From positions 84,015 through 148,014 of the forward strand of contig JASMDC010000005.1 of NCBI GenBank assembly GCA_030753015.1: DNA of 64,000 nucleotides, in the 5' to 3' direction. The notes under the pieces are model-generated. The model was not told the origin of the DNA. It was given only the letters and a program-made list of their open reading frames with translations, and searched no databases. How positions within the stretch are numbered: the first letter of the stretch is position 1; the number at the start of each line of letters is the position of its first letter. Both the position numbers and the translations under genes were made by a program. The DNA comes from Candidatus Undinarchaeales archaeon. Its GTDB lineage: Archaea; SpSt-1190; JASMDC01. This document shows positions 1 to 64,000 of this stretch, one piece after another.

Positions 1-698
1 CCCAGCTCCTCCGCGTCCACCTCCTCGCCCGTTGCCGCCTTTACGAGTGGTGGGCCTCCCAGGAAGATCGTTCCCGTTCCTTTGACTATCACGGTCTCGT
101 CGGACATCGCAGGGACATAAGCACCTCCGGCCGTGCACGATCCCAGGACGACCGAGATCTGTGGTATCCCCATAGCCGACATCCTGGCCTGGTTGAAGAA
201 TATCTTACCGAAATGATCCTTGTCCGGGAACACCTCGTCCTGCATGGGCAGGAACGCGCCCCCGGAGTCCACAAGATAGATGCAGGGCAAGTTGTTCTCC
301 ATGGCCATCGTCTGGGCCCTGATGTGCTTCTTCACGGTCATGGGGAAGTAGGTCCCGCCCTTCACGGTGGGATCGTTCGCTATGATCATCACCTCCTTCC
401 CGTGGACGACGCCGATGCCCGTGATTATCCCTGCACAGGGCGCACCATCATCGTACATGCCGGAAGCGGCGAGCGTGCTGAACTCGAGGAAAGGGGTATT
501 GGGGTCCAGGAGCTGTTCGAGCCTTTCGCGGGGCAGCATCTTTCCGAGCGATCTCTGCCTCTCGATATATCGTTGCCCACCACCTGATTTGGCCTTCTTC
601 AGCCGTTCCTTCAGCTCAGATACAAGGCCTGATTGGTACGCCTTGTTCTCCGAGTATTCTTCCAAGCTCGTATCGACCCTGCTCTCCAATACGTCCAT
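1..698 (-). CDS. Acyl-CoA carboxylase carboxyltransferase (methylcrotonyl-CoA carboxylase beta-like), partial
   Basis: This is the N-terminal ~232 residues of a biotin-dependent acyl-CoA carboxylase carboxyltransferase; the rest lies beyond the left edge. The subunit moves CO2 from carboxybiotin to an acyl-CoA. Reading the reverse strand from ATG at 698 gives an uninterrupted crotonase-fold protein with the oxyanion segment [12 protein letters not shown] (about residues 142-153), [18 protein letters not shown] and [14 protein letters not shown], then [19 protein letters not shown] near the edge. [16 protein letters not shown] is typical of methylcrotonyl-CoA carboxylase beta subunits, so leucine catabolism is the best guess, but propionyl- or geranyl-CoA carboxylase cannot be excluded. 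The usual length is about 530 residues. The next gene on the same strand is a biotin ligase, which fits the need to biotinylate the partner subunit. Confidence 0.88.
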
Positions 699-753
699 TC
701 GGGGTACCCGAGAACTGAAACCCTAATATATCTTTTCCTGACGGCGATGATGC

Positions 754-1500
754 TCAGACGAGGTCGACATCGCCCTCGAGCACGCACCTATTCCTCCCGT
801 CATCCAGCTCCACCACGAGAGCTCCCCGCCGGTCCATACCGACCGCGATGCCCTCGAACGCCTCTTCCGGTGGCACGGGTCTCACACGGACCCTCGAGCC
901 GATGCTCTCCACAAGGGACCTGTGTTCGGACAGGACTGCCGGGAACCCGCCCGAGAACATGTCCGAGCAGAGCGTCCCGAACTGCGTGAGGATGGAATTG
1001 AGCAGGGTATCCAGGTCGACCTCTACACCCCGTTCGTTCTTGATGGATGTGGTCCGCACCCGTATATCCTTTGAGAAACAGGACACATCGATATTGGCGT
1101 TCAGGCCTATCCCGATGACGAGGAACATGTCGCCCGATCGCCCCCGGAACATCTCTGATAGGATCCCGCATATTTTCCTACCTTCGACCCTCACGTCATT
1201 GGGCCATTTGACGCGGGCGTCCATGTCGTAATCGTTCCTCAGCACCCTGGCGACCGAGAGAGCACCGATGATGTTCAGGCTCGGGACCATGTCCGGCTCG
1301 ATGTCCGGTCGGAGGATTATCGAGAACCACAGGCCGCCCTCGGGTGATTCCCACGAACGGTCCAACCGGCCCCTCCCCTTGCTCTGGGTCCGGGCAACGA
1401 CAACCAAATCCTCCCCTGCGCCATCAAGGACCAGCTCTCTTGCGACCCTGTTCGTTGACTCCACGTCCTCAAGGTGATGGATCCGGAACTCTATCGCCAT
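754..1500 (-). CDS. birA: Biotin--[acetyl-CoA-carboxylase] ligase, single-domain BirA
   Basis: The product (248 aa) attaches biotin to the carrier domain of a biotin-dependent carboxylase through biotinyl-AMP. The diagnostic motifs are present: ESTN near residue 14, the biotin-binding loop KGRGRLDRSWESPEGGLWFS (about 41-60), KWPND (about 98-102) and KICGILSE. It lacks the N-terminal HTH of bacterial BirA, so it should be a ligase only and not a repressor. It is transcribed toward the carboxyltransferase gene at 1-698 with a 55-base gap, so the two may form a unit. A TATA-like element near 1526-1533 lies about 28 bases before the ATG, which would make the mRNA leaderless. Confidence 0.93.
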   Translation of the reverse strand: MAIEFRIHHLEDVESTNRVARELVLDGAGEDLVVVARTQSKGRGRLDRSWESPEGGLWFSIILRPDIEPDMVPSLNIIGALSVARVLRNDYDMDARVKWPNDVRVEGRKICGILSEMFRGRSGDMFLVIGIGLNANIDVSCFSKDIRVRTTSIKNERGVEVDLDTLLNSILTQFGTLCSDMFSGGFPAVLSEHRSLVESIGSRVRVRPVPPEEAFEGIAVGMDRRGALVVELDDGRNRCVLEGDVDLV

Positions 1501-1566
1501 GTCCGAGCGCTTCCCGGAGTGGCAAGTATAAGAATCTGTATGGTGGGTTGGGGAAATGGCTGGTCC
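1501..1566. promoter_or_regulatory. Short divergent promoter between birA and MBL-fold gene
   Basis: The 66-base gap contains one obvious TATA-like element, AAGTATAAGA, at about 1525-1534. On the minus strand it sits about 28 bases before the birA ATG. On the plus strand it sits about 35 bases before the preferred MBL-hydrolase ATG at 1567. It may therefore serve both genes, as in the clearer cases at 22847, 47729, 50062 and 55667, but the symmetry is poorer here. Confidence 0.4.
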
Positions 1567-2481
1567 ATGATGGCGGATTCAGATGCGGGAGAAGGTCGGG
1601 AAAGGTCTGTCGTGGGGCCCCTTCGGCTAGGGGGTTCCGAGATCTTCCAGGTCAGCGACGGTGCATGCTGGCTGGACGGCGGCGCGATGTTCGGAGTTGT
1701 GGCAAAGACTCAGTGGAGCAAGTACACATACTCTGACGAGAGGAACCGAATAGAGCTCGGTCTGCATCCCCTCCTTATCAAGGCAAAGGGCAAGAACATC
1801 CTGGTGGACACTGGGATCGGAGGGTGGTCCGGCTCGAAGTACACGAAGAAGTTCGTTGACATTTTCGGGATAAAGCATCCCCCCACCCTCATCCAGTCCC
1901 TTAGAGAGATCGGCCTCGGACCGGAAGACATCGACATAGTCATCAACACCCACCTGCACTTCGATCATGCGGGGGGCAACGCCTGCCGGTCCGACGGTGA
2001 GCTCGCCCCCACGTTCAAGAACGCAAGGTACTTTGTGCAGAAGAGCGAGCTGGAGGACGCGAAGAGCCCGAGCGAGAGGTCAAGGGCGTCCTACATCCGG
2101 GAGGATTTCGAGGTGCCCGAGAACGCGGGCCAGCTCGAGACGGTGGAGGGGAACGTTGAGATCGTCCCCGGCGTCTCCACCATCCTGACCCCCGGTCACA
2201 CCAGGTCCCACCAATCTGTGAAGCTGGAGACCTCCGAAGGTGTCCTCGTATACCTCGGGGACCTGATACCGACAACCGCCCATCTCAGGGGTTTGGCCTG
2301 GATCATGGGCTACGACCTCTTCCCCCTCACAACGCTTGAGACGAAGAGGGACCTCTTAAGGGAGGCACTCGATGGAGACTGGACGCTTGCGTTCGAGCAC
2401 GATACCAGCGTTGGTATGGGAAGGGTAAAGATGGATGATAGAGGCAGGTACTCCCTCGATCAGGTCTTCAGCTTTCGATGA
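1567..2481 (+). CDS. MBL-fold metallo-hydrolase
   Basis: A metallo-beta-lactamase-fold hydrolase of about 304 aa; the substrate is not evident. The zinc-binding signature NTHLHFDHAGG (HxHxDH) is followed by the second-metal residues in PGHTRSHQS and GDLIPT, as in glyoxalase II/lactonase-like members. The reading frame is open further upstream, but earlier starts overlap birA or precede the expected transcription start, so the ATG at 1567 (or 1570) is preferred. The gene ends 22 bases from the convergent thiolase gene. It could hydrolyse a thioester or lactone made by the neighbouring beta-oxidation enzymes, but that is only positional inference. Confidence 0.85.
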   Translation: MMADSDAGEGRERSVVGPLRLGGSEIFQVSDGACWLDGGAMFGVVAKTQWSKYTYSDERNRIELGLHPLLIKAKGKNILVDTGIGGWSGSKYTKKFVDIFGIKHPPTLIQSLREIGLGPEDIDIVINTHLHFDHAGGNACRSDGELAPTFKNARYFVQKSELEDAKSPSERSRASYIREDFEVPENAGQLETVEGNVEIVPGVSTILTPGHTRSHQSVKLETSEGVLVYLGDLIPTTAHLRGLAWIMGYDLFPLTTLETKRDLLREALDGDWTLAFEHDTSVGMGRVKMDDRGRYSLDQVFSFR

Positions 2482-2503
2482 TCATATCGGAGGCTTGGCG
2501 CGG

Positions 2504-3694
2504 CTACTCCCTTACTACGGACATAGCGACCGCGTTGCCCCCTCCCAGGCAAAGGGTAGCGAGGCCCAAATCCTTCTCCCTCTGCTTCATCGCGTAGAGT
2601 AAGGTGACCAGGACCCTCGCACCCGAGGCGCCTAACGGGTGGCCGAGGGACACTGCGCCTCCGTTTACATTGACCCTCGACGGATCGATCCCCATCTCCT
2701 CGATCAATCTGATGGACTGGACCGCGAACGCCTCGTTCAGTTCCACAAGATCGTAGTTATCGATCTTCCTACCAGTCTTGGCCATCAGCTTCTTCACCGC
2801 GACCGTGGGAGCCAGCAACACCCACTTCGGGGGCAGCCCTCCGGTCGCATAGCCCTCGACCTTGGCCATCGGTGCGATACCCAGGTCATTGGCCGTGTCC
2901 TTCTCCATTACCAGAACGGCCGCTGCCCCGTCGTTCAGCGTGGATGCATTGCCCGCGGTCACTGTCCCGTCATTCTTGAACACCGGCTTGAGCCGGGCAA
3001 GCCTTTCCAGTGATGAGTCTTCCCTCGGGCCCTCATCCGTGTCGATTATGACCGTTCCTTTCCTTCCCTCGACCTCTACGGGCACGATCTCATCCTTGAA
3101 CCTGCCCTCCTTGATCGCGGCAGCCGCCTTGTGCTGGCTCTCCAGCGCGTACCTGTCCTGCTCCTCACGAGAGATCTTGTATTCCTCTGCGACTGACTCG
3201 CCCGTCATGCCCATGTGCACGTCATTGAACGGGCACCAAAGGCCGTCCTTTATCATGGCGTCCTTGAGCTTGGTGTCACCAAACTTCTTGCCGGTCCTCA
3301 GACCATTTAATAGGTGAGGGGCAAGCGACATGTTCTCCATCCCGCCAGCGATCACGACCTTCGCGTCACCGGCCTTGATCGACTGGGCCGCGAGCATGAC
3401 CGCCTTGAGGCCCGATCCGCACACCTTGTTCACCGTGAATGCTCCGACCTCATTGGGGATCCCGCCGTGTATCGCTGCCTGCCTTGCTGGGTTCTGACCC
3501 AGTCCGGCAGTGATGACATTGCCGAATATGACCTCATCGACCAGCCCCGGTTCGATATCCGAGCGGTTCACAAGCTCCTTTATTGTCAGAGCTCCCAGCT
3601 TGGTGGCCGGTACCGTCGACAGGCCGCCCATGAACCTCCCGATAGGTGTTCTGACGGCACTGACTATCACTGCTTCTCCTGATCCCATCTTCAT
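2504..3694 (-). CDS. Acetyl-CoA C-acyltransferase (thiolase)
   Basis: A full-length thiolase (about 396 aa) that either cleaves 3-ketoacyl-CoA with CoA or condenses two acetyl-CoA. The nucleophilic cysteine is in [11 protein letters not shown] (about residue 92), the catalytic histidine in [13 protein letters not shown] and the second cysteine in [11 protein letters not shown] near the C-terminus. The frame can start at GTG 3697 or ATG 3694. The ATG shares its A with the stop codon of the upstream crotonase gene (TGATG), a normal coupling arrangement, so it is preferred. With the crotonase gene it forms a two-gene operon for the last steps of beta-oxidation. Confidence 0.93.
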
Positions 3695-4497
3695 CACTTG
3701 AAGTCCGGTTTCTTCTTCTCGAGGAACGCGCCCATCCCCTCGGCCGGCTCCCCGCTGGAGAAGCAGATACCGAAGGACTGGGTCTCAAGGATCATGGCCG
3801 AATCAAGGTCCATATTAAGGCCCCGGTTCATAAGGAGCTTTGCGGTCGTGACGGCGAATCTACCGGCGTTCGCGATCTCCTTGGCAACATCCCGTGCCTC
3901 CTTCATGAGGACGTCCGGGCCCACGACCTTGTTGACAAGACCGATCCTCTCCGCCTCGTCCGCCGTGATGGTCCTTCCCGTGAGAATGAGCTCCTTTGCC
4001 TTGGCAGGTCCGATCAGCCGGGGGAGGCGCTGGGTCCCGCCGAATCCCGGTATCACACCGAGCTTCACCTCTGGCTGCCCGAGTATCGCGTTCTTGGAGG
4101 CGAGCCGGATGTCCATACTCATGGCGAGCTCACATCCACCCCCCAGAGCGAAACCGTTTATGGCCGCGATCGTTGGCTTGGACAAGTTCTCTATCTTGGA
4201 GAGGACCGCATGGCCCAGCTTGGAGTAGCTGATGGCGGCCAGTGGGTCCATGTCCCGCATCTCGGAGATATCCGCACCAGCGACGAATGATTTGTCGCCC
4301 TTACCAGTCAGTATGCACACTCGGACCCCGTCATCCCTCTCCAGTCGGTCAAAGACATCTTCCAGCTCCTTGAGCACTTCCGTGTTCAGGGCGTTCAAGG
4401 CCTTGGGCCTGTTGATGAGAATGGTCGCGATCCGTTCCTCTACATCCACCAAGATGTTCTTATACTCGTAATCTCCCAGCATACCGATTGCCTCCAC
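3694..4497 (-). CDS. Enoyl-CoA hydratase (crotonase family)
   Basis: A 267-aa enoyl-CoA hydratase that adds water to trans-2-enoyl-CoA. The CoA-binding/oxyanion segment [11 protein letters not shown] is at about 70-80. Both catalytic glutamates of hydratases are visible: E123 in [10 protein letters not shown] and E143 in [19 protein letters not shown]. The 'GGTQRL' signature is also present. The start is GTG 4497 or ATG 4482 (MLGDYEYKN); a TATA-like ATTTAAAT near 4526-4535 on the minus strand suits the first. Its stop overlaps the start of the thiolase gene, so the two are translationally coupled. Confidence 0.93.
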
Positions 4498-4667
4498 GAC
4501 GACTATCCCGCACCCCTAAGACTATACATTTAAATTCATCTATGCCCTTTTGGCCACTTCCTGCTCGAACACATGACAGAGGACTTCCCGGAACGGGAGA
4601 CCTCAAGATCGGGATTGCTGAATCCTCCCGATTGCAAGCAGGAACAGGGAACCGGGGGTAGTACCAA
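4498..4667 (+). promoter_or_regulatory. Divergent promoter and possible structured leader of the thiolase/DUF35 operon
   Basis: The 170-base gap has a near-palindromic ATTTAAATT at about 4526-4535, which could be the TATA box for either direction. If it drives the plus-strand operon, the transcript would carry a leader of about 110 bases. Two hairpins can form there: GAGG/TCCCG with CGGGA/CCTC (4579-4604) and ATCGGGA with TCCCGAT (4608-4632). The TCCCG and CGGGA arms of the two hairpins could also pair with each other. No recognised riboswitch was identified. Confidence 0.35.
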
Positions 4668-5945
4668 ATGAAGAAAGGGAAGAGAACCGCACCCAGGGAT
4701 GTCTACATGGTATCCGGGGGGGTCACGAAGTTCGCGAAGGCCCACCCAGAGATGAACTTCCAGTTGATGGTGAAGCGAGCCTTCGACTATGCGATGAAGG
4801 ATGTCCCCGACCTCACTATGGACATGATCGACGGCTCGGTCGCCTCGTACTTCTCGGACCACTTCACAAGGCAGCTGATGGCCGGGAGCATGGTGAACGA
4901 CTTCCTCGGACTCTGCCCGAAGCCCAGCAAGAGGACCGAGGGAGGTGGTGCGACCGGCGGTCTTTGTCTGCAATCAGGCTATGAGGCAGTTGCATCGGGC
5001 AGGATGGACGTGTGCGTTTCCTTCGGTTTCGAGACCATGTCCCGGGTCAACACGTGGAAGGGCAACGAGTTCATCGCCCTGGCGTCCGACACGAACTTCG
5101 ACTATCCTGTCGGAGGCTTCTACACAGGCTACTACGCCATGATGGTGGTCCGGCACATGCACGAGTTCGGGACCACCCCGGAGCAGATGGCCCTGGTATC
5201 GGTGAAGAACCACGGTAATGCGCTCTACAATCCCTATGCTCAAAGCCCCATGAAGCTCACGGTCGAGGATGTGCGTTCCAGCCCGATGGTCGCTTATCCG
5301 CTGACCAGGCTGGACTGCTGCGCCATGTCGGATGGTGCCGCGGCCTGCATCCTCGCGTCGGAGGACGTCGCCTTCGAGCTGACCGACAACCCCGTGAAGA
5401 TAAGCGGCGTCGGGACGGGTACCGACGCCATGAGGATGGCAGACCGTCCCCACAAGGACGTCATTCTGCTGCCGTGGGAGAACAAGTTGGACTATAAGGG
5501 CCTGAAGTATCCGGGCGTGCACTCGTTCAGGGCGGGCAGGGCCGCTGCTAAGATGGCCTACGAGCATGCGGGCATCACGGACCCCATCAAGGAGATCGAT
5601 CTCATCGAGCTCCACGACGCTTACACATCATCGGAGATCCAGACCTACGAGGACCTTGGCCTGTGCAAGTACGGGGAGGGTGGACAGTTCATAGAGGAGG
5701 GCCAACCCGAGCTGAACGGTAAGATCCCTGTCAATCCCTCCGGCGGTCTCTTGGCATGCGGTCACCCTGTTGGGGCCACGGGCCTGATGCAGGCGGCGTT
5801 CGCGTTCTGGCAGGTCCAGGGGACGATCAAGAAACACATGGGAAGCGACAGGCTTCAGATCCCCAATGCCAAGAGGGCCCTGATACACTCCCATGCGGGG
5901 ACAGGCACATACGTTGCCGTGAGCATAATGGAGAGGGGGCGTTAG
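4668..5945 (+). CDS. Thiolase-superfamily protein (SCP2/thiolase-like)
   Basis: A 425-aa thiolase-fold protein of the type that pairs with DUF35 (Zn-ribbon/OB) proteins. C-terminal features are clear: ELHDAYTSSEIQTYEDLGL, NPSGGLLACGHPVGATGLMQ and HSHAGTGTYVAVSIME. The region expected to hold the nucleophile reads GGATGGLCLQSGYEAVASG, so one cysteine is placed suitably, but the classic CGSG/CASG context is lost. It is not a typical acetyl-CoA acetyltransferase; other archaeal proteins of this kind work with an HMG-CoA synthase or as acyl-CoA thiolases. Only one base separates its stop codon from the next ATG, so it surely belongs with the DUF35 partner. Confidence 0.85.
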   Translation: MKKGKRTAPRDVYMVSGGVTKFAKAHPEMNFQLMVKRAFDYAMKDVPDLTMDMIDGSVASYFSDHFTRQLMAGSMVNDFLGLCPKPSKRTEGGGATGGLCLQSGYEAVASGRMDVCVSFGFETMSRVNTWKGNEFIALASDTNFDYPVGGFYTGYYAMMVVRHMHEFGTTPEQMALVSVKNHGNALYNPYAQSPMKLTVEDVRSSPMVAYPLTRLDCCAMSDGAAACILASEDVAFELTDNPVKISGVGTGTDAMRMADRPHKDVILLPWENKLDYKGLKYPGVHSFRAGRAAAKMAYEHAGITDPIKEIDLIELHDAYTSSEIQTYEDLGLCKYGEGGQFIEEGQPELNGKIPVNPSGGLLACGHPVGATGLMQAAFAFWQVQGTIKKHMGSDRLQIPNAKRALIHSHAGTGTYVAVSIMERGR

Positions 5946-5946
5946 G

Positions 5947-6447
5947 ATGGCGAAGAGAAAGGAAAGGATCAAACTCCCCGAGACAGAGGAGGGCACCGTG
6001 CTCTTCAACGTGGACCCGATCATAATCAAGCACCATTATGAGGTCGACTACATACACTCCTATGCCCAGGACTCTCCATTCTTTTCGGGCCTCGCGAAGA
6101 AGAAGCTCATGGGGACCAGGTGCACGAAGTGCGGCTACACCTATGCGACCCCCAAGGTCAGCTGCATGATGTGCGGCGCCGAGGCAGAGTGGATCGAGCT
6201 TCCGCTCGTGGGCAGGGTACATACCTGGACGACATGCTACTTCGGGGGCCAGGAGTTCCTGAAGGAGACGCCGTTCAACCTTGCGCTTATCGAGTTCGAT
6301 GGGGCCGACACCCTGTTCATGAGCAGAGTGATCGGTGTCAAGGAGGAGGACATGAGGGTCGGGATGAAGGTGAAAGCCCAGTTCCTGCGGAACCTGAAGT
6401 TCAAGCCCACGGACGTGTATTTCGTACCGTTCAAGGGAGATGAATAG
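5947..6447 (+). CDS. DUF35 family zinc-ribbon/OB-fold protein, thiolase partner
   Basis: A 166-aa protein with a rubredoxin-like zinc ribbon (CTKCGY...CMMCG, about residues 58-79) followed by an OB-fold (VGRVHTWTTCYF onward, about 87-166). In archaea, such proteins bind thiolases; in one well-studied case they bridge acetoacetyl-CoA thiolase and HMG-CoA synthase and channel the intermediate. Here it starts one base after the stop of the thiolase-like gene, so a thiolase:DUF35 complex is expected. No HMG-CoA synthase gene is seen next to it. Confidence 0.85.
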   Translation: MAKRKERIKLPETEEGTVLFNVDPIIIKHHYEVDYIHSYAQDSPFFSGLAKKKLMGTRCTKCGYTYATPKVSCMMCGAEAEWIELPLVGRVHTWTTCYFGGQEFLKETPFNLALIEFDGADTLFMSRVIGVKEEDMRVGMKVKAQFLRNLKFKPTDVYFVPFKGDE

Positions 6448-6464
6448 AGAGGACAGGTGATCGA

Positions 6465-7640
6465 ATGGCGTTGTACACAGAAGACCAGAAGAGGATACTC
6501 AAGACATTATATCCTAATGATTTCGAGGACTATGACATCATCCTGCGGACCCTGGACAAGGTAATCGAAAAGGAGGTGCTCCCACGGGCCGAGGAGGTCG
6601 ACGGCGAGAAGATATTCCCGAAGGAGGGCATGGATACGCTCTTCGAAGAGGGGCTCGTGTCCATGTCCTTCCCTCCTGAGTATGGAGGCCTCGGTCTCCC
6701 TTACCCGGTGTATATCGCCTGCATGGAACTGGTCTCAAAAGCATGCGCGTCCACGTCGATATCCTTGGCCATACACAGCACCGTCTGCGAGGGGCTGCGT
6801 CTCTTCGCAAGCGAAGAACTGAAGAAGACGTGGTTGCTGGAAAAGGGTCTCCTCGAGGGAAGGTCCCTTGCTGCCTTCGCCCTGACCGAACCCGGGTGCG
6901 GGTCGGACGCCGGGGCCATCCGTACCAAGGCAAGGCTCGAAGGCGATGAATACGTGATCGATGGTACGAAGACCTTCATTACCAACGCCGGAGTGGCTGA
7001 CGTCTATTTCGTGTTCGCACTGACGGACAACGGCCCGACCGCCTTCCTGGTCGAGGCGGACCGACCCGGGCTCTCCATCGGCAAGGATATCCCTAAGGTG
7101 GGCGTCAAGGGTACGAAGACCGGTGAGGTGATATTCGAGGACTGCAGGATACCTAGCTCCAACCTCGTCGGTACCGAGGGGAAAGGATTCAAACATGCAA
7201 AGGAAATGCTCAACAGGGGCCGGCTCACGATCGGTGTCCTCTCGGTCGGTATCGCCCAAGCAGCCCTGGAGAAGGCGCTTCGGTACAGCAAGGAAAGGAA
7301 GGCGTTCGGTACACCGATCTCCTCCTTCCAGCTCACGCAGGAGAAGTTCGCCAACATGGTCACCGAGATAAACGCGGCACGGCTCCTGACCTACTATGCG
7401 GCCAGCCTCAAGGAACAGGGCGTGCCCTTTGCCTCCGAGGCCGCGCAGGCCAAGCTCTTCGCATCGGAAGCGTCAGTGAGGGCGTGCGATAACACCATAC
7501 AGGTACTTGGCGGGTACGGATACGCCGATGAATACGATGTCCACAGACATTGGCGGGATGCCAAGCTCATGACCATCGGCGAGGGTTCCTCGGAGATATT
7601 GCGTCTATTGATCGCCCACATGGCGTTAAAGGCAGTGTGA
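6465..7640 (+). CDS. Acyl-CoA dehydrogenase
   Basis: A 391-aa FAD-dependent acyl-CoA dehydrogenase that makes the trans-2,3 double bond in acyl-CoA and passes electrons to ETF. The signature ALTEPGCGSDAGAI and FITNAG segments lie in the middle domain. YSKERKAFGTPISSFQ and QVLGGYGYADEYDVHRHWRDAKL lie in the C-terminal helical domain. The catalytic base is probably E373 in TIGEGSSEILR. A good Shine-Dalgarno sequence (AGGTGATCG) stands just before the ATG. It is followed by ETF beta and alpha, its electron acceptors, in one operon. Confidence 0.95.
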   Translation: MALYTEDQKRILKTLYPNDFEDYDIILRTLDKVIEKEVLPRAEEVDGEKIFPKEGMDTLFEEGLVSMSFPPEYGGLGLPYPVYIACMELVSKACASTSISLAIHSTVCEGLRLFASEELKKTWLLEKGLLEGRSLAAFALTEPGCGSDAGAIRTKARLEGDEYVIDGTKTFITNAGVADVYFVFALTDNGPTAFLVEADRPGLSIGKDIPKVGVKGTKTGEVIFEDCRIPSSNLVGTEGKGFKHAKEMLNRGRLTIGVLSVGIAQAALEKALRYSKERKAFGTPISSFQLTQEKFANMVTEINAARLLTYYAASLKEQGVPFASEAAQAKLFASEASVRACDNTIQVLGGYGYADEYDVHRHWRDAKLMTIGEGSSEILRLLIAHMALKAV

Positions 7641-7665
7641 TCGCTGAAAGAGGAGGTATGTTACG

Positions 7666-8412
7666 ATGAAGATCATTGTATGCGTAAAGATGGTTCCCGA
7701 CACCACAACTAAGATAGTGGTGGCCGGAAACGGCAAGGACATAGACCGGTCGGGTGTTGAGTACGTCCTCAACCCCTATGACGAGTACGCCGTCGAGGAG
7801 GCGTTGAGCATCAAGGAGAGGTTCTCGGGGAGCGAGGTCGTAATACTGTCACTGGGTCCGAGCGAAAGCACTAAGACCATCCGGACCGCCCTTGCCATGG
7901 GCGCTGACAGGGGTGTGCTGCTGAAGGCAGAGAGCACGGACCCGTTCGTTGTCGCAAAGGCCCTGGCCGACGAGATATCATCCATGGACCCCGGCCTCGT
8001 CCTCCTGGGCAAGCAGGCCGTGGACGACGACGCCAACCAGGTGGGAGGGCTCGTAGCTGAGTTCCTCGGGCTCCCCTTCGTGTCGTCCATCATCAAGCTC
8101 GAGATCAGCGAGGACCGTGCCGTCGCCCAGAGGGAGAGGGAGGGCGGCTATGACGTAGTGGAGGTCCCGCTACCCTGCGTTCTATCGGCCCAGAGGGGGC
8201 TGAACGAGCCCCGATACACGACAATGAAGGGGATCATGATGTCAAAGCGAAAGCCCATCGAGGAGAAGGAACCGATCCTCTCCGAATCCCTGCTCGAGGT
8301 GACCTCCCTCCACCTGCCGCCGCCCCGATCCGGGGGCAAGATCGTGGGCGAGGGAAAGGAGGCCGTCCCCGAGCTCGTGAGGCTCTTGAAGGAGGAGGCA
8401 AAGATACTCTGA
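7666..8412 (+). CDS. etfB: Electron transfer flavoprotein, beta subunit
   Basis: A 248-aa ETF beta subunit, which with ETF alpha carries electrons from acyl-CoA dehydrogenase to the membrane. The N-terminus MKIIVCVKMVPDT, NPYDEYAVEEAL and the AMP-binding DDDANQVGGLVAEFLGLP segment are characteristic. The 'QREREGGYDVVEVPLPCV' recognition-loop region and 'EPRYTTMKGIMMSKRKPI' are also typical. A Shine-Dalgarno sequence GAGGAGGT precedes the ATG. The stop of this gene overlaps the ribosome-binding site of etfA. Confidence 0.94.
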   Translation: MKIIVCVKMVPDTTTKIVVAGNGKDIDRSGVEYVLNPYDEYAVEEALSIKERFSGSEVVILSLGPSESTKTIRTALAMGADRGVLLKAESTDPFVVAKALADEISSMDPGLVLLGKQAVDDDANQVGGLVAEFLGLPFVSSIIKLEISEDRAVAQREREGGYDVVEVPLPCVLSAQRGLNEPRYTTMKGIMMSKRKPIEEKEPILSESLLEVTSLHLPPPRSGGKIVGEGKEAVPELVRLLKEEAKIL

Positions 8413-8422
8413 GGTGATAGAT

Positions 8423-9403
8423 ATGGCGTTCGATATCATCGTTTATGCAGAAAATAAGAAAGATGGCTTCAAGAGGTCCGTGCTGGAGGCCGTCAGTGAG
8501 GGCAGGAGGCTGGCCGACACGTTGGGCTCCGAGCTCTGCGCAGTTGTCATAGGATCCGATGTCGGGGCCCTGGCCCCGGCCCTGGGTGAGTTCGGGGCGG
8601 ACCTGGTGCTCGTCGCGGAGGACGAGGGACTGGGAACCTTCTCCCCTGACGGATACTGCGACATACTGGAGCGGGCCATCACTCAAAAATCATCCTCCAT
8701 CGTTCTCCTCGATGCCTCGATCCGTGGCAAGGAGCTCGCCGCCAAGCTCTCCGCGCGTCTGAGCGCGGGACTAGCCACGGAGTGCGTGAATATCGAGATC
8801 AAGGATGGGACGCAGGTCGTGGCCACACGACCCCTGTACGCCGGCAAGGCCCTTGTGGATGTGGCCTTCAACTCTCCGATCCGGATCATGACCCTGAGGC
8901 CGAAGGCGTTTGTGGCCTCCGAGGCCCCCCGGGAGGCTGCCATCGAGAGGATGGAACACGCTCCCGATGAGGGCAGGACAGGGCCTGTGATCAAAGAGAC
9001 CATCGATGTCGGTGGGGGTAAGATCGACCTACGTGAGGCGGACATCATCGTCTCGGGCGGGAGAGGTATGAAGAACGGCGAGAACTTCGCCATCCTCGAG
9101 GAGTTCGCTGACCTGCTCGGGGGGGTCGTGGGAGCATCAAGGTCCGCCGTCGATGCGGGATGGAGACCGCACTCCGACCAGGTCGGGCAAACGGGCAAGG
9201 TCGTCTCGCCCAGCCTCTATGTCGCCTGCGGCATATCCGGCCAGATCCAGCACCTTGTGGGGATGAACACGTCCAAGAACATCGTTGCTATCAACAAGGA
9301 CCCCGATGCCCCTATATTCGCCGTTGCCGATTACGGGATCGTCGGTGACCTCTTCGATGTCGTTCCCGCCCTTACGGAGGAAGCACGAAGGCTCAGGTCG
9401 TAG
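8423..9403 (+). CDS. etfA: Electron transfer flavoprotein, alpha subunit
   Basis: A 326-aa ETF alpha subunit that binds FAD and completes the ETF dimer. The C-terminal FAD domain is clear: IIVSGGRGMKNGENF, LGGVVGASRSAVDAGWRPHSDQVGQTGKVVSPSLYVACGISGQIQHLVGM and INKDPDAPIFAVADYGIVGDLF. The frame is open from GTG 8414, but the ATG at 8423 follows a GAGGTGAT ribosome-binding site at the right distance and gives the usual start (MAFDIIVYAE). Gene order acyl-CoA dehydrogenase-etfB-etfA supports a beta-oxidation operon. Confidence 0.94.
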   Translation: MAFDIIVYAENKKDGFKRSVLEAVSEGRRLADTLGSELCAVVIGSDVGALAPALGEFGADLVLVAEDEGLGTFSPDGYCDILERAITQKSSSIVLLDASIRGKELAAKLSARLSAGLATECVNIEIKDGTQVVATRPLYAGKALVDVAFNSPIRIMTLRPKAFVASEAPREAAIERMEHAPDEGRTGPVIKETIDVGGGKIDLREADIIVSGGRGMKNGENFAILEEFADLLGGVVGASRSAVDAGWRPHSDQVGQTGKVVSPSLYVACGISGQIQHLVGMNTSKNIVAINKDPDAPIFAVADYGIVGDLFDVVPALTEEARRLRS

Positions 9404-9457
9404 CGGGCACGGAAGCTTTAGGGGCTCGATCCCCGGACCACATGGTCCCTGTAAGGA

Positions 9458-11161
9458 TCACATCATCGTGTATTTCGGCCCGCCCCCGCCCTCCGGCGGT
9501 ACCCACGTGATGATCTCGTAGGGATCCTTCACGTCACAGGTCTTGCAGTGGACACAGTTGGAGAAATTGATCTTGAGCGTGGGCTTGCCCGTCTCCTCGT
9601 CGACCTCCATCTCGTAGACATTGGCCGGGCAGAACCTCGTGCACGGATTCTGGTATTCCTTGGTGCACTTAGTGTAGCAGATGCTTGTGTCCGCCACTCT
9701 GAGGTGGGGCGGTTGCTTCTCCTCGTGGATGGTCCCGGAATGGTACACGTCCGTCTCCTTGTTGAAGGTCCGCTTCCCATCGAACGCGATGATGCCCTTC
9801 TCCTCGTCCGTGGGCGAGTCCGTCCCATAGTGATCGGCCACCGTTCTCAGGGATGTGTAATCGGGTTGCGCTCCGAGGCGGGCCTTGAGGAACCGCCCCC
9901 CAAAAAGGAACTGGAACCCTCCCCTGACCAGCCCGGCCCACAATCCCTGGTGGAAGGCTTGGTGGAAGTTGCGCGATCTGTAGAGTTCTTGGCCGACATC
10001 GCTTCCGAGGAGTGAGTCAGCGTAGCCTTTGAGCACGGCCTCCGAGAACTCGTTCTTCTTGATGGCCTCGAAGATGGAGTCTGCGGCCAGCATCCCGGAC
10101 CTCATGGCCACATGGATCCCCTTGAGCTTCTGGCTGATGAAGAGGCTTGCTGAGTCCCCGACGATGAGCCCGCCCTCAAAGGTGAGCTTCGGGATGGAGA
10201 AGTACCCGCCCACGGGGGCGGTCTTTGCCCCGTACTGGAGGGGCTTCCCTCCCTCGAGCAGGCCGCCGATGAAGGGATGGAGCTTGTACTTCTGGAACTC
10301 GGAATGGGGGTCCAGGAATGAATCCTTGTAGTCCAGGCCGGTCATGAGCCCCAGGGCGACCCGGTCGTTCTTCATGCCATAGATGAACCCTCCCCCGTAG
10401 GTACTGCTCTTGTGGGGATAGCCCATGGTGTGGATGACCTCTCCCGGCTCGATCCTTCCCTTCGGGACCTCCCACACCTCCTTCACTCCGAGCACGTAGC
10501 TCTGGGGGTTCTTCCCCTTGTCCAGATCGAATCGGTCGATGACAGCCTTGGTGAGGCCCCCCCGGGACCCCTCTCCGAACACGGTGACCTTGGCGTGGAG
10601 GTCGATCCCCGACTCGAAATTGGCCTTCTTGTTGCCGTCCGCATCGATCCCGTTATCCCCCGTCCTGACACCGATCACCCGGTCCCCGTCGTACAGTACT
10701 TCCGTGGCCGCAAAGCCGGGGAAGACGTCGACGCCGTTCTCCTCGACCAGCCGACCCATCCATTCGGTCAATCTGGAGAGTGAGACCACATAGTGGCCGC
10801 GGTTGTCCATGGGAGGGGGTGTGAACGGGAGCCCTATCTTCCAGCCCTTCGTCAGGAAACAGACCGCCTCCTTCCGGACCTCACCCTCCAGAGGCGCATC
10901 CTTCTCCAGGAAGTCCGGGACGAGCTCCTTGAGGGCACTCGGATCAAGGACCGCCCCGGAGATGCTGTGGGTGCCCACGGAAGAGGCCTTTTCCAGCAGG
11001 GCGATCATGGGCTCGTCGATCCTCTCTCCCTCACCCTCCTGCTCGACCTTCTCGTTGTGTTTTCTAATGAGGTTCGTAAGATGGAGCGCCCCGCTCAGGC
11101 AAGCGATGCCGCCGCCCACGAAGAGCACGTCCACCTCCATGATCTCCCGCTCTTCTTCCAT
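9458..11161 (-). CDS. Electron transfer flavoprotein:quinone oxidoreductase with ferredoxin domain
   Basis: A 567-aa ETF:quinone oxidoreductase that takes electrons from ETF and reduces membrane quinone. The N-terminal FAD domain has VLFVGGGIACLSGALHL (the usual GxGxxG is GGGIAC). HSISGAVLDPSAL, GGFIYGMKNDRVALGLM and GLIVGDSASLFISQKLKGIHVAMRSG are family hallmarks. The C-terminal ~70 residues carry a ferredoxin-like 4Fe-4S motif: C-x3-C-x4-C-x3-CPANVYE followed by NCVHCKTCDVKDPYEIITWVPPEGGGGP. The enzyme implies a respiratory chain with quinone. It is convergent with the etfBA operon and diverges from the acyl-CoA synthetase gene; a TATA-like ATTTAAAG lies near 11208-11216. Confidence 0.95.
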   Translation of the reverse strand: MEEEREIMEVDVLFVGGGIACLSGALHLTNLIRKHNEKVEQEGEGERIDEPMIALLEKASSVGTHSISGAVLDPSALKELVPDFLEKDAPLEGEVRKEAVCFLTKGWKIGLPFTPPPMDNRGHYVVSLSRLTEWMGRLVEENGVDVFPGFAATEVLYDGDRVIGVRTGDNGIDADGNKKANFESGIDLHAKVTVFGEGSRGGLTKAVIDRFDLDKGKNPQSYVLGVKEVWEVPKGRIEPGEVIHTMGYPHKSSTYGGGFIYGMKNDRVALGLMTGLDYKDSFLDPHSEFQKYKLHPFIGGLLEGGKPLQYGAKTAPVGGYFSIPKLTFEGGLIVGDSASLFISQKLKGIHVAMRSGMLAADSIFEAIKKNEFSEAVLKGYADSLLGSDVGQELYRSRNFHQAFHQGLWAGLVRGGFQFLFGGRFLKARLGAQPDYTSLRTVADHYGTDSPTDEEKGIIAFDGKRTFNKETDVYHSGTIHEEKQPPHLRVADTSICYTKCTKEYQNPCTRFCPANVYEMEVDEETGKPTLKINFSNCVHCKTCDVKDPYEIITWVPPEGGGGPKYTMM

Positions 11162-11471
11162 GATCAGCCCTCCATGACATCCGGCAAGGCACCTAGTTCC
11201 AAGGATTAGACTTTAAATCTCACGTTTTTTCGGCCCCTCTCCTCGCAGGATCTCACAAGGTCCCGCGATCATCACGCGGCTTCGGGCGGGGATGACAAAC
11301 GGGTGAGGGGAGATACCCTGTCACGATCGGTCCGACAGGGGCACGGTCCGGGAAAACTCATCCCTCGGGCTGATAGAGTTTTAATATTTCGAGGCGTTAT
11401 GCCTTGATTTGCACATCGTAAATGAAAAATCTTAAAAGCGTTTTAATTTTCATCAGGCACCGGTCATAACA
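11162..11471. promoter_or_regulatory. Intergenic region between ETF:quinone oxidoreductase and acyl-CoA synthetase
   Basis: This 310-base stretch holds no credible gene. Its left end has the TATA-like ATTTAAAG (about 11208-11216) for the leftward gene. Its right end is AT-rich (about 11380-11455) and holds TATA-like elements and the nested inverted repeat at 11422-11453 for the rightward acyl-CoA synthetase gene. The GC-rich middle shows nothing recognisable. Confidence 0.5.
11422..11453 (+). promoter_or_regulatory. Nested inverted repeat, probable operator for acyl-CoA synthetase
   Basis: An inner palindrome TTAAAAGCGTTTTAA (11432-11446) is bracketed by ATGAAAA (11422-11428) and TTTTCAT (11447-11453), which are exact reverse complements. 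The element overlaps the likely TATA box (11441-11448) of the acyl-CoA synthetase gene that starts at 11472, so a bound repressor would block the TATA-binding protein. The regulator is unknown. Confidence 0.5.
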
Positions 11472-13118
11472 ATGGGAGAAACGAGCGGATTCGATTATGA
11501 TGATAAGGTCTCGGACTGGAACTGGGATGTCCCAAAGAAATACAACATGGGCTACGATTGTTGTGATCGGGTGGCAGATGATCCCGCGACCAGCAATAAG
11601 GTCGCCCTGTACTGGGAGAACGAGAAGGGGGAAGAGAGAAGATTCACGTTCCTTGAAATGAAGAACCTTAGCAACAGGTTCGGGAATGCCCTCAGGAAGC
11701 TGGGCTTCTCGAAGGGCGACCGCTTTCTCATGCGTCTTCCGAACGTCCCGGAGTTCCAGATGGTATTCCTCGGGGGTGTGAAGATAGGTGCCGTGCCGAT
11801 CCCGTCCAGCACGATGTTCAAGGCCAAGGAGATCGAGTACCGGATCCTGGACTCGGATGCGATCGCGGTCATAACGACCCCCGAAGGGATGGAGGATGTC
11901 GACAAGATCAAGGGCAACTGCCCGACACTGAAACACATTATCATTGTTGGAGATGAGCTGAAGGAGGGGGAGCTCTCCTTCTATGACCTGATAGAGAACG
12001 AGTCTACCGAGCTGGAGATCGAGGATACGGATGCCGAGGACATGGCTTTCTTCTGCTACACCTCAGGGACCACAGGGATGCCCAAGGGCGCAGTGCATGC
12101 GCACCGGTGGGTCATCGGGAACGATCCCGCTTCACAATACTGGCAGACCTATCGGCCGGACGATATCATGGCACACACGGGGGCGCTGAACTGGATCTTC
12201 CCACTGGGTAACGCGTTCCTGTACGCATGGAGGCACAAAACTACCGTCTTTCTGTACGATGGGAGGTTCGAACCCGAGATCTGGTTCTCGCTGCTGGAGA
12301 AGTACAAGGTCACGAACCTTGCTTCGGTCCCGACCTGCTACCGGATGTTCTTAACGATAGAGGACGCGGAGAAGAGATACGATCTGGGCGCCCTCAGGCA
12401 CTGCATAAGCGCGGGCGAGCCTCTGAACCCCGAGGTGGTCAAGGAATGGAGGGAGAGGTTCAACTGCGAGATCCTCGACGGTATCGGGATGACCGAGGTC
12501 ATGGTGTACCTCTCCAACATCACGGACATGCCGATCAAGCCGGGCTCCTGCGGCAGGCCCCAGCCGGGCCATGTATGCGAGATCGTGGACGACGACGCGA
12601 ACCCCGTTCCGCCGAATGTCCCCGGCACCCTCGCAGTAAGCCAGGACGATCCCGGTCTGTTCAAGGAGTACTGGAACAAGCCCGAGAAGACGAGCAAGAG
12701 CTTCAAGAACGGATGGTTCCTGAGCGGCGACACCCTGTATAAGGACAAGGAGGGCTACTTCTGGTTCTCTGGCAGGGGTGACGACCTCATCATGACCGCG
12801 GGATACAGGGTCTCGCCCTTCGAGGTGGAGAGCGTGGTGAACCACCACCCCGCCGTCCTCGAGTCCGCGGCGGTCGCATCGCCTGACGAGGTCAGGGGGG
12901 TCATCGTCAAGTCGTTCATCATACTGAACGAGGGTTACGAACCTTCGGACGAGCTCGCCAAGAACATCCAGCGGTTCGTGAGGAAGAACACGGCTCCATA
13001 CAAGTACCCGAGGGAGATCGATTTCGTCGAATCCCTCCCAAAGACCCAGAGCGGAAAGACGAAGAGGAAGCTGCTTCGCGAAAAGGAGATCGAACAGAAG
13101 ATGGCCCCGGGGCCATAG
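11472..13118 (+). CDS. AMP-forming acyl-CoA synthetase (medium-chain type)
   Basis: A 548-aa ANL-superfamily ligase that activates a carboxylic acid to acyl-CoA via acyl-AMP. The P-loop FFCYTSGTTGMPKGAVHAHRW (about residues 194-214), DGIGMTEV, the C-terminal-domain hinge motif FSGRGDDLIMTAGYRVSPFEVES and the catalytic lysine in KTQSGKTKRKLLRE are all present. The N-terminus and length match medium-chain or acetyl-like synthetases (Acsm/MACS type). It feeds substrates to the beta-oxidation genes on its left. It is only five bases from an AMP-ligase paralogue but uses mostly AGG/AGA arginine codons, unlike that neighbour. Confidence 0.92.
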   Translation: MGETSGFDYDDKVSDWNWDVPKKYNMGYDCCDRVADDPATSNKVALYWENEKGEERRFTFLEMKNLSNRFGNALRKLGFSKGDRFLMRLPNVPEFQMVFLGGVKIGAVPIPSSTMFKAKEIEYRILDSDAIAVITTPEGMEDVDKIKGNCPTLKHIIIVGDELKEGELSFYDLIENESTELEIEDTDAEDMAFFCYTSGTTGMPKGAVHAHRWVIGNDPASQYWQTYRPDDIMAHTGALNWIFPLGNAFLYAWRHKTTVFLYDGRFEPEIWFSLLEKYKVTNLASVPTCYRMFLTIEDAEKRYDLGALRHCISAGEPLNPEVVKEWRERFNCEILDGIGMTEVMVYLSNITDMPIKPGSCGRPQPGHVCEIVDDDANPVPPNVPGTLAVSQDDPGLFKEYWNKPEKTSKSFKNGWFLSGDTLYKDKEGYFWFSGRGDDLIMTAGYRVSPFEVESVVNHHPAVLESAAVASPDEVRGVIVKSFIILNEGYEPSDELAKNIQRFVRKNTAPYKYPREIDFVESLPKTQSGKTKRKLLREKEIEQKMAPGP

Positions 13119-13147
13119 GCTCTATGTGCGAGATCGAGGGGAACGCT

Positions 13148-14791
13148 ATGAAAGACTTACGTCCGAACATGGAGGATTACGAGAAGACCCGCAACGAGTT
13201 CAAGCTCGAAGTGCCCGAGTACTTCAACTTCGGATTCGACGTTGTCGATCAGTGGGCCGAGGACCGCACGAAGCTCGCTCTGGTGTCGGTCAATCCGGAC
13301 GACACCGTGCAGAAGCACACCTTCTGGGACATCAAGACCGGTTCGAACCGCGTCGCGAACGTGCTCAAGAAGCTCGGGCTCAAGAAGGGCGACCGCGTGT
13401 TCATCATGCTACCCCAGTGCGCTGAGTGGTACATGTGCATGATCGGCATGTTCAAGCTCGGTATCGTGCCCATGCCGGCGACCGCCATGTGCACCGCCAA
13501 GGACGTCGAGTACCGCATCAAGACCGCAGGTGCCGTCATGGCCATCAGCGATGGAGTGGGCGCCGTCAAGGTCGATGATGTGTTCGACGATCTGGACTGC
13601 CTTACCAAGCGCATGGTCCTGGGTGACAAGCGTGAAGGCTGGCTCTCCTACGATGACGAGGTCGCCGGTGCATCCTTGCAGCTCGAGGGCGTCGAGAAGA
13701 CGAGGTCCGACGATACCCTTCTCCTCTACTTCACCTCCGGGACCACATCCTACCCCAAGATGGTGCTTCATACACAGGCGTCGTATGGCATCGCTCACCG
13801 CATCACGGCCACGTTCTGGCAGGACCTCAAGCCCACCGATCTTCATTGGACCATGTCCGATACCGGGTGGGCCAAGGCTGCCTGGGGCAAGCTCTTCGGG
13901 CAGTGGACCGTCGGTGCCGCCGTGTTCCAGCTCGAGGGTAAGTTCGACGCTAAGCGGACGCTCGGAGCGATGCAGAACTATGGCATCACGACCTTCTGTG
14001 CGCCGCCCACGGTGTACCGTGTGATGGTGAACGCTGACCTAAAGGCCTTCGACCTTTCCGACCTGCGCCACTGCATGGCTGCCGGAGAGCCGCTGAACCC
14101 AGAGGTCATGCGCATCTGGAAGGAGGGCACCGGTACGCACATCTACGACGGGTACGGCCAGACCGAGACCGTGAACCTCGTGGCCAACTACCGGTGCCTG
14201 CCGATCAAGCCCGGGTCCATGGGCAAGCCCACGCCCGGGTTCTACGTTTCCGTCATCGACGACGAAGGTAATGAGGTCCCCCCGGACACGGAGGGCCATA
14301 TCGCCGTTCGCGTGAAGCCCGAGCGCCCCGTGGGGCTGTTCAAGGAGTATTGGATGGAGCCTGACAAGACCGCTAGCGCCTATATGGGCGACTGGTACCT
14401 CACTGGCGACAAGGCCTACAAGGACACTGACGGTTACCTATTCTTCGTCGGACGAGTGGACGACGTCATCATCACGTCGGGCTACCGCATCGGTCCCTTC
14501 GAGGTCGAGAGCGCGCTGCTCGAGCATCCTGCCGTGCAGGAGTCGGCCGTGGTCGCTGCACCTGACAAGACCCGCGGTGAGGTCGTGAAGGCCTTTGTCA
14601 TCCTTGCCCCAGGTTTCGATGGGAACGACGATCTGGTCAAGGAACTGCAGACCCACGTGAAGACGGTCACAGCACCCTACAAGTACCCTCGCCGTATCGA
14701 GTTCGTCACCGAGCTCCCCAAGACCATCAGCGGCAAGATCCGCCGCGGTGAGCTCAAGGAGCGCGAGTGGAAGGACTGGAAGATCAAGTGA
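13148..14791 (+). CDS. AMP-forming acyl-CoA synthetase, paralogue of the preceding gene
   Basis: A second ANL-superfamily acyl-CoA synthetase (547 aa from this start). Motifs match the first: LLYFTSGTTSYPKMVLHTQ, DGYGQTET, FVGRVDDVIITSGYRIGPFEVES and PKTISGKIRRGELKE. The frame is open from ATG 13124, but ATG 13148 follows a GAGGGG ribosome-binding site and gives the same N-terminal length as the paralogue. Arginine codons are almost all CGN (about 26 against one AGG by eye), a striking contrast with the adjacent paralogue. The pair probably arose by separate routes and not by a recent tandem duplication. Substrate preference cannot be read from the sequence. Confidence 0.92.
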   Translation: MKDLRPNMEDYEKTRNEFKLEVPEYFNFGFDVVDQWAEDRTKLALVSVNPDDTVQKHTFWDIKTGSNRVANVLKKLGLKKGDRVFIMLPQCAEWYMCMIGMFKLGIVPMPATAMCTAKDVEYRIKTAGAVMAISDGVGAVKVDDVFDDLDCLTKRMVLGDKREGWLSYDDEVAGASLQLEGVEKTRSDDTLLLYFTSGTTSYPKMVLHTQASYGIAHRITATFWQDLKPTDLHWTMSDTGWAKAAWGKLFGQWTVGAAVFQLEGKFDAKRTLGAMQNYGITTFCAPPTVYRVMVNADLKAFDLSDLRHCMAAGEPLNPEVMRIWKEGTGTHIYDGYGQTETVNLVANYRCLPIKPGSMGKPTPGFYVSVIDDEGNEVPPDTEGHIAVRVKPERPVGLFKEYWMEPDKTASAYMGDWYLTGDKAYKDTDGYLFFVGRVDDVIITSGYRIGPFEVESALLEHPAVQESAVVAAPDKTRGEVVKAFVILAPGFDGNDDLVKELQTHVKTVTAPYKYPRRIEFVTELPKTISGKIRRGELKEREWKDWKIK

Positions 14792-15194
14792 CATCGTCCT
14801 GAGGCAAAAGCCCCGAGCTTCCAGCGTCTAGTTCCTGGTTCGACGACCCCACTTGCGCCCGCCTTCGTAGCGGCGGGATTGGTGTTGGCGCGGAGGTGGG
14901 GGGGGAATGAACTCACGGCTTATGCGCATTCATTTCATAATGATATAGTAAGCAGTTAGGGTATGTAAACTGATTACTCTATCATTAAGGATCATTCAAC
15001 AACCTGGACGCCAGAAATGACGCCGCATAAACAGTATTATTGCGGCGTTGGGCGATCGGGATAATTCGGACTTACAAATGGATGTAATCTTAAGCGAGAG
15101 GGGCGAAAACTTATGTGTGCCTCTTACAGTCATTTGGAAGGAAAAGGGAGGTCGGATAACCCACTGTTGTACGACGTTGGAAATCGTTAATGAT
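14792..15194. other. Intergenic stretch, GC-rich then AT-rich, with two hairpins
   Basis: No convincing gene is present in these 400 bases. A hairpin CCCGCC/GGCGGG lies at 14858-14877, downstream of the acyl-CoA synthetase stop. Base composition drops sharply after about 14915. A second hairpin pairs ACGCCGCA with TGCGGCGT across an AT-rich loop (about 15019-15048). A short plus-strand reading frame from about 15078 (MDVILSERGENLC...) runs into the antisense of the nucleotidyltransferase gene and is not called. Confidence 0.4.
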
Positions 15195-15827
15195 TTACTC
15201 CGAGAGCCATCCTTCAAAGAGCCTGTATTCTACGTTTTCCTTTCCAAGTATGCGAGCGATGCGTTCCGATGCTTCGGGCGGCACCATGAATGCTCTGCTG
15301 GAAAGCACAGTGCCATGCAATTCCTTTACAAGTCCTTTGGATATGAAGTTTTTCTCTCTCCTTCCAATGAACTTCCGAACCACACGATTTCTCTTGGTAA
15401 CATCGGAGATCGACTCAAGCATAAAAAGCACGTAACGAGGTCGTTCGTCAGTTGAGAGGTCTTTGAAGGCACCATAGAGAACAACACCGTCTGATGCAAC
15501 GCTCGTCCGCAAGTCCCATTCCTGAAGCATTCCAACGGAACAGGATATCTGATTCTCAATACCTTTCAGTTTCCATGTCTTATTCAGCTTGGACTGTTCG
15601 AAGTGTTTCAATCGTTCGTTCACGATATCCTTGACCTTTTCTTCCAGATCACTCGAATAGACATCGATGAAGATATCAACATCGCTATCCTTGTTGAAAT
15701 CATCCCTCGCTATACTTCCGAAGAGGATGGCTCGCCGGATGAGGAGTTGTTTGGATAGCTGTCGGCAAGAGATAAGAGCGGAGATGAAGCTCATTGCATA
15801 GCCAATAATCTCATTCCTCGATGTCAA
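15195..15827 (-). CDS. MNT-type nucleotidyltransferase of a toxin-antitoxin-like pair
   Basis: A 210-aa protein with a minimal nucleotidyltransferase domain near the N-terminus: ILFGSIARDDFNKDSDVDIFID (GS-x10-D-x-D, about residues 34-55). Such enzymes act as antitoxins for HEPN RNases, in the known systems by adding AMP groups to the partner. The ~100-residue C-terminal region is unrecognised and makes this protein longer than usual MntA. It overlaps the upstream HEPN-like gene by 17 bases, so the two are co-translated. The gene is AT-richer than its surroundings and lies in a likely acquired island. Confidence 0.75.
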   Translation of the reverse strand: MTSRNEIIGYAMSFISALISCRQLSKQLLIRRAILFGSIARDDFNKDSDVDIFIDVYSSDLEEKVKDIVNERLKHFEQSKLNKTWKLKGIENQISCSVGMLQEWDLRTSVASDGVVLYGAFKDLSTDERPRYVLFMLESISDVTKRNRVVRKFIGRREKNFISKGLVKELHGTVLSSRAFMVPPEASERIARILGKENVEYRLFEGWLSE

Positions 15828-16251
15828 GACTTACACCCTCCTCTTGAAGCTCTTCCTCGATAATATGCCGGAGTCGTTGAAATGCCAGTATAACGCGATC
15901 GACCAGCTCCTTGGTGCATCGTCCATAAATGATAGTATCTCGCACGTCCTCGATATCGTACATGAGATCGTAGACCTCTTCCTGGCGAGGGAAAACAATC
16001 GGCATCTTCCGTTCGATAATGGCATTCAGTTTTTGGCCGGGTTGAGGGCGCTTGAACCAATTGTGCTGTACCTGCTTGCCTGCAGTAATTCGGTTAGTAA
16101 CATGAAGATAGAGCTCAAGTAAATTGACCGAGCCTAACGAGGTATGGAATCCTATTGTCTGGATTCTCCGTTCCCATCCGATATCGAGAGCGTTCTGAAT
16201 TTCATCGATGCTCTCGGCGATTTTCCTTATATGTTCGGTTGGAGCGGTCAT
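15811..16251 (-). CDS. HEPN-like helical protein, partner of the nucleotidyltransferase
   Basis: A 146-aa, apparently all-helical protein whose position just upstream of, and overlapping, a minimal nucleotidyltransferase gene matches HEPN/MNT toxin-antitoxin modules. The C-terminal half has EDVRDTIIYGRCTKELVDRVILAFQRLRHII, which resembles the HEPN active-site region (R-x4-6-H), but the expected histidine position is tyrosine (RDTIIYG). The family assignment is therefore tentative. It may be an inactive or divergent member. The promoter region upstream carries several palindromes, as expected for an autoregulated module. Confidence 0.5.
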   Translation of the reverse strand: MTAPTEHIRKIAESIDEIQNALDIGWERRIQTIGFHTSLGSVNLLELYLHVTNRITAGKQVQHNWFKRPQPGQKLNAIIERKMPIVFPRQEEVYDLMYDIEDVRDTIIYGRCTKELVDRVILAFQRLRHIIEEELQEEGVSLDIEE

Positions 16252-16261
16252 TTTGATCAGA

Positions 16262-16356
16262 GGTATAGTCTATACCAGTAATTGGTATATTTTAATCCAT
16301 AAAAAGGTTTCGTTTTGTGGTAAGTTTCATACCAAGATTTGGTATTAAACATACCA
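16262..16356. promoter_or_regulatory. Array of GGTATA/TATACC palindromic operators upstream of the HEPN/MNT pair
   Basis: Three exact inverted repeats share the half-site GGTAT: GGTATAGTCTATACC (16262-16276), TATACCAGTAATTGGTATA (16271-16289) and ATACCAAGATTTGGTAT (16329-16345). A further half-site at 16351-16356 makes GGTAT-TAAAC-ATACC (16341-16355). The first two overlap the minus-strand TATA-like box (about 16285-16296) and the expected transcription start, just before the ATG at 16251. This looks like cooperative autorepression. Confidence 0.7.
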
Positions 16357-16853
16357 TCAAGGCCCGTGACAAAATCGTGTCGACGATGTCGTACAACTGC
16401 CTATACCTGCAATTTTCTTTCAGATGAAGTGACCTCCGCCCTTATTCGGGTATCGCCCCTAATGCGCTCTAGTATACGAAAGAACCGTCACAAACCCACA
16501 ATCAGAGAATCCCTACAATACGTCTATATCGCGAGAACGATCTCCGATATGAACCACACGGGCGCCATTATACGAGAGCCAGTATGAATCCGGCCAGCCC
16601 ACGTCTTGTATCCGAGATGCGCTTCGGATATCACAGATCCCTGATTACAGATGCTCACGGCCTCCCGGTCGAGACCATCGCCTCGGCCCTGAACTGGTCC
16701 AGCGGGCTCTGGACACCGGCAATGTCACACCGGGTGATGTGTGTGTAGACCGCGGTCGCCACCTGGAGCATATGGTATTCATCCTACCCCTGAAAGGAGG
16801 CGGAGTTTCTACTTTACATCCGTTCTATGAACCCGTCACACGGGCCCGTTCGC
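16357..16853. other. Non-coding or decayed stretch, possible gene remnant at its right end
   Basis: About 500 bases with no convincing gene. Around 16650-16840 a plus-strand translation reads (in one frame) ELVQRALDTGNVTPGDV and then VDRGRHLEHMVFILPLKGGG with an in-frame stop between them at about 16747; preceding codons look protein-like in another frame (GLPVETIASAL). This may be the tail of a frameshifted gene, but I cannot name a family. Confidence 0.3.
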
Positions 16854-17012
16854 TCACTCGATGGGCACCTGCACGCCCTCGAAGGACCGTGAGGCGTACA
16901 TGCGCCGGTAGGCGAGGAAGGCAGCGACGCTGAGCACGGCGGCCACAGCGAGGAAGCACATCCCACTGCAACAGTTCTCTTCATCATCACAGCAGGGGCA
17001 ACACGCGCACAT
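16854..17012 (-). CDS. Small cysteine-rich single-pass membrane protein
   Basis: A 52-aa protein: a cysteine cluster MCACCPCCDDEENCCSGMC (8 Cys in 19 residues), one membrane helix (FLAVAAVLSVAAFLAYRRM) and a short basic tail. The clustered cysteines suggest metal binding. The reading frame extends upstream, but the ATG at 17012 lies about 27 bases after a clear TATATAAG box, so a leaderless start there is preferred. Next to it is another membrane protein with a cysteine-rich domain; a link in metal handling is only a guess. Confidence 0.65.
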   Translation of the reverse strand: MCACCPCCDDEENCCSGMCFLAVAAVLSVAAFLAYRRMYASRSFEGVQVPIE

Positions 17013-17065
17013 GGCTCCACATCGTCGCCTCGGGCTTATATACCTTTTGCGAGCCGCTAGGGCCT

Positions 17066-17803
17066 TCACCCATTGAAGAGCACGGGCGCAAGGCCCTTCA
17101 CGGGCACGGGGACCAGGTAGTAGTCCTCGCCGAGCAGCACGTCCCCGGAAACTGAGAAGGGCTCGAGCCGGGGAAATGCGGTCTTCCTGAAACCGAGTAG
17201 GGCCACGGCGTTCCCGTCGTCATGGTCAGCGAGTATGCACCGGTCGCCCGGCGGCGGGTACGTACGGCACGCATCGGGCCTGTCATCATATCCCTTGCAG
17301 GACAGGTCCAGGATTAGGCGTTCCCCGTGCACCTTCGCATCGACATTCAGGTCACTGCAGGCCTGGCGCACGACCACTGAGCGAGGAACGTGGCGGGCCA
17401 GAAGGCGTGCGGATTCATCATCATCTCTATACCGTACAACGACCAGGATCACATCGTCCCGCGCTGTACGAGGCACCATGTTGCCCACACCCACGAAGCA
17501 GCACAGCCCGTCACTGCACGTGCGTTTTTCACAGCGCACGCTCCGGGCCACCTTCCTGAACCGGGAGGCGTCCACCTGTTCGTCGAGATATCGATGGTCT
17601 CGCCACCGCGAGAGGCCGAGCGCACGGGCAGCGAATATCGCGGGAAGGGGCCAGAATATGTTGAGGGCCACTGCAGCAAGCACGATACCACGGGCCGAGA
17701 AACCTTCCGACCATACTACAGCAAGTGCCGTTAGTGTCCCGATCGCAAGGGTGACTACATAGAATCGTTCCTCGCGGTCCTCCAGGTCAGTGACCGTGGC
17801 CAT
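17066..17803 (-). CDS. Membrane protein with YkgJ-like cysteine motif
   Basis: A 245-aa protein with two N-terminal membrane helices (about residues 14-33 and 41-62). A soluble domain follows with CEKRTCSDGLCCF and, later, SCKGYDDRPDACRTYPPPGDRC. The RPDACRTYP part resembles the C-terminal motif of YkgJ (CxxCxxCC) metal-chelating proteins. Function is unknown. The long upstream open frame is antisense to the DUF116 gene; the ATG at 17803 lies about 30 bases from a TATA-like ATTAAT that also faces the divergent DUF116 gene. Confidence 0.6.
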   Translation of the reverse strand: MATVTDLEDREERFYVVTLAIGTLTALAVVWSEGFSARGIVLAAVALNIFWPLPAIFAARALGLSRWRDHRYLDEQVDASRFRKVARSVRCEKRTCSDGLCCFVGVGNMVPRTARDDVILVVVRYRDDDESARLLARHVPRSVVVRQACSDLNVDAKVHGERLILDLSCKGYDDRPDACRTYPPPGDRCILADHDDGNAVALLGFRKTAFPRLEPFSVSGDVLLGEDYYLVPVPVKGLAPVLFNG

Positions 17804-17860
17804 GGGCGCCTGAGGGGGCGAGGAAAAGACATTAATACCTGTCACACCTTCGCGTGCACC
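17804..17860. promoter_or_regulatory. Bidirectional promoter with one central TATA-like element
   Basis: The whole 57-base gap between divergent ATGs (17803 minus, 17861 plus) contains a single AT-rich element, ATTAAT at 17831-17836, which is its own reverse complement. It lies about 30 bases from the minus start and 27 bases from the plus start, the spacing of leaderless archaeal genes on both sides. Confidence 0.55.
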
Positions 17861-18553
17861 ATGTTCGGGATCCCGGAATCGCTGGTTCTCCTCATGGGCC
17901 AGGTATTCGTTGGGCTCATCGGTCTCTCGTTCATCCTCACCCTCCTCGGTGTGGGCCTCATCCTCATCAACGCCTACCGCGATCGCTTCTTCCTCCCACG
18001 TGCCACACTGGTGCTCTTCACATCGTTCCGCTATCCCATCAAGGCGATCCTCCGGATGGTGGGGATGCCCGGCACCACCATCGACCGTCTGAGCCTGGAC
18101 ATCCGTAACACCATACAGCGTCCATTCTTCTCTACTGTGCCTCCAGAAAAGCGAATGGCATTCTTCCCCCAATGCCTCCGTGATCTGAAGTGCCCCGCGC
18201 GCACATCGCCCGAGTACGGCATCATGTGCTCCAAGTGCGGTAAGTGCGTCATCGGCAGCTTCAAGAAGAAAGGGGAGGACCTGGGCTACATGGGGGTCTA
18301 CATCGTCCCCGGCTCCAGCTTCATCAAGCGCATCGTCAAGCGTGATGGCCCGAGCGCAGTTCTGGGAATCGCCTGCACCGCCGACGCCACCGCGGGCATG
18401 GAGATGCTTGAGGCTTACGGACTACCTGCCCACTCGGTCTACCTGCTCAAGGAGGGTTGTGTGAACACCGTCGTCGATGCCGATCGGGTGCTCGAGATCA
18501 TGGAACTGGGATGCGAGACGGAAGATGTGCCCCCTTCCGGCGTAGCGGCATAG
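17861..18553 (+). CDS. DUF116 family membrane protein
   Basis: A 230-aa protein with one or two membrane helices at the N-terminus (about 8-37) and the conserved DUF116 cysteine pattern: FPQCLRDLKC (C105, C111), CSKCGKC (C123, C126, C129) and later cysteines in GIACTADATAG and LKEGCVNT. The family is widespread in archaea and anaerobes; the cysteines suggest an Fe-S cluster or zinc, but the function is not established. The gene appears leaderless from the shared TATA element described for the preceding gap. Confidence 0.82.
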   Translation: MFGIPESLVLLMGQVFVGLIGLSFILTLLGVGLILINAYRDRFFLPRATLVLFTSFRYPIKAILRMVGMPGTTIDRLSLDIRNTIQRPFFSTVPPEKRMAFFPQCLRDLKCPARTSPEYGIMCSKCGKCVIGSFKKKGEDLGYMGVYIVPGSSFIKRIVKRDGPSAVLGIACTADATAGMEMLEAYGLPAHSVYLLKEGCVNTVVDADRVLEIMELGCETEDVPPSGVAA

Positions 18554-18583
18554 AAGTACTTTACGCAGACCCGGTACATCTTC

Positions 18584-19321
18584 TCAATCTTCGCCGAAAA
18601 GGTGCTCGAAACCGTCCCCGATGGCGAGTCCCACCTTCTTGTACCATGGCGCTTCTCGCCGCACCTTTGCTTTTTGGGTGATGTCGAGGAAGTTATCCAG
18701 TAACTGGTAGCCCGCATCGTTGTCAATGCCTTCATCCTCGAGCTGTGAGCCCCATTCCGGGTGGAACTGCACTGCATAGACCGGCTTTCGTTTATGCTGC
18801 ATCCCCTGCACTTCGCAAAGGTCCGAGTAGGCAGTGACCTTGAATCCACGGGGGACCTCGGTCACCTCATCACCATGGTATTCCGCCATGATGACCTCAT
18901 CATCGAGCCCTTTGAACAGTGGGCTTTTTTCTGTGAAGTGGACCTTCGTAGGACCTCGCTCCAGTTCATAGCCTTCCGCCTTGTCGGTCCTCCCGTCATA
19001 GGATTCTGCCAGGAGCTGATGAGCGAAGCAGATGCCGAGCACTGGCCGTTTCGATGAACGGTAGAGCTCCTGTTCAGCCTGAAGCCACTCATCATCGCGA
19101 TGCTCACGAACGTTGTAAGGTGATCCCGAGCCGATTATGCCATCGAACTCATCGGGGTCCGGTAGCTCACCCTTGTACGCCTTGAAATCGGTCACGTCAG
19201 CTCCCGTTTCCTTGAGGTATGACGTGATCATCTTCCCTGTATAGTTACCAGGGTGGTTCCTGAGCACGGCTATGCGCACCGGCTCGCGGTCACACTCGGA
19301 AGGTTCTTCCAGGACGTACAC
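18584..19321 (-). CDS. Class I glutamine amidotransferase (GMP-synthase-like, stand-alone)
   Basis: A 245-aa class I glutamine amidotransferase. The catalytic triad is visible: nucleophile cysteine in LGICFAHQLLAE and the His-Glu pair in VQFHPEWGS. There is no synthetase domain and no adjacent partner, so the ammonia acceptor is unknown; stand-alone relatives hydrolyse gamma-glutamyl compounds or serve separate synthetase subunits. The frame starts at GTG 19321, about 25 bases after a GATATATTAC box (about 19339-19350), consistent with a leaderless start. Confidence 0.85.
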   Translation of the reverse strand: MYVLEEPSECDREPVRIAVLRNHPGNYTGKMITSYLKETGADVTDFKAYKGELPDPDEFDGIIGSGSPYNVREHRDDEWLQAEQELYRSSKRPVLGICFAHQLLAESYDGRTDKAEGYELERGPTKVHFTEKSPLFKGLDDEVIMAEYHGDEVTEVPRGFKVTAYSDLCEVQGMQHKRKPVYAVQFHPEWGSQLEDEGIDNDAGYQLLDNFLDITQKAKVRREAPWYKKVGLAIGDGFEHLFGED

Positions 19322-19432
19322 TGATTACCACTCTTCAGTAGTAATATATCTTTCTGGGTATTTAAATGTTTCGGTCGCAGTGGGCCGCCCTACCTTACGT
19401 TTTTATTACTGGTGGTCGTATCACTCGACCGC

Positions 19433-20179
19433 ATGTCTGTCGCTAGTGCCCTTGCCCATGAGGCCCGGATCGAGATGCTCCGTACCCTCATCGATAAAGG
19501 GGACGCTACAATGGAGGAGCTCTGTTCGCGGACGGGTCTTGCTTCTCGGGTAGTGGAGCAACATACCAAGGTGCTCCTTGAGCTCGGGATGGTGACGCAT
19601 CTGGCCGAGGACAAGCTGAGCGTGCTCGCGGACACCCAGACCCTACTTGAGCCTCTCCTCCTGCCGAAACGGCAGGGAAGTGCCGCAAGGTGCTGTAGTG
19701 TGATGGAGGACCAGACCCAGGTTCTCAAGACCATGGAACGGGTCAACGTCCGCCTCGGACGCCAGGACGTCAACTACTACGTCTACAACGGTGACGAGCT
19801 CGCGAACCTCTTTGATTGGCTGAAGCGGGATGCTGAGCTGATGCCAAAGGAGCTGTGCCAGCGCGGTGTGGACATGCGGTTGCTGACGACCATCACCGAG
19901 GAGAACCTTCCCGACGTACGGCGGATCGCTCAATGGTTCGATATCCGACACCTGCCCAAGAAGGTGCTCGACTTCCGGTTCATCATCAAGGGCGGCAACG
20001 ACGTGTTCTTCTGGTTCACACGACGACGTTCGAAGAACGACAACAATAGACTATGCGCTCACTTCCATGGTAAGGACTTCCAGAACGCCTTCTACTCGGT
20101 CTTCAACACCCTTTGGGTGCTCTCCACTCATCTGCCCGACCGGGTGGCAGAGATACGGGAGGTGCACGAGGATGACTGA
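19433..20179 (+). CDS. Winged-helix transcriptional regulator, tandem paralogue 1
   Basis: A 248-aa regulator with an ArsR-like winged helix at the N-terminus (ASALAHEARIEMLRTL..., recognition region MEELCSRTGLASRVVEQHTKVLLELGMV) and a C-terminal ligand-type domain. The C-terminal part (RGVDMRLLTTITEENL, FDIRHLPKKVLDFRFIIKG, VFFWFT) matches the same region of the next gene, so the two are paralogues. An ATG at 19433 lies about 27 bases after TTTTTATT, favouring a leaderless start over the upstream GTG. Its stop overlaps the next start. Target genes are unknown. Confidence 0.78.
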   Translation: MSVASALAHEARIEMLRTLIDKGDATMEELCSRTGLASRVVEQHTKVLLELGMVTHLAEDKLSVLADTQTLLEPLLLPKRQGSAARCCSVMEDQTQVLKTMERVNVRLGRQDVNYYVYNGDELANLFDWLKRDAELMPKELCQRGVDMRLLTTITEENLPDVRRIAQWFDIRHLPKKVLDFRFIIKGGNDVFFWFTRRRSKNDNNRLCAHFHGKDFQNAFYSVFNTLWVLSTHLPDRVAEIREVHEDD

Positions 20180-20990
20180 GGCGGTCATGGAAACCAAGGA
20201 GCTCGCCAAGCTGGCGCGAGCGCTGGCAAACCCCCTCCGTGAAGAGGCGGTGCGGCGTGCGCTCACCTTCGAGTTCGTCACCCAGGCCAACATCCGTGCC
20301 GACTTCCGTCTCTCGGAGCGCACGGTGCACGACCACTTCAAGACGCTCATCGAGGCAGGAGTGCTCTACGAGCGCAAGTCCACGGAGGGCAAGACCTACC
20401 ACGTCAGGGACGAGATCCGCGATTCAGTGGAGCGGCTCGTGACAGGACGGTCAGGACCACGCCCCCCTGCAGTGTGGCGAGTGTACGACGATGACGACAA
20501 GACCTACCCCTTCGCCGACTGGATCAACAACGCTCTTCGTAAGGATGACACGGCATATTACCTCTACGGGGAAGAAGAGGTACGCTACCTTCACGGTTGG
20601 GTGCTCGGCAAGCCCTCTTTCGGTGCTGGACCTTCCCCCAAGGAGCTCAAGAAACGGGGTATCGATCTGCGGATCCTGACATCGGTCACCCACGAGAACC
20701 TGCGGGAGATATCCTCCCTCAAACAGTACTTCACCATCCGTCACTGCGAGGAGAACATCTTCAACTTACGCCTCATCCTGAAGGGGCGCCGGCACGTGTT
20801 CCTCTGGTTCACGAAGATGGCTCCCGAGGGCACCCATGGGAGGAGCATCTGCACATGGTTCTCTGGCGAGGACGCCTTCAGTGCATTCCACTCGGTGTTC
20901 GAGAAGCTGTGGGAGCGGTCGGTACCGCTCATGGACCGCGTGAAGGTACTGCTCGACGAGCAGGACCGGATGGAAGGTAGGAAGAAGTAG
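20172..20990 (+). CDS. Winged-helix transcriptional regulator, tandem paralogue 2
   Basis: A 272-aa paralogue of the preceding regulator: N-terminal winged helix (KLARALANPLREEAVRRAL..., IRADFRLSERTVHDHFKTLIEAGVLYER) and the shared C-terminal domain (RGIDLRILTSVTHENL, YFTIRHCEENIFNLRLILKG, VFLWFT). The frame is open further upstream inside paralogue 1; the ATG at 20172 overlaps the stop of that gene by 8 bases and fits translational coupling. The two could form a heterodimer. The ligand is unknown. Confidence 0.78.
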   Translation: MTEAVMETKELAKLARALANPLREEAVRRALTFEFVTQANIRADFRLSERTVHDHFKTLIEAGVLYERKSTEGKTYHVRDEIRDSVERLVTGRSGPRPPAVWRVYDDDDKTYPFADWINNALRKDDTAYYLYGEEEVRYLHGWVLGKPSFGAGPSPKELKKRGIDLRILTSVTHENLREISSLKQYFTIRHCEENIFNLRLILKGRRHVFLWFTKMAPEGTHGRSICTWFSGEDAFSAFHSVFEKLWERSVPLMDRVKVLLDEQDRMEGRKK

Positions 20991-21024
20991 GTACCCGTCT
21001 TCCTGAAAGTGATATGTGATCTTC

Positions 21025-21252
21025 ATGGATAGCGAGATTACGGGTAAGCTCATCTCCATGCTGCTCGTAGGCCTCGTCATCGGCGTGGCCATAGGACAGC
21101 AGTCTAACAGCACGGAGCTCGAGCGATGTCGGGCAGTACAGATAGAACCAACCACCACGACTTTGGGGGATGAGGTGGTAATACGTCCCGTGGGCACGAG
21201 CGATAACTTCACGGTAGAGAGCTCCGAGACCGTGGCCGTGCCTACTCCCTGA
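21025..21252 (+). CDS. Small secreted or membrane-anchored protein
   Basis: A 75-aa protein with an N-terminal hydrophobic segment (ISMLLVGLVIGVAIG, about residues 9-23) and a threonine/valine-rich external tail. It follows the regulator pair by 34 bases on the same strand and overlaps the convergent nadE stop by 11 bases. No family is recognised; the start at ATG 21025 is preferred over GTG 21016. Confidence 0.5.
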   Translation: MDSEITGKLISMLLVGLVIGVAIGQQSNSTELERCRAVQIEPTTTTLGDEVVIRPVGTSDNFTVESSETVAVPTP

Positions 21253-22846
21253 ACCGGTTCGTGATAGGCATCCGCCGCCCCGAGCCGAAAGCACGTGTAG
21301 TGACCTTAATACCTAGAGGTGCCTGGTACCGTTTGTACTCGTTGGCATCCACACGGCGGACGACATCACACACCACGGCTTCCGGGAATCCCTTTGCGAC
21401 GATGGCATCCATGGGGAGGTGGTCCTCGACGTATGCGGCAAGGATCGGGTCGAGCACGTCGTATGGGGGCAGGTCGTCGTCGTCCCGCTGGTCCGGCCGC
21501 AGTTCCGCAGAAGGGGGCTTGTCGATGATAGCCTGCGGGATGAGCTCGCGTCCTGCCTCCTCGTTGATGAACCGAGCGAGCGCGTACACCTGGATTTTAG
21601 GCACGTCCGAGATGAGCGCTAGGCCACCGGCCATGTCACCGTAGAGTGTGGCGTAGCCTACCGCCATCTCCGACTTGTTCCCCGTGGCCAGTACAAGATG
21701 GCCGAACTTGTTGGACAGCGCCATGAGGATGTTCCCGCGGACGCGCGCCTGGACGTTCTCCTCAGCGACACCGGACCCTGTTCCCTCGAAGAAGGATTCA
21801 AGCGCATCCATATAGTTATCGACCATCGAGGCAATGGGTACCTTTTGGAACTCGATGCCGAGGTTCGCGGCCAGATGTCGCGAATGGTCCACGCTCCCTT
21901 TCGACGAGACCGCGCTGGGCATGGTGACGCCCAAGACCGCGTCCGGTCCGAGGGCACGGGCCGCGAGGGCGGCCACGACCGCCGAATCGATCCCGCCCGA
22001 CAGCCCCACGACGCACCGCTCGAAGCGGTTCTTGCGTGCATAGTCGCGGAGACCGAGACAGAGGGCCTCGGTCACTTCCTCATCACGGCCGACCGGGGCT
22101 GCGACAGCGCCTCGACCACTCTCGACCACGAGTAGCTCATCGGTGAAGCGAGGAGCTTGGGCCATGATCCGACCATCGCGGTCCATGACAAGGCTCCCAC
22201 CATCGAACACTAGGTCGTCCTGGCCGCCCACGAGGTTGACGTACACCACCGGACAACTGATCTTCTCCACAAATCGCCGGACAACGCCCTCCCTTTCGGC
22301 ACCCTTTCCCGCATAGAAGGGAGACGCGGAGATGTTCACGACCAGTTCAGCGTTGCGGGCGACCTCATCCCGAGCTGCGTCGTCCACCCAGATGTCCTCG
22401 CACACGGTCACGAGCATGGTCTGTCCCGAGATATCTACCAGCCCCCATCGTGATGTCGGTGTGAAGTAGCGCTTTTCGTCGAACACGTCGTAGTTGGGGA
22501 GATGGGTCTTATCGCAGTAAGCGACGACCTTCCCGTCGGTACACACGGCAGCGGTGTTGAAGAGCGCGTTCCCTTCCTGTCGCACTGTGCCCACGATCGC
22601 CGTGATGCCCTTGGTGGTTTTGGCGATATTCTCCAGCGACCGGCCGCACCTCTCGATGAACGCCGGTTTGAGCAAGAGGTCACGGGGAGGATAGCCGGGG
22701 ATGACGAGCTCGGGGAACACCACGAGGTCTACCTGGGATGCTTGAGCAACGGTAACAGTTCCTGCTACGAGGGAAGCGTTCCCATCAACGTCGCCGACAG
22801 TCGGGTCCACCTGTGCCAGTGCGACGGTGATGTCGGCCAACGCCAT
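21242..22846 (-). CDS. nadE: Glutamine-dependent NAD+ synthetase
   Basis: A 534-aa two-domain enzyme that amidates deamido-NAD to NAD, the last step of NAD synthesis. The N-terminal nitrilase-type glutaminase has the full triad: Glu in FPELVIPGYPPRDLL, Lys in CDKTHLPNYDVFDEKRYF and Cys in VTVCEDIWV. The C-terminal synthetase has the PP-loop VVGLSGGIDSAVVAALAARALG and ATGNKSEMAVGYATLYGDMAGG. The frame runs upstream, but ATG 22846 lies about 28 bases from the TATA element shared with the divergent asparagine-synthetase-like gene and gives the family's usual N-terminus (MALADITVALAQVDPTVGD). Confidence 0.95.
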   Translation of the reverse strand: MALADITVALAQVDPTVGDVDGNASLVAGTVTVAQASQVDLVVFPELVIPGYPPRDLLLKPAFIERCGRSLENIAKTTKGITAIVGTVRQEGNALFNTAAVCTDGKVVAYCDKTHLPNYDVFDEKRYFTPTSRWGLVDISGQTMLVTVCEDIWVDDAARDEVARNAELVVNISASPFYAGKGAEREGVVRRFVEKISCPVVYVNLVGGQDDLVFDGGSLVMDRDGRIMAQAPRFTDELLVVESGRGAVAAPVGRDEEVTEALCLGLRDYARKNRFERCVVGLSGGIDSAVVAALAARALGPDAVLGVTMPSAVSSKGSVDHSRHLAANLGIEFQKVPIASMVDNYMDALESFFEGTGSGVAEENVQARVRGNILMALSNKFGHLVLATGNKSEMAVGYATLYGDMAGGLALISDVPKIQVYALARFINEEAGRELIPQAIIDKPPSAELRPDQRDDDDLPPYDVLDPILAAYVEDHLPMDAIVAKGFPEAVVCDVVRRVDANEYKRYQAPLGIKVTTRAFGSGRRMPITNRFRE

Positions 22847-22899
22847 CGGCCGAGGGTTGCACTGGTAGGTATTTAATCGTTGTCCCCTGCAGACCGCTC
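22847..22899. promoter_or_regulatory. Bidirectional promoter with one central TATA box (nadE / asparagine synthetase-like)
   Basis: The 53-base gap contains one AT-rich element, TATTTAAT at 22870-22877, centred about 28 bases from the nadE ATG and 26 bases from the divergent GTG at 22900. Both genes would be leaderless. Both products use glutamine or ammonia to amidate a substrate, so co-control makes sense. Confidence 0.65.
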
Positions 22900-24291
22900 G
22901 TGACAGGTATCGCAGGATCCTTCGGCCCCACGGGCTCGGGGGAGGTGGTGACGGCCATGTTGCGGGGCCTGACCCACAGGGGGCCGGACGGCGCGTCCCT
23001 CTCATGCGGTTTGCTCACCCCGGAGGGCTCAGCAGCAATAGGTCATGCACGGTTCGACGCCGTGGACCGCGGGTCCCAACCAGTCCAAGGCGCAGGGATA
23101 CTGGTCATTGACGGTGAACTCAGTGGGCCGGAGGGCCCGATGGACGCGACCGCTCTTCTCAAGGCCCTCGACCTCGCCTGGCCCGAGCCGGAGACGGTGC
23201 TGGACGCTCTCGATGGACCGTATGCCATGGCCTATTGGCGGGGCCAGGACGTCATTCTTGCGCGGGACCCGTTGGGGGTGAGACCGCTTTGGTACTCTTT
23301 GTGCACAGGTCTCGCTTTCGCCTCCGAGCGGCAGGCGCTGGAAGCGGTCGAACTGACACATCCGCTCCCGCTCGAACCCCGGTCATTGCTCAGATACCAC
23401 GTCCCCTCCGACCGTCCGGACCTGGTTACGCGTGATGTGCCGTGGCTCGCTCCCGATAACGATCCCTTGGCGAAAGGGCACCCTCCCGCTGAACGGCTCA
23501 TCTCCCTCCTCACAGATTCCGTGGCCAAGCGCCTGGCTCATCGCCCGCCGGGTCCGGTCGGTGTGCTCCTCTCGGGCGGTGTCGACTCCACCGTTGTGGC
23601 GCGGCTCCTGATGGACGCAGGTGCGGATGTCCGCGGGTACGTGGCCGTGCTCGACGAACCGGGCCTGAAGGAGGCGGCCGACCTTGAGGGCGCACAACGG
23701 GCGGCGGACCACCTGGGCATCCCCCTCCATGTGGAGCGCGCGACCGTGGGCGGTGTCGAGGCGCTCCTACCACGACTCGTTCCACGAGTGGGCCATGACG
23801 CCTTGGTAGGTGTGGCTCTGGCGCTCCACCTCGGTTTTACAGCGGCCCACAGGGACGGTGTCCGAGTCGTTTTCGCGGGCCAGGGGGCTGACGAGCTGTT
23901 CGGGGGCTATGCCCGCTACCGTACGGTCCAGGACCTCGCAGGCGCCTGTCGACGGGACGTGCTGGACCTCTGGCGTCGTGACACCCTTCGTGACGACCTC
24001 GTCGCTGCTGGTTGCAGCATAGCATTGCGTACACCCTTTCTGGACACGGAGGTCGTCCGGTTCGCGCTCTCCCTCCCCGACCCCCTGCTCAGGGACGGCG
24101 ACGTCAACAAGCTCGTGCTCCGGCAGGCCGCCTCCATTCTCGGCCTCCCCAAGGAACTGGCTCTGCGGCCTAAGCGTGCAGCCCAGTACGGGAGCAGGTT
24201 GGACCACGCGATCGCCCGCTTGGCGAAGCTCGCCGGTGTTCCCCGGGACGAGTACCTTGCACAGTTCGTCGAGGGCGGGCAAGTCCATTGA
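22900..24291 (+). CDS. Asparagine-synthetase-like protein with Thr in place of the N-terminal Cys
   Basis: A 463-aa class II amidotransferase/asparagine synthetase homologue. The synthetase domain has the PP-loop GVLLSGGVDSTVVARLLM (about residues 221-238) and GQGADELFGGYARYRTVQDL, as in AsnB. The N-terminal glutaminase domain keeps LTHRGPDGASL. The start reads GTG-ACA-GGT, that is M-T-G-I-A-G, where AsnB has M-C-G-I-A-G, so the catalytic cysteine is replaced by threonine. The enzyme may use free ammonia, or conceivably Thr as a nucleophile as in other Ntn hydrolases. The GTG start lies about 26 bases from the TATA box shared with nadE. It is shorter than typical AsnB (about 500-550 aa). Confidence 0.85.
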   Translation: MTGIAGSFGPTGSGEVVTAMLRGLTHRGPDGASLSCGLLTPEGSAAIGHARFDAVDRGSQPVQGAGILVIDGELSGPEGPMDATALLKALDLAWPEPETVLDALDGPYAMAYWRGQDVILARDPLGVRPLWYSLCTGLAFASERQALEAVELTHPLPLEPRSLLRYHVPSDRPDLVTRDVPWLAPDNDPLAKGHPPAERLISLLTDSVAKRLAHRPPGPVGVLLSGGVDSTVVARLLMDAGADVRGYVAVLDEPGLKEAADLEGAQRAADHLGIPLHVERATVGGVEALLPRLVPRVGHDALVGVALALHLGFTAAHRDGVRVVFAGQGADELFGGYARYRTVQDLAGACRRDVLDLWRRDTLRDDLVAAGCSIALRTPFLDTEVVRFALSLPDPLLRDGDVNKLVLRQAASILGLPKELALRPKRAAQYGSRLDHAIARLAKLAGVPRDEYLAQFVEGGQVH

Positions 24292-24302
24292 GGGCTCGAG
24301 GA

Positions 24303-27257
24303 TCACTGTCGTTGCTGTGGTTGGGTTTGTTGCTGTTGTCGCTGATAATAGTCGTAGCGATAATAAGGCCGATTGTATTGATAGGAGCCATAGGCGCTCT
24401 GCTGTGCCTGGTAACCGGCCCCTCTTGCTTGGGCCGGACCTGCCGACGTGGCAGCCTGTACTGCTGCTGAGGCCGCCTTCGTCTTGGCCGCCGCCTGCCG
24501 CGAGATGACGAACAGTCCAGCACCACTGGCAAGTACCGCAAGGATGCCTACGAACATGATGAAACGTCCCCACCCGCCCTCTTCCTTAGGCACGGACGTG
24601 GCGAGCGTGCGGAAGGTCTCCATCTCGGTGCGGGCCTGGACGAGGTGGGCCTGTGCCCCCATCATGTCCCCTGCATCGGCCAGTCGACGGGCCTCTTCGA
24701 GCTCGTCCTGAGCGGTCTTGAGATGGTTCTGGAGACGCTCCTCGAGCAAGGCGAACTGTGTCGAGCTCACCTCCTTCTTCATGGTAGCGAAGCGCTCCAG
24801 CTCGACCTCGATGTTCCCCTCCGCCTCATTGAGCTCCTCGCCGAGACCCTTTGCGATCGCTTTCTCATCACCTATTGAGACCGTCACGGTCCCGCTCCCC
24901 TTCGGTCCCTCCTTGGAGACGACCTCCACCTTGGCGGTGAAGCTCCCCTGCTCCTCTATGGCGAAGGATACGGTGAATGTCGCATGGGCGCCCGTAGGGA
25001 TGGCCGCCACCCGGTTCTTGTCGGGCTTGCCCGGGATACCGGTGAGGTTCAGGAGAACGTCGTGGAGCTCCACGCTCCCCGTGTTCCGCACCCTGATAGT
25101 GAACGAGCCCTCCTCACCTATCGTGACGAACACCGTTCCCGTTGGGAGGTCGACCGACATGGACGGTACGCACTCGCAATCGCCGGAACAGCTCTTGCAG
25201 TCCTCGCCTGGCTGGCAGGTGCCATCACCACAGTAACCGCTCTCGGACATCACCTCGACCTCGTAGAGCGCGTACTGCGACTCGAGCCCCGTCCGCTGGA
25301 TCTCGATACGTGCCTTGTAGGTCCCGGTCTCTGTGTATTTGGGCACGGTCACCGTGGCGTAGAGCTCGGTTGTAGCTCCCTTGAAGAGAACAGGATGGGC
25401 GTCCTCCAGGGTGGTCCAGTCCGCCGCGGCACCCCAGGCGATCAGCTTCACCGGGACATCAGCACTCCCCTCGTTCTTCACGGAAATCGTGACGGTGACG
25501 GTACCTCCGGGCGATGTGCGTACGACCTCCGGCTCCTTGGGCACGAGCAGTCGCTGCTCCTCCTCGGCGCCGCAATCGACAGGGCACGTGTCGCCGTTCT
25601 CCTCCCCCTCGCACCGCTCGTCACCGCACACGACAGCAGCGCAGCCGGCCGCGTCGGCCTGATCGCGTCCGATGTCGCACACATTGTCACTTGTGCATGC
25701 ACAGTCCACTGAGATGGCGCACGTCTCGTTGTGGTAGGCAGAGCATTCACCGTCACCCAGACAGTCGTCTGTTCCGCAGTCGATGCAATGGCTGGCGCAC
25801 TCGCCCCGATCGCGTTCGCATACGCCGTTCCCGCATCGCTCGTTGTAGCAGCCTTTCTCGGTGGCGTTGACGTGGTCGGGCACGCACTGCCAGTCCGTAG
25901 GGCACGTGCACTGGTCCGGCGCGCTAGCGCAATCCTCACCTATGGCGGGGTTGCACATGGAATCGGCCTTGCAGATGGTCAAGTTACAGTCAGCGCATCC
26001 TGCCCCGCACTCGCCCAGGTCCACATCGCACACATTATCACCGCACTCCCTGAAGAAGCAGCCGGTGACGTTCGCCCGTGGCTCGGCCGGGTCGCACAGC
26101 GCGCCTTGGAGGCAGGGACAGTCGATGGATGAATTACAGTTCTCCCCGGCCTTGAGGTTGCATTCAGGATCTCGGGCGCACACAGTGACGTTGCATCCTA
26201 TGCACCCCTGAGCACATTCGCCGAAGCTGGTGGTGTTCCCGCTCACCAGGTCCTTCACCTCGAAGTCGCATATATCGTCCGTGCACGTGACAAGGAAGCA
26301 GCCCTGGCTGTTCGACCTTGGATCAGCGGGATCACAGAGACCATCGGCCGCGCAGGCGCAGTCCGGCGAGGTGTCGCACCGCTCTCCCAAGGCAAGAGTG
26401 CATGCGCCGTCTCCAGCGCACTGGGTGATATTGCAGTCGACACACCCGGCAAGGCACTCACCCGCATCACACACGCCATTACCACAGTCGGGACTGTAGC
26501 ATCCGCGAGGTGTGCTGGCCTGTGCCCCCGGTTCGCAGCTCCAACCACCCGGGCATGGGCAGAGGTCAGGATCGTTCTCGCAGGTGAGCCCAGCATCGAT
26601 ATCGCACGAGAGCTTCTGCGAGATCCTGAGCTCGATGTCGAGGAGACCTATTGGCGCTTTCTCGACAGCGAATGTCACTGCAAGGGATCCGTCGCCGAGG
26701 AAGGTGACATTGGGTGGTGTCCGCGAGCTGTGGATAAGAGTGATGTTGCCGTCCCTTGAAGGAGCGAACACTTCCCCATCGGTGGTGCGGTAGCCCAATG
26801 GCTCCATGTCTATCACCGCCAGCCTCACGGTCCCCCCGCCCTCGAGAGGGAGGATGCCGAACAAGGTCCAGACCACGTCCCCGCGCGACATTGGAACGGC
26901 GGCATCGTACTCCACGGCCACCACCTGCGAACGTCCACGAAGGAGCGGTTCGTTCAGTGCCACGACCAGCCCGGTACCAACGCCCGTGGGCGCGACTCGC
27001 ACGTTCAGAGGTTGCTCCCGATCGAACGCGACGAGACTTGGTTCATCCACTGGGAAGGGTGACTCAATCCACCACTCCTCCAACTGCTCACCCTCGGCGC
27101 AGCATGTAAGGTTCGCCGCTACGAGCACATGGACATATTCACGTCCGTGGACATCTACCTCCCATGCCACCTCCGCCAGAGCCGGGACGGTGAGCAGGCT
27201 CACGATGACGAGCATCTGTGCGGCCGCCAGGCCCGGACGTTGTGGTATCGGGTTCAT
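24303..27257 (-). CDS. Large secreted cysteine-repeat surface protein with C-terminal membrane anchor
   Basis: A 984-aa extracytoplasmic protein. It has a signal peptide (about 1-29), an N-terminal beta-type domain (30-215), then four to five cysteine-rich repeats of about 70-80 residues (about 218-560) with the pattern CG-x2-x-CD...GEC-x2-GC-x-DCN-x-T-x-C...GE-x-C...C-x-C...CDP. Two CARDB/NEW3-like beta domains follow (about 570-670 and 700-790) with a further CGDGTCQPGEDC motif between them, then a likely coiled coil (about 795-890), a membrane helix (about 900-922) and a Tyr/Gln/Pro-rich cytoplasmic tail (QAQQSAYGSYQYNRPYYRYD). Dozens of paired cysteines suggest a disulphide-stabilised surface protein. 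It starts 9 bases after the stop of the next cysteine-rich gene, with an AGGAGAGG ribosome-binding site, so they form an operon. Function unknown. Confidence 0.75.
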   Translation of the reverse strand: MNPIPQRPGLAAAQMLVIVSLLTVPALAEVAWEVDVHGREYVHVLVAANLTCCAEGEQLEEWWIESPFPVDEPSLVAFDREQPLNVRVAPTGVGTGLVVALNEPLLRGRSQVVAVEYDAAVPMSRGDVVWTLFGILPLEGGGTVRLAVIDMEPLGYRTTDGEVFAPSRDGNITLIHSSRTPPNVTFLGDGSLAVTFAVEKAPIGLLDIELRISQKLSCDIDAGLTCENDPDLCPCPGGWSCEPGAQASTPRGCYSPDCGNGVCDAGECLAGCVDCNITQCAGDGACTLALGERCDTSPDCACAADGLCDPADPRSNSQGCFLVTCTDDICDFEVKDLVSGNTTSFGECAQGCIGCNVTVCARDPECNLKAGENCNSSIDCPCLQGALCDPAEPRANVTGCFFRECGDNVCDVDLGECGAGCADCNLTICKADSMCNPAIGEDCASAPDQCTCPTDWQCVPDHVNATEKGCYNERCGNGVCERDRGECASHCIDCGTDDCLGDGECSAYHNETCAISVDCACTSDNVCDIGRDQADAAGCAAVVCGDERCEGEENGDTCPVDCGAEEEQRLLVPKEPEVVRTSPGGTVTVTISVKNEGSADVPVKLIAWGAAADWTTLEDAHPVLFKGATTELYATVTVPKYTETGTYKARIEIQRTGLESQYALYEVEVMSESGYCGDGTCQPGEDCKSCSGDCECVPSMSVDLPTGTVFVTIGEEGSFTIRVRNTGSVELHDVLLNLTGIPGKPDKNRVAAIPTGAHATFTVSFAIEEQGSFTAKVEVVSKEGPKGSGTVTVSIGDEKAIAKGLGEELNEAEGNIEVELERFATMKKEVSSTQFALLEERLQNHLKTAQDELEEARRLADAGDMMGAQAHLVQARTEMETFRTLATSVPKEEGGWGRFIMFVGILAVLASGAGLFVISRQAAAKTKAASAAVQAATSAGPAQARGAGYQAQQSAYGSYQYNRPYYRYDYYQRQQQQTQPQQRQ

Positions 27258-27266
27258 GGTCCTCTC

Positions 27267-30200
27267 CTACTCGATGGCACAGTCCTCCGGGCAGGCAAGA
27301 ACGTCCTCGCCAAGGACACAGGCGCCATCACCGCACACGGCGTCCGCCGAGGCAGCTGAACCGTACAGGCTGTAAGGCTCGGCCGGAGCGGAGGGTGCAG
27401 CACTGACTGCCTGGGAGATGCACCGGTTGGCAACGCACAGGCATGACGTGGGGGCCGCATCGGGCTTCATACAAACGATCCCGGTGCAGTCCTCGACCTC
27501 ATCGTACCGGCGGTTGAGACAGGTGGCCGCCTCGACGTCGCAACAGGCGTCAGCATGGACGCAGTCTGTGTCGGTCTCGCAGTACTCCGCAGGCGATACG
27601 GCCTCGGCCACACACTGTCCTTCGACGCATGCTGGCGCCCAGCGCTGAGCGGCCACGTCGGACGGCGTGGTGCAGGCACAGCTCGCCTCGCATACGACGG
27701 GCAACCGGGAGAACCGGTTGACGAACCTGGGCGGCCCGCACTCGCAGCATCCCGGTTGCTGGACGCAGTCCGCAGTACGGCGGCAGAACTCGGGATCAAG
27801 ATAGGCATCGTCCAGATAAGTACGCTCACAGTCCATGCCCACATGTATGATAGTTAATGCCTTCGAAAGGCCGCATCGGGCGTCGTCAGGCGGGCATTCC
27901 TCAAAGCCCGCGCCTTTGAACCGCACGAGCGACTTGCATGCATGGAGCACTGCGATATTGTCCACACAGGCCCCCTCCTCAGGGAGCACGTCCTCGTCCC
28001 CCTGCTGCCGGGCGACGGCGCATGCACCTTCTGGGCCATTACACCCGGCGAGGCAGCGGGTCTTCCCAGCATCCTCGGCCGTACTGCACGCGGCCTTGCA
28101 CGCCGTCACACCATCAGGATCGGTCGAGCCGCATTCCGAAAGACATGTGCCGACGGTCCCTACCGAGGTTGACATGCACGAATCCACACAGGTCCGGATA
28201 CTCTGGAGGTAGGCCGTAGCCGCACAGCGCTCAGTGCAGGCGGACCCCCACACGGCTTTGCGGGCAGTGCAAGCCGCGGTGCAGGCAGTGAAAGCTCCCT
28301 GCTCCTTGATCCGACAGTTCTCGTCGTTCTGTTCGTAGTCGTCCAGAGCGCGCCATGCCTCGGAAGAGGTGCATGAACGCTGGCACTTGTCCGCAAGCGT
28401 CGAGTGGCCCGAGCACCGTCCCGTACAGATGCCGACCATGCATGCGCTGTAATCCTCGTCGGTATCAGCACACGCCCTCCTGCCCTCCTGGATGCCACCA
28501 TAGGCATCCCAGCCCTGGATTGTCCCACATGCGTCCCTGCAGCGCTCCCCGACATCCAGGGAGGAGCTGCATGCCGATAGGCACTTATCCCGGAGGCATC
28601 CCTCGTGGTCGCCGCCGGATCCGCTGCACGCGGTCCGCGCCGCTGTATAGTCCCCGTAGGCGGTGAGCCCCTCGAAGGGTGTCTTGCAGTCCTTCGCGCA
28701 TATCGCGCTCTTGTCCAGCTCTCCCTGGCAGGTTTCCATACAGCGTTGCCCCATGCACGTCGCGAAGGTTGCATGGTTCGCGCACGCATCGTCCCGCAGG
28801 CCGTGGTCGGTCCAGCCATCCGGGCCAGCGCAGGCCACGCCGCACAAGGTCTGGAGGTTCGAACTGGCCTCGCAGTCTGTCCGGCAAAGAGAGGTCATAC
28901 ACTCGCTGTAGCTCGGAGGCGGGGACGAGCGACAGTGCTCGATGCACACGTCGTCCACGGCAGGCGCGAGCACCACGTCAGCGACGGTCTCCCCCAGCCT
29001 CGTGACCCCTGCGGCCACTAAGATCGAGAATGGGCCATAATCCCGTATATCGGCGTCATCGTAATCTGGTTTAAAGGTGAGGATGCGGGCTTCGGGATCC
29101 TTTACCTGGAGGGAGGCGGTCCGAGTATCGGCGTCGATGGACTCGAGCGTGATCTCGTATCCTTTGTACGTAATGGGCACGCCGCGCGAGAGGGTACGCT
29201 GCTCGGCCACTCCTAAACGTGGGCGGAGAGTCGCATTGCAGAGGATGTCGCACTTGCCCTGCTGTGCTTGAAGGCACGGCAAGACGCATGGAATGACCTC
29301 GGCGCTCTCCGCGTTCCGGCATGTCTGCTCGCACTCACTGGCCGCGAACGCGCAATCGTTCTCGCACAGGCTCCGCGACAGGGTGGCTGTCTCACGGCAT
29401 TCTCTCTCACAATTACTGGTCAGCCATGGCTGAGGTAGCTCAAGGAAATTGAGTTGGAACTCCGCCCAGTCACGGCCCATGCCCACGGGGATCGCGTGCG
29501 AGCTGGAGAGTGGACCCGCCACGCCCTGGCATCTTATGGCCGCCCCCACCAGCTCGTTCCCAAGATCGACGAGGGAATCCATAGGAAGGAAGGTGCCTGT
29601 GCACCCGGCACCCGGACATACGCCCTGATGGGCAACACCGACGCCAACACAGGCCGCGTCACAGGCTGTAGGATACGTTTCCCCGTCCGAACCGCACACC
29701 GGTTCATACAGATCGGGACACACACACTGTGGTTCGTCGTTGACGCACACGCCGTCCATGCACGCGCAGGTGTGGACTGTCGGGCAGGACCTCAGGCACT
29801 CAAGGCCGTCAGCATTTGCGGGAGAGCACGAGCAGGAGCATGACGAGAACGAGCAGTCCTGATCGGTAGTGCACTCGTCGGCCACACCGAAGGTCCCCGT
29901 CAGCTCGCGTGCCTGGGTACGCACCCGGTCGGCGATATCGTGCGCCTTGTACTGGACTAGCTCCAGGGCGATATCGTCGAGAGCGCGGACCACGGCCTCC
30001 ATGGTCCGGGAGTTCTCTAGCGAGAGAGCGCTGTCGGGCTCACAGGCGATTACTGGGCCGAACGTCTCCGCTCGGGCCTCGCGGAAATACACGTCCTTGA
30101 CCGACCAGTCTAACACGTCCACAAGGACGAGAATAGTGCCGTAAACGGGGCACTGGGTAAGGCAGGGACCGGCCGAGCGGACGCTCGTACCAGCGCACCT

Positions 30201-30968
30201 GGCCAGACAGGGATTGGCATAGGTGATCCAGTCCTCCCCGCACACGGGTGCCGTCACGACCGGGCACTGGCACAGAGCACAGAGCTGGTCCCGGCCTGTC
30301 TCGGCAGCGGCAGCGTCCTTATCGCTGAGAGGTACGGTGCAGCTCGTCTCCAAGGGAACGAAGCTCAGGGCGATTATGTTGTCCCGGGCATAGGGAGGGA
30401 TATGGATGGTATACTTTTGCTTGTTCAGAAGGTCCGCCGATAGGGGCTTGATAAGCTCGTGGGCGAGGGCCACGCTCTTGAGCCGGTCCTTCTCTCCAGC
30501 AGAGAGGCTCGCAAGCGTCGCCGGGCCGGGCCTGCCCTGCCCTGATGCGGGCATCTTGCGGTATGTGAGCTCGAGGATGTTCACCTCGCCCTTCACGTCC
30601 GCGGTGACCCGCAGCATCAGGACGAGCCCACTATCGAGCGTCGTTCGGTAATAGACGTTGACGGTCTTGACACCCGTCCCCCCCACATCCCTGACGAACG
30701 CACGTGAGATGCTCGGTTCGATGCTGGATAGGTCGGCTCCAGCTTCCTCGAGAGATGAGAAGAACGCCTTCATGATACCGTTATTGGCAAGGCTTTCCAC
30801 CAGGGCCGTGCGTTGGCTCGCTGGCAACACCTGTGCCTCAGGTCGCTGGGCGAGCACCTTGGCCCGGTTCTCCTTGACTAGGTCGAGGAGGTTCCCGGCA
30901 ACGGTGCAGGAAACAACCAGCATGATCGTCAACAGGATTTCGAATGTCCTACCCATGTCTAATCCCAT
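27267..30968 (-). CDS. Giant secreted cysteine-rich protein with two Kazal-like domains
   Basis: A 1233-aa secreted protein with a signal peptide (about 5-25). A mixed domain (26-225) is followed by a Kazal-like domain at about 230-269 (CQCPVVTAPVCGEDWITYAN), a second at about 415-451 (CVCPDLYEPVCGSDGETYPT) and a region of about 450 residues with regularly spaced C-x3-C motifs (ECRETATLSRSLCENDC type). The C-terminus carries further cysteine motifs and ends with CGDGACVLGEDVLACPEDC, the same motif type as in the downstream gene. Kazal domains inhibit serine proteases in eukaryotes and bacteria; here that role is inference. A TTTTTATC box at about 30992-30999 fits a leaderless start at 30968. 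First gene of a two-gene operon. Confidence 0.75.
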   Translation of the reverse strand: MGLDMGRTFEILLTIMLVVSCTVAGNLLDLVKENRAKVLAQRPEAQVLPASQRTALVESLANNGIMKAFFSSLEEAGADLSSIEPSISRAFVRDVGGTGVKTVNVYYRTTLDSGLVLMLRVTADVKGEVNILELTYRKMPASGQGRPGPATLASLSAGEKDRLKSVALAHELIKPLSADLLNKQKYTIHIPPYARDNIIALSFVPLETSCTVPLSDKDAAAAETGRDQLCALCQCPVVTAPVCGEDWITYANPCLARCAGTSVRSAGPCLTQCPVYGTILVLVDVLDWSVKDVYFREARAETFGPVIACEPDSALSLENSRTMEAVVRALDDIALELVQYKAHDIADRVRTQARELTGTFGVADECTTDQDCSFSSCSCSCSPANADGLECLRSCPTVHTCACMDGVCVNDEPQCVCPDLYEPVCGSDGETYPTACDAACVGVGVAHQGVCPGAGCTGTFLPMDSLVDLGNELVGAAIRCQGVAGPLSSSHAIPVGMGRDWAEFQLNFLELPQPWLTSNCERECRETATLSRSLCENDCAFAASECEQTCRNAESAEVIPCVLPCLQAQQGKCDILCNATLRPRLGVAEQRTLSRGVPITYKGYEITLESIDADTRTASLQVKDPEARILTFKPDYDDADIRDYGPFSILVAAGVTRLGETVADVVLAPAVDDVCIEHCRSSPPPSYSECMTSLCRTDCEASSNLQTLCGVACAGPDGWTDHGLRDDACANHATFATCMGQRCMETCQGELDKSAICAKDCKTPFEGLTAYGDYTAARTACSGSGGDHEGCLRDKCLSACSSSLDVGERCRDACGTIQGWDAYGGIQEGRRACADTDEDYSACMVGICTGRCSGHSTLADKCQRSCTSSEAWRALDDYEQNDENCRIKEQGAFTACTAACTARKAVWGSACTERCAATAYLQSIRTCVDSCMSTSVGTVGTCLSECGSTDPDGVTACKAACSTAEDAGKTRCLAGCNGPEGACAVARQQGDEDVLPEEGACVDNIAVLHACKSLVRFKGAGFEECPPDDARCGLSKALTIIHVGMDCERTYLDDAYLDPEFCRRTADCVQQPGCCECGPPRFVNRFSRLPVVCEASCACTTPSDVAAQRWAPACVEGQCVAEAVSPAEYCETDTDCVHADACCDVEAATCLNRRYDEVEDCTGIVCMKPDAAPTSCLCVANRCISQAVSAAPSAPAEPYSLYGSAASADAVCGDGACVLGEDVLACPEDCAIE

Positions 30969-31082
30969 GGTCCATATCGGGCACCAGGGATAAAAACATT
31001 TGGGCGGCAGCGCCTAAGAGCCTCAATCCATCGTTGGACCGGACAGGGAAGAGAAAAAGGGGAGGCCCTGATATGACAGGGC

Positions 31083-31283
31083 CTACTTCTCGATCTTGAA
31101 GGCGACCTTCACGGTCACTTCGTACTGGACTATCTTGCTCTCCTTCACGCGAACGCGAGCATTGCCAACATCCATGTACTCGATGCCATGGAGGCTCTTC
31201 TCGGCCTCAGAGAGTGCGTTCCGAACGGCCTCCGAGAAACCCTCTTCTGAGGTGCCAATCAATTCAATTACTTTGTATACCAT
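31083..31283 (-). CDS. Dodecin (flavin-binding protein)
   Basis: A 66-aa dodecin: MVYKVIELIGTSEEGFSEAVRNALSEA, then a second strand YMDVGNARVRVKESKIVQYEVTVKVAFKIEK. Dodecins form hollow dodecamers that bind riboflavin or FMN and buffer flavin or protect from its photochemistry. The frame is open seven codons further, but this ATG gives the family length exactly. A TATA-like TTAAGTATG (about 31311-31319) lies about 30 bases upstream. A flavin store is sensible in a genome with an ETF system. Confidence 0.93.
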   Translation of the reverse strand: MVYKVIELIGTSEEGFSEAVRNALSEAEKSLHGIEYMDVGNARVRVKESKIVQYEVTVKVAFKIEK

Positions 31284-31372
31284 GGTCCCTTCCGGTGAGG
31301 GCAAGCGGGTGCATACTTAAGAAGTGTCATGCATGAGCCTGCCACAAGGGAACAAGGTGCATGGCATCCCCT

Positions 31373-31804
31373 TTACCTACCCTTCTTGAGGTCGATGGTA
31401 CCGATCATGGTCACTGTCTTGGCCACGGCATCAGAATAGGTGTCCCGGAAGTCGATGACGAACTCGTTGAACTCCTGGATCCCGGGGAAGCGCAACTTCA
31501 ACATCACGTCGTACTCTCCTGTGACGCCGAACACCTCATGTACATAGTGATTACCGAGCAGTCGCCGGTCCAGATACTTGGAAGAGGTACCGGACACGAG
31601 CATGAATACAACAAGCTCCTCCCCGAGCTGGGCATGGTCCACAGCGATGGTGTACTTGCGGATGACGCCATTCTCCTTGAGACGTTTCATGCGCTGATGC
31701 ACCGTGGAAGGTCGCATCCCCAGACGTTTGGCGAGGGTCCGCACCGAAGCGCGGCCGTCATGCTTCAGCTCATCGAGGATCGCTCGATCCCTTTCGTCGA
31801 CCAT
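31373..31804 (-). CDS. Lrp/AsnC family transcriptional regulator
   Basis: A 143-aa Lrp-type regulator: N-terminal HTH (MVDERDRAILDELKHDGRASVRTLAKRLGMRPSTVHQRMKRLKENGVI) and a C-terminal RAM domain (about 65-140, VFGVTGEYDVMLKLRFPGIQEFNEFV). The frame is open 16 codons upstream, but ATG 31804 lies about 25 bases after ATTATAAAAC and would be leaderless. Two identical palindromes in the gap to the divergent ahcY gene suggest that it regulates itself and adenosylhomocysteinase, perhaps in response to an amino acid such as methionine. Confidence 0.9.
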   Translation of the reverse strand: MVDERDRAILDELKHDGRASVRTLAKRLGMRPSTVHQRMKRLKENGVIRKYTIAVDHAQLGEELVVFMLVSGTSSKYLDRRLLGNHYVHEVFGVTGEYDVMLKLRFPGIQEFNEFVIDFRDTYSDAVAKTVTMIGTIDLKKGR

Positions 31805-31839
31805 GGATATATTTTGTCCGTTAATTGTTTTATAATTTT

Positions 31840-31891
31840 GGACAATGTCCACAAATATACCTTATTTTCAACACATTATTGGACATTGTCC
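31840..31891. promoter_or_regulatory. Paired palindromic Lrp-type sites between lrp-like gene and ahcY
   Basis: GGACAATGTCC (31840-31850) and GGACATTGTCC (31881-31891) are the same 11-base palindrome in opposite orientation, 41 bases centre to centre, about four helical turns. The first abuts the TATA box of the Lrp gene (about 31828-31837, minus strand). The second is just upstream of the probable ahcY TATA region (about 31903-31914). A further TTGTCC half-site is at 31814-31819. Confidence 0.7.
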
Positions 31892-31940
31892 TAATAATTC
31901 GGTACAAACTATATGAACGTCGCGGAACAGGAAGAGTATC

Positions 31941-33194
31941 ATGGGATCGAACGTTAAGGACATGTCCCTGGCCCCCCAGGGAGCGCTCAACATCGAATGG
32001 GCAGAGATGCAGATGGGAGGACTCCTCCGTCTCAAGGCTTCCTTGGAGAAGAGCAAGCCCTTCAAGGGCGTTCGGGTCGGCATGTGCCTACACATCACCA
32101 AAGAGACCGCAGTGCTCGTCAACACCCTGCGTGCCGCTGGTGCCGAGGTGTCCATCACGGGATGCAACCCTCTCTCCACCCAGGACGACGTGGCCGCGGC
32201 CCTTGCCAAGGACGGCGTCGACGTGTACGGCTGGCGGGCCGAGACCAACGACGAGTACTACGAGTGCCTCAACAAGGTGCTGGACACCAAACCCCAGTAC
32301 ACCGTGGACGACGGGTGCGACCTGGTAACCATCGTGCACACCGAGCGGCAGGACCTTCTGGACGGCATCTTCGCCGGGGCCGAGGAGACCACGACCGGCG
32401 TCATCCGCCTCCGTGCCATGGAGAAGGAAGGCGTTCTCAAGTACCCTATGGTGGCCGTCAACGACTCGGATACCAAGCACCTCATGGACAACTTCATCGG
32501 TACAGGTCAGAGCACCATTGACGGCATCCTCCGCGCATCCAACGTACTGGTGGCGTCCAAGAACGTGGTGATCGCTGGCTACGGTTCCTGCGGCAAGGGC
32601 GTTTCCAAGCGCGCCGCCGGGCTCGGTGCCAACGTCACCGTCACCGAGGTCAACCCCTTCCGTGCGTTACAGGCATCAATGGACGGCTGGCGCGTTATGC
32701 CCATGACACTGGCTGCACCCACGGCCGACATAATCATAACCGTCACTGGATGCAAGGACGTTGTGACCGAACGCCACTTCCCCCTGCTCAAGGACGGTGC
32801 CATCCTGGCCAACTCCGGTCACTTCGACTCCGAGGTCAACGTCAAGGCCCTGGGCAGTGCTGCCAAGAGCATGCGGCGGATCCGGCCGGACTTCGACGAG
32901 TACACCCTGCCCGACGGCCGGCGCGTGTTCGTGTGCGGCGAAGGGCGCCTCGTGAACCTGGCCGCAGCAGAGGGGCACCCCTCCACCATCATGGCCATGT
33001 CCTTCATGGACCAGACCTTCGCCCTGAAGTGGGTCCTGGAGAACCGCGAATCGCTGGAGAACAAGGTGTATGTCCTACCAGAAGAGCTGGACATGAAGGT
33101 TGCCCGGCTCCAGCTGGAGAGCATGAAGATCGACATTGACGTGCTCACGCCCGAGCAGGATGCCTACCTCAACTCCTGGCAAGAGGGGACGTGA
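31941..33194 (+). CDS. ahcY: Adenosylhomocysteinase
   Basis: A 417-aa S-adenosylhomocysteine hydrolase that splits SAH to adenosine and homocysteine and so relieves inhibition of methyltransferases. The NAD-binding Rossmann motif VVIAGYGSCGKGVSKRAAGLGANVTVTEVNP is intact. The active-site segment NDSDTKHLMDNFIGTGQSTIDGILRASN is also intact (lysine and aspartate of the family). The C-terminus LNLAAAEGHPS-type segment is present as LVNLAAAEGHPSTIMAMSFMDQ. The divergent Lrp regulator and the two palindromes point to regulation. Other genes of by-product salvage (deaminase, purA) lie at 39-42 kb. Confidence 0.96.
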   Translation: MGSNVKDMSLAPQGALNIEWAEMQMGGLLRLKASLEKSKPFKGVRVGMCLHITKETAVLVNTLRAAGAEVSITGCNPLSTQDDVAAALAKDGVDVYGWRAETNDEYYECLNKVLDTKPQYTVDDGCDLVTIVHTERQDLLDGIFAGAEETTTGVIRLRAMEKEGVLKYPMVAVNDSDTKHLMDNFIGTGQSTIDGILRASNVLVASKNVVIAGYGSCGKGVSKRAAGLGANVTVTEVNPFRALQASMDGWRVMPMTLAAPTADIIITVTGCKDVVTERHFPLLKDGAILANSGHFDSEVNVKALGSAAKSMRRIRPDFDEYTLPDGRRVFVCGEGRLVNLAAAEGHPSTIMAMSFMDQTFALKWVLENRESLENKVYVLPEELDMKVARLQLESMKIDIDVLTPEQDAYLNSWQEGT

Positions 33195-33209
33195 AGTTAT
33201 TGGAAAAAG

Positions 33210-33326
33210 GTACGTCCGAGATCGGGCGTACGGTTGTCGCAGCGGGCGTCTGGAACGGAACGGACGCCCCTGCGCCCCCCCTGCCAGCAGTGGAATGAAA
33301 AGAAGCACCAAATATCTCTTCCACTG
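33210..33326 (+). other. Three consecutive hairpins downstream of ahcY
   Basis: The 180-base gap after ahcY can form three hairpins: GTACGTCC/GGGCGTAC (33210-33231, six-base loop, one G-T pair), GGGCGTC/GACGCCC (33244-33269, 12-base loop) and CAGTGGAA/TTCCACTG (33288-33326, 23-base loop). They could be a structured 3' end, a terminator region or a small RNA. No oligo-T run follows. Confidence 0.35.
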
Positions 33327-33373
33327 AAAAGGTATCCGGCAAGCGTTTTATTCCGGTCCGATAAATAAATCAT

Positions 33374-34885
33374 GTGGAAAGGCACATCGCTGCCACGGGA
33401 TCCGTCCTTGCAGTTGCTCTGCTCGCCCATCGGATGACGGCGTCAGCGGCCTACCTCCTTCTTGGAAGCAGGTTCGTTGTGGCTCTGGGACTGGCGGCCC
33501 TCCCTACGCTCATTGCGATACCCGCCCTCGCTTGTCACGTAAAGCCAACATCATCCCGTCGTCTTCCCCTTGTTCTCTTCTTGGCCATTCTGGCTCTCCT
33601 CCTACCCTTCCCCGTGTCCCTGACCGGGCCTCTCGTGCTTCTACTGGACGTAATGCTGCTCATCTGCCTGTTCGTACGCTTACGCCCCCATGGCCTGTCC
33701 GGTGCCGTTCCCGTGCTCCTCGCCTGTGCTCTGATCTCGTCACTGGTGCACTACACCGACGGCATCCCCCCGACCATGGTGGTTGACGCACGTCTCCTCC
33801 CTCCAGATGTACGGGCTGATGCCACAGCACTCTCTCGCCCTGTGACTCCTGATGAGCTCGATGAAGTAGCTGAGTTGTTCGCTCACCTTACAGGTGAACG
33901 TGTAGAGCGAACACGGGACGGATTCCATCTCCACGATTTCTCCTTTCATGTACTCCCCGCTGAGGACTACACTGCGGTCCTGGCCGCCGTGTTCGGGAGC
34001 CCGCCGGAGGAGATGGTGGTCCATACATTGGAGCAGCCAGCAGTCTTCTTCGGTATGGACGCCTATCTCGGTGGATCCAAGGAGCAGGTGCTTAGAAGGG
34101 CCATGCACGAGTACGGCCATATCGTGGACACGCGCGCTTTCGGGAGGACATCCCACGCAGCCATCGTGGAGGGTTTTGCCCGTTCGTTAGAAGAGGTCGC
34201 CATGCATGCGTTGTATGAGCGAGAGAAGGCAAAGGCGCCTCCGGCAAAGAGGCAGACGGATGATGTTCGAGAGGTCGCTTTCGAGCGGGTGAAGAAGGCA
34301 ATGATGGCTACTCCGGCACAAGAGGTCGTGTTGAACTCACGTCCCACTCTTCGTGCAACACGTCACCGCATCCAGGTCATCGAGTACTATATCACGCCCA
34401 AGAACCACTTCAGCCGCGCGCTCTTCTGGGACGACGTTCCCGAAGGGAGCCCTGAACGTGTGCGAGCACTGACAGAGGTGTTCCTAGCGGTGTTCCCCTT
34501 CTCTCCCCGCTCGGCCGAGCTACCCTCCAGCTTTCGACAAGAAATGATGCTTCTGAAGCAAGCGGCCGAATCACTTCGCGACCGGCCCATGTGGATGTCA
34601 CGCAGGGCATTCCTTGAGGAGTGGATCGGTGGTCATCGTACACGGATAGCGCGCCCCTTATCAGCCGCCATAATCCCATTGTTCCGAATCCCCCGATCTA
34701 GTTATCGGGCTGGAGTAGTGCTCTGGTGTACACTGATATCCGTAATCGTGCTCGTCAGCATCGTCGCGCTGGACAGGATGGCAGCAAAGATTGAGGTGAT
34801 GTTGATGCTCTGGACAGATACCTCCTCAACGGTTCCCGATATCGTCGGGGATATCGGCTCGACCGCGTTCCACCGCTCCACATAA
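33374..34885 (+). CDS. Membrane-anchored putative zinc metalloprotease (HEXXH)
   Basis: A 503-aa protein with several N-terminal membrane helices (about residues 8-115), a soluble domain and a C-terminal helix (about 450-470). The soluble domain has a gluzincin-type motif: HEYGH in RRAMHEYGHIVDTRAF followed 16 residues later by EGFARSLEE, a plausible third metal ligand. The family is unrecognised. GTG 33374 lies about 27 bases after GTTTTATT (about 33343-33351), suggesting a leaderless start. Its stop codon overlaps the promoter of the next gene. Confidence 0.65.
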   Translation: MERHIAATGSVLAVALLAHRMTASAAYLLLGSRFVVALGLAALPTLIAIPALACHVKPTSSRRLPLVLFLAILALLLPFPVSLTGPLVLLLDVMLLICLFVRLRPHGLSGAVPVLLACALISSLVHYTDGIPPTMVVDARLLPPDVRADATALSRPVTPDELDEVAELFAHLTGERVERTRDGFHLHDFSFHVLPAEDYTAVLAAVFGSPPEEMVVHTLEQPAVFFGMDAYLGGSKEQVLRRAMHEYGHIVDTRAFGRTSHAAIVEGFARSLEEVAMHALYEREKAKAPPAKRQTDDVREVAFERVKKAMMATPAQEVVLNSRPTLRATRHRIQVIEYYITPKNHFSRALFWDDVPEGSPERVRALTEVFLAVFPFSPRSAELPSSFRQEMMLLKQAAESLRDRPMWMSRRAFLEEWIGGHRTRIARPLSAAIIPLFRIPRSSYRAGVVLWCTLISVIVLVSIVALDRMAAKIEVMLMLWTDTSSTVPDIVGDIGSTAFHRST

Positions 34886-34912
34886 AAAGCATTACTGCGT
34901 CCACGGCCAACG
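34871..34912 (+). promoter_or_regulatory. Promoter copy 1 of the duplicated GT-C-like genes
   Basis: CACCGCTCCACATAAAAAG (34871-34889), then ATTACTGCG and CACGGC, places a TATA box (ATAAAAAG) about 26 bases before the ATG at 34913. The same sequence recurs at 37041-37082 before the paralogous gene with exactly the same spacing. This copy lies across the stop codon of the metalloprotease-like gene. Confidence 0.75.
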
Positions 34913-37030
34913 ATGACCATCCTCGCCCTCGGTCGTATCGCTGGACTGGCGTTCACGCTCGCTGCTCCCGGGATCGCGGCCGCCGGCCTCCTCGGGAAGC
35001 GAGGGATGACCCGACGAGATGCGCTCATGCTTGCCCTTCCTCTGAGCCTCGCCACGATGCCGCCCCTGGCACTGGCCATGGCCATCCTCCTCGGTACGGT
35101 GGTCACACCCACTCTGCTGGTAACGACGGCCGCCATGATAACCGGATTGTTGTGGAGCGTGGGAAGCAGGCCGCCCCTTCCCAAGGTGGCCCGTCCCGGT
35201 CGGTGGTCACTCCTCGCGCTCCTTGCTATCTGCGCCCTTCTTGCACTTGACCTCAGGCCCCCCCTGGGCCAGTCCGCGTTCGATGCTACCGCATGGGGGA
35301 GCTGCACGGACATGGCCGTGTACGATACCATCGGGGCCGGGGGGCTCAATTGGTTGTGGCGTAGCCGCCTCGAGGACGCTCATCCCTACGGGCTCCGCTA
35401 CCCGACAGCAGCGGAGCCAGGTGACCCCCTCCCCTGGACGGGTGACGCTCCCGAGGAGGTATACATCGCCCCCGCTGCTCTATCGCTTCCCGCCGACTAC
35501 GTCACCAACGGCTTCGTGAACATCGAGGACCAGCGCCTCGGTAACGCTGCCCTCTATGCGACCTTCGTGGCCTTCCTCGGTAGGCCCGGCATCCATCTCG
35601 CGTTCACCATCGCCCTGATAGCTACCGTCCTAGCCACCTCGGCGGCCGCACGCAAGCTCTCCGGTCCCGGATGGCCAGGAGCGCTGGCAGGCGCCCTTGC
35701 GCTCCTAGCAGGGCTCGCAGGTCACTTCGGCCCCGGTTTCGTCCAGGTCGTGCCCGACACGCTCTTCGCCGCCCTTCTCTCGGCCACCCTCCTCACGTTC
35801 GCTCTCGGCCGTCCGACACTGAGGGGATGGTTCCTTGCGGGGATGGTCGCCGGCACCCTTCTGGCGACGAGGGACGTAGCGGTGTTCTGCCTGGTAGGGA
35901 TGGCCGTCCCCATCCTCCGGTCCCCCCGACGTAAGTGGGTGAGCATGCTGTTCATCGCAGGAATGCTCATCACGCTCTTCCCCACAATGTACGTCCATCG
36001 CTTCGCCCTGGGCAGCGTCTGGGCCAATCCCACCATGGCGAAGTTCCCAGGGGAAGGCCTCACCTACACCTTCCTCGGGACACAGTTCACCGTACCCCTC
36101 TTCCTCAACTGGCCGTTCTACCACACGATGGTCCGAACGCCCACGACGCCCTTCCCCACGGCCCTGTTCCTACCACTAGTGATCACTTTCGTCCTCGGTA
36201 CCGGCGCACTCGCCCTTGCGCTGGTGGGCATCGCACGGTCGGAAGAGCGGCGCTGGGTGCTCGCGCTGTGGATTCTCCCGCTCCTCCTATTCCTCGCGTT
36301 GCAGGAGGATTGGGACGTGGCCAGGACATCTCTCATCCATCTCCTGCTCCCGGCCCTATGGGTGGCCGTCCCCGTGGGGATCCGGACGGCGAGCGACCGG
36401 AAGGGAGCGGTCGTCGTTCTGGGCATAGTCCTCATTCTCTCAGCGGCCGTCAGGCTCGCGGCTCATGTTGACGCACCACCCGATAGTCGATGGTCAGAGG
36501 TCTACGGCGACCGTCATGTCGACGAAGGAGGTGTCGCGGACGTTCGGGAGCGCCTTCTCACAACGGGACCGTTCCCGCTCTTCCCCGAAGGACTGCCTCT
36601 GAATCCCGGGCGTCTCGCCGGGGAGCTTGCCCGAGCGGACGATCCCCGGCCCCTGCCAGAGCGTCCCTGGCACCTGCCTCGGTTCGACCTAGAACGAACC
36701 TCTGTGCACGTGGACCTCCGTTCTGGCCCGGCCGATTTGCGGCTCGCCCTCCTGGCCAGTACAGACCTCGGTCTCCCCCGGGCCAAACGGAAGGGTGACG
36801 CCTACGAGCTTACCATCCCCCGCAAGGAAGGGGGGGGCCCGTGCGCCCTGTACGAGATGACGCTCTCGGACGATGGGAACGTGCTCTCGGTGGGCCTACG
36901 GCCCTTCATGTCCGCGGAGCTCGGCGCACGCTGCCCTCCACGCTCCCGGAGCGAACAGCTCGGGAAAGTCACGCTCTGGACGTCTGGACGACGTGACGTC
37001 GCAGCCCATCGCTACCCCTTCCCGTCGTGA
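34913..37030 (+). CDS. Polytopic membrane protein, GT-C glycosyltransferase-like, tandem copy 1
   Basis: A 705-aa protein with roughly a dozen membrane helices in residues 1-510 and a soluble C-terminal domain (about 515-705). The architecture (an N-terminal luminal loop with VYDTIGAGGLNWLWRSR, then helices, then a C-terminal extracytoplasmic domain) resembles GT-C lipid-linked glycosyltransferases such as PMT/ArnT-like proteins, but I cannot point to a decisive catalytic motif. It is a paralogue of the next gene (shared YVTNGFVNIEDQRLGNAALY, FPTMYVHRFALGSVWANP, LQEDWDVARTSL). Leaderless start from the duplicated promoter. Confidence 0.6.
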   Translation: MTILALGRIAGLAFTLAAPGIAAAGLLGKRGMTRRDALMLALPLSLATMPPLALAMAILLGTVVTPTLLVTTAAMITGLLWSVGSRPPLPKVARPGRWSLLALLAICALLALDLRPPLGQSAFDATAWGSCTDMAVYDTIGAGGLNWLWRSRLEDAHPYGLRYPTAAEPGDPLPWTGDAPEEVYIAPAALSLPADYVTNGFVNIEDQRLGNAALYATFVAFLGRPGIHLAFTIALIATVLATSAAARKLSGPGWPGALAGALALLAGLAGHFGPGFVQVVPDTLFAALLSATLLTFALGRPTLRGWFLAGMVAGTLLATRDVAVFCLVGMAVPILRSPRRKWVSMLFIAGMLITLFPTMYVHRFALGSVWANPTMAKFPGEGLTYTFLGTQFTVPLFLNWPFYHTMVRTPTTPFPTALFLPLVITFVLGTGALALALVGIARSEERRWVLALWILPLLLFLALQEDWDVARTSLIHLLLPALWVAVPVGIRTASDRKGAVVVLGIVLILSAAVRLAAHVDAPPDSRWSEVYGDRHVDEGGVADVRERLLTTGPFPLFPEGLPLNPGRLAGELARADDPRPLPERPWHLPRFDLERTSVHVDLRSGPADLRLALLASTDLGLPRAKRKGDAYELTIPRKEGGGPCALYEMTLSDDGNVLSVGLRPFMSAELGARCPPRSRSEQLGKVTLWTSGRRDVAAHRYPFPS

Positions 37031-37040
37031 GGTGCGGGGC

Positions 37041-37082
37041 CACCGCTCCACATAAAAAGAATTACTGCGAACACGGCTCTCG
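37041..37082 (+). promoter_or_regulatory. Promoter copy 2 of the duplicated GT-C-like genes
   Basis: CACCGCTCCACATAAAAAG at 37041-37059 is identical to 34871-34889. The following bases (AATTACTGCGAACACGGC) differ from copy 1 at only a few positions, and the ATG follows at the same distance. The duplication unit therefore included promoter and gene. Confidence 0.75.
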
Positions 37083-39221
37083 ATGCTCCTCACCGCGCTC
37101 TGGCGACTGTGCGGTCTTGCGGTCGTTTTCGTGCTCCCTGCCATCGCCGCCGCTCGTCTCCTGCACGATCGTCGTTCATCAGAGGGCCATCCGGCGTTCC
37201 TGGCCATCCCCCTCGCCCTCGCTATTGTGCCCCCGGCTGCTCTGGGACTGGCCTTCCTCCTTGACACCCTCGTCACCCCCGCGCTCCTCGTCGCCACATC
37301 CCTATTCCTTTCCGCTCTGCTCTGGGCCGCACGGACGCGTCATCCCTCGGTCGAGCCTCCACCCCTTGGCCTAGTTCTCCCCGCAGCGGCAGTGCTCGTC
37401 CTCGTCCTTGGTCTTCTCGTGGACATCCACCCGCCCCTCGGAGAGCTCCCCTTCGAGCAGAATCCGTGGAGACGGTGCACGCACGTGGCCGTGTACGACA
37501 CGGTCGGTGTCGGGAGTGTCACCTGGCTCTACCGTATCCGGATGGAGATCTATTCACCCTTCTTCCCGCATTACACGCGGAGCGTCCACAGGGGGCTCCC
37601 GTTACCTGGCCCTGGACGTGAGAGTGAGCGAGATGTCTCTGAAACGGATGACGAAGTATACGTGTTCCCGGCCACGGCTGCGCTTCCTGCAGACTACATC
37701 ACTAACGGATACGTGAACATCGGCGATCAGCGGCTGGGTAACACGGCCATCTTCAGCGCCCTCTTCCCCTTCCTGGGGAGCTACACGTTCCATGTCGCTT
37801 TCGCCCTAGCCCTATTGGGGACCGTGCTCGCCACGGCGGCCGCGTCCTGGCGGTTGTCGGGAGCGGGCTGGCCCGTCGCGTTCAGCGCGGCCCTGGCATT
37901 GCTCATGCCCCTGGCAACTCACTTCAGCCATGACTTCCTCTTCCTGGTCCCCGACACCCTTTTCGCCGCTTGCCTCGCTGCCGCCCTCATCGCCCTAGCT
38001 CTCGAACGTCCCTCATACCGGGGATGGCTCCTGGCCGGGATGCTCGCCGGCATGCTGCTAAGCGTCAGGGACGTGGCATTGCTCTGCCTCCCTGCGTTCG
38101 CGGTCCCGCTCTCCCGGGCATCACGACCACGGTCCGCGGTCGCGCTGTTCGCGATAGGTGCGCTCGTTACCCTCTTCCCAACGATGTACGTCCAGCAGTA
38201 TGCCTACGGCAGCGCGTGGACGAGCCCGGGGGTGGCCAAGTTCCCGGGCAACGGTATCGAGTACTCCTTCCTGGGAGCACGCACGACGTTACCGCTCTTC
38301 CTCAACTGGCCTTTCCATGAGACCATCGTACGCACGCCCACGAGCCCGGTCCCGACGTTCCTCTACCTGCCCTTGGTCATGGCGCTCCTCTTCGGTACCA
38401 CAGGGAGCGCGCTCGTCCTGGCAGGGCTCTGGTACTCCGGTGAACGGCGCATGCTCCTGCTCTGGACGGTCCCGCTGGTCCTATTCCTCGCCGTGCAGGA
38501 GGACTGGGACGTGGTTAAGACGAGTCTCGCCTACCTCTGGCTCCCGGCGCTCTGGATCGCTGCCCCCGAGGGTTTGCGCGCGTTCTCCGGACGCCGCGGA
38601 ATCGCAGCCATTTTGCTACTCACACTCGTCCTCTCGCTCACGGTGCGCTTTGCAGCGAATGTTGAGTTCGATACGGATCCGCGGTGGACCGATGCCTATG
38701 GGCTCGACCTCGATCCTTCGTACCTCGGGCCACAGACGGATACCCTCGCGACGGGACACCCCCTCCCGCTGCTCCCCACAAGGCTCCCATTCTCGCCCTC
38801 CAGGCTGCTTGACGAGCTCGGTCATGTCGGGGACGACCGCCCCATCCAGGACCGCACCGTCCTCCTGCCGCGGTTCAACCTAGAGACCGGGCCTGTTAAT
38901 CTGGACCTGCGGACCGTTCCGGCTCAGCAGCTCAGGTTCGCCCTCGGTGCCATGTCCGGCCTCGGCGCCCCACGCTCCGTACGGGTGCCTGGAGGCCACA
39001 TCATCACCTTCCCGCGAGAAGGGGGAGGCGCATGTATGTACGTGGAGGTCGCGGTTACTGCCGAAGGGGATGGCCTCGTAATCGACCTCGTGCCCCTCGG
39101 TCCCGGCGACCTGGGCATCACCTGCCCAGAAGACCTGCAACGCAATCCCCTCGGTGAGTTCTTCGTCTGGACCGACCGTCCCATCGAGCTCCGGACGGAC
39201 AGCGCCTGGGACCGTACATGA
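37083..39221 (+). CDS. Polytopic membrane protein, GT-C glycosyltransferase-like, tandem copy 2
   Basis: A 712-aa paralogue of the preceding gene with the same helix layout and C-terminal soluble domain; shared segments include VYDTVGVGSVTWLYRIR, YITNGYVNIGDQRLGNTAIF, FPTMYVQQYAYGSAWTSP and VQEDWDVVKTSLAYL. The shared EDWDV motif and the conserved lumen-facing loop are candidates for function. The two proteins have clearly diverged, so the duplication is old, although the promoter stayed almost identical. A role in surface glycosylation is inference from architecture and from glycosyltransferases elsewhere in the window. Confidence 0.6.
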   Translation: MLLTALWRLCGLAVVFVLPAIAAARLLHDRRSSEGHPAFLAIPLALAIVPPAALGLAFLLDTLVTPALLVATSLFLSALLWAARTRHPSVEPPPLGLVLPAAAVLVLVLGLLVDIHPPLGELPFEQNPWRRCTHVAVYDTVGVGSVTWLYRIRMEIYSPFFPHYTRSVHRGLPLPGPGRESERDVSETDDEVYVFPATAALPADYITNGYVNIGDQRLGNTAIFSALFPFLGSYTFHVAFALALLGTVLATAAASWRLSGAGWPVAFSAALALLMPLATHFSHDFLFLVPDTLFAACLAAALIALALERPSYRGWLLAGMLAGMLLSVRDVALLCLPAFAVPLSRASRPRSAVALFAIGALVTLFPTMYVQQYAYGSAWTSPGVAKFPGNGIEYSFLGARTTLPLFLNWPFHETIVRTPTSPVPTFLYLPLVMALLFGTTGSALVLAGLWYSGERRMLLLWTVPLVLFLAVQEDWDVVKTSLAYLWLPALWIAAPEGLRAFSGRRGIAAILLLTLVLSLTVRFAANVEFDTDPRWTDAYGLDLDPSYLGPQTDTLATGHPLPLLPTRLPFSPSRLLDELGHVGDDRPIQDRTVLLPRFNLETGPVNLDLRTVPAQQLRFALGAMSGLGAPRSVRVPGGHIITFPREGGGACMYVEVAVTAEGDGLVIDLVPLGPGDLGITCPEDLQRNPLGEFFVWTDRPIELRTDSAWDRT

Positions 39222-39299
39222 GGGCTGCGGACCGTACAGGTCAGGTTTAAGAGGCTTTGGGTGGTATCGCCAAACGACCGCTCCCAGAGCGGAAAGGTT

Positions 39300-40637
39300 G
39301 TGATTCCAATACCAGTTCTGAGCATTGTCGGATCGCAGTGGGGCGACGAGGGAAAGGGCAAGATCGTGGACGCCGTGTCCGAGAACGCTGACATGATCGT
39401 GCGCTATCAGGGCGGCGACAACGCCGGCCACACGGTGATGGTCGAGGACCGGACCTACAAATTCCATGTCCTCCCAGCGGGTGTGCTCCGGGGGATCCGG
39501 AGCCTCGTTGCTAGCGAGGTCGTCGTGAACCCGGCCCAGGTGAAGCGCGAGCTCGACGCCCTCGAGCGCGAGGCCAACCTAGGGATCGATCCCCGATGTC
39601 ACGTCATCATCCCCTACCACGTTGCCATGGACCTGGCCAAGGAGGCACACCGGGCAAAGACCACGGGCGCTGCCATCGGCACCACCGCTCGGGGCATCGG
39701 GCCCTGTTACTCTGATGCTGCGGACCGCACGGGCATCACCTTCTTCGAGTTCGTGGGGGACCCGAAGGTCCTGGAAAAGCGCATCCGCGATAACTTCATC
39801 CTCAAAGAGAAGTACCTCCGGGCCGTGTACGACGAGGGTATGACCGTGATCCGTGAAGGAAAGCGTGTGGAGACCACCGCGGACGAGATCGTGGCAGAGT
39901 ACATCGAGCTCGGCAAGCTCCTACGCCCCTACCTCACCGATGTTTCCATAGAGGTCAACGATGCCATCGCGGCAGGTAAGAACGTGGTGTTCGAGGGGGC
40001 ACAGGGGACGCTCCTTGACCTTTACTTCGGTAACTACCCCAAGGTCACCAGCTCTCACCCCATGACCGGTGCTGCATTCACCAGCGTGGGCATGCCACCG
40101 ATGGCCATCCAGAGCATCGGTATCATGAAGGCCTACGTCACCAAGGTCGGCTCGGGTCCCGTGGTCACGTGCCTTGACGGCGGACGATGGCCTGTGGACG
40201 AGTCGGCATCGGAGCCGGATGCCATCGAGATCCGGAAGCAGGGCAAGGAGTATGGTGCCACCACCGGCCGCGCCCGGCGCGTGGGATGGCTCGACCTGGT
40301 CGTCCAGCGATACTCCAACCGTATCAACGGCTTTACCGACATGGCCCTCACCAAGCTGGACGTCCTGGCGGGCATGGACACGATCAAGATCTGCGTCGCC
40401 TACGAGTGCGACGGTGAGACGATCACCGACTACCCCTCCTGGGATCTGGAAAAGCTGGCACGATGCGAACCTGTGTACAAGGATTTCCCTGGCTTCCAGA
40501 AGGTAGAAGACGAGAACGCTCAGCAGATCATCGCTTTCATCGAGAGCGAGATGGGCGTGCCCATCACCATCCTATCCACTGGCCCCGGCCGCACCGAGAC
40601 GGTGTACCGCGGATTCGAGGGTCTGTCAGGGCAGTAG
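39300..40637 (+). CDS. purA: Adenylosuccinate synthetase
   Basis: A 445-aa enzyme that converts IMP and aspartate to adenylosuccinate with GTP, the first committed step to AMP. The GTP loop GSQWGDEGKGKIVD, the GGDNAGHTV substrate segment, GTTARGIGPCYSDAADRTGI and the C-terminal TTGRARRVGWLD are diagnostic. The frame is open from GTG 39261; GTG 39300 gives the expected N-terminus (IPIPVLSIVGSQWGDEGKG) and lies about 45 bases after GGTTTAAG, so the start is uncertain between these. It is convergent with an adenosine-type deaminase gene, and both may serve salvage of purines released from SAH. Confidence 0.95.
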   Translation: MIPIPVLSIVGSQWGDEGKGKIVDAVSENADMIVRYQGGDNAGHTVMVEDRTYKFHVLPAGVLRGIRSLVASEVVVNPAQVKRELDALEREANLGIDPRCHVIIPYHVAMDLAKEAHRAKTTGAAIGTTARGIGPCYSDAADRTGITFFEFVGDPKVLEKRIRDNFILKEKYLRAVYDEGMTVIREGKRVETTADEIVAEYIELGKLLRPYLTDVSIEVNDAIAAGKNVVFEGAQGTLLDLYFGNYPKVTSSHPMTGAAFTSVGMPPMAIQSIGIMKAYVTKVGSGPVVTCLDGGRWPVDESASEPDAIEIRKQGKEYGATTGRARRVGWLDLVVQRYSNRINGFTDMALTKLDVLAGMDTIKICVAYECDGETITDYPSWDLEKLARCEPVYKDFPGFQKVEDENAQQIIAFIESEMGVPITILSTGPGRTETVYRGFEGLSGQ

Positions 40638-40649
40638 GTCCCCATCCGT

Positions 40650-41936
40650 TCAGTCCGCAGTCAGTTCCTTAGCGATGCCACGTACACGCTTTAGTATGTC
40701 GTCCACCGGGAACGTGAACGCTCTATCCCGATAGAGGAACCTGCCCCCGACGAGCGTATCAGTGACATCCCCTCCCTGTGCAGCATAGACCAGATTCGAG
40801 ACCGGATCGTGGCACGGGATGAGCCGCGGCGAGTCGAGGTCCAGGAGCACCATGTCCGCCAGTTTTCCCTCCTCGATGGAGCCGAGGTCTGCCTCGACGT
40901 GCATCACCCGGGCCGCGTCGATGGTCGCCATATCCATCACGCGGCGGGCAGGCATGACGGTCGCATCCATGTTCGCCGCCTTGTGTACGAGAGCGCACAC
41001 CTTCATCTCCTCAAGCATGTCGAGGTTGTTGTTCGAGACGTTCGAGTCGGTGCCCAGGCCCACGGGCACTCCGACCTTGTCCAAGAGGGCCATGGGGGGC
41101 ACTCCGCCCACAGCGAGCTTCATGTTGGACGTGGGATTATGGGAAACGGTCACGCCCTTGTCGGCCATGAGCCGGACGTCATCCTTATCCAGATGGACGC
41201 AGTGGAACGCGATGGTGGGCAGGTCGAACACCCCGAGGTCCGCCAGATACCGGGGGGGGCGCTTGCCCTTGTCCTTCACCATGTTCTCGACCTCGCCCGC
41301 GGTCTCGGAAAGGTGTATCTGGATGGGGACCTCATGCTTCCTGGCCACATCCATGGCCATGTGCAGAGTCTCTTCCGAGCACGTGTAGGGGGCATGGGGG
41401 GATATGTCCGGGTAGATGAGCGGGTGTTTCTTGGAGGCCCGGCACAGAGCATCGGCCGAGCGCTTGTACTCCTCGGGCCCCGAGGCCATGTTCGTGGGGA
41501 AGTCCAGGAATATACCACCGGGAGCAAATCGCATGCCTACCGTCTCTGTAGCCCGGCACCCCTGCTCGGGCCAAAAGTACATGTCATGGCAGAAGGTGGT
41601 CCCGGAGGACACCATCTCCAGCTGGGCGAGCACGGTGGAATAGTACACGGCCTCCTCTGTGAGCTTTGCTTCGGTCGGCCAGATGCGCTCCTCGAGCCAG
41701 GGCATGAGGGCCATGTCGTCAGCAAAACCCCGCATGAACGACATGCCCGTATGACTGTGGGTATTGATAAGACCAGGGATGACGATCCGCCGAGACGCGT
41801 CGACCACCTCGTCGACCTTATCGGGCAGGTCCTTACCGACCTTGGCGATGCGGTCGCCGTCGATGAGCACATCACCGCGGAACACGCGGCGCTTGTGATC
41901 CTGGGTCACCAGCAGTCCGTTCTTGATGAGCAGCAT
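40650..41936 (-). CDS. Amidohydrolase: SAH / 5'-methylthioadenosine / 5'-deoxyadenosine deaminase-like
   Basis: A 428-aa amidohydrolase of the MtaD/TrzA-like group. Metal ligands are visible: HSH in INTHSHTGMSFMRGFADD, His in QIHLSETAGEVENM, His in FHCVHLDKDD and Asp in GLGTDSNVSNNNLDMLEE. Archaeal members deaminate SAH, methylthioadenosine or 5'-deoxyadenosine to the inosine compound. With ahcY and purA in the same 10 kb this suits recycling of SAM by-products through inosine compounds and IMP. A TATA-like ACATAAAGA near 41970 would give a short leader. Confidence 0.85.
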   Translation of the reverse strand: MLLIKNGLLVTQDHKRRVFRGDVLIDGDRIAKVGKDLPDKVDEVVDASRRIVIPGLINTHSHTGMSFMRGFADDMALMPWLEERIWPTEAKLTEEAVYYSTVLAQLEMVSSGTTFCHDMYFWPEQGCRATETVGMRFAPGGIFLDFPTNMASGPEEYKRSADALCRASKKHPLIYPDISPHAPYTCSEETLHMAMDVARKHEVPIQIHLSETAGEVENMVKDKGKRPPRYLADLGVFDLPTIAFHCVHLDKDDVRLMADKGVTVSHNPTSNMKLAVGGVPPMALLDKVGVPVGLGTDSNVSNNNLDMLEEMKVCALVHKAANMDATVMPARRVMDMATIDAARVMHVEADLGSIEEGKLADMVLLDLDSPRLIPCHDPVSNLVYAAQGGDVTDTLVGGRFLYRDRAFTFPVDDILKRVRGIAKELTAD

Positions 41937-42075
41937 GGTCGTTCACCTAGATCACGGGGGTGTGAGTATCTTTATGTATCTACGGGAGGGTGTGGTATTG
42001 TAGCGAGAGGGAGATCCACCCCTCATAGGATATGATGATCGTGCTTGGCCTGAAGGTTGGGTTTGAGCGTTCCGG

Positions 42076-42252
42076 TCAGGAGGGTGTAGTACCTCCCTGT
42101 ACGAGGAAATCATCGAGCCGTTCCTGGACTAGCCTATGGCGGCGATAGATGAGCCTGCCGCATCGATGGCACTGTACGAAGGCGTACCGACCCTGAGTAT
42201 TCTCGGGAACGGTCCACCTGAAGTGACAGCGGTCGCATTCCACCTCACGCAT
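42076..42252 (-). CDS. Small zinc-ribbon protein
   Basis: A 58-aa protein with two CxxC knuckles (VECDRCHFRW and VQCHRCGRLIY), a compact zinc ribbon, and a basic helix (RRHRLVQERLDDFL). It may bind nucleic acid or serve as an adaptor; no family name. ATG 42252 lies about 25 bases after CATTTAAAGG, consistent with a leaderless mRNA, and is preferred over the upstream frame. Confidence 0.65.
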   Translation of the reverse strand: MREVECDRCHFRWTVPENTQGRYAFVQCHRCGRLIYRRHRLVQERLDDFLVQGGTTPS

Positions 42253-42317
42253 GAATGAGAAAGGCAGTCCATCCTTTAAATGGGACAAGTGGGGGGAATG
42301 CCGGTATTCGCCAGTGC

Positions 42318-42545
42318 CTAATCGAGCTTCATGCCGCCCGTCAGGAAGGAGAACACGTCCTCCTCGGCCTGGTCCTTCCCGAAGAACATGCCCACCTTGT
42401 AGCCTACAAAGAAGCCGCCGGCGAACACTAGCACCTCAGGGTGCTCGATAAGGAACTCGACGATGGACGTGATAAGACCGTAAAGGAAGGCGAAAATCCC
42501 CTTGCCGACCTCAAGAGCCTTGGCGATAACCTCGTCAGGGTCCAT
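42318..42545 (-). CDS. Small membrane protein
   Basis: A 75-aa protein with a hydrophobic core (GIFAFLYGLITSIVEFLIEHPEVLVFAGGFFVGYKVGMFF, probably two helices) and an acidic C-terminus. A perfect TATATAAC box at about 42571-42578 lies about 29 bases before the ATG. It follows the large membrane protein gene but has its own promoter. Unknown function. Confidence 0.6.
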   Translation of the reverse strand: MDPDEVIAKALEVGKGIFAFLYGLITSIVEFLIEHPEVLVFAGGFFVGYKVGMFFGKDQAEEDVFSFLTGGMKLD

Positions 42546-42595
42546 CAGGTGTGATACAGCGGCTCAGGGTAGTTATATACCTTTCGCTTGCCCTG

Positions 42596-44902
42596 TTAAG
42601 AAGGCCCCGGGGGCCGGTTCCAGGCCTGCTGAGGCTGTTGGACAGGCCCCTGGACCGGGGCCTGCATGGATTGAGCTGCGGTCGGAGATGGCTGGGGTGC
42701 GGACGAGGTCACGGCCATATCCATTCGCCTCTTCAGACCCCAAGCGAGCGCCGCGTGGACCATGAACGCCGTCACCGCTGCAAGGATCCCGTCGTTGCCC
42801 TGTCGCATGATGACAGCTGCCATGAAGAGCACCACGCCCACCGTTACGATCGCCAAGAATCCACGGACCTCCTCCTCTGAGATGTCCAGGGCTGTGGCCG
42901 CGAACCACTCTCCCGAACGGAAGATGAACATGAGGTACGAGACGAGGTAGAACGCCACGGTGACGATCATGAAGTCCCCGAACATCTTGACGAGAGCAAG
43001 ATTGATGTTCCCCACGATGAGCTGCGAGAAGTAGAGGATCATGCAAGCCGAGAAGATGAAGATGTACTGGGAGAAGAAGAGCATCGAGAGGATGAAGGAG
43101 CCGGTGAGCATGAGGTTACGTAACGAGGTGTACGACCACAACGCCAGCACGGTGAGAAGGATGACGGTCGACAGTCCCAGGATCACGGGGAACAGGTCGG
43201 CGCTCGATCCGAGGGGCTGGGTCTGGAAGTCCACACCCCCGACGTTCCCGATGGTCGGCAGCTCCCAGCTCTGGCCAAGGATCGTGTAGGTCTCGTATCC
43301 CTCATGGAGCATTCCCATGGAGCTCCATGGCGCCATGAAGTGGGCCACGGCGCTGGAAAGGAACAGGGCCAGGAGCAGGCGTGTGACGAACCAGTGCTTC
43401 CAAACAGGATTGCCGCCCATCTCCTTGGAGGCCATGAGCACGAACACCGCCACAGGCATGGCCATGAGGAAGAGGAGGGCGATGGTGTCGAGCACGTACA
43501 CCGCCACGGTCATGGCGACCCCAGGGCCCTGGAGCCCCGCGATGTCCTTGGTGAGCAGCTCGATGGGGGGCCGGTGACGCTGGGCCCATATCGTGGGATC
43601 GATGTTCACCATGCGTGTCTCCATACCGCCGAAGAGCGAGGGAAGGATGAAGTAGCCGGCGTCCGCGATGACGTGGGTGATGAGGAGGGCCGAGAGACCA
43701 AGGTACACCAAGCGCGACCTCGTGAACAGGGACGCCAGCAGGATCACGAACTGCTCGTCCATGGCCCCGAACTTATTTGCGGCCGCGATGTCCAGGGAGC
43801 GGAAGTAGGAGAGGGCGTAGAGGAACGCTACTACGTAGAGCGACTTGTCGATAGAGACGACCAGCCACTGGGTGACCGTATCGAACACGAACATGAAGAA
43901 GCCCAGCAGGGCGTAGTACACGGCGATGAACCGGACCAGGAGGAACGCCAGAAGTCGGTGGGTTGGTTCGGACCTGAAGTCCGCGGACAGGAGCTGCCAG
44001 AACACGGCCACGTCAAAGGAGTGCAGAACGGTCAGCTTCGATGTGACAAGTACAAAGAAGGAGTAGGCGAAGCTGGACCCCGTGAAGTCGACGGCCCAGG
44101 CCGCGGTCGCAGAATAGATCGCCAGGAGCAGGAACCCGATGGCCATGCTCCACTCATCGAGGGTGCTGCTGACACCAACCACGACGTCCTTGTGAGCTTC
44201 ACCCACGACGACCTGCCAGTCCACCTCCTCACGCATGTGGAGGCTCACGGTCACAGGTGCCAGGGGTATCATCTTGAACTGGTTCTCGAAGGTGTAGTTC
44301 GCACACTTCACGGTTCCGCTGACCACGAACTCGGCGCTCTTGACCACCTCCTCACCGGTCTCCTCGTCCAGGTACTCTAGCTGTACGACAGGCGTCTGCG
44401 TGAGTACTAATGTTCCGTTCTGGTCATCAAAGAGACCGACAAGGGTCACACCTGTGGCACGCGGGTACTTGCTGTTCAGGTTGTACTTGATGATTACTTT
44501 ACCCCTCTCCTCATCAAGAATCTTACCTATGACCTTCATGGGCTCGAAGTACTTCGTCGGACTTGCGTATTCCAGCACGTCCCCGGGATCGACCAGCCCG
44601 AAGGTGCTGCCCACCTCCACGAGCACCAACCGCCCAGTCTCGAAGGTCGTAGCGGTGAACACCACGTGCTTGACGGCGAGGATGTAGAGGATCGTCAGGA
44701 TGGCCAGGTTCATCTTCTTGGACGTGGTCCCGAAGAGGATTGCGGGGATGTTCAGTTCGTACCAGAGCATCGAGAGCATCAGGTAGGCCAGTGCGTCTCC
44801 AAAGAGGTCCAACCATTCGGGCAGAAGGCTGAGGAGGTCCCCGATACCAAGGGCGAGGGTTAGGAGGATGAACACACCCTTGACGACCTGCGCAAAGTCC
44901 AT
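42596..44902 (-). CDS. Large polytopic membrane protein with extracytoplasmic domain
   Basis: A 768-aa protein: two or three N-terminal helices (about 7-80), an extracytoplasmic beta-rich domain (about 85-255, with an OB/barrel-like VLEYASPTKYFEPMKVIGKILDEE segment), about ten further helices (about 260-705) and a Pro/Gln-rich C-terminal tail (APQPSPTAAQSMQAPVQGPV). I do not recognise the family. It lies downstream of pilus genes on the same strand, so a part in surface-structure assembly or secretion is possible but unproved. A TTAAATATTA box near 44945-44954 could drive it with a ~20-base leader. Confidence 0.6.
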   Translation of the reverse strand: MDFAQVVKGVFILLTLALGIGDLLSLLPEWLDLFGDALAYLMLSMLWYELNIPAILFGTTSKKMNLAILTILYILAVKHVVFTATTFETGRLVLVEVGSTFGLVDPGDVLEYASPTKYFEPMKVIGKILDEERGKVIIKYNLNSKYPRATGVTLVGLFDDQNGTLVLTQTPVVQLEYLDEETGEEVVKSAEFVVSGTVKCANYTFENQFKMIPLAPVTVSLHMREEVDWQVVVGEAHKDVVVGVSSTLDEWSMAIGFLLLAIYSATAAWAVDFTGSSFAYSFFVLVTSKLTVLHSFDVAVFWQLLSADFRSEPTHRLLAFLLVRFIAVYYALLGFFMFVFDTVTQWLVVSIDKSLYVVAFLYALSYFRSLDIAAANKFGAMDEQFVILLASLFTRSRLVYLGLSALLITHVIADAGYFILPSLFGGMETRMVNIDPTIWAQRHRPPIELLTKDIAGLQGPGVAMTVAVYVLDTIALLFLMAMPVAVFVLMASKEMGGNPVWKHWFVTRLLLALFLSSAVAHFMAPWSSMGMLHEGYETYTILGQSWELPTIGNVGGVDFQTQPLGSSADLFPVILGLSTVILLTVLALWSYTSLRNLMLTGSFILSMLFFSQYIFIFSACMILYFSQLIVGNINLALVKMFGDFMIVTVAFYLVSYLMFIFRSGEWFAATALDISEEEVRGFLAIVTVGVVLFMAAVIMRQGNDGILAAVTAFMVHAALAWGLKRRMDMAVTSSAPQPSPTAAQSMQAPVQGPVQQPQQAWNRPPGPS

Positions 44903-45009
44903 GGTATGCCCTCACCGGTGTACCGAAGGCTACGGGAGCTCGGTAATATTTAAAACGTGGTGGGGCGGGGGGCGTGCTGCCCCCCGCGCCGTCCGCGTAC
45001 CTCGGCGGC

Positions 45010-45480
45010 TTAGCTGCCGGTGGTGGTCATGGTGACGTTGCCGGTATCGGTGGTATCGTTGTGGAAGTAGTCGTACCGGATCACGCCGGTGCCTTCACCA
45101 TCAAGTTCGGCGTTGTCACAGTTGGGCGCCGCGCAGCAGGTGTTGCAGATGTCGTGGGGCTCGAACGTACCAACGTCGTTACATTCGTTCAGCATCCCCG
45201 CTTTCGACAGTGTATAACAGGGCATAGGGTTCTTGTCCACCTTGCGGTTCTTGGCGCACTCAGTGTACTTGGTCTCGCACTGGCTGGCGATGATGGCCAG
45301 ATCGTCGAGGCACCCGCCCGCCGAGTTGATGGCGATCTGGGGCTCCTCGTACCGCTTGCACGGGTCCTGTCGGCTGATCATCCCTCGGATGAAGGAGATG
45401 GCGATGGCCGCGATGGAGATCATGGCCACGAACATTAACAGCTTCTCGATCTGACCGCGCTTGCTTCGGATGAGCTTCAT
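45010..45480 (-). CDS. Cysteine-rich pilin-like protein with class III signal peptide
   Basis: A 156-aa protein whose N-terminus KLIRSKRGQIEKLLMFVAMISIAAIAISF fits an archaeal class III (type IV prepilin) signal: a basic KRGQ followed by a Glu-containing hydrophobic helix. The mature part has about ten cysteines, including ICNTCCAAPNC, and a Thr-rich end, unlike usual archaeal pilins. A strong TTTATATAC box lies about 25 bases before the ATG. It is next to a TadC/FlaJ platform gene and another prepilin, so a disulphide-stabilised pilus subunit is plausible. Confidence 0.6.
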   Translation of the reverse strand: MKLIRSKRGQIEKLLMFVAMISIAAIAISFIRGMISRQDPCKRYEEPQIAINSAGGCLDDLAIIASQCETKYTECAKNRKVDKNPMPCYTLSKAGMLNECNDVGTFEPHDICNTCCAAPNCDNAELDGEGTGVIRYDYFHNDTTDTGNVTMTTTGS

Positions 45481-45544
45481 GGGTGATTAGGGGCGGGTAT
45501 AGTATATAAATGTTGTATCTTGGCCGCGGGAGGCGTTCTCGCCG

Positions 45545-46528
45545 CTAGATAACAGGCTCGCTGGCGATCATGTACCAGATGATGGCGGCGTTGATGAGGG
45601 GGAAGATCCCTCCGAAGATTACATAGAACATGAAAGTAGGCATATCGGCCATCCCGGAGCTCACGGCCACCACCATGAGCGCACCGAGCATGGCAGGGAA
45701 CACCGTCGATGTCGTGATGTAGAACGCCACAAGTCCCTTGAGCTTGCCCGAATACTCACGCAGCTTGTTGATGAGTGTGTCGTCGGCGTTCTTGGATAGG
45801 TTCCACAGGGGTGACTCGATGTTTGCACCAGACTCCACAGCGATCGCTAGCTGCTTGAACGCCGTGCCCATTCCCTGGCTGTCCTGCTGGTCGCCCACGT
45901 TCTTCAAAGCATCGGCGAGCGACATCCCACCTGCCCGCGATTGGCGGACAACGATGCCAACGGTCTTGGAGATTGGGCCGTAGTCACCCTCGGCCACGTT
46001 CATGAGGCTCTCCTCGATCTTGACATGCATGCACTGCTCAAGTGCCAGCGCTCGCAGGAAGTCGGGAAGCTCGCGCTCGGTCTCCTCCATGCGCTGCTTC
46101 TGGACGCTCTTGGGGTAGCCCTTGACGAACTGTAGGGTGAAGATGGAGATGAACACCGCGATGGGCATGGCGACGGCCAAGTCCGTGATGAGGACCCCCG
46201 CCCACTCCAGAGACGGACCTAGCATGACGGGTATGAGGTCGACGCCGAACTCCCGCATGAAGTCCATCTGGTCGGTCGTGGGGATGGCCAGGAACACACC
46301 GATACCGACGAGTACCACTCCGGCCAGGAAGCTCACGATGGCCGCCACATTGTAGAAGGTGATGTACTCCTCGACGCTGATGCCCGTGAACCCTGCCTTG
46401 TCGAGGTCCTTCCGGAGGAGGTCACGCCTCATGGGGTCCACGCTCCCTAAGTTCCCGCCGATACGGTCCTTGGCGCCCTTGGCATAGCGTTCGTAGGTCG
46501 AGAGGCTCGGGGTGAGGCGGGCGCGCAT
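45545..46528 (-). CDS. Type IV pilus/archaellum platform protein (TadC/FlaJ-like, T2SS F domain)
   Basis: A 327-aa membrane platform protein of type IV pilus-like machines. It has membrane helices near residues 65-85 and 105-140, a cytoplasmic T2SS-F segment (ELPDFLRALALEQCMHVKIEESLM...GGMSLADALKNVGD) and C-terminal helices (about 255-325). The start ATG 46528 is the first ATG after the stop of the upstream prepilin gene; the earlier frame lies in that gene. The assembly ATPase (TadA/FlaI) and a second platform protein are not in this window. Confidence 0.82.
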   Translation of the reverse strand: MRARLTPSLSTYERYAKGAKDRIGGNLGSVDPMRRDLLRKDLDKAGFTGISVEEYITFYNVAAIVSFLAGVVLVGIGVFLAIPTTDQMDFMREFGVDLIPVMLGPSLEWAGVLITDLAVAMPIAVFISIFTLQFVKGYPKSVQKQRMEETERELPDFLRALALEQCMHVKIEESLMNVAEGDYGPISKTVGIVVRQSRAGGMSLADALKNVGDQQDSQGMGTAFKQLAIAVESGANIESPLWNLSKNADDTLINKLREYSGKLKGLVAFYITTSTVFPAMLGALMVVAVSSGMADMPTFMFYVIFGGIFPLINAAIIWYMIASEPVI

Positions 46529-46560
46529 GGCCTGCTCGTCCCGCTCATGGACGAGCGAGT

Positions 46561-47019
46561 CTACGCCGCCGGGCAATCCTCTCCCCCCTGTGTGACGCAC
46601 TTTATCGTAAGGACATTCCCCGTGATACTGACATGGATCTCCTGGTCACCGCGAACATCGATGCTACTGGCACCATTTACCAAGAACGGGAACTGGCGAT
46701 GGAATATGTGGAACGCCGTACCTCCGCTGCGCGAATAATCAACGCGCAGGTCCGTGGCGTTGTTCTCGATATGGAGCACGATACTGCGGGTCAGTCCAAG
46801 CTTAAATCTGTACTCGTTATCGTTCCCCCGAGTATAGGCCTGAGCGATGCCAGCGTATATTTTCTCCCCGGCATGCCGCGCCGAGGACATGTTCATGGTG
46901 CTCGAGGCGACGGCGTACCGCGAGTACCCCCAACCGACGGTGAGCGAGAGCACGGAGAGCCCGGCTACGAAAATGAGCAGGGTCTCAAGAGCCTCTTGGC
47001 CGCGTCGGTGCCGGAGCAC
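46561..47019 (-). CDS. Prepilin-like protein with class III signal peptide
   Basis: A 152-aa protein starting (GTG) with VLRHRRGQEALETLLIFVAGLSVLSLTVGWGY: a short basic leader, the RRGQEALETLL recognition motif of archaeal prepilin peptidase and a pilin helix. The rest is beta-rich with a possible N-glycosylation site (NATDL). GTG 47019 lies about 27 bases after CATATTTATG, giving a leaderless start, and no ATG is nearby. It is the first gene of a pilus unit with the TadC-like gene. Confidence 0.72.
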   Translation of the reverse strand: MLRHRRGQEALETLLIFVAGLSVLSLTVGWGYSRYAVASSTMNMSSARHAGEKIYAGIAQAYTRGNDNEYRFKLGLTRSIVLHIENNATDLRVDYSRSGGTAFHIFHRQFPFLVNGASSIDVRGDQEIHVSITGNVLTIKCVTQGGEDCPAA

Positions 47020-47068
47020 GGTCCCGGGATGGCGTGAAAAACATAAATATGCTTGGGTGGGGAGCACG

Positions 47069-47728
47069 TCACCGGTCGCTACCGTTCAGCACAGATCGGG
47101 TCAGTTCTCCAAGCCCCCTTATCACGTAAGGTCCCGTGTGCTCTCCCTCTCGGTCGATGAGGTACGCCCTGATGCCGATGGACCGAGGCTGCTCGAGGTC
47201 GAACTCGGGATCATCGCCGACGTGGACCACCTGCTCCGGGCTGACGCCCAGGTCGTCCACCACACGCTCCCACACGCTCGCGTCCTTCCAGACGTCCCCG
47301 AAGTCGCTGGGCACCGAGAATATGTGTTCGAAATGGTCCGAGAGCACCGGGGAAGCGAGCTTGGAGACATGGAACTCGCGACGTGCGAGAGTGACCAGTA
47401 CCAAGCGAAACCCTGCATCCCTGAGAGCGTCCAGGCACGGGGCAACGTCCGTGTACACCGTGACGCATCGCGCAAGCCGCTCGATGACCTCTCCCTGTGG
47501 TTCAGGAATACCGAAGCGCTCGAGCCAGTAATCAAGCCGGAACCATCGAGGGTCCTCACGTCCGATCTCGTCGTACGCGGCCATCACCCGGCGTCGGGCC
47601 TTCCCGAGGGGGAGACCCTCGATCTCCGATACACGACGGGGGATGTAGGTGAACCACAGCTCGTCATCGAACTTCTTGTTCACCAGTGTCCCGTCCAGAT
47701 CGAAGGATACCACGGTTATCGGGGCCAC
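47069..47728 (-). CDS. HAD-superfamily hydrolase
   Basis: A 219-aa HAD phosphatase-type protein: motif I VVSFDLDGTLVNKK, motif II LVLVTLARRE (T), conserved Lys in DVWKDASVWERVV and motif IV VVHVGDDPEFDL. The cap is helical, as in subclass I. The substrate is not evident. The open frame extends upstream across the divergent sulphur-carrier gene; GTG 47728 lies 26 bases from the central TATA box of the 52-base gap and is preferred. Confidence 0.85.
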   Translation of the reverse strand: MAPITVVSFDLDGTLVNKKFDDELWFTYIPRRVSEIEGLPLGKARRRVMAAYDEIGREDPRWFRLDYWLERFGIPEPQGEVIERLARCVTVYTDVAPCLDALRDAGFRLVLVTLARREFHVSKLASPVLSDHFEHIFSVPSDFGDVWKDASVWERVVDDLGVSPEQVVHVGDDPEFDLEQPRSIGIRAYLIDREGEHTGPYVIRGLGELTRSVLNGSDR

Positions 47729-47780
47729 GGCATCGTACCCTTCCGCGAGGTTTATAACTGCTTCCACCCATGCCATCGCC
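47729..47780. promoter_or_regulatory. Symmetric bidirectional promoter (HAD gene / sulphur-carrier gene)
   Basis: This 52-base gap has one TATA box, GTTTATAAC at 47750-47758, with a palindromic TTATAA core centred at 47754.5. It is 26.5 bases from both start codons (GTG 47728 minus, ATG 47781 plus). It is the most symmetric example of five in the window, and both genes would be leaderless. Confidence 0.7.
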
Positions 47781-47984
47781 ATGCGGATCCTGGTGAGGGT
47801 CATCGGGAAGGAGCCGAACACGGCCGAGCTGCCGACCGCTGCCACTGTAGGCGAGCTCCTGGCCGCTCAGGGAGTCAATCCGGTCACCATGATCGCTACC
47901 GTTGGAGGTCGGTTGGTCCCCGAGGACGCGGAGCTCACTGACGGTGACGAGGTCGTGCTCTACCCGGCCGTTTCGGGGGGATGA
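47781..47984 (+). CDS. MoaD/ThiS-family sulphur carrier protein
   Basis: A 67-aa beta-grasp protein ending in the required Gly-Gly (DGDEVVLYPAVSGG). Such proteins are adenylated and thiocarboxylated at the C-terminus and deliver sulphur for tRNA thiolation, thiamine or molybdopterin. The stop codon overlaps the start of a TtuA/NcsA-like tRNA thiolase gene by four bases (ATGA), so delivery of sulphur for tRNA 2-thiouridine is most likely. Start ATG 47781 fits the divergent TATA box. Confidence 0.88.
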   Translation: MRILVRVIGKEPNTAELPTAATVGELLAAQGVNPVTMIATVGGRLVPEDAELTDGDEVVLYPAVSGG

Positions 47985-48925
47985 GGACGGCAGCCGATCC
48001 GTGCACCTGTGGCAGACCGTCGGCAGTCTACCTGGCCTACGGAAAGGAGCATCTTTGCGTCCGGTGCTTCGCAAGGCTCGTGGAGAAACGCGTGAGGACC
48101 ACTGTCCGTAAGCACAGGCTCATCCGACACCACCAACGCGTGGGCGTTTGCGTGTCCGGGGGCAAGGACTCGGCAACTGCCCTCCACCTCATGCACCGGC
48201 TCTACCGGAAGCGTAGCGACCTCGACCTCGTGGCCATCACGGTGGACGAGGGCATCGCCGGCTACAGAGAGCACGGGATCGCTGCGTGCCGTGAGAACTG
48301 CGCCCGTTTTGACATCCCCCATCACGTCTTCACGTTCCATGATGCGTTCGGGATCACCATGGACGACGTAGCAGGATTGGACGACGAGCTGGGGCCGTGC
48401 ACATACTGCGGGGTGCTGCGGCGGCGCCTGCTCAACTCGGCCGCCCGCGAGCTGGGCGTGGACGTGCTGGTGCTCGGCCACAACGCCGATGACGAGGCAC
48501 AGTCAGTGCTCATGAACCTCCTGAGGGGAGATGACCGGCGTATGATCTCCATGGGTCCGGTTCCCCCGAGAACAGCGGATCCTGCCTGGATCCCGCGTGT
48601 GCGACCGCTGCGGGCCCTACTGGAGCGTGAGACCACCGCCTATGCTGTGGCTAAAGACCTTACCATGGAGCTGGGGGAGTGCCCTCATGTCACCCGGGCG
48701 TTCCGCGTGGCCGTTCGCGACATGCTCAAGGACCTCGAACATCAGTACCCCGGGAGTACCCATACCGTTGTCCGGACCTCCGACCGCCTGGTAGCGCGGC
48801 TGAGAGAGCACGACGACCGTCCTCCTGCCACAGCATGCTCTTCGTGCGGCGAACCCTCATCGGGGGATCCCTGCATGGTATGCTCGCTGCTCAAGCGTGT
48901 GCAGGAAAAATGCTCTACTGACTAG
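47981..48925 (+). CDS. tRNA 2-thiolation enzyme (TtuA/NcsA/Ctu1-like)
   Basis: A 314-aa PP-loop ATPase that thiolates a tRNA uridine using sulphur from a ubiquitin-like carrier. An N-terminal zinc finger (CTCGRP...LCVRCF) and a C-terminal one (CSSCGEPSSGDPCMVC) flank the catalytic domain with the PP-loop VCVSGGKDSATALHLMHRL. LGPCTYCGVLRRR and LGHNADDEAQSVLMNLLRGD follow; the CxxC there is a likely Fe-S ligand pair in this family. The overlap with the carrier gene supports a functional pair. Confidence 0.92.
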   Translation: MRTAADPCTCGRPSAVYLAYGKEHLCVRCFARLVEKRVRTTVRKHRLIRHHQRVGVCVSGGKDSATALHLMHRLYRKRSDLDLVAITVDEGIAGYREHGIAACRENCARFDIPHHVFTFHDAFGITMDDVAGLDDELGPCTYCGVLRRRLLNSAARELGVDVLVLGHNADDEAQSVLMNLLRGDDRRMISMGPVPPRTADPAWIPRVRPLRALLERETTAYAVAKDLTMELGECPHVTRAFRVAVRDMLKDLEHQYPGSTHTVVRTSDRLVARLREHDDRPPATACSSCGEPSSGDPCMVCSLLKRVQEKCSTD

Positions 48926-48955
48926 GGATAAGATCACAGGTGCCCGGTAGAGCGC

Positions 48956-49711
48956 TCAGTCCGTGTCGACCCGCGGCGCTAGGATGAAGGACAGGTTCAC
49001 CTTATCGATCTGGGTGAAATCCATCCGCATCGGGTAGTCATTGCCCAGGCTGACTGAGACGAGCGGAGCGATCTTGGTACCGCTCACCATCTTCATCAGG
49101 TAGTCCAGGGAGTACCGGGACTTGGTCGCGTCCTTGGCCTCCGCCTTGATGAGACCGTCCGACTCCTTCGCCAGCTGTAGGGCGGTGTTGCCCGTATCGC
49201 CCTCGGCCTCCATGTGGAACCCATCGGGTCCGATGGAGATGATAACGTTGTCGCTGAAAATCTTGGCGTCCTCGATCCCGTCCTTGAGGATCTCGGCCCG
49301 CAGTTCCGCCGTGGCGGGGAAGTCGAGCTTGGGTACGGGGCGGTCCGCGTCGGTCGTGTCGAGCAGGGCGATTGCGAAGGTCCGTGTCGACTTGCCCTCG
49401 TAGGTGACCATGAGCTTCTCGTTCTCGAGCTTGAGCGTGAGGCCGTCGGAGGGCTTGGCACGCTTGAGCACCGTAGTGAGGTTCTCGATGTCCACGGTGA
49501 TGTTGGTCTCCTGGTCCACCTCGAACGTCTCGAAGGCCGGCGAGAGGAGGTTGAAGATCACCATGGCCACGTTGGCAGGGTCCATGGCAGCGAGCTTGAT
49601 GCCGTCCTTGGAGATGTTGAATGTGCACTGGTCCTTCACCAGGCTGGAGATTGTGGAAACGGTCTCCTTGAGGAGCCGTGTGTCCTGAATACGCGCTTCG
49701 AACATGATCAT
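48956..49711 (-). CDS. pcn: DNA polymerase sliding clamp (PCNA)
   Basis: A 251-aa archaeal PCNA, the ring that tethers replicative polymerase and other enzymes to DNA. Typical segments are FEARIQDTRLLKETVSTISSLV, the KDGIKLAAMDPANVAMV interdomain part, a linker near DTTDADRPVPKLDFPATAEL and the C-terminus MDFTQIDKVNLSFILAPRVDTD. ATG 49711 overlaps the stop of the upstream OB-fold gene (ATGA), so the two are translationally coupled. It converges with the tRNA thiolase gene. Confidence 0.95.
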   Translation of the reverse strand: MIMFEARIQDTRLLKETVSTISSLVKDQCTFNISKDGIKLAAMDPANVAMVIFNLLSPAFETFEVDQETNITVDIENLTTVLKRAKPSDGLTLKLENEKLMVTYEGKSTRTFAIALLDTTDADRPVPKLDFPATAELRAEILKDGIEDAKIFSDNVIISIGPDGFHMEAEGDTGNTALQLAKESDGLIKAEAKDATKSRYSLDYLMKMVSGTKIAPLVSVSLGNDYPMRMDFTQIDKVNLSFILAPRVDTD

Positions 49712-50061
49712 TCACCCTTCATCTTGGCTTCGAGGGCCCTAACCCGCTTGAGCAGACCTACGTCAAGGTTATTAATCTTTTCAACGGCCTCGCCGCGGAG
49801 CTCGAAGCCCCCCTCCAGGGGCACCACGCGACCGATGAGCTTCACCATGTCACCTTGGGTGATGCCGTCCAGACGCTCGATGAGGTCGAGGTCGTCGAAG
49901 AAGGCCGTTGCCGTGCCCGTGCCGTCGTCCAGGGCGATGGTCGAGAGCTCCGAGTCCTTGCCGACCACCGTACCGATTATCCGTATACGCCGGTCCTCGG
50001 TGGTGATGGCCCCGATCTCCCGCTCAACGCTGGGACGCCGTCGCAGTTCTTGGCCTTCCAT
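49708..50061 (-). CDS. OB-fold nucleic-acid-binding protein coupled to PCNA
   Basis: A 117-aa OB-fold protein (about residues 22-98: IRIIGTVVGKDSELSTIALDDGTGTATAFF...GDMVKLIGRVVPLEGGFELRGEAVEKI). The pattern resembles RPA-type and tRNA-anticodon OB folds, so it may bind single-stranded DNA and act with the clamp. It overlaps the pcn start by four bases. ATG 50061 lies about 27 bases from the TATA box shared with the divergent PAC2 gene. Confidence 0.78.
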   Translation of the reverse strand: MEGQELRRRPSVEREIGAITTEDRRIRIIGTVVGKDSELSTIALDDGTGTATAFFDDLDLIERLDGITQGDMVKLIGRVVPLEGGFELRGEAVEKINNLDVGLLKRVRALEAKMKGE

Positions 50062-50116
50062 CCCGTCGGGCGACAACCCCAAGAAATATAAATCTACGAC
50101 CGGGCCCCGCAGGCCC
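50062..50116. promoter_or_regulatory. Bidirectional promoter (OB/PCNA operon / PAC2 gene)
   Basis: The 55-base gap has a single AT-rich element, AAATATAAAT at 50084-50093 (minus strand ATTTATATTT). It lies about 27 bases from the OB-protein ATG and about 29 bases from the PAC2 GTG at 50117. Confidence 0.6.
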
Positions 50117-50911
50117 GTGGACCTGCAGTTCCGGGCCCTCTCTCGTATGAGGCCACGCGATCCCGTCCTTGTAGAGGGCCTTCCCGGTATCGGGAACATC
50201 GGGCTCATCTCGGTCGACTACCTCATCGACCGACTCGAGGCCCGACCCTTCGCCGAACTGTACTCACGACACTTCCCTCCGGTGGCCATCCTCGACGATG
50301 ACGATCAAGCGAGCCTCCCGTCCAACGAGCTCTACGTCCACCGTCGGTGCGGTGGCGACATCCTATTCCTCAGGGGAGACGCACAAGCCATCTCGTCAGA
50401 AGGCCAGCACGCGGTCGCACGGGGCATCATCGATACCTGCCACACTCTCGGCGTTCGTCGGGTGGTGACGGTTGGAGGATTCTACACGGACCCTGGTGAG
50501 ATCAAGGGTGAGCCGAAGATCCTCGTGGCGACATCGTCCGCTGCAGTCCGTGCCACTATAGCCGCTGGCGGGCTGGCTGGACGCGTGGAGTTCCAGTCCG
50601 ACCTCGGTGGTGGTACAATCTTCGGCGCCAACGGATTGCTGCTGGGATTCGCCCACCTTCAGGGGATGGAGGGATTATCCCTCATGGTGCAAACCCTCCA
50701 TAAGGACGAGTACGGATTCGACCTGGACGCGAGCTGCATGGCGATCGACGCCCTCTCCCGCCTCCTGGACATCCCCTGCACACCCCAGGACCTGGCCCGG
50801 GACATGGCCGCCGTTTCCAACGAGATATCCGACTCGGCACTAGGGCCGCGCCACAGCATTCTCAAGGCCCTTACCAAGGCGCCTTCGGAGGACGACTTCT
50901 ATGTCAGATGA
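50117..50911 (+). CDS. PAC2 family protein (proteasome assembly chaperone-like)
   Basis: A 264-aa PAC2-family protein: VLVEGLPGIGNIGLISVDYLIDRLEARPFAELYSRHFPP at the start, then VVTVGGFYTDPGEIKGEPKILVATSS and GGGTIFGANGLLLGFAHLQGMEGLSLM. Eukaryotic members chaperone proteasome assembly; archaeal roles are not settled. The long upstream frame is antisense to the PCNA/OB genes; GTG 50117 fits the shared TATA box. Its end overlaps the next gene by 11 bases. Confidence 0.85.
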   Translation: MDLQFRALSRMRPRDPVLVEGLPGIGNIGLISVDYLIDRLEARPFAELYSRHFPPVAILDDDDQASLPSNELYVHRRCGGDILFLRGDAQAISSEGQHAVARGIIDTCHTLGVRRVVTVGGFYTDPGEIKGEPKILVATSSAAVRATIAAGGLAGRVEFQSDLGGGTIFGANGLLLGFAHLQGMEGLSLMVQTLHKDEYGFDLDASCMAIDALSRLLDIPCTPQDLARDMAAVSNEISDSALGPRHSILKALTKAPSEDDFYVR

Positions 50912-51620
50912 CGTCGCGGACGATAGACCTTCGGTATCCATTGTCATCCCCTGCCACAACGAGGAGCGGAACGTGGAGCGGGCGGTGACCGAGACCTTGG
51001 GATCACTGGGCGGCCTTGACCTCGAGGTCCTCGTGGAGGAAGACGGGAGCACTGACCGGACAGCCGAGATCGCACGGTCGCTCGCCGAGGGTGATCCGCG
51101 TATCAGAGTGCTCTCCTTCCCCGAGGAGCGGCTGGGCAAGGGCGGTGGGTTCGCCCGGGCCGCCGGAAAAGCGACAAAGGACGTCATCGTGCTCATGGAC
51201 GCCGACCTGGCCGTCCATCCCCGAGAAGTACTACGGGCGTTGGACCGGATGCAGGGAGGGGTGGCCATGGTGATCGGCTCCCGGGAGGTCGCCGGCTCCA
51301 AGCGGATGGTGGATCAGACCCCTGCCCGGCGCGTCGCCGGTAAGGCGTTCTCCCTATTGGTGCGCACAATGTTCTGGCTCCCGTTCAACGACCTCCAGTG
51401 CGGGTTCAAGGTCATGCGCCGGGAGGTCATCGAGACGACCACTCTCACCCACCTTGGATGGGAATTCGACACCGAGCTCATCTGGAAGGCCTTGCGGGCC
51501 GGATTCACAGTGGAGGAGATGGGGGTCCACTGGACCGAGGGTGGCGACTCACGGCTCCGCATCTACCCTGATGCGTTCAATATGCTGTGGGGGCTCATCC
51601 TCCTCAGGTTGGGGAGATGA
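50901..51620 (+). CDS. Dolichyl-phosphate-type family 2 glycosyltransferase
   Basis: A 239-aa GT2 enzyme: VSIVIPCHNEERNVERAV at the N-terminus, EEDGSTDRTAEIA, the metal-binding DAD in IVLMDADLAVHPREVL, and the family segment FNDLQCGFKVMRREV...GWEFDTELIWKALRAGFTVEEMGVHWTEG. This matches dolichyl-phosphate glucosyl/mannosyl transferases without membrane helices. It probably charges a polyprenyl-phosphate carrier with sugar for the GT-C-like membrane enzymes in this window. It overlaps the PAC2 gene and precedes a DUF357 gene by three bases. Confidence 0.88.
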   Translation: MSDDVADDRPSVSIVIPCHNEERNVERAVTETLGSLGGLDLEVLVEEDGSTDRTAEIARSLAEGDPRIRVLSFPEERLGKGGGFARAAGKATKDVIVLMDADLAVHPREVLRALDRMQGGVAMVIGSREVAGSKRMVDQTPARRVAGKAFSLLVRTMFWLPFNDLQCGFKVMRREVIETTTLTHLGWEFDTELIWKALRAGFTVEEMGVHWTEGGDSRLRIYPDAFNMLWGLILLRLGR

Positions 51621-51623
51621 ACT

Positions 51624-51896
51624 ATGGGCCGCGACCGCGTTACCAGGGAGGAACTGGAGACCTCGCTCACCCGCATCGGAGCGGTGCTCTCGGGCATCCG
51701 GGTGCTTGACGATGAGCGGGGACCGGGCTACCTCAAGAACGTGCGTGCCTACGTCACCGACACGCGCTATTTCATGGAAAAGAAAGAGGATCTCGTGCTC
51801 GCTTTCGAAGCAGTGACTTGGGCATGGGCATGGGTGGAGATAGGATGCGATCTCGGAGTGCTCGCCTCCGACGAACCGCGCCTCCAGAAGTTTTAA
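51624..51896 (+). CDS. DUF357 family protein
   Basis: A 90-aa, mostly helical protein of the archaeal DUF357 family: RVLDDERGPGYLKNVRAYVTDTRYFMEKKEDLVLAFEAVTWAWAWVEIGCDLGVL has the usual GYL...Y..D...F...D...A......W.D.....G pattern. The function is not established; the fold suggests a helical-repeat adaptor. It follows the glycosyltransferase by three bases. The next gene's TATA box lies at its stop codon. Confidence 0.78.
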   Translation: MGRDRVTREELETSLTRIGAVLSGIRVLDDERGPGYLKNVRAYVTDTRYFMEKKEDLVLAFEAVTWAWAWVEIGCDLGVLASDEPRLQKF

Positions 51897-51921
51897 GAGT
51901 CCTGCGGTCGGGGTGGTTGCC

Positions 51922-52563
51922 ATGAATGATGAGCGTCAGGAGATCGCCCGTGGTGCCGAGGCTGTGCTCTACCGGGCCACCGGAGAGGATGGTGACGTGC
52001 TCATCAAAGAGCGCGTTCCCAAGAGCTATCGACATCATATCTTGGACGATCGTCTGCGCCGCCAGCGCACGAAGCGCGAGGCAAAGCTCCTGGAGAAAGC
52101 ACGCACTGTGGGCGTCACATGCCCCAAGGTGCTCTCCGTGGACAAGCGAGTCCAGGCCATCGTTATGGAGTTCATCGACGGGCCCCCACTGCGCCAGGCA
52201 GCGAACGAGGTCGGTCCCGAGGAGCGGGTCCGGCTCTTCAAGGAGCTCGGCAGGATGGTCGGCTCCCTCCACGGCAAGGACATGATGCATGGCGACCTCA
52301 CAACCTCCAACGTCATCGTCAAGGACGGTAAGCTCCACCTCATCGACTTCGGTCTCGGATTCCATTCAACTAACGTCGAGGACAAGGCCGTGGACCTCCA
52401 CCTGCTTGAGCGGGCCATCGATGCAACGCACTTCGCCTTCGCCGAGGAGGCCTTCGAAGCGGTGAAGGAGGGATACGTTGAGACACTACCGGACGCTGAG
52501 CTGGTGTTCCGTCGCATCGAACAGATCGAGGGGCGTCGCAGGTACTCCTCAAAGAAATCCTGA
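51922..52563 (+). CDS. bud32: Bud32/PRPK-type atypical kinase (KEOPS subunit)
   Basis: A 213-aa small kinase of the KEOPS complex that makes the t6A base of tRNA. Present are EIARGAEAVLYRA, the lysine in VLIKERVPKSYRHHILDDRLRRQRTKREAKLL, MHGDLTTSNVIVKDGKLHLIDFGLGFHS (catalytic loop and DFG) and the basic C-terminus RRRYSSKKS. Here it is a stand-alone gene and not fused to Kae1 as in many archaea; Kae1 is not in the window. ATG 51922 lies about 28 bases after GTTTTAAG at the DUF357 stop, indicating its own leaderless promoter. Confidence 0.93.
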   Translation: MNDERQEIARGAEAVLYRATGEDGDVLIKERVPKSYRHHILDDRLRRQRTKREAKLLEKARTVGVTCPKVLSVDKRVQAIVMEFIDGPPLRQAANEVGPEERVRLFKELGRMVGSLHGKDMMHGDLTTSNVIVKDGKLHLIDFGLGFHSTNVEDKAVDLHLLERAIDATHFAFAEEAFEAVKEGYVETLPDAELVFRRIEQIEGRRRYSSKKS

Positions 52564-52609
52564 GCCGGGACCGCTCCATTTATTAAGGTTGACCGACCCC
52601 CTTGGCCCG

Positions 52610-53539
52610 ATGGCACGCAAGGGAGCGGGCACCGGGAAGAAGACGAAGGGAGGGAAGAAAGCCCCTACCCCCATGGGGATCCATGAAGGGGCTGAGCAAG
52701 GGACCGCCACTATCCCCCAGGCCCTCGGCGAACGGGAGATGCGGCTCATCTACGACTTCACTGCCAAGATGGTCCAGCAGTTCCGCCTTTTCATAAAGAC
52801 CGTGGCCGTGTTCGGCAGCTTTGCTCGCGGCGACATAGGCGGAAAGGGCGACATCGACATACTCATCATCGTGGACGACGGTGCTCTGGAGCTGCGCGGC
52901 GAGGTCAAGAAGCTCTACAACCAGGAGATGCAGCGCATCATCCGCTCGGAGCACTCACCGCTCAAGTTCCACGTGAACACCGTCCCCCTCTCCGAGTTCT
53001 GGGACGGGATCCGCATCGCCGATCCCATCCTCCTCAACATCGTACGGGAAGGCCTGCCCATCTTCGACCGAGGATTCTTCGTCCCCGTCAAGAAGCTCAT
53101 GGAACAGGGCAAGATCCGCCCCACCACCGAGTCGATGTTCCTTTGTCTGGACAATGCGGACATGCACCTGGTACGTCACCAGGACTTCCTGCTCAAGTCG
53201 GCGAACGAGCTCTACTGGGCAGCGATCGATTCCGTCCACGCTGCGCTTATGAGCGTGCGCGTCGTTCCGCCCGATCCGAAGGAAGCTTCCCGCATGCTGC
53301 GCGAGCATCTGGTGGAGCCCGGCTACGTCGATGAGCGGTACGCGGTCATCATGGACGAGATCTACCGCATCATGAAGATGATCGACCACGGCGAGCTCAA
53401 GCACATCTCCGGAGAGGACGTCGATAGTTATGCCTCGTCGGTGAAGGACCTCACCTCCCATCTCAAACAGTTCGTGCGTGATAGGGAAGCGACGACCCTG
53501 AAGAAAATCGAAAGGCTTAAATCGAAGGACGGGGGCTGA
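52610..53539 (+). CDS. Nucleotidyltransferase with C-terminal helical (HEPN-like) domain
   Basis: A 309-aa protein with an N-terminal basic tail, a nucleotidyltransferase domain (TVAVFGSFARGDIGGKGDIDILIIVDD, GS...D-x-D, about residues 63-90) and a C-terminal helical domain (about 190-300, LLKSANELYWAAIDSVHAALMSVRV...) that looks like HEPN fused to the transferase. Such proteins occur next to conserved genes in archaea; unlike the pair at 15.2-16.3 kb this one matches its neighbours in composition and may be a core gene. ATG 52610 lies about 28 bases after CATTTATTAAG. Confidence 0.78.
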   Translation: MARKGAGTGKKTKGGKKAPTPMGIHEGAEQGTATIPQALGEREMRLIYDFTAKMVQQFRLFIKTVAVFGSFARGDIGGKGDIDILIIVDDGALELRGEVKKLYNQEMQRIIRSEHSPLKFHVNTVPLSEFWDGIRIADPILLNIVREGLPIFDRGFFVPVKKLMEQGKIRPTTESMFLCLDNADMHLVRHQDFLLKSANELYWAAIDSVHAALMSVRVVPPDPKEASRMLREHLVEPGYVDERYAVIMDEIYRIMKMIDHGELKHISGEDVDSYASSVKDLTSHLKQFVRDREATTLKKIERLKSKDGG

Positions 53540-53546
53540 GTGTAGT

Positions 53547-53639
53547 ATGGGTATACAGGGAATCGCCACATTCTTCGGATTCATCATCCTGCTCTACGGC
53601 CTAATCTCCCGGCTCGCTGAGCCCCAGACCTATCCGTAG
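53547..53639 (+). CDS. 30-residue single-pass membrane microprotein
   Basis: A short open frame reading MGIQGIATFFGFIILLYGLI and ending SRLAEPQTYP (30 aa), with one membrane helix. Support: TTAAATC at about 53517-53523 lies about 27 bases before its ATG (leaderless spacing), it fills the gap between two genes, and another tiny membrane protein follows. Its composition and helix suggest it is real, but there is no homology evidence. Confidence 0.5.
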   Translation: MGIQGIATFFGFIILLYGLISRLAEPQTYP

Positions 53640-53669
53640 GTTCCGGTTATTGACGGGGTGAGCGAGCAT

Positions 53670-53867
53670 ATGGACCTATCGAAGCCGTACTCGAAGCTCG
53701 CCCTTCTGTTCATCCTCGTCCTCAGCATCCTCTTCTGGTTCGGATTCCCTATGAGCATCCTGGCCATCCTCGTGATCGTATGGGTCGTGTACTCCATCGA
53801 GTTAATGGAGAGCCTTGAGAGGAAGGGGAAGAAGAGCAGGGTGAAACAGGGGCTCGAAGAGGACTAG
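53670..53867 (+). CDS. Small membrane protein
   Basis: A 65-aa protein with two hydrophobic segments (LALLFILVLSILFWFGF and ILAILVIVWVVYSIELM, about residues 9-45) and a highly charged C-terminus (ERKGKKSRVKQGLEED). The ATG at 53670 follows GGGGTGA, a usable ribosome-binding site, so it may be translated from a transcript shared with the microprotein just upstream. It overlaps the convergent membrane-protein stop by four bases. Unknown function. Confidence 0.6.
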   Translation: MDLSKPYSKLALLFILVLSILFWFGFPMSILAILVIVWVVYSIELMESLERKGKKSRVKQGLEED

Positions 53868-55666
53868 ATCCTGCTGAATGGATGGTGATGGAGCCACCGC
53901 CACCGGGGACGCGCACGGATGAGGATCTCATCAACGGGAACGCAGTAGAGCTCGTCCTCGACACCCGTGGGCGTGCACTGGAGCGTCGCTCCATCTTGTA
54001 CCATCACATAGGTCATGGTTGATGTGAAGCCGAAGGGGAACACCTGGACACGGAGAACACGCGGCGGTAGACGGAGCACGGTCTGCCCCCGGGCTGTCGT
54101 CCAATAATCGAACCGCGTCATTCCATCGCCCTCGACCGTAATCCCTTGGGAAGGCAGTACACGAACGTGCGTGCGAGGGATGGGCTCTCCATCGGGACCG
54201 ACAACACGCAGTGGGACCGCAGTCACGTCGTTGAAGATATGGTCCGTCAATCCCTGCTGGTCCACCCGGAGCAGATGGCAGCTCGGGCACGATACCAGCG
54301 GAATCCGCTCTACGAAGGGGAGCCCTTCCAGCACCGGCACTGGCCCGTGAGAGAACACCCACCGTGTCCCGTACCCGAGCATGCGCACAAGGGTGATGTT
54401 CTCGTCAGGTACTACATGCTCTGAAAACGATCCCGTGAAGAGTGCGATCTCCCTGAAGAAGGTCGGGGAGAGGATGACGCCCTCCGGATTCTCTAGCCCA
54501 CTAAGCTCTGCCAGCACGGCCTGGTTGGTACTCCAGATCCCCTCCCGAGCATCGGCGTGAGGATCGACGGGGATCGTGAGGACGCACCAGACCACCAATC
54601 CCGCCACCACGACGGCGGTGAGTGTGGAATCGCCTCGTACCGCGCGACGGACTCCTACCATCGCTAGCGCCACAAGGGGCAGGAGGATGGTGACCACGAA
54701 CTTCCAACGGAAAAGGACCGGTGTGTACACCGCGAACACAAGAAGTGGGGCGGCGGCCCATGCCGCGAGGAGCGGTACGGCCTCAGGCCGTTCGTCCTCG
54801 TCCCTCGACCTGAGGGTGAGGCCTAGGACGGCCAACGCGACAATCGGCCAGCCCGCGAACCCGGGCAGGGTCCATAAGGGCTCGTGCTCGCCCCCGACCC
54901 CCCACTCCTCGGCCTGTGTGCGTCCGGTCTCCTGCATCACCTTCAGGAAGATTGGAAGGCCGTTGGCGTAGAGGTACGCCGACCAGAGGAGCTGGCCTGC
55001 AACGGCTCCTGCGATGAACATGCCAAGAACGTGCATCTCCCTGTCAACTCCACGCCCGCGGGCCCGTCTCCAGGCGCTGAGGAGCGCGAGGGAGAGGAGG
55101 CAGGGGCCGTAGTTGAGCTTTGTGAGCATACCAAAAAAGGCCAACATGAAACCCCTGTAAGCGGCGTGCCGATCACCATCCAGAGCCTTGAGATATAGCA
55201 CATGGGTAACCGCGTACAGGAAACAGAGCATGGCAGGGTGGAGCACGAGGCGAGCGTACGAGACGAAGGCGGGGTGGAGGGCGAGCACCGTGATCGTCGC
55301 AAGGGCCGTCCGTCGGTCCAGGAGCGTCCGCAGCAGGATGTAGTGGAGAGCCAATGCCATGCCTGCGAACCCGGCCACCACCAGATGGGAGGCCCAGAGG
55401 ATATCGCCAGTGAACACCGTAACGGCAGCGATGACCGAAAAGAATCCGGGGGGATGGAGGATGAAGACCTTGGTCAGGAGGCGGGGAACACCGTCAATCA
55501 GGAGTGAGCGGGCCACGAGCATGTCGCGGTAGGCATCGTGCGCGGTAGTCGAGTCGAATCCCTCTAGAGAGGCGACGGGTACGAGCTCCGCGTGGTCCCA
55601 CCCGACGGCGTACCACATGGTGGCGAGCAGCACGACCAAAAGTGCAATCCGGTCCTCGACATCCAC
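53864..55666 (-). CDS. GT-C/PMT-like membrane glycosyltransferase candidate
   Basis: A 600-aa membrane protein. The N-terminal luminal loop TTAHDAYRDMLVARSLLIDGVPRLL...HPPGFF is typical of GT-C (PMT/ArnT-like) enzymes, where an Asp of the first loop is catalytic. About ten helices follow to residue ~360, then a soluble C-terminal domain (about 365-600) with FGFTSTMTYVMVQDGATLQC. The frame is open for 295 codons upstream, antisense to the PfkB gene; GTG 55666 is 26 bases from the shared TATA box and is preferred over ATG 55684, which would precede the expected mRNA start. Confidence 0.7.
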   Translation of the reverse strand: MDVEDRIALLVVLLATMWYAVGWDHAELVPVASLEGFDSTTAHDAYRDMLVARSLLIDGVPRLLTKVFILHPPGFFSVIAAVTVFTGDILWASHLVVAGFAGMALALHYILLRTLLDRRTALATITVLALHPAFVSYARLVLHPAMLCFLYAVTHVLYLKALDGDRHAAYRGFMLAFFGMLTKLNYGPCLLSLALLSAWRRARGRGVDREMHVLGMFIAGAVAGQLLWSAYLYANGLPIFLKVMQETGRTQAEEWGVGGEHEPLWTLPGFAGWPIVALAVLGLTLRSRDEDERPEAVPLLAAWAAAPLLVFAVYTPVLFRWKFVVTILLPLVALAMVGVRRAVRGDSTLTAVVVAGLVVWCVLTIPVDPHADAREGIWSTNQAVLAELSGLENPEGVILSPTFFREIALFTGSFSEHVVPDENITLVRMLGYGTRWVFSHGPVPVLEGLPFVERIPLVSCPSCHLLRVDQQGLTDHIFNDVTAVPLRVVGPDGEPIPRTHVRVLPSQGITVEGDGMTRFDYWTTARGQTVLRLPPRVLRVQVFPFGFTSTMTYVMVQDGATLQCTPTGVEDELYCVPVDEILIRARPRWRWLHHHPFSRI

Positions 55667-55717
55667 GGGGAATAGGACGAACATATGGTTTATAAAGATG
55701 GAGACTCCCAGTGCCGT
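55667..55717. promoter_or_regulatory. Symmetric bidirectional promoter (GT-C-like gene / PfkB gene)
   Basis: The 51-base gap has a perfectly palindromic TATA box TTTATAAA at 55689-55696, centred 26.5 bases from GTG 55666 (minus) and 25.5 bases from GTG 55718 (plus). Upstream ATGs exist in both frames but would lie outside the predicted transcripts. Confidence 0.7.
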
Positions 55718-56590
55718 GTGGATGCCCCGGACCTCGTGGTGGTCGGCCATCTCACGCACGACCGCATCGTTCGCGGCTCGCAAGAGGACGCGTGCATGGG
55801 GGGCGTGCCCGCACACTTCGGGCTGACCGTTGCCGCCCTGGGCCTTAGCACAGGTGTGGTCACTACTGTAGGCCCCGACCTCGATCCTGACCACCTCCGC
55901 GTCCTGCACGCCGCCGGTATCGACCTCACGGGTGTCCGTATCGGTCAGTCGCCCACGACGACGTTCGTTAACATCTACGAGGCGGGCCAAAGGGTACAGG
56001 AATGTCCTGCCGTCGCCGACGGTATCGGTCCTGACGATGTACCGGCCGCTTATGAAAAAGCCCGAGCCGTCCACCTCGGACCGCTCATGGGCGAGATCGA
56101 TCCTGCGGTCGTCGACCGGTTCCCGCACGCTCGCATATCCTTGGATGTACAGGGATTGGTGCGTCGTCGGAAGGGCCGACAGGTGCTGTCCAAGGCCCTC
56201 GATCGGGATACGCTCCCCCGACGGCTCGACGTGATAAAGCTCGGTGAGGACGAGCTCGAGCTGGCCACTGGCACCACGGACGTGGTGGAGGGTTCGGAGC
56301 GAGCAGTGGAGCTCGGGGCCAGCATGTCCATCGTCACCATGGGCGTCCATGGCTCGCACGTGTACGACGGACGGCACCACGATATTCCCGCGTTCCCCGT
56401 GGAGGAAGTGGACCCCACCGGCGCTGGCGATGCCTACATGGCCGGCTTCCTGGACGCACTCCTCGCGGACCGGGATGTACCGGAGTGCGGACGGTTCGCC
56501 GCCGCATGCGGTGCATTGTGTGTTACTAGCGTGGGCTCGGGCTTCGCGCATTCCCGAAAGGAGGTGGAACGTCTCGCATGGGGGACATGA
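55718..56590 (+). CDS. PfkB-family sugar kinase
   Basis: A 290-aa ribokinase/PfkB-family kinase: N-terminal GG motif in MGGVPAHFGLTVAALGL, anion hole and ATP site in DPTGAGDAYMAGFLDALL (catalytic Asp of GAGD). VIKLGEDELELATGT marks the nucleotide-binding part. The substrate could be a sugar, nucleoside or inositol-type compound. GTG 55718 fits the central TATA box. It overlaps the start of the next gene by 13 bases and probably shares an mRNA with it. Confidence 0.88.
   Translation: MDAPDLVVVGHLTHDRIVRGSQEDACMGGVPAHFGLTVAALGLSTGVVTTVGPDLDPDHLRVLHAAGIDLTGVRIGQSPTTTFVNIYEAGQRVQECPAVADGIGPDDVPAAYEKARAVHLGPLMGEIDPAVVDRFPHARISLDVQGLVRRRKGRQVLSKALDRDTLPRRLDVIKLGEDELELATGTTDVVEGSERAVELGASMSIVTMGVHGSHVYDGRHHDIPAFPVEEVDPTGAGDAYMAGFLDALLADRDVPECGRFAAACGALCVTSVGSGFAHSRKEVERLAWGT
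56558..56567 (+). promoter_or_regulatory. Strong Shine-Dalgarno sequence inside the PfkB gene
   Basis: AAGGAGGTGG at 56558-56567 is an extended anti-16S match, 10 bases before ATG 56578 of the flippase-like gene. It decides that start over the ATG at 56587 and shows that internal operon genes use ribosome-binding sites while first genes are leaderless. Confidence 0.7.
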
Positions 56591-57639
56591 GTCGCCTCAG
56601 GCCCCTGGGTCTGGTCATCCTGGCCGTCCTGATCTACTACGTGGGCGTGGGCGAACTCGTGGAACGCCTACGATCGGCTGACGTCGGTGTGTTCCTGGCA
56701 GGATTCGCAATCCTCATCATATCAGGCCTCGTGTTCCTCGTCCGCTGGCAAGTGCTACTCCGCGGCATCGGTTACAATATACCATGGCGGTCTGCCTACG
56801 AGATCACGCTCCTGGGCCTTTTCTCCAACCTCTTCACACCCGGACGGCTCGGGGACATCCCCGTGCGCGCCTTCTTCCTCAAGAGACGCGAGGGCGTTCC
56901 CGTCAAGGATGGCCTCGCTACCACATCAGGGGACCGCTACGTCGATATCATGTTCCTCATGGTCGTCGGTCTCGTCTCCTTCTGGCTCCTGACAGGGACC
57001 GCCGAGATCGCGGCGCTCCAAGGTGCCGGGATGGTACAAGTGCGCTCGGCCGTCGCGGTCATTCTCCTCCTGATGGCGGCCGTGCCAACGGTCGCTCTTA
57101 CCCGCACTGCGTTCTTCATCGGACTGCTCAGGCGCGTGCTTCCCGAGCGTGTCGGCCCCCACCTCGACACTGCGGAGGAGGCCGTCCCCCGCCTCGTGGA
57201 CAACCTCCGCACGTTCCTCCATGGTCCGTCCCTGGCCGCCCTCATCGTATGCACCCCCGCCATGTGGATTCTGTACGCCCTTTCCTTCCACGTCTACCTC
57301 CTCTCATTCGGTGAGACGGCCGATCCGTGGATCGTGCTCCCGGCGTTCTTCGTAGCCTATCTCTTCGGGCTGATTAGCATGGTCCCTGGCGGTATCGGCA
57401 CATCGGACCTGGGCGTGGTGGCCATCCTGGCCTCGGCCGGGATCGACCGCTCGGCTACGCTCATCGCCTCCATCGCGGTGAAGGTCACGAACCTCCTCTA
57501 CGTCGGATGCCTCTGCCTGCTCATACCGGACCGGGCCGACATCGGGGAGGCCACTGCGGTGATCGGGGAAGAGAATGCTGGCACCAATCCTGTTCCGCAG
57601 GGGGACGGTTCGCCCGGACCGAGGTCGCGGGAAGAGTAG
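56578..57639 (+). CDS. Lysylphosphatidylglycerol-synthase-like (UPF0104/AglD-type) membrane protein
   Basis: A 353-aa protein with eight or so membrane helices. The family pattern is visible: FLVRWQVLLRGIGYNIPWRSAYEITLLGLFSNLFTPGRLGDIPVRAFFLKRREG, TSGDRYVDIMFLMVVGLVS and the C-terminal FGLISMVPGGIGTSDLGVVAILASAGIDRSAT. Members are flippase-like and in haloarchaea are linked to N-glycosylation (AglD). With the GT-C-like and dolichyl-phosphate glycosyltransferase genes it suggests a surface glycan pathway. The hydrophilic C-terminus is short. Confidence 0.85.
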   Translation: MGDMSRLRPLGLVILAVLIYYVGVGELVERLRSADVGVFLAGFAILIISGLVFLVRWQVLLRGIGYNIPWRSAYEITLLGLFSNLFTPGRLGDIPVRAFFLKRREGVPVKDGLATTSGDRYVDIMFLMVVGLVSFWLLTGTAEIAALQGAGMVQVRSAVAVILLLMAAVPTVALTRTAFFIGLLRRVLPERVGPHLDTAEEAVPRLVDNLRTFLHGPSLAALIVCTPAMWILYALSFHVYLLSFGETADPWIVLPAFFVAYLFGLISMVPGGIGTSDLGVVAILASAGIDRSATLIASIAVKVTNLLYVGCLCLLIPDRADIGEATAVIGEENAGTNPVPQGDGSPGPRSREE

Positions 57640-57673
57640 CTTTAATAAAACCAATAGCGCCCTCTTCTATCGG

Positions 57674-59644
57674 ATGACGGCCATCGTAAAGAGCACGCAG
57701 ACAGGATCCTCGCGGTCTTCACCCCTGGGGACAAGTAGGACGCTTATCCTGCTCATCAGCCTGCTCGTTATCCAGGCCACGTTGTCCCTGGTAATCCTTA
57801 CACCGAACGGCCCAGCGTGGGGTATGGGGGAGTGCAACGATCTCCGGCAGGTCCGGGCCTTTCTTGCGAGAGGATTGTCCGGGGCCTCCGGGGTCCTGCT
57901 GGCCGGTGAGCTGTTATCGACCCTTGCACTGGTGGTGCCCGTGTCCGTCGTCGGCCCGGGGGCCCTAGCTGCGAAGAGCACCGCTCTGGTATTGAACGCC
58001 GCCCTCCTCGTTCTCATGGCCGCCACCCTCCTTCGACTCGGAGCACGTCGTGAGGCGCTGGTGCTGTCGGTCCTCGTGGCCGTGACACCCGCTCTCCTTC
58101 GCGCCCCGCTCCTAATGATGGGTATAAGCCCAATCCTCACGTGCCTGTTCATTTTCATCACGCTCGTCATCTCCCTCCCGTGGGAGCGAGAAAGGAGCGA
58201 CATCCAGACGGGTGTGCTCTTGGGATTCGGGCTAGTATACGACCGGGGGTTCGGGGCCCTTCTCATCGGTTTGTCAGTCGCCCGGTTCCGATACAGGGAA
58301 GCCTCGTGGTGGCGGCCAGCGGTGATCGCCGGGGCGACCGCTCTACTCCTCGTCATGGTCGGCGGACAGGGAGTGGACCGATTGTATGATACGCTCACAA
58401 CCCTGGCACCCGTGGATCCCATGGTGCTGGTCGCCACGCTCGCGGCCCTCCCCACCTCGATCATGTGTCTTTGTGTGGCTGGTGCGGCCCTCGTTGGCCT
58501 TCTTCGGTCACCACCAGGCCCACGGGGAGAGCTCGCCCTGGCCGCAGCCATCACAGGATTACTGTTCCTTGTAGTGACCACCGGTGAGATTCGGGATTCC
58601 GACATCACCATAGAGGACATATCCCTTGCCTGGGTGCTCCTCCTTCCTGCCGCGACAGCCGGACTCGAGCATCTTATGACCGGTCGTCGATATTTGGCCA
58701 TCACCATCACCGTGATCGCGATCCTGGGCGCCTGGGACCTCCTGCTCATCCCGGCTCAGACCGGTCACACTCTCCCCATTTGCAGGGAGAGCGAGGATAG
58801 GATCGTCCAATGGGACTGGACCGCACCAGGGACTGCGGGATGCCCGGATCAGAAGGGGCCCTGGGAGGACTGTGTCCGCCGAGCCGGGCGGGATGCTGTA
58901 TGGGAGGGGGGGGACCTGTTCACATCAGAAAGCCTCTCTGGACCGGTCATGCACATATTCGCGCTCGGCGTTGGTGAAGGGCTCGCAGAGCTCATGGGGC
59001 CGGGCAGGGAGGATCAGGTCGTCGGGTTGTGCGAGCACCTCGACACGGACCTGTCCGCCACCTGTGCCGCAGGAGTGAGCTCACGCGCGGGGGCTGGCGC
59101 TGCAACGATACCGGACTTGACCGATACTCTCTGCACAAAGATCGATAGGGAGCTACGCGTTAGATGTGCTTACGGGCTCGGAGCGGGGATCCTACTGGAG
59201 GCACGCCACCAGGGGCGTCCCGTAGGGGAGGGCATCGAGCTCTGTTCTCACCTTCCTGGCGCTATGCGTTCCCATTGCGTTCGAGGCTTCTCCCAGGTAC
59301 TTGTGCTCGTCCGCTCGAAGGAGAGCAGTGGTGATGTCCCGACATGGGAGCATTGTGAGGACCTCCCCGAGAGATACGTCCTCCAGTGCATGGGAGGATT
59401 GGGCCGGTTCGGCTGGTCCAGGGAGGTGACCCTCGAGGCTGCGATCGAGACGTGCGTGAGAACGGGTGATGAAGGCTCCATTAAGGCTTGTCTCATTAAT
59501 TTCGGCGCGGCCGCGGGATTGCACCACAGTGGAGAACCTTCCAAGGCTTTTGAACTCTGTGAGGGCCTTCCACGCGACCTAATGGGATTCTGCATCGAGG
59601 GAATCGGAGATGGCCTCTCCTGGGTGCTCGTTACAAGTCATTAG
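57674..59644 (+). CDS. Membrane protein with C-terminal cysteine repeats (N-terminal half of a split paralogue)
   Basis: A 656-aa protein: about ten membrane helices (residues ~20-365) and an extracytoplasmic part with cysteine repeats, for example LCEHLDTDLSATCAAGVSSR, LCSHLPGAMRSHCVRGFSQ and LCEGLPRDLMGFCIEGIGDG, where it stops. It matches residues 1 to about 570 of the 976-aa protein at 61020-63950 in order. The missing second half is supplied by the next gene. ATG 57674 lies about 28 bases after CTTTAATAAAAC and is preferred over the upstream frame. Family and function unknown. Confidence 0.65.
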   Translation: MTAIVKSTQTGSSRSSPLGTSRTLILLISLLVIQATLSLVILTPNGPAWGMGECNDLRQVRAFLARGLSGASGVLLAGELLSTLALVVPVSVVGPGALAAKSTALVLNAALLVLMAATLLRLGARREALVLSVLVAVTPALLRAPLLMMGISPILTCLFIFITLVISLPWERERSDIQTGVLLGFGLVYDRGFGALLIGLSVARFRYREASWWRPAVIAGATALLLVMVGGQGVDRLYDTLTTLAPVDPMVLVATLAALPTSIMCLCVAGAALVGLLRSPPGPRGELALAAAITGLLFLVVTTGEIRDSDITIEDISLAWVLLLPAATAGLEHLMTGRRYLAITITVIAILGAWDLLLIPAQTGHTLPICRESEDRIVQWDWTAPGTAGCPDQKGPWEDCVRRAGRDAVWEGGDLFTSESLSGPVMHIFALGVGEGLAELMGPGREDQVVGLCEHLDTDLSATCAAGVSSRAGAGAATIPDLTDTLCTKIDRELRVRCAYGLGAGILLEARHQGRPVGEGIELCSHLPGAMRSHCVRGFSQVLVLVRSKESSGDVPTWEHCEDLPERYVLQCMGGLGRFGWSREVTLEAAIETCVRTGDEGSIKACLINFGAAAGLHHSGEPSKAFELCEGLPRDLMGFCIEGIGDGLSWVLVTSH

Positions 59645-59730
59645 ACTTTCGCGACCACTTTATAAAGGCCCGCGGGAAAACTCACGTTAAATAGGTAGTT
59701 TTATGAACTCTGAACACTAGAATAATAGTT

Positions 59731-60516
59731 ATGCGAGATAATAGTATCGACAATGACACTTTCGCGGATAGACGTTTCGTCACCGCAGTGATTGCAATAA
59801 TGACTGCCGCCTTCTTGCTGATTCAGTCGGGGCCCGGTGTAACGCTCTCAGCCTCTGTGGGTGGCTCCGGTGAGGGGATTACCCCGTCGGGGGTCGAGGC
59901 CGCCATCGAGGCATGCGATCCTGCTCCTTTCGAACAGCGGCCCATGTGCTACCACCGCATCGGTAATGACCTGGGCCTCTTCTATATCGATGACATCTCT
60001 CTCGCACTGGCCGAATGTGAGCAGGTTCCGCTCCGGGCTCGCTTGTACTGCTTCGAGGGCATTGGTGAGGCCATTGGTTACACGACTGCTCCGGATATCG
60101 AAGCATCTGTACAGCTCTGCGAACAGTTCCCCTCGTCCGTGCGTCCGTACTGTTACTATGGAATCGGCGAGAGCTATGGATGCAAGATCGGGACGGAGCC
60201 CCAAATCCCGGTATCACTCTGCTCCTCGCTGCCCTCCCCGGCACGACTGTACTGCTCAGAAGGTCTTGGGGATGCCATCGGCTGGAAGTTCGGCTACGAT
60301 GCTAACCTCGCCATGGACCGATGCGACCTGCTCCCGGATGAGGACATGCAGGAGAAGTGCAAGCTCAATGTAGGGGACCGGATCTTCTGGCGGTTCGGAG
60401 AGAAGGATGGTAATGCCCGCTGCTCTGCGCTCTCACCAGACAGGGCCCAGTCCTGCCTAGAAGGGCGGGGCCGGTTCGCGTCGTGGCAGACCGGTTCTGG
60501 GATTGCCACAGAATAG
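59731..60516 (+). CDS. Secreted/anchored cysteine-repeat protein (C-terminal half of a split paralogue)
   Basis: A 261-aa protein with its own N-terminal signal or anchor helix (FVTAVIAIMTAAFLLIQSG) followed by about six repeats of some 37 residues: C-x4-P-x4-R-x2-C-x2-GIGE-x2-G-[WYC]. Clear units are CEQVPLRARLYCFEGIGEAIGY, CEQFPSSVRPYCYYGIGES and CSSLPSPARLYCSEGLGDAIGW. The repeats align with the later half of the repeat region of the protein at 61020, including KLNVGDRIFWRFG against RLSVGDRILWQHG. GTTTTATG at about 59698-59705 lies some 29 bases before the ATG. The gene seems to be the missing half of the preceding one. Confidence 0.65.
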   Translation: MRDNSIDNDTFADRRFVTAVIAIMTAAFLLIQSGPGVTLSASVGGSGEGITPSGVEAAIEACDPAPFEQRPMCYHRIGNDLGLFYIDDISLALAECEQVPLRARLYCFEGIGEAIGYTTAPDIEASVQLCEQFPSSVRPYCYYGIGESYGCKIGTEPQIPVSLCSSLPSPARLYCSEGLGDAIGWKFGYDANLAMDRCDLLPDEDMQEKCKLNVGDRIFWRFGEKDGNARCSALSPDRAQSCLEGRGRFASWQTGSGIATE

Positions 60517-60592
60517 CGTTCGGACACCCCATCCCAGGAGCCGGGCCTCGACCCGCTCAAGGATTCCAGAGATAGTGTTTAGACTCTGTTAA

Positions 60593-60949
60593 GTGTCTCT
60601 AGGTCCATCTGACATTGGCGAAGGTCGGGAATGTGAGGTCGCACAACTATGCGGTGAGCTCGGACCTTACCACGAGGGGACCTGTCCAGCGGGCCAAGGG
60701 TCCCGGTTGGGGGCCGACCTCATGGCGACACATGATTCGCTCGTCACACCGTGCAGCGGGCTGGAAGGTGAGCCGGGAGCCCTGTGCGCCCAAGGCCTTG
60801 GGACCGGTGTCCTGCCGAGGTCCCGACGCCGGAGGATCCCGGTGGAGAGTGATATAGAGGTCAGTTCACGTATCTTCATCTTCATTGATTTGGAACGAAT
60901 TTCCTTATATTTTGTCAACCATACGAACCCAGTGCCTTACCGATTCTAA
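60593..60949 (+). pseudogene. Decayed fragment of the same cysteine-repeat family
   Basis: A 118-codon frame without membrane helices at its start. Residues 16-90 (VAQLCGELGPYHEGTCPAGQ through CSGLEGEPGALCAQGLGTGVL and PVESDIE) align without gaps to part of the protein at 57674 (VVGLCEHLDTDLSATCAAGV through CTKIDRELRVRCAYGLGAGIL and PVGEGIE). The cysteines and Gly-Leu-Gly are kept, but the rest is eroded and the tail is unrelated. It is best read as a remnant of a further paralogue. Confidence 0.6.
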
Positions 60950-60970
60950 GTTCTAAGGGGTAATCTTTTA

Positions 60971-60991
60971 ACTAGGGATTACGTACCTAGT
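60971..60991. promoter_or_regulatory. Inverted repeat upstream of the long cysteine-repeat gene
   Basis: ACTAGG (60971-60976) and CCTAGT (60986-60991) are exact reverse complements with a 9-base spacer, in an AT-rich stretch 30-50 bases before the GTG at 61020. It overlaps possible TATA sequences (TTTTAACTAG, GTACAATTT) and may be an operator. Confidence 0.35.
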
Positions 60992-61019
60992 ACAATTTGG
61001 CCCTGACAAGGCCATACAA

Positions 61020-63950
61020 GTGAGACCCGGTAGTGTGAGAACCATAGGCCTTTCGTTAAGATGTAGCACCATCATTGCATTGACAAGCCTCATTGTCGTC
61101 CAAGTCGGCCTCGCAGCCGTCCTCTTCTCCGAATCAGGTATGGGACGGACGTGGATCGAATGCTCCCTTGCGCATCTTGCCATGTTGGGCCCGGCTGCAC
61201 CCACCACTCACGGACATCTGGTCGCAAAGGTTGGGACCGTTGTTCTCGAAGGTCTCCTTCTACTTGCTATTGGTGGCCTCCTCATCACGTACGCGTCGTT
61301 CAGGGCTTCGATCGTGGGGATGGCCCTTTTCGCTGCCACACCTGTACCCTTACGCAGGCCGTTCCTCGTCCTGGGCGGTTCCGCTGCTCCCTCGTCGCTC
61401 TGGTCGGTCGTCATCATATTCATCTACCTGGAATGGCGTCGAACGGGCGGACGGTGGAACGCAATGCTTCTGGGCGCCCTCGCAGGGGCAGGGATAGCCC
61501 TCTCAGCGGACATGGCTCTCGTGCTCATCGCCCTTGGGCTGGTGTACACCATGGGGTCCCTAGTACGTCATCGAAGGTCCCTCATTGCCGCTCTCGTTGT
61601 CGTCGGAGGACTATTCCTACTGGTCACCACCCCGGATCGGGCGCTGGGCATCCCCCCCGACATTGCCGGGCATGCTCCTTCCATCCTCGCCATCATCCTC
61701 GTCCTGTCCGGAACGCTCATCCCTCTGCTCTCACCCGTCTCAGGGCAAGGTCGTGAGCTCAACACTGCCGCGGGTGGCGCGGGTCTCCTCCTGGTAGCGG
61801 CCTCGCTTCTCTCGAGCGCGGTCACCGGGACGTTCGCTCTCGCCTGGACCGTCCTCATCGTTGCCGCGGCACCCCCCCTGACAAGATCTCCAGGCTCATT
61901 CCTCCTCGGTTGCGTCGTCATTGTGTGTCTCATCGATGGTCTCGGCCTCACCGATAGCGCCACGCCCATGGACCTACACACCCCCCTCTGGGAGCAGTGC
62001 GTTCGCACGATCGCTCGGACCGCTGCAAGGGAAGGGATCGTACCCAGTGTAGAGGGCGTGCTCTCAAAGGACGCAGGTTACCACCTTGCCCTCGGGTATG
62101 GTGAGGGACTGGCCGCCGGGGGTATCGACGCAGAGGAACTCATGCGACTATGTTCCGTTCTGGACGCCTCGTCCGCTGAAGTATGCATCAAAGGCCTGGG
62201 ATCACGTACAGCATCACGTGTCTGGGAGGAACGGTCCATGACGTTCACGATCTGCGGTCGGCTCAAGGGCGCCCTGCGAACGCACTGCCTCGAGGGTGTC
62301 GGTGCCGGGCTCTTCCTGGAGACACGACGAAGAGGAGTCGCCCTCAGGAAGGGTATGATTCTTTGTTCGCTCCTCTCCTCCGATGAGGTCCCCGTGTGCC
62401 TCAGGGGATTCGGCCGTGCTCTCGGGCATGCACGTCCTACCCGGCCAGGAGAGATCCAATGGGACCGCTGCGCTCCCATGGGGGATCGCTACATCTATCA
62501 CTGCTACTGGGGGCCGGCCGGGACCTTTGGCTGGGAGATGGAACCAACGGTTGAAGCGGCCATAGCCACCTGTATCGAACCCCATCCCGATAATCCATTG
62601 GAGACCAAGATCTGCCTCACACGGTTCGCAGGAGCACTGGGATTGTATCACCAGGGAGATACGGCTCGGGCCGTGTCCCTCTGTACAGAACTGCCGCCAA
62701 AGACGGTCTCCTACTGTCTCGAAGGGCTTAGTGACTATCTTGGATGGCACCTTGTCGAGGAACCCGCCCGCGGCCCCGATGAGTGCGATCACCTCCCTCT
62801 GGAGAACCGAGGGGTATGCTACCAGATGCTGGGCAACGCCCTCGGTTGGTTCCACGTCGATTATCCCAAGCTGGCGGTGGCCGCATGTAGGGGCCTCGTT
62901 GCCAAGGCCCGGCCCCATTGCTACCAAGGGCTGGGGGAGTCCTTCGGATGGATCAATGCGCCTGATGTAGCATTATCCATCACACGTTGCGGCCTCCTCC
63001 CCACCGATGACCGGCCCTACTGCCATTTCGGCCTTGCCGAGAGTTACGGATGCAAGTACCACTCCCAGCTCGATCAATCGGCCATGCTGTGCGCTGCCCT
63101 GGAGCACCAGGACCCCCTTCACCCCTCAGACCTCTCAGAGGGTTTCGGCTACAGCCAGGGATGGCAGTTCGGGCATGATCCCGCAGTGGCCATGGAGAGG
63201 TGTGATGTGCTCGCGGAGGGCGCCCCACGAAAGCTCTGTCGGCTCAGCGTCGGTGACCGCATCCTCTGGCAGCACGGACACAATCGCTCGGATGCCATCG
63301 AACGCTGTCGCACTCTCCCGGAGGCCCTCGCACTCACCTGCCTCAGGGGGCTTGGTAGGTACGATGGTTGGATGTTCGGAGCGGGGCTTACTGAGCCTGT
63401 TTACCTGTGTGTCGAAGGGCCCGCGGTCGGGCGGCCGTTCTGTGCCGAGATGTTCGGGAGGATCCTTGCCCTCAGGAACAATGGCGATGCGGCAGCTGCA
63501 GCATGCGATGGGCAGGGCGAACAAGTGTCCCACTGCTGGCGTGGTGTCGGTTGGGCCCTCGGCTGGACAAGCGGGCAGGACGCGTCCGCTGATGCATGCT
63601 CCATGGCTGGTGGTCACAGGAAGCAGTGTCTGGAGGGCCTGTGCGCAGGGCGGGTCGCGCTCCGAGGTGTTGCCCCGTCAGAGGGCGAGGATAATATGGC
63701 ATGCGCTACAGGGACCGGAGCCGGCCTGTGGTGGCGGTATAACGGTGATGGTATGAGGACGGCCGAGGATTGTTCCTCGTTCGGATATGATGAGGCCGGA
63801 GCATGCGCACGAGGTGCCGGCACCGCCGCCATTCGCGAATCGCTCTACGTCACCGGATCCACTAAGGATGCTAAGGCAATGTGCGAGGCTATGGGGGGGC
63901 TAATGGACGCATGCGTCATGGGCGTGGCGGAAGGCGCGTCTACTGAATGA
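61020..63950 (+). CDS. Large membrane protein with about 14 cysteine repeats (unsplit paralogue)
   Basis: A 976-aa protein: about ten membrane helices (residues ~10-310), then an extracytoplasmic region of some 14 repeats of about 37 residues (for example CRGLVAKARPHCYQGLGESFGW, CGLLPTDDRPYCHFGLAESYG, CRTLPEALALTCLRGLGRYDGW). Consensus: A-x3-C-x2-LP-x3-R-x2-C-x2-GLG-x3-GW. Each unit has two cysteines and probably two helices, like a disulphide-pinned Sel1/TPR-type repeat. It spans the lengths of the split genes at 57674 and 59731 plus about 180 extra residues at the end. Start is GTG 61020 or GTG 61035. No family or function is recognised. Confidence 0.65.
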   Translation: MRPGSVRTIGLSLRCSTIIALTSLIVVQVGLAAVLFSESGMGRTWIECSLAHLAMLGPAAPTTHGHLVAKVGTVVLEGLLLLAIGGLLITYASFRASIVGMALFAATPVPLRRPFLVLGGSAAPSSLWSVVIIFIYLEWRRTGGRWNAMLLGALAGAGIALSADMALVLIALGLVYTMGSLVRHRRSLIAALVVVGGLFLLVTTPDRALGIPPDIAGHAPSILAIILVLSGTLIPLLSPVSGQGRELNTAAGGAGLLLVAASLLSSAVTGTFALAWTVLIVAAAPPLTRSPGSFLLGCVVIVCLIDGLGLTDSATPMDLHTPLWEQCVRTIARTAAREGIVPSVEGVLSKDAGYHLALGYGEGLAAGGIDAEELMRLCSVLDASSAEVCIKGLGSRTASRVWEERSMTFTICGRLKGALRTHCLEGVGAGLFLETRRRGVALRKGMILCSLLSSDEVPVCLRGFGRALGHARPTRPGEIQWDRCAPMGDRYIYHCYWGPAGTFGWEMEPTVEAAIATCIEPHPDNPLETKICLTRFAGALGLYHQGDTARAVSLCTELPPKTVSYCLEGLSDYLGWHLVEEPARGPDECDHLPLENRGVCYQMLGNALGWFHVDYPKLAVAACRGLVAKARPHCYQGLGESFGWINAPDVALSITRCGLLPTDDRPYCHFGLAESYGCKYHSQLDQSAMLCAALEHQDPLHPSDLSEGFGYSQGWQFGHDPAVAMERCDVLAEGAPRKLCRLSVGDRILWQHGHNRSDAIERCRTLPEALALTCLRGLGRYDGWMFGAGLTEPVYLCVEGPAVGRPFCAEMFGRILALRNNGDAAAAACDGQGEQVSHCWRGVGWALGWTSGQDASADACSMAGGHRKQCLEGLCAGRVALRGVAPSEGEDNMACATGTGAGLWWRYNGDGMRTAEDCSSFGYDEAGACARGAGTAAIRESLYVTGSTKDAKAMCEAMGGLMDACVMGVAEGASTE

Positions 63951-64000
63951 TTTCTGACCATTGGCAGTAGGCCATCACCAATCTGGCCTGCTCGAGGTTC
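63951..64000. other. Right-edge sequence, nothing recognised
   Basis: The last 50 bases after the stop of the cysteine-repeat gene hold no identifiable feature; a gene on either strand could begin or end here but cannot be judged. Confidence 0.3.

Follow-up and report, generated by a model that had tools for sequence, protein, structure and literature searches.

Can a single TATA box serve two protein genes that lie back to back? The question is raised by the 52-bp gap at positions 47729..47780 of the window, the whole 64-kb stretch of contig C73 that was analysed, in which a candidate shared TATA core (47751..47757) is centred 26.0 bases from one start codon and 27.0 from the other. An earlier note on this DNA had described the gap as one of five divergent pairs built on one layout. 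The gaps and their genes are as follows.

17804..17860, no strand: divergent gap of 57 bp, shared core ATTAAT at 17831-17836
17066-17803, minus strand: left gene of the 57-bp gap, without a Pfam match, with a strong coding score
17861-18553, plus strand: right gene of the 57-bp gap, DUF116 (Pfam)
22847..22899, no strand: divergent gap of 53 bp, shared core TATTTAAT at 22870-22877
21242-22846, minus strand: left gene of the 53-bp gap, nadE, ATG start (Pfam)
22900-24291, plus strand: right gene of the 53-bp gap, asparagine-synthase-like, GTG start (Pfam)
47729..47780, no strand: divergent gap of 52 bp (the index pair), shared core TTTATAA at 47751-47757
47069-47728, minus strand: left gene of the 52-bp gap, HAD hydrolase, GTG start (Pfam)
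47781-47984, plus strand: right gene of the 52-bp gap, ThiS/SAMP2-like, ATG start (Pfam)
50062..50116, no strand: divergent gap of 55 bp, shared core AAATATAAAT at 50084-50093
49708-50061, minus strand: left gene of the 55-bp gap, OB-fold, with PCNA (48956-49705) next on that strand
50117-50911, plus strand: right gene of the 55-bp gap, PAC2, GTG start (Pfam)
55667..55717, no strand: divergent gap of 51 bp, shared core TTTATAAA at 55689-55696
53864-55666, minus strand: left gene of the 51-bp gap, PMT-type glycosyltransferase, GTG start (Pfam)
55718-56590, plus strand: right gene of the 51-bp gap, PfkB-family kinase, GTG start (Pfam)

The layout was confirmed for all five pairs, with gaps of 57, 53, 52, 55, and 51 bp at these coordinates and one AT-rich core per gap (5/5), surrounded by DNA of 56-78% GC. 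The spacing is near-equal on the two sides. From the first base of the start codon to the core centre we measured 25.5-30.5 bases on both sides of every gap, in agreement with the 25-30 bases that had been estimated. Pfam matches were obtained on both sides in four of the five pairs and, in the 57-bp pair, for DUF116 only. The nadE start (22846, minus strand) is backed by an end-to-end match in locus L032. The ThiS/SAMP2-like gene and the next gene (47981-48925) overlap by 4 bases (ATGA), which suggests translational coupling in a small operon. We consider it probable (roughly 0.85) that a gap of 51-57 bp is a single-TATA bidirectional promoter, which would drive two leaderless mRNAs in mutual exclusion.

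The promoter motif was learned from co-directional genes only and is hence blind to divergent pairs. It reads A-A-(G/C)-N-T-W-T-W-T-A-W-W, i.e., a BRE plus a TATA box; in co-directional genes it most often starts at -34 relative to the start codon, which puts its core centre at -26. AT content peaks at -24 to -29, and C is the most frequent base at -1. A core centred at -26 combined with C at -1 is the geometry of leaderless genes and implies putative leaderless mRNAs; with the TATA core about 26 bases before the start codon, there is no room for a leader. Two opposite promoters of this kind that share one box should therefore leave a gap of 52-53 bp, and this predicted distance falls where the peak of gap lengths lies. 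The core spacing thus supports the leaderless geometry claimed for both sides, as a prediction from sequence.

In the proposed mechanism, TBP would bind the one near-symmetric TATA box, and an A-rich BRE on either side would guide TFB and so set the orientation. RNA polymerase would start about 26 bases away, on the start codon, giving a leaderless mRNA either way. With both transcripts beginning on start codons, the gap would come to roughly double the distance from TATA box to start (2 x 26-27 = 52-54). The complex could assemble in just one orientation at a time, and the two genes would therefore compete for the box they share. From this arrangement we infer that transcription runs both ways, that the 5' ends are leaderless, and that the two transcripts are mutually exclusive.

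The frequency of such gaps across the genome had been set beforehand as the test that could refute the proposal, and an excess was found. From the assembly (3.85 Mb, 117 contigs) we sampled 1.007 Mb in stretches, the last set of which was held out. In this 1.0-Mb sample, 19 of 135 divergent gaps measured 50-58 bp, compared with 4.4 predicted from flanking gap lengths (p=2e-7). The peak was present with the discovery window left out (16/124 versus 4.0 expected, p=5e-6) and in the held-out contigs alone (5/40 versus 1.6 expected, p=0.022). A more conservative scan test, whose smoothed reference distribution contained the peak, gave p=0.005. With the window excluded, 50-58 bp was the densest 9-bp bin, or lay at most 1 base from it, under four start-scoring schemes. 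No 50-58 bp peak was observed in the same sample for co-directional gaps (23 versus 19.6 expected) or convergent gaps (2 versus 3.5 expected). About one-seventh of back-to-back gene pairs lie about 53 bases apart, mostly with one central near-symmetric TATA box. The composition of the assembly looks even in the sampled stretches, with one ribosomal protein S8 gene, and its quality is 98.9% complete and 5.0% contaminated. Its 3.85 Mb compare with 0.6-1.1 Mb in nine listed genomes of the same class, making it either an unusually large class member or, with that contamination, a partly mixed bin.

A peak of this sort could be produced by gene calling, if AT-rich DNA scored as non-coding and starts were called equidistant around any AT-rich element. 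The caller was home-made and trained on long ORFs, with starts chosen without any promoter model. It gave window pairs 1, 2, and 4 (57-, 53-, and 55-bp gaps) exactly, and did not recover the other two of the five with the starts of the earlier note. For pairs 3 and 5 (52- and 51-bp gaps), it extended the minus-strand gene towards or over the neighbour; the kinase start of pair 5 was likewise placed further inside the gene. The earlier note's starts rest, for these two pairs, on the N-termini and on homology. For the 52-bp pair, this evidence consists of the HAD start MAPITVVSFDLDGT and of the SAMP2 profile, which matches the ThiS/SAMP2-like protein from residue 1; for the 51-bp pair, the PfkB domain matches the kinase starting at residue 19. 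In several partners of the sampled 50-58 bp pairs, domain matches begin at residues 2-8, which fixes the N-termini and therefore supports the called starts. Moreover, the peak survives the four scoring schemes and the held-out contigs, and the same caller gave no significant peak in genomes G002, G014, G011, and G018. An origin in gene calling is thereby largely refuted, and we regard it as very improbable.

The single-TATA bidirectional promoter further calls for one box used by both genes, and centring and core use both support one shared element per gap. With start codons as a proxy for transcription starts, a single core lies midway between the opposite starts in the five window gaps and in 15 of the 19 sampled gaps of 50-58 bp, the most AT-rich 8-mer being located at most 4 bp from the midpoint. 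Shuffled gaps of this length gave a mean of 4.6 and a maximum of 10 centred 8-mers. Four of the 19 failed the centring test: C30:22675 only because its central box is equalled by another AT run, whereas C30:39096, L204:9289, and L200:11178 lack a box at the centre and are possibly start-call errors. A single position matrix with a cut-off of 5 bits served to score same-core use, and at this cut-off both directions score in only 11 of the 19 pairs; in all 11, where the position-constrained promoters of both genes reach 5 bits, the same core is used. In gaps of 59-75 bp, the same core is used in 5 of the 6 pairs with both promoters scoring. Many gaps of 76-130 bp hold, by eye, separate boxes, one near each gene, as in the 88- and 90-bp gaps of the window; that no shared cores appear beyond 75 bp is a consequence of the position limits applied and was not counted as evidence. 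A test of whether the best forward and best reverse motifs share a core was dropped, as this is also true in about 60% of the 76-130 bp gaps of this genome. Core sharing is common there because the boxes are near-symmetric anyway.

The same data bear on a different explanation, in which only one gene depends on the box, the other uses a separate, unrecognised promoter inside the neighbour gene, and compact packing shortens the gaps. It would fit with the low scores of the weaker direction in some pairs, the BRE especially, and with the roughly half of all divergent genes that have no recognisable box at the expected place. However, a narrow peak at double the TATA-to-start distance does not arise from packing alone, no such peak is seen for co-directional or convergent gaps, and in 15/19 gaps the box sits centrally between the starts. 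We therefore find a box serving one gene quite unlikely.

The box had also been called near-symmetric. Its near-symmetry stands, whereas a special symmetry does not: the weak-direction score of shared boxes is hardly above that of ordinary one-way promoters of the same genome (7.8 versus 6.0 bits, p=0.10). Extra palindromicity of the shared boxes was rejected as not significant overall (p=0.10), with p=0.03 in a score-matched subset. With so little difference in symmetry between shared boxes and one-way promoters, two-way firing appears to be an intrinsic capacity of this organism's promoters, as has been argued for P. furiosus, and gene placement would be the special feature. In the pooled boxes, A-A is found 7-8 bp from the core centre in 62-71%. 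The median weak-side BRE score, from a procedure that favours high values, is 1.1 bits, compared with -2.4 for random sequence and 0.5 for ordinary promoters. Several pairs have a poor BRE in the weaker direction, and some boxes may fire mainly one way.

A second genome carries the peak. In the distant archaeon G027 (1.05 Mb, another lineage), 9 of 67 divergent gaps measured 50-58 bp, compared with 2.6 expected (p=0.0017); its motif mode is also -26, its peak spans 51-56 bp, and most such gaps hold a single central TATA box. No significant 50-58 bp peak was observed in genome samples of G002 (same class as the source, motif mode -30), G014 (motif mode -36), G011, and G018, and no gap peak in two haloarchaeal replicons. 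Haloarchaea are a lineage known for leaderless mRNAs, and leaderlessness alone therefore does not produce the peak. Because the samples are small, its absence elsewhere is weak evidence. In Natrinema thermotolerans CP031304.1 (L233:39594-39645), the divergent rfbD and rfbB, which have linked functions, are separated by a 52-bp gap with one central TATA-like element.

The earlier note had further held that the window pairs make functional sense, which was not borne out. In the other loci examined, nadE was never found beside asnB-like genes, and none of the other window pairs was found as neighbours. Beyond the window, shared-box pairs are mostly unrelated housekeeping genes, and functional links are the exception. 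According to domain matches, sampled 50-58 bp pairs include DNA ligase and nitroreductase, NikR and CbiM, aIF5A and a PIN nuclease, and arginyl-tRNA synthetase (argS) and thymidylate kinase (tmk); further pairs are two radical-SAM proteins, and an Elp3-like protein (elp3) and an RDD protein. At L131:2363-5474 (G000:C30:22363-25474), shared-box gaps of 52 and 51 bp, belonging to MGMT-like/small ORF and DNA ligase/nitroreductase, lie 2 kb apart, and the region is therefore packed with likely two-way promoters. If the shared box had been selected as a means of co-regulating genes with linked functions, NikR/CbiM and the Natrinema rfbD/rfbB pair, with its 52-bp gap and one central box, would be fitting cases. 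Yet most pairs are unrelated (argS/tmk, DNA ligase/nitroreductase, elp3/RDD), no window pair is kept as neighbours in the loci examined, and genes on a shared box would have to compete instead of being expressed together, leaving a selected role of this kind unlikely.

The novelty of the single-TATA bidirectional promoter was overstated at first. In Pyrococcus furiosus, opposite transcripts arise from one TATA box in vitro, with starts 49 bp apart, and the promoters carry a BRE-TATA-BRE motif, explained by symmetric TBP binding; the second product is an antisense RNA of head-to-tail genes, considered non-functional by the authors (PMC6640164). As in P. furiosus, one near-symmetric TATA box is centred here between opposite starts about 50 bp apart. 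P. furiosus is not predominantly leaderless, whereas in this archaeon each of the two products would be the leaderless mRNA of a protein gene, and the size of the gap is set by the start codons. According to PMC12825309, bidirectional promoters occur in all prokaryotes and are most often tied to mRNA, and PMC10268837 places those of the Salmonella chromosome mostly between divergent genes. In bacterial bidirectional promoters, a -10 element is common to both directions and the starts are most frequently separated by 18 bp (Warman et al. 2021, as cited in PMC12825309 and PMC10268837). They resemble the gaps studied here in a symmetric core element, divergent transcription, and a site that is often between divergent genes and gives two mRNAs. 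They differ in spacing (18 bp), whereas the archaeal geometry is about 52 bp and visible from the genome sequence alone. Because single-TATA two-way transcription (~50 bp) in P. furiosus (PMC6640164) and bacterial counterparts (PMC10268837) have been reported, the mechanism is already known. Among the searchable papers, we came across none that describes an archaeal gap peak locked to the start codons, which is not proof of absence. The use of the mechanism to set the spacing of protein-gene pairs, with many housekeeping genes among them, is unusually clear in this archaeon.

Whether some archaeal lineages use two-way TATA activity as a gene-packing rule, with many divergent pairs, housekeeping genes included, held at double the TATA-to-start distance, is in our judgement evenly poised. 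If they do, two mutually exclusive leaderless mRNAs would be served by one promoter, and the position of the gap-length peak would reveal how far a lineage's TATA box lies from the start. Archaeal bidirectional initiation has so far been discussed mainly as antisense noise; a peak at twice the TATA-to-start distance would be sequence-only evidence that evolution expresses pairs of protein genes this way. The gap peak also predicts leaderless 5' ends and helps to identify correct start codons, including GTG, and scanning for it is a cheap test for any archaeal genome.
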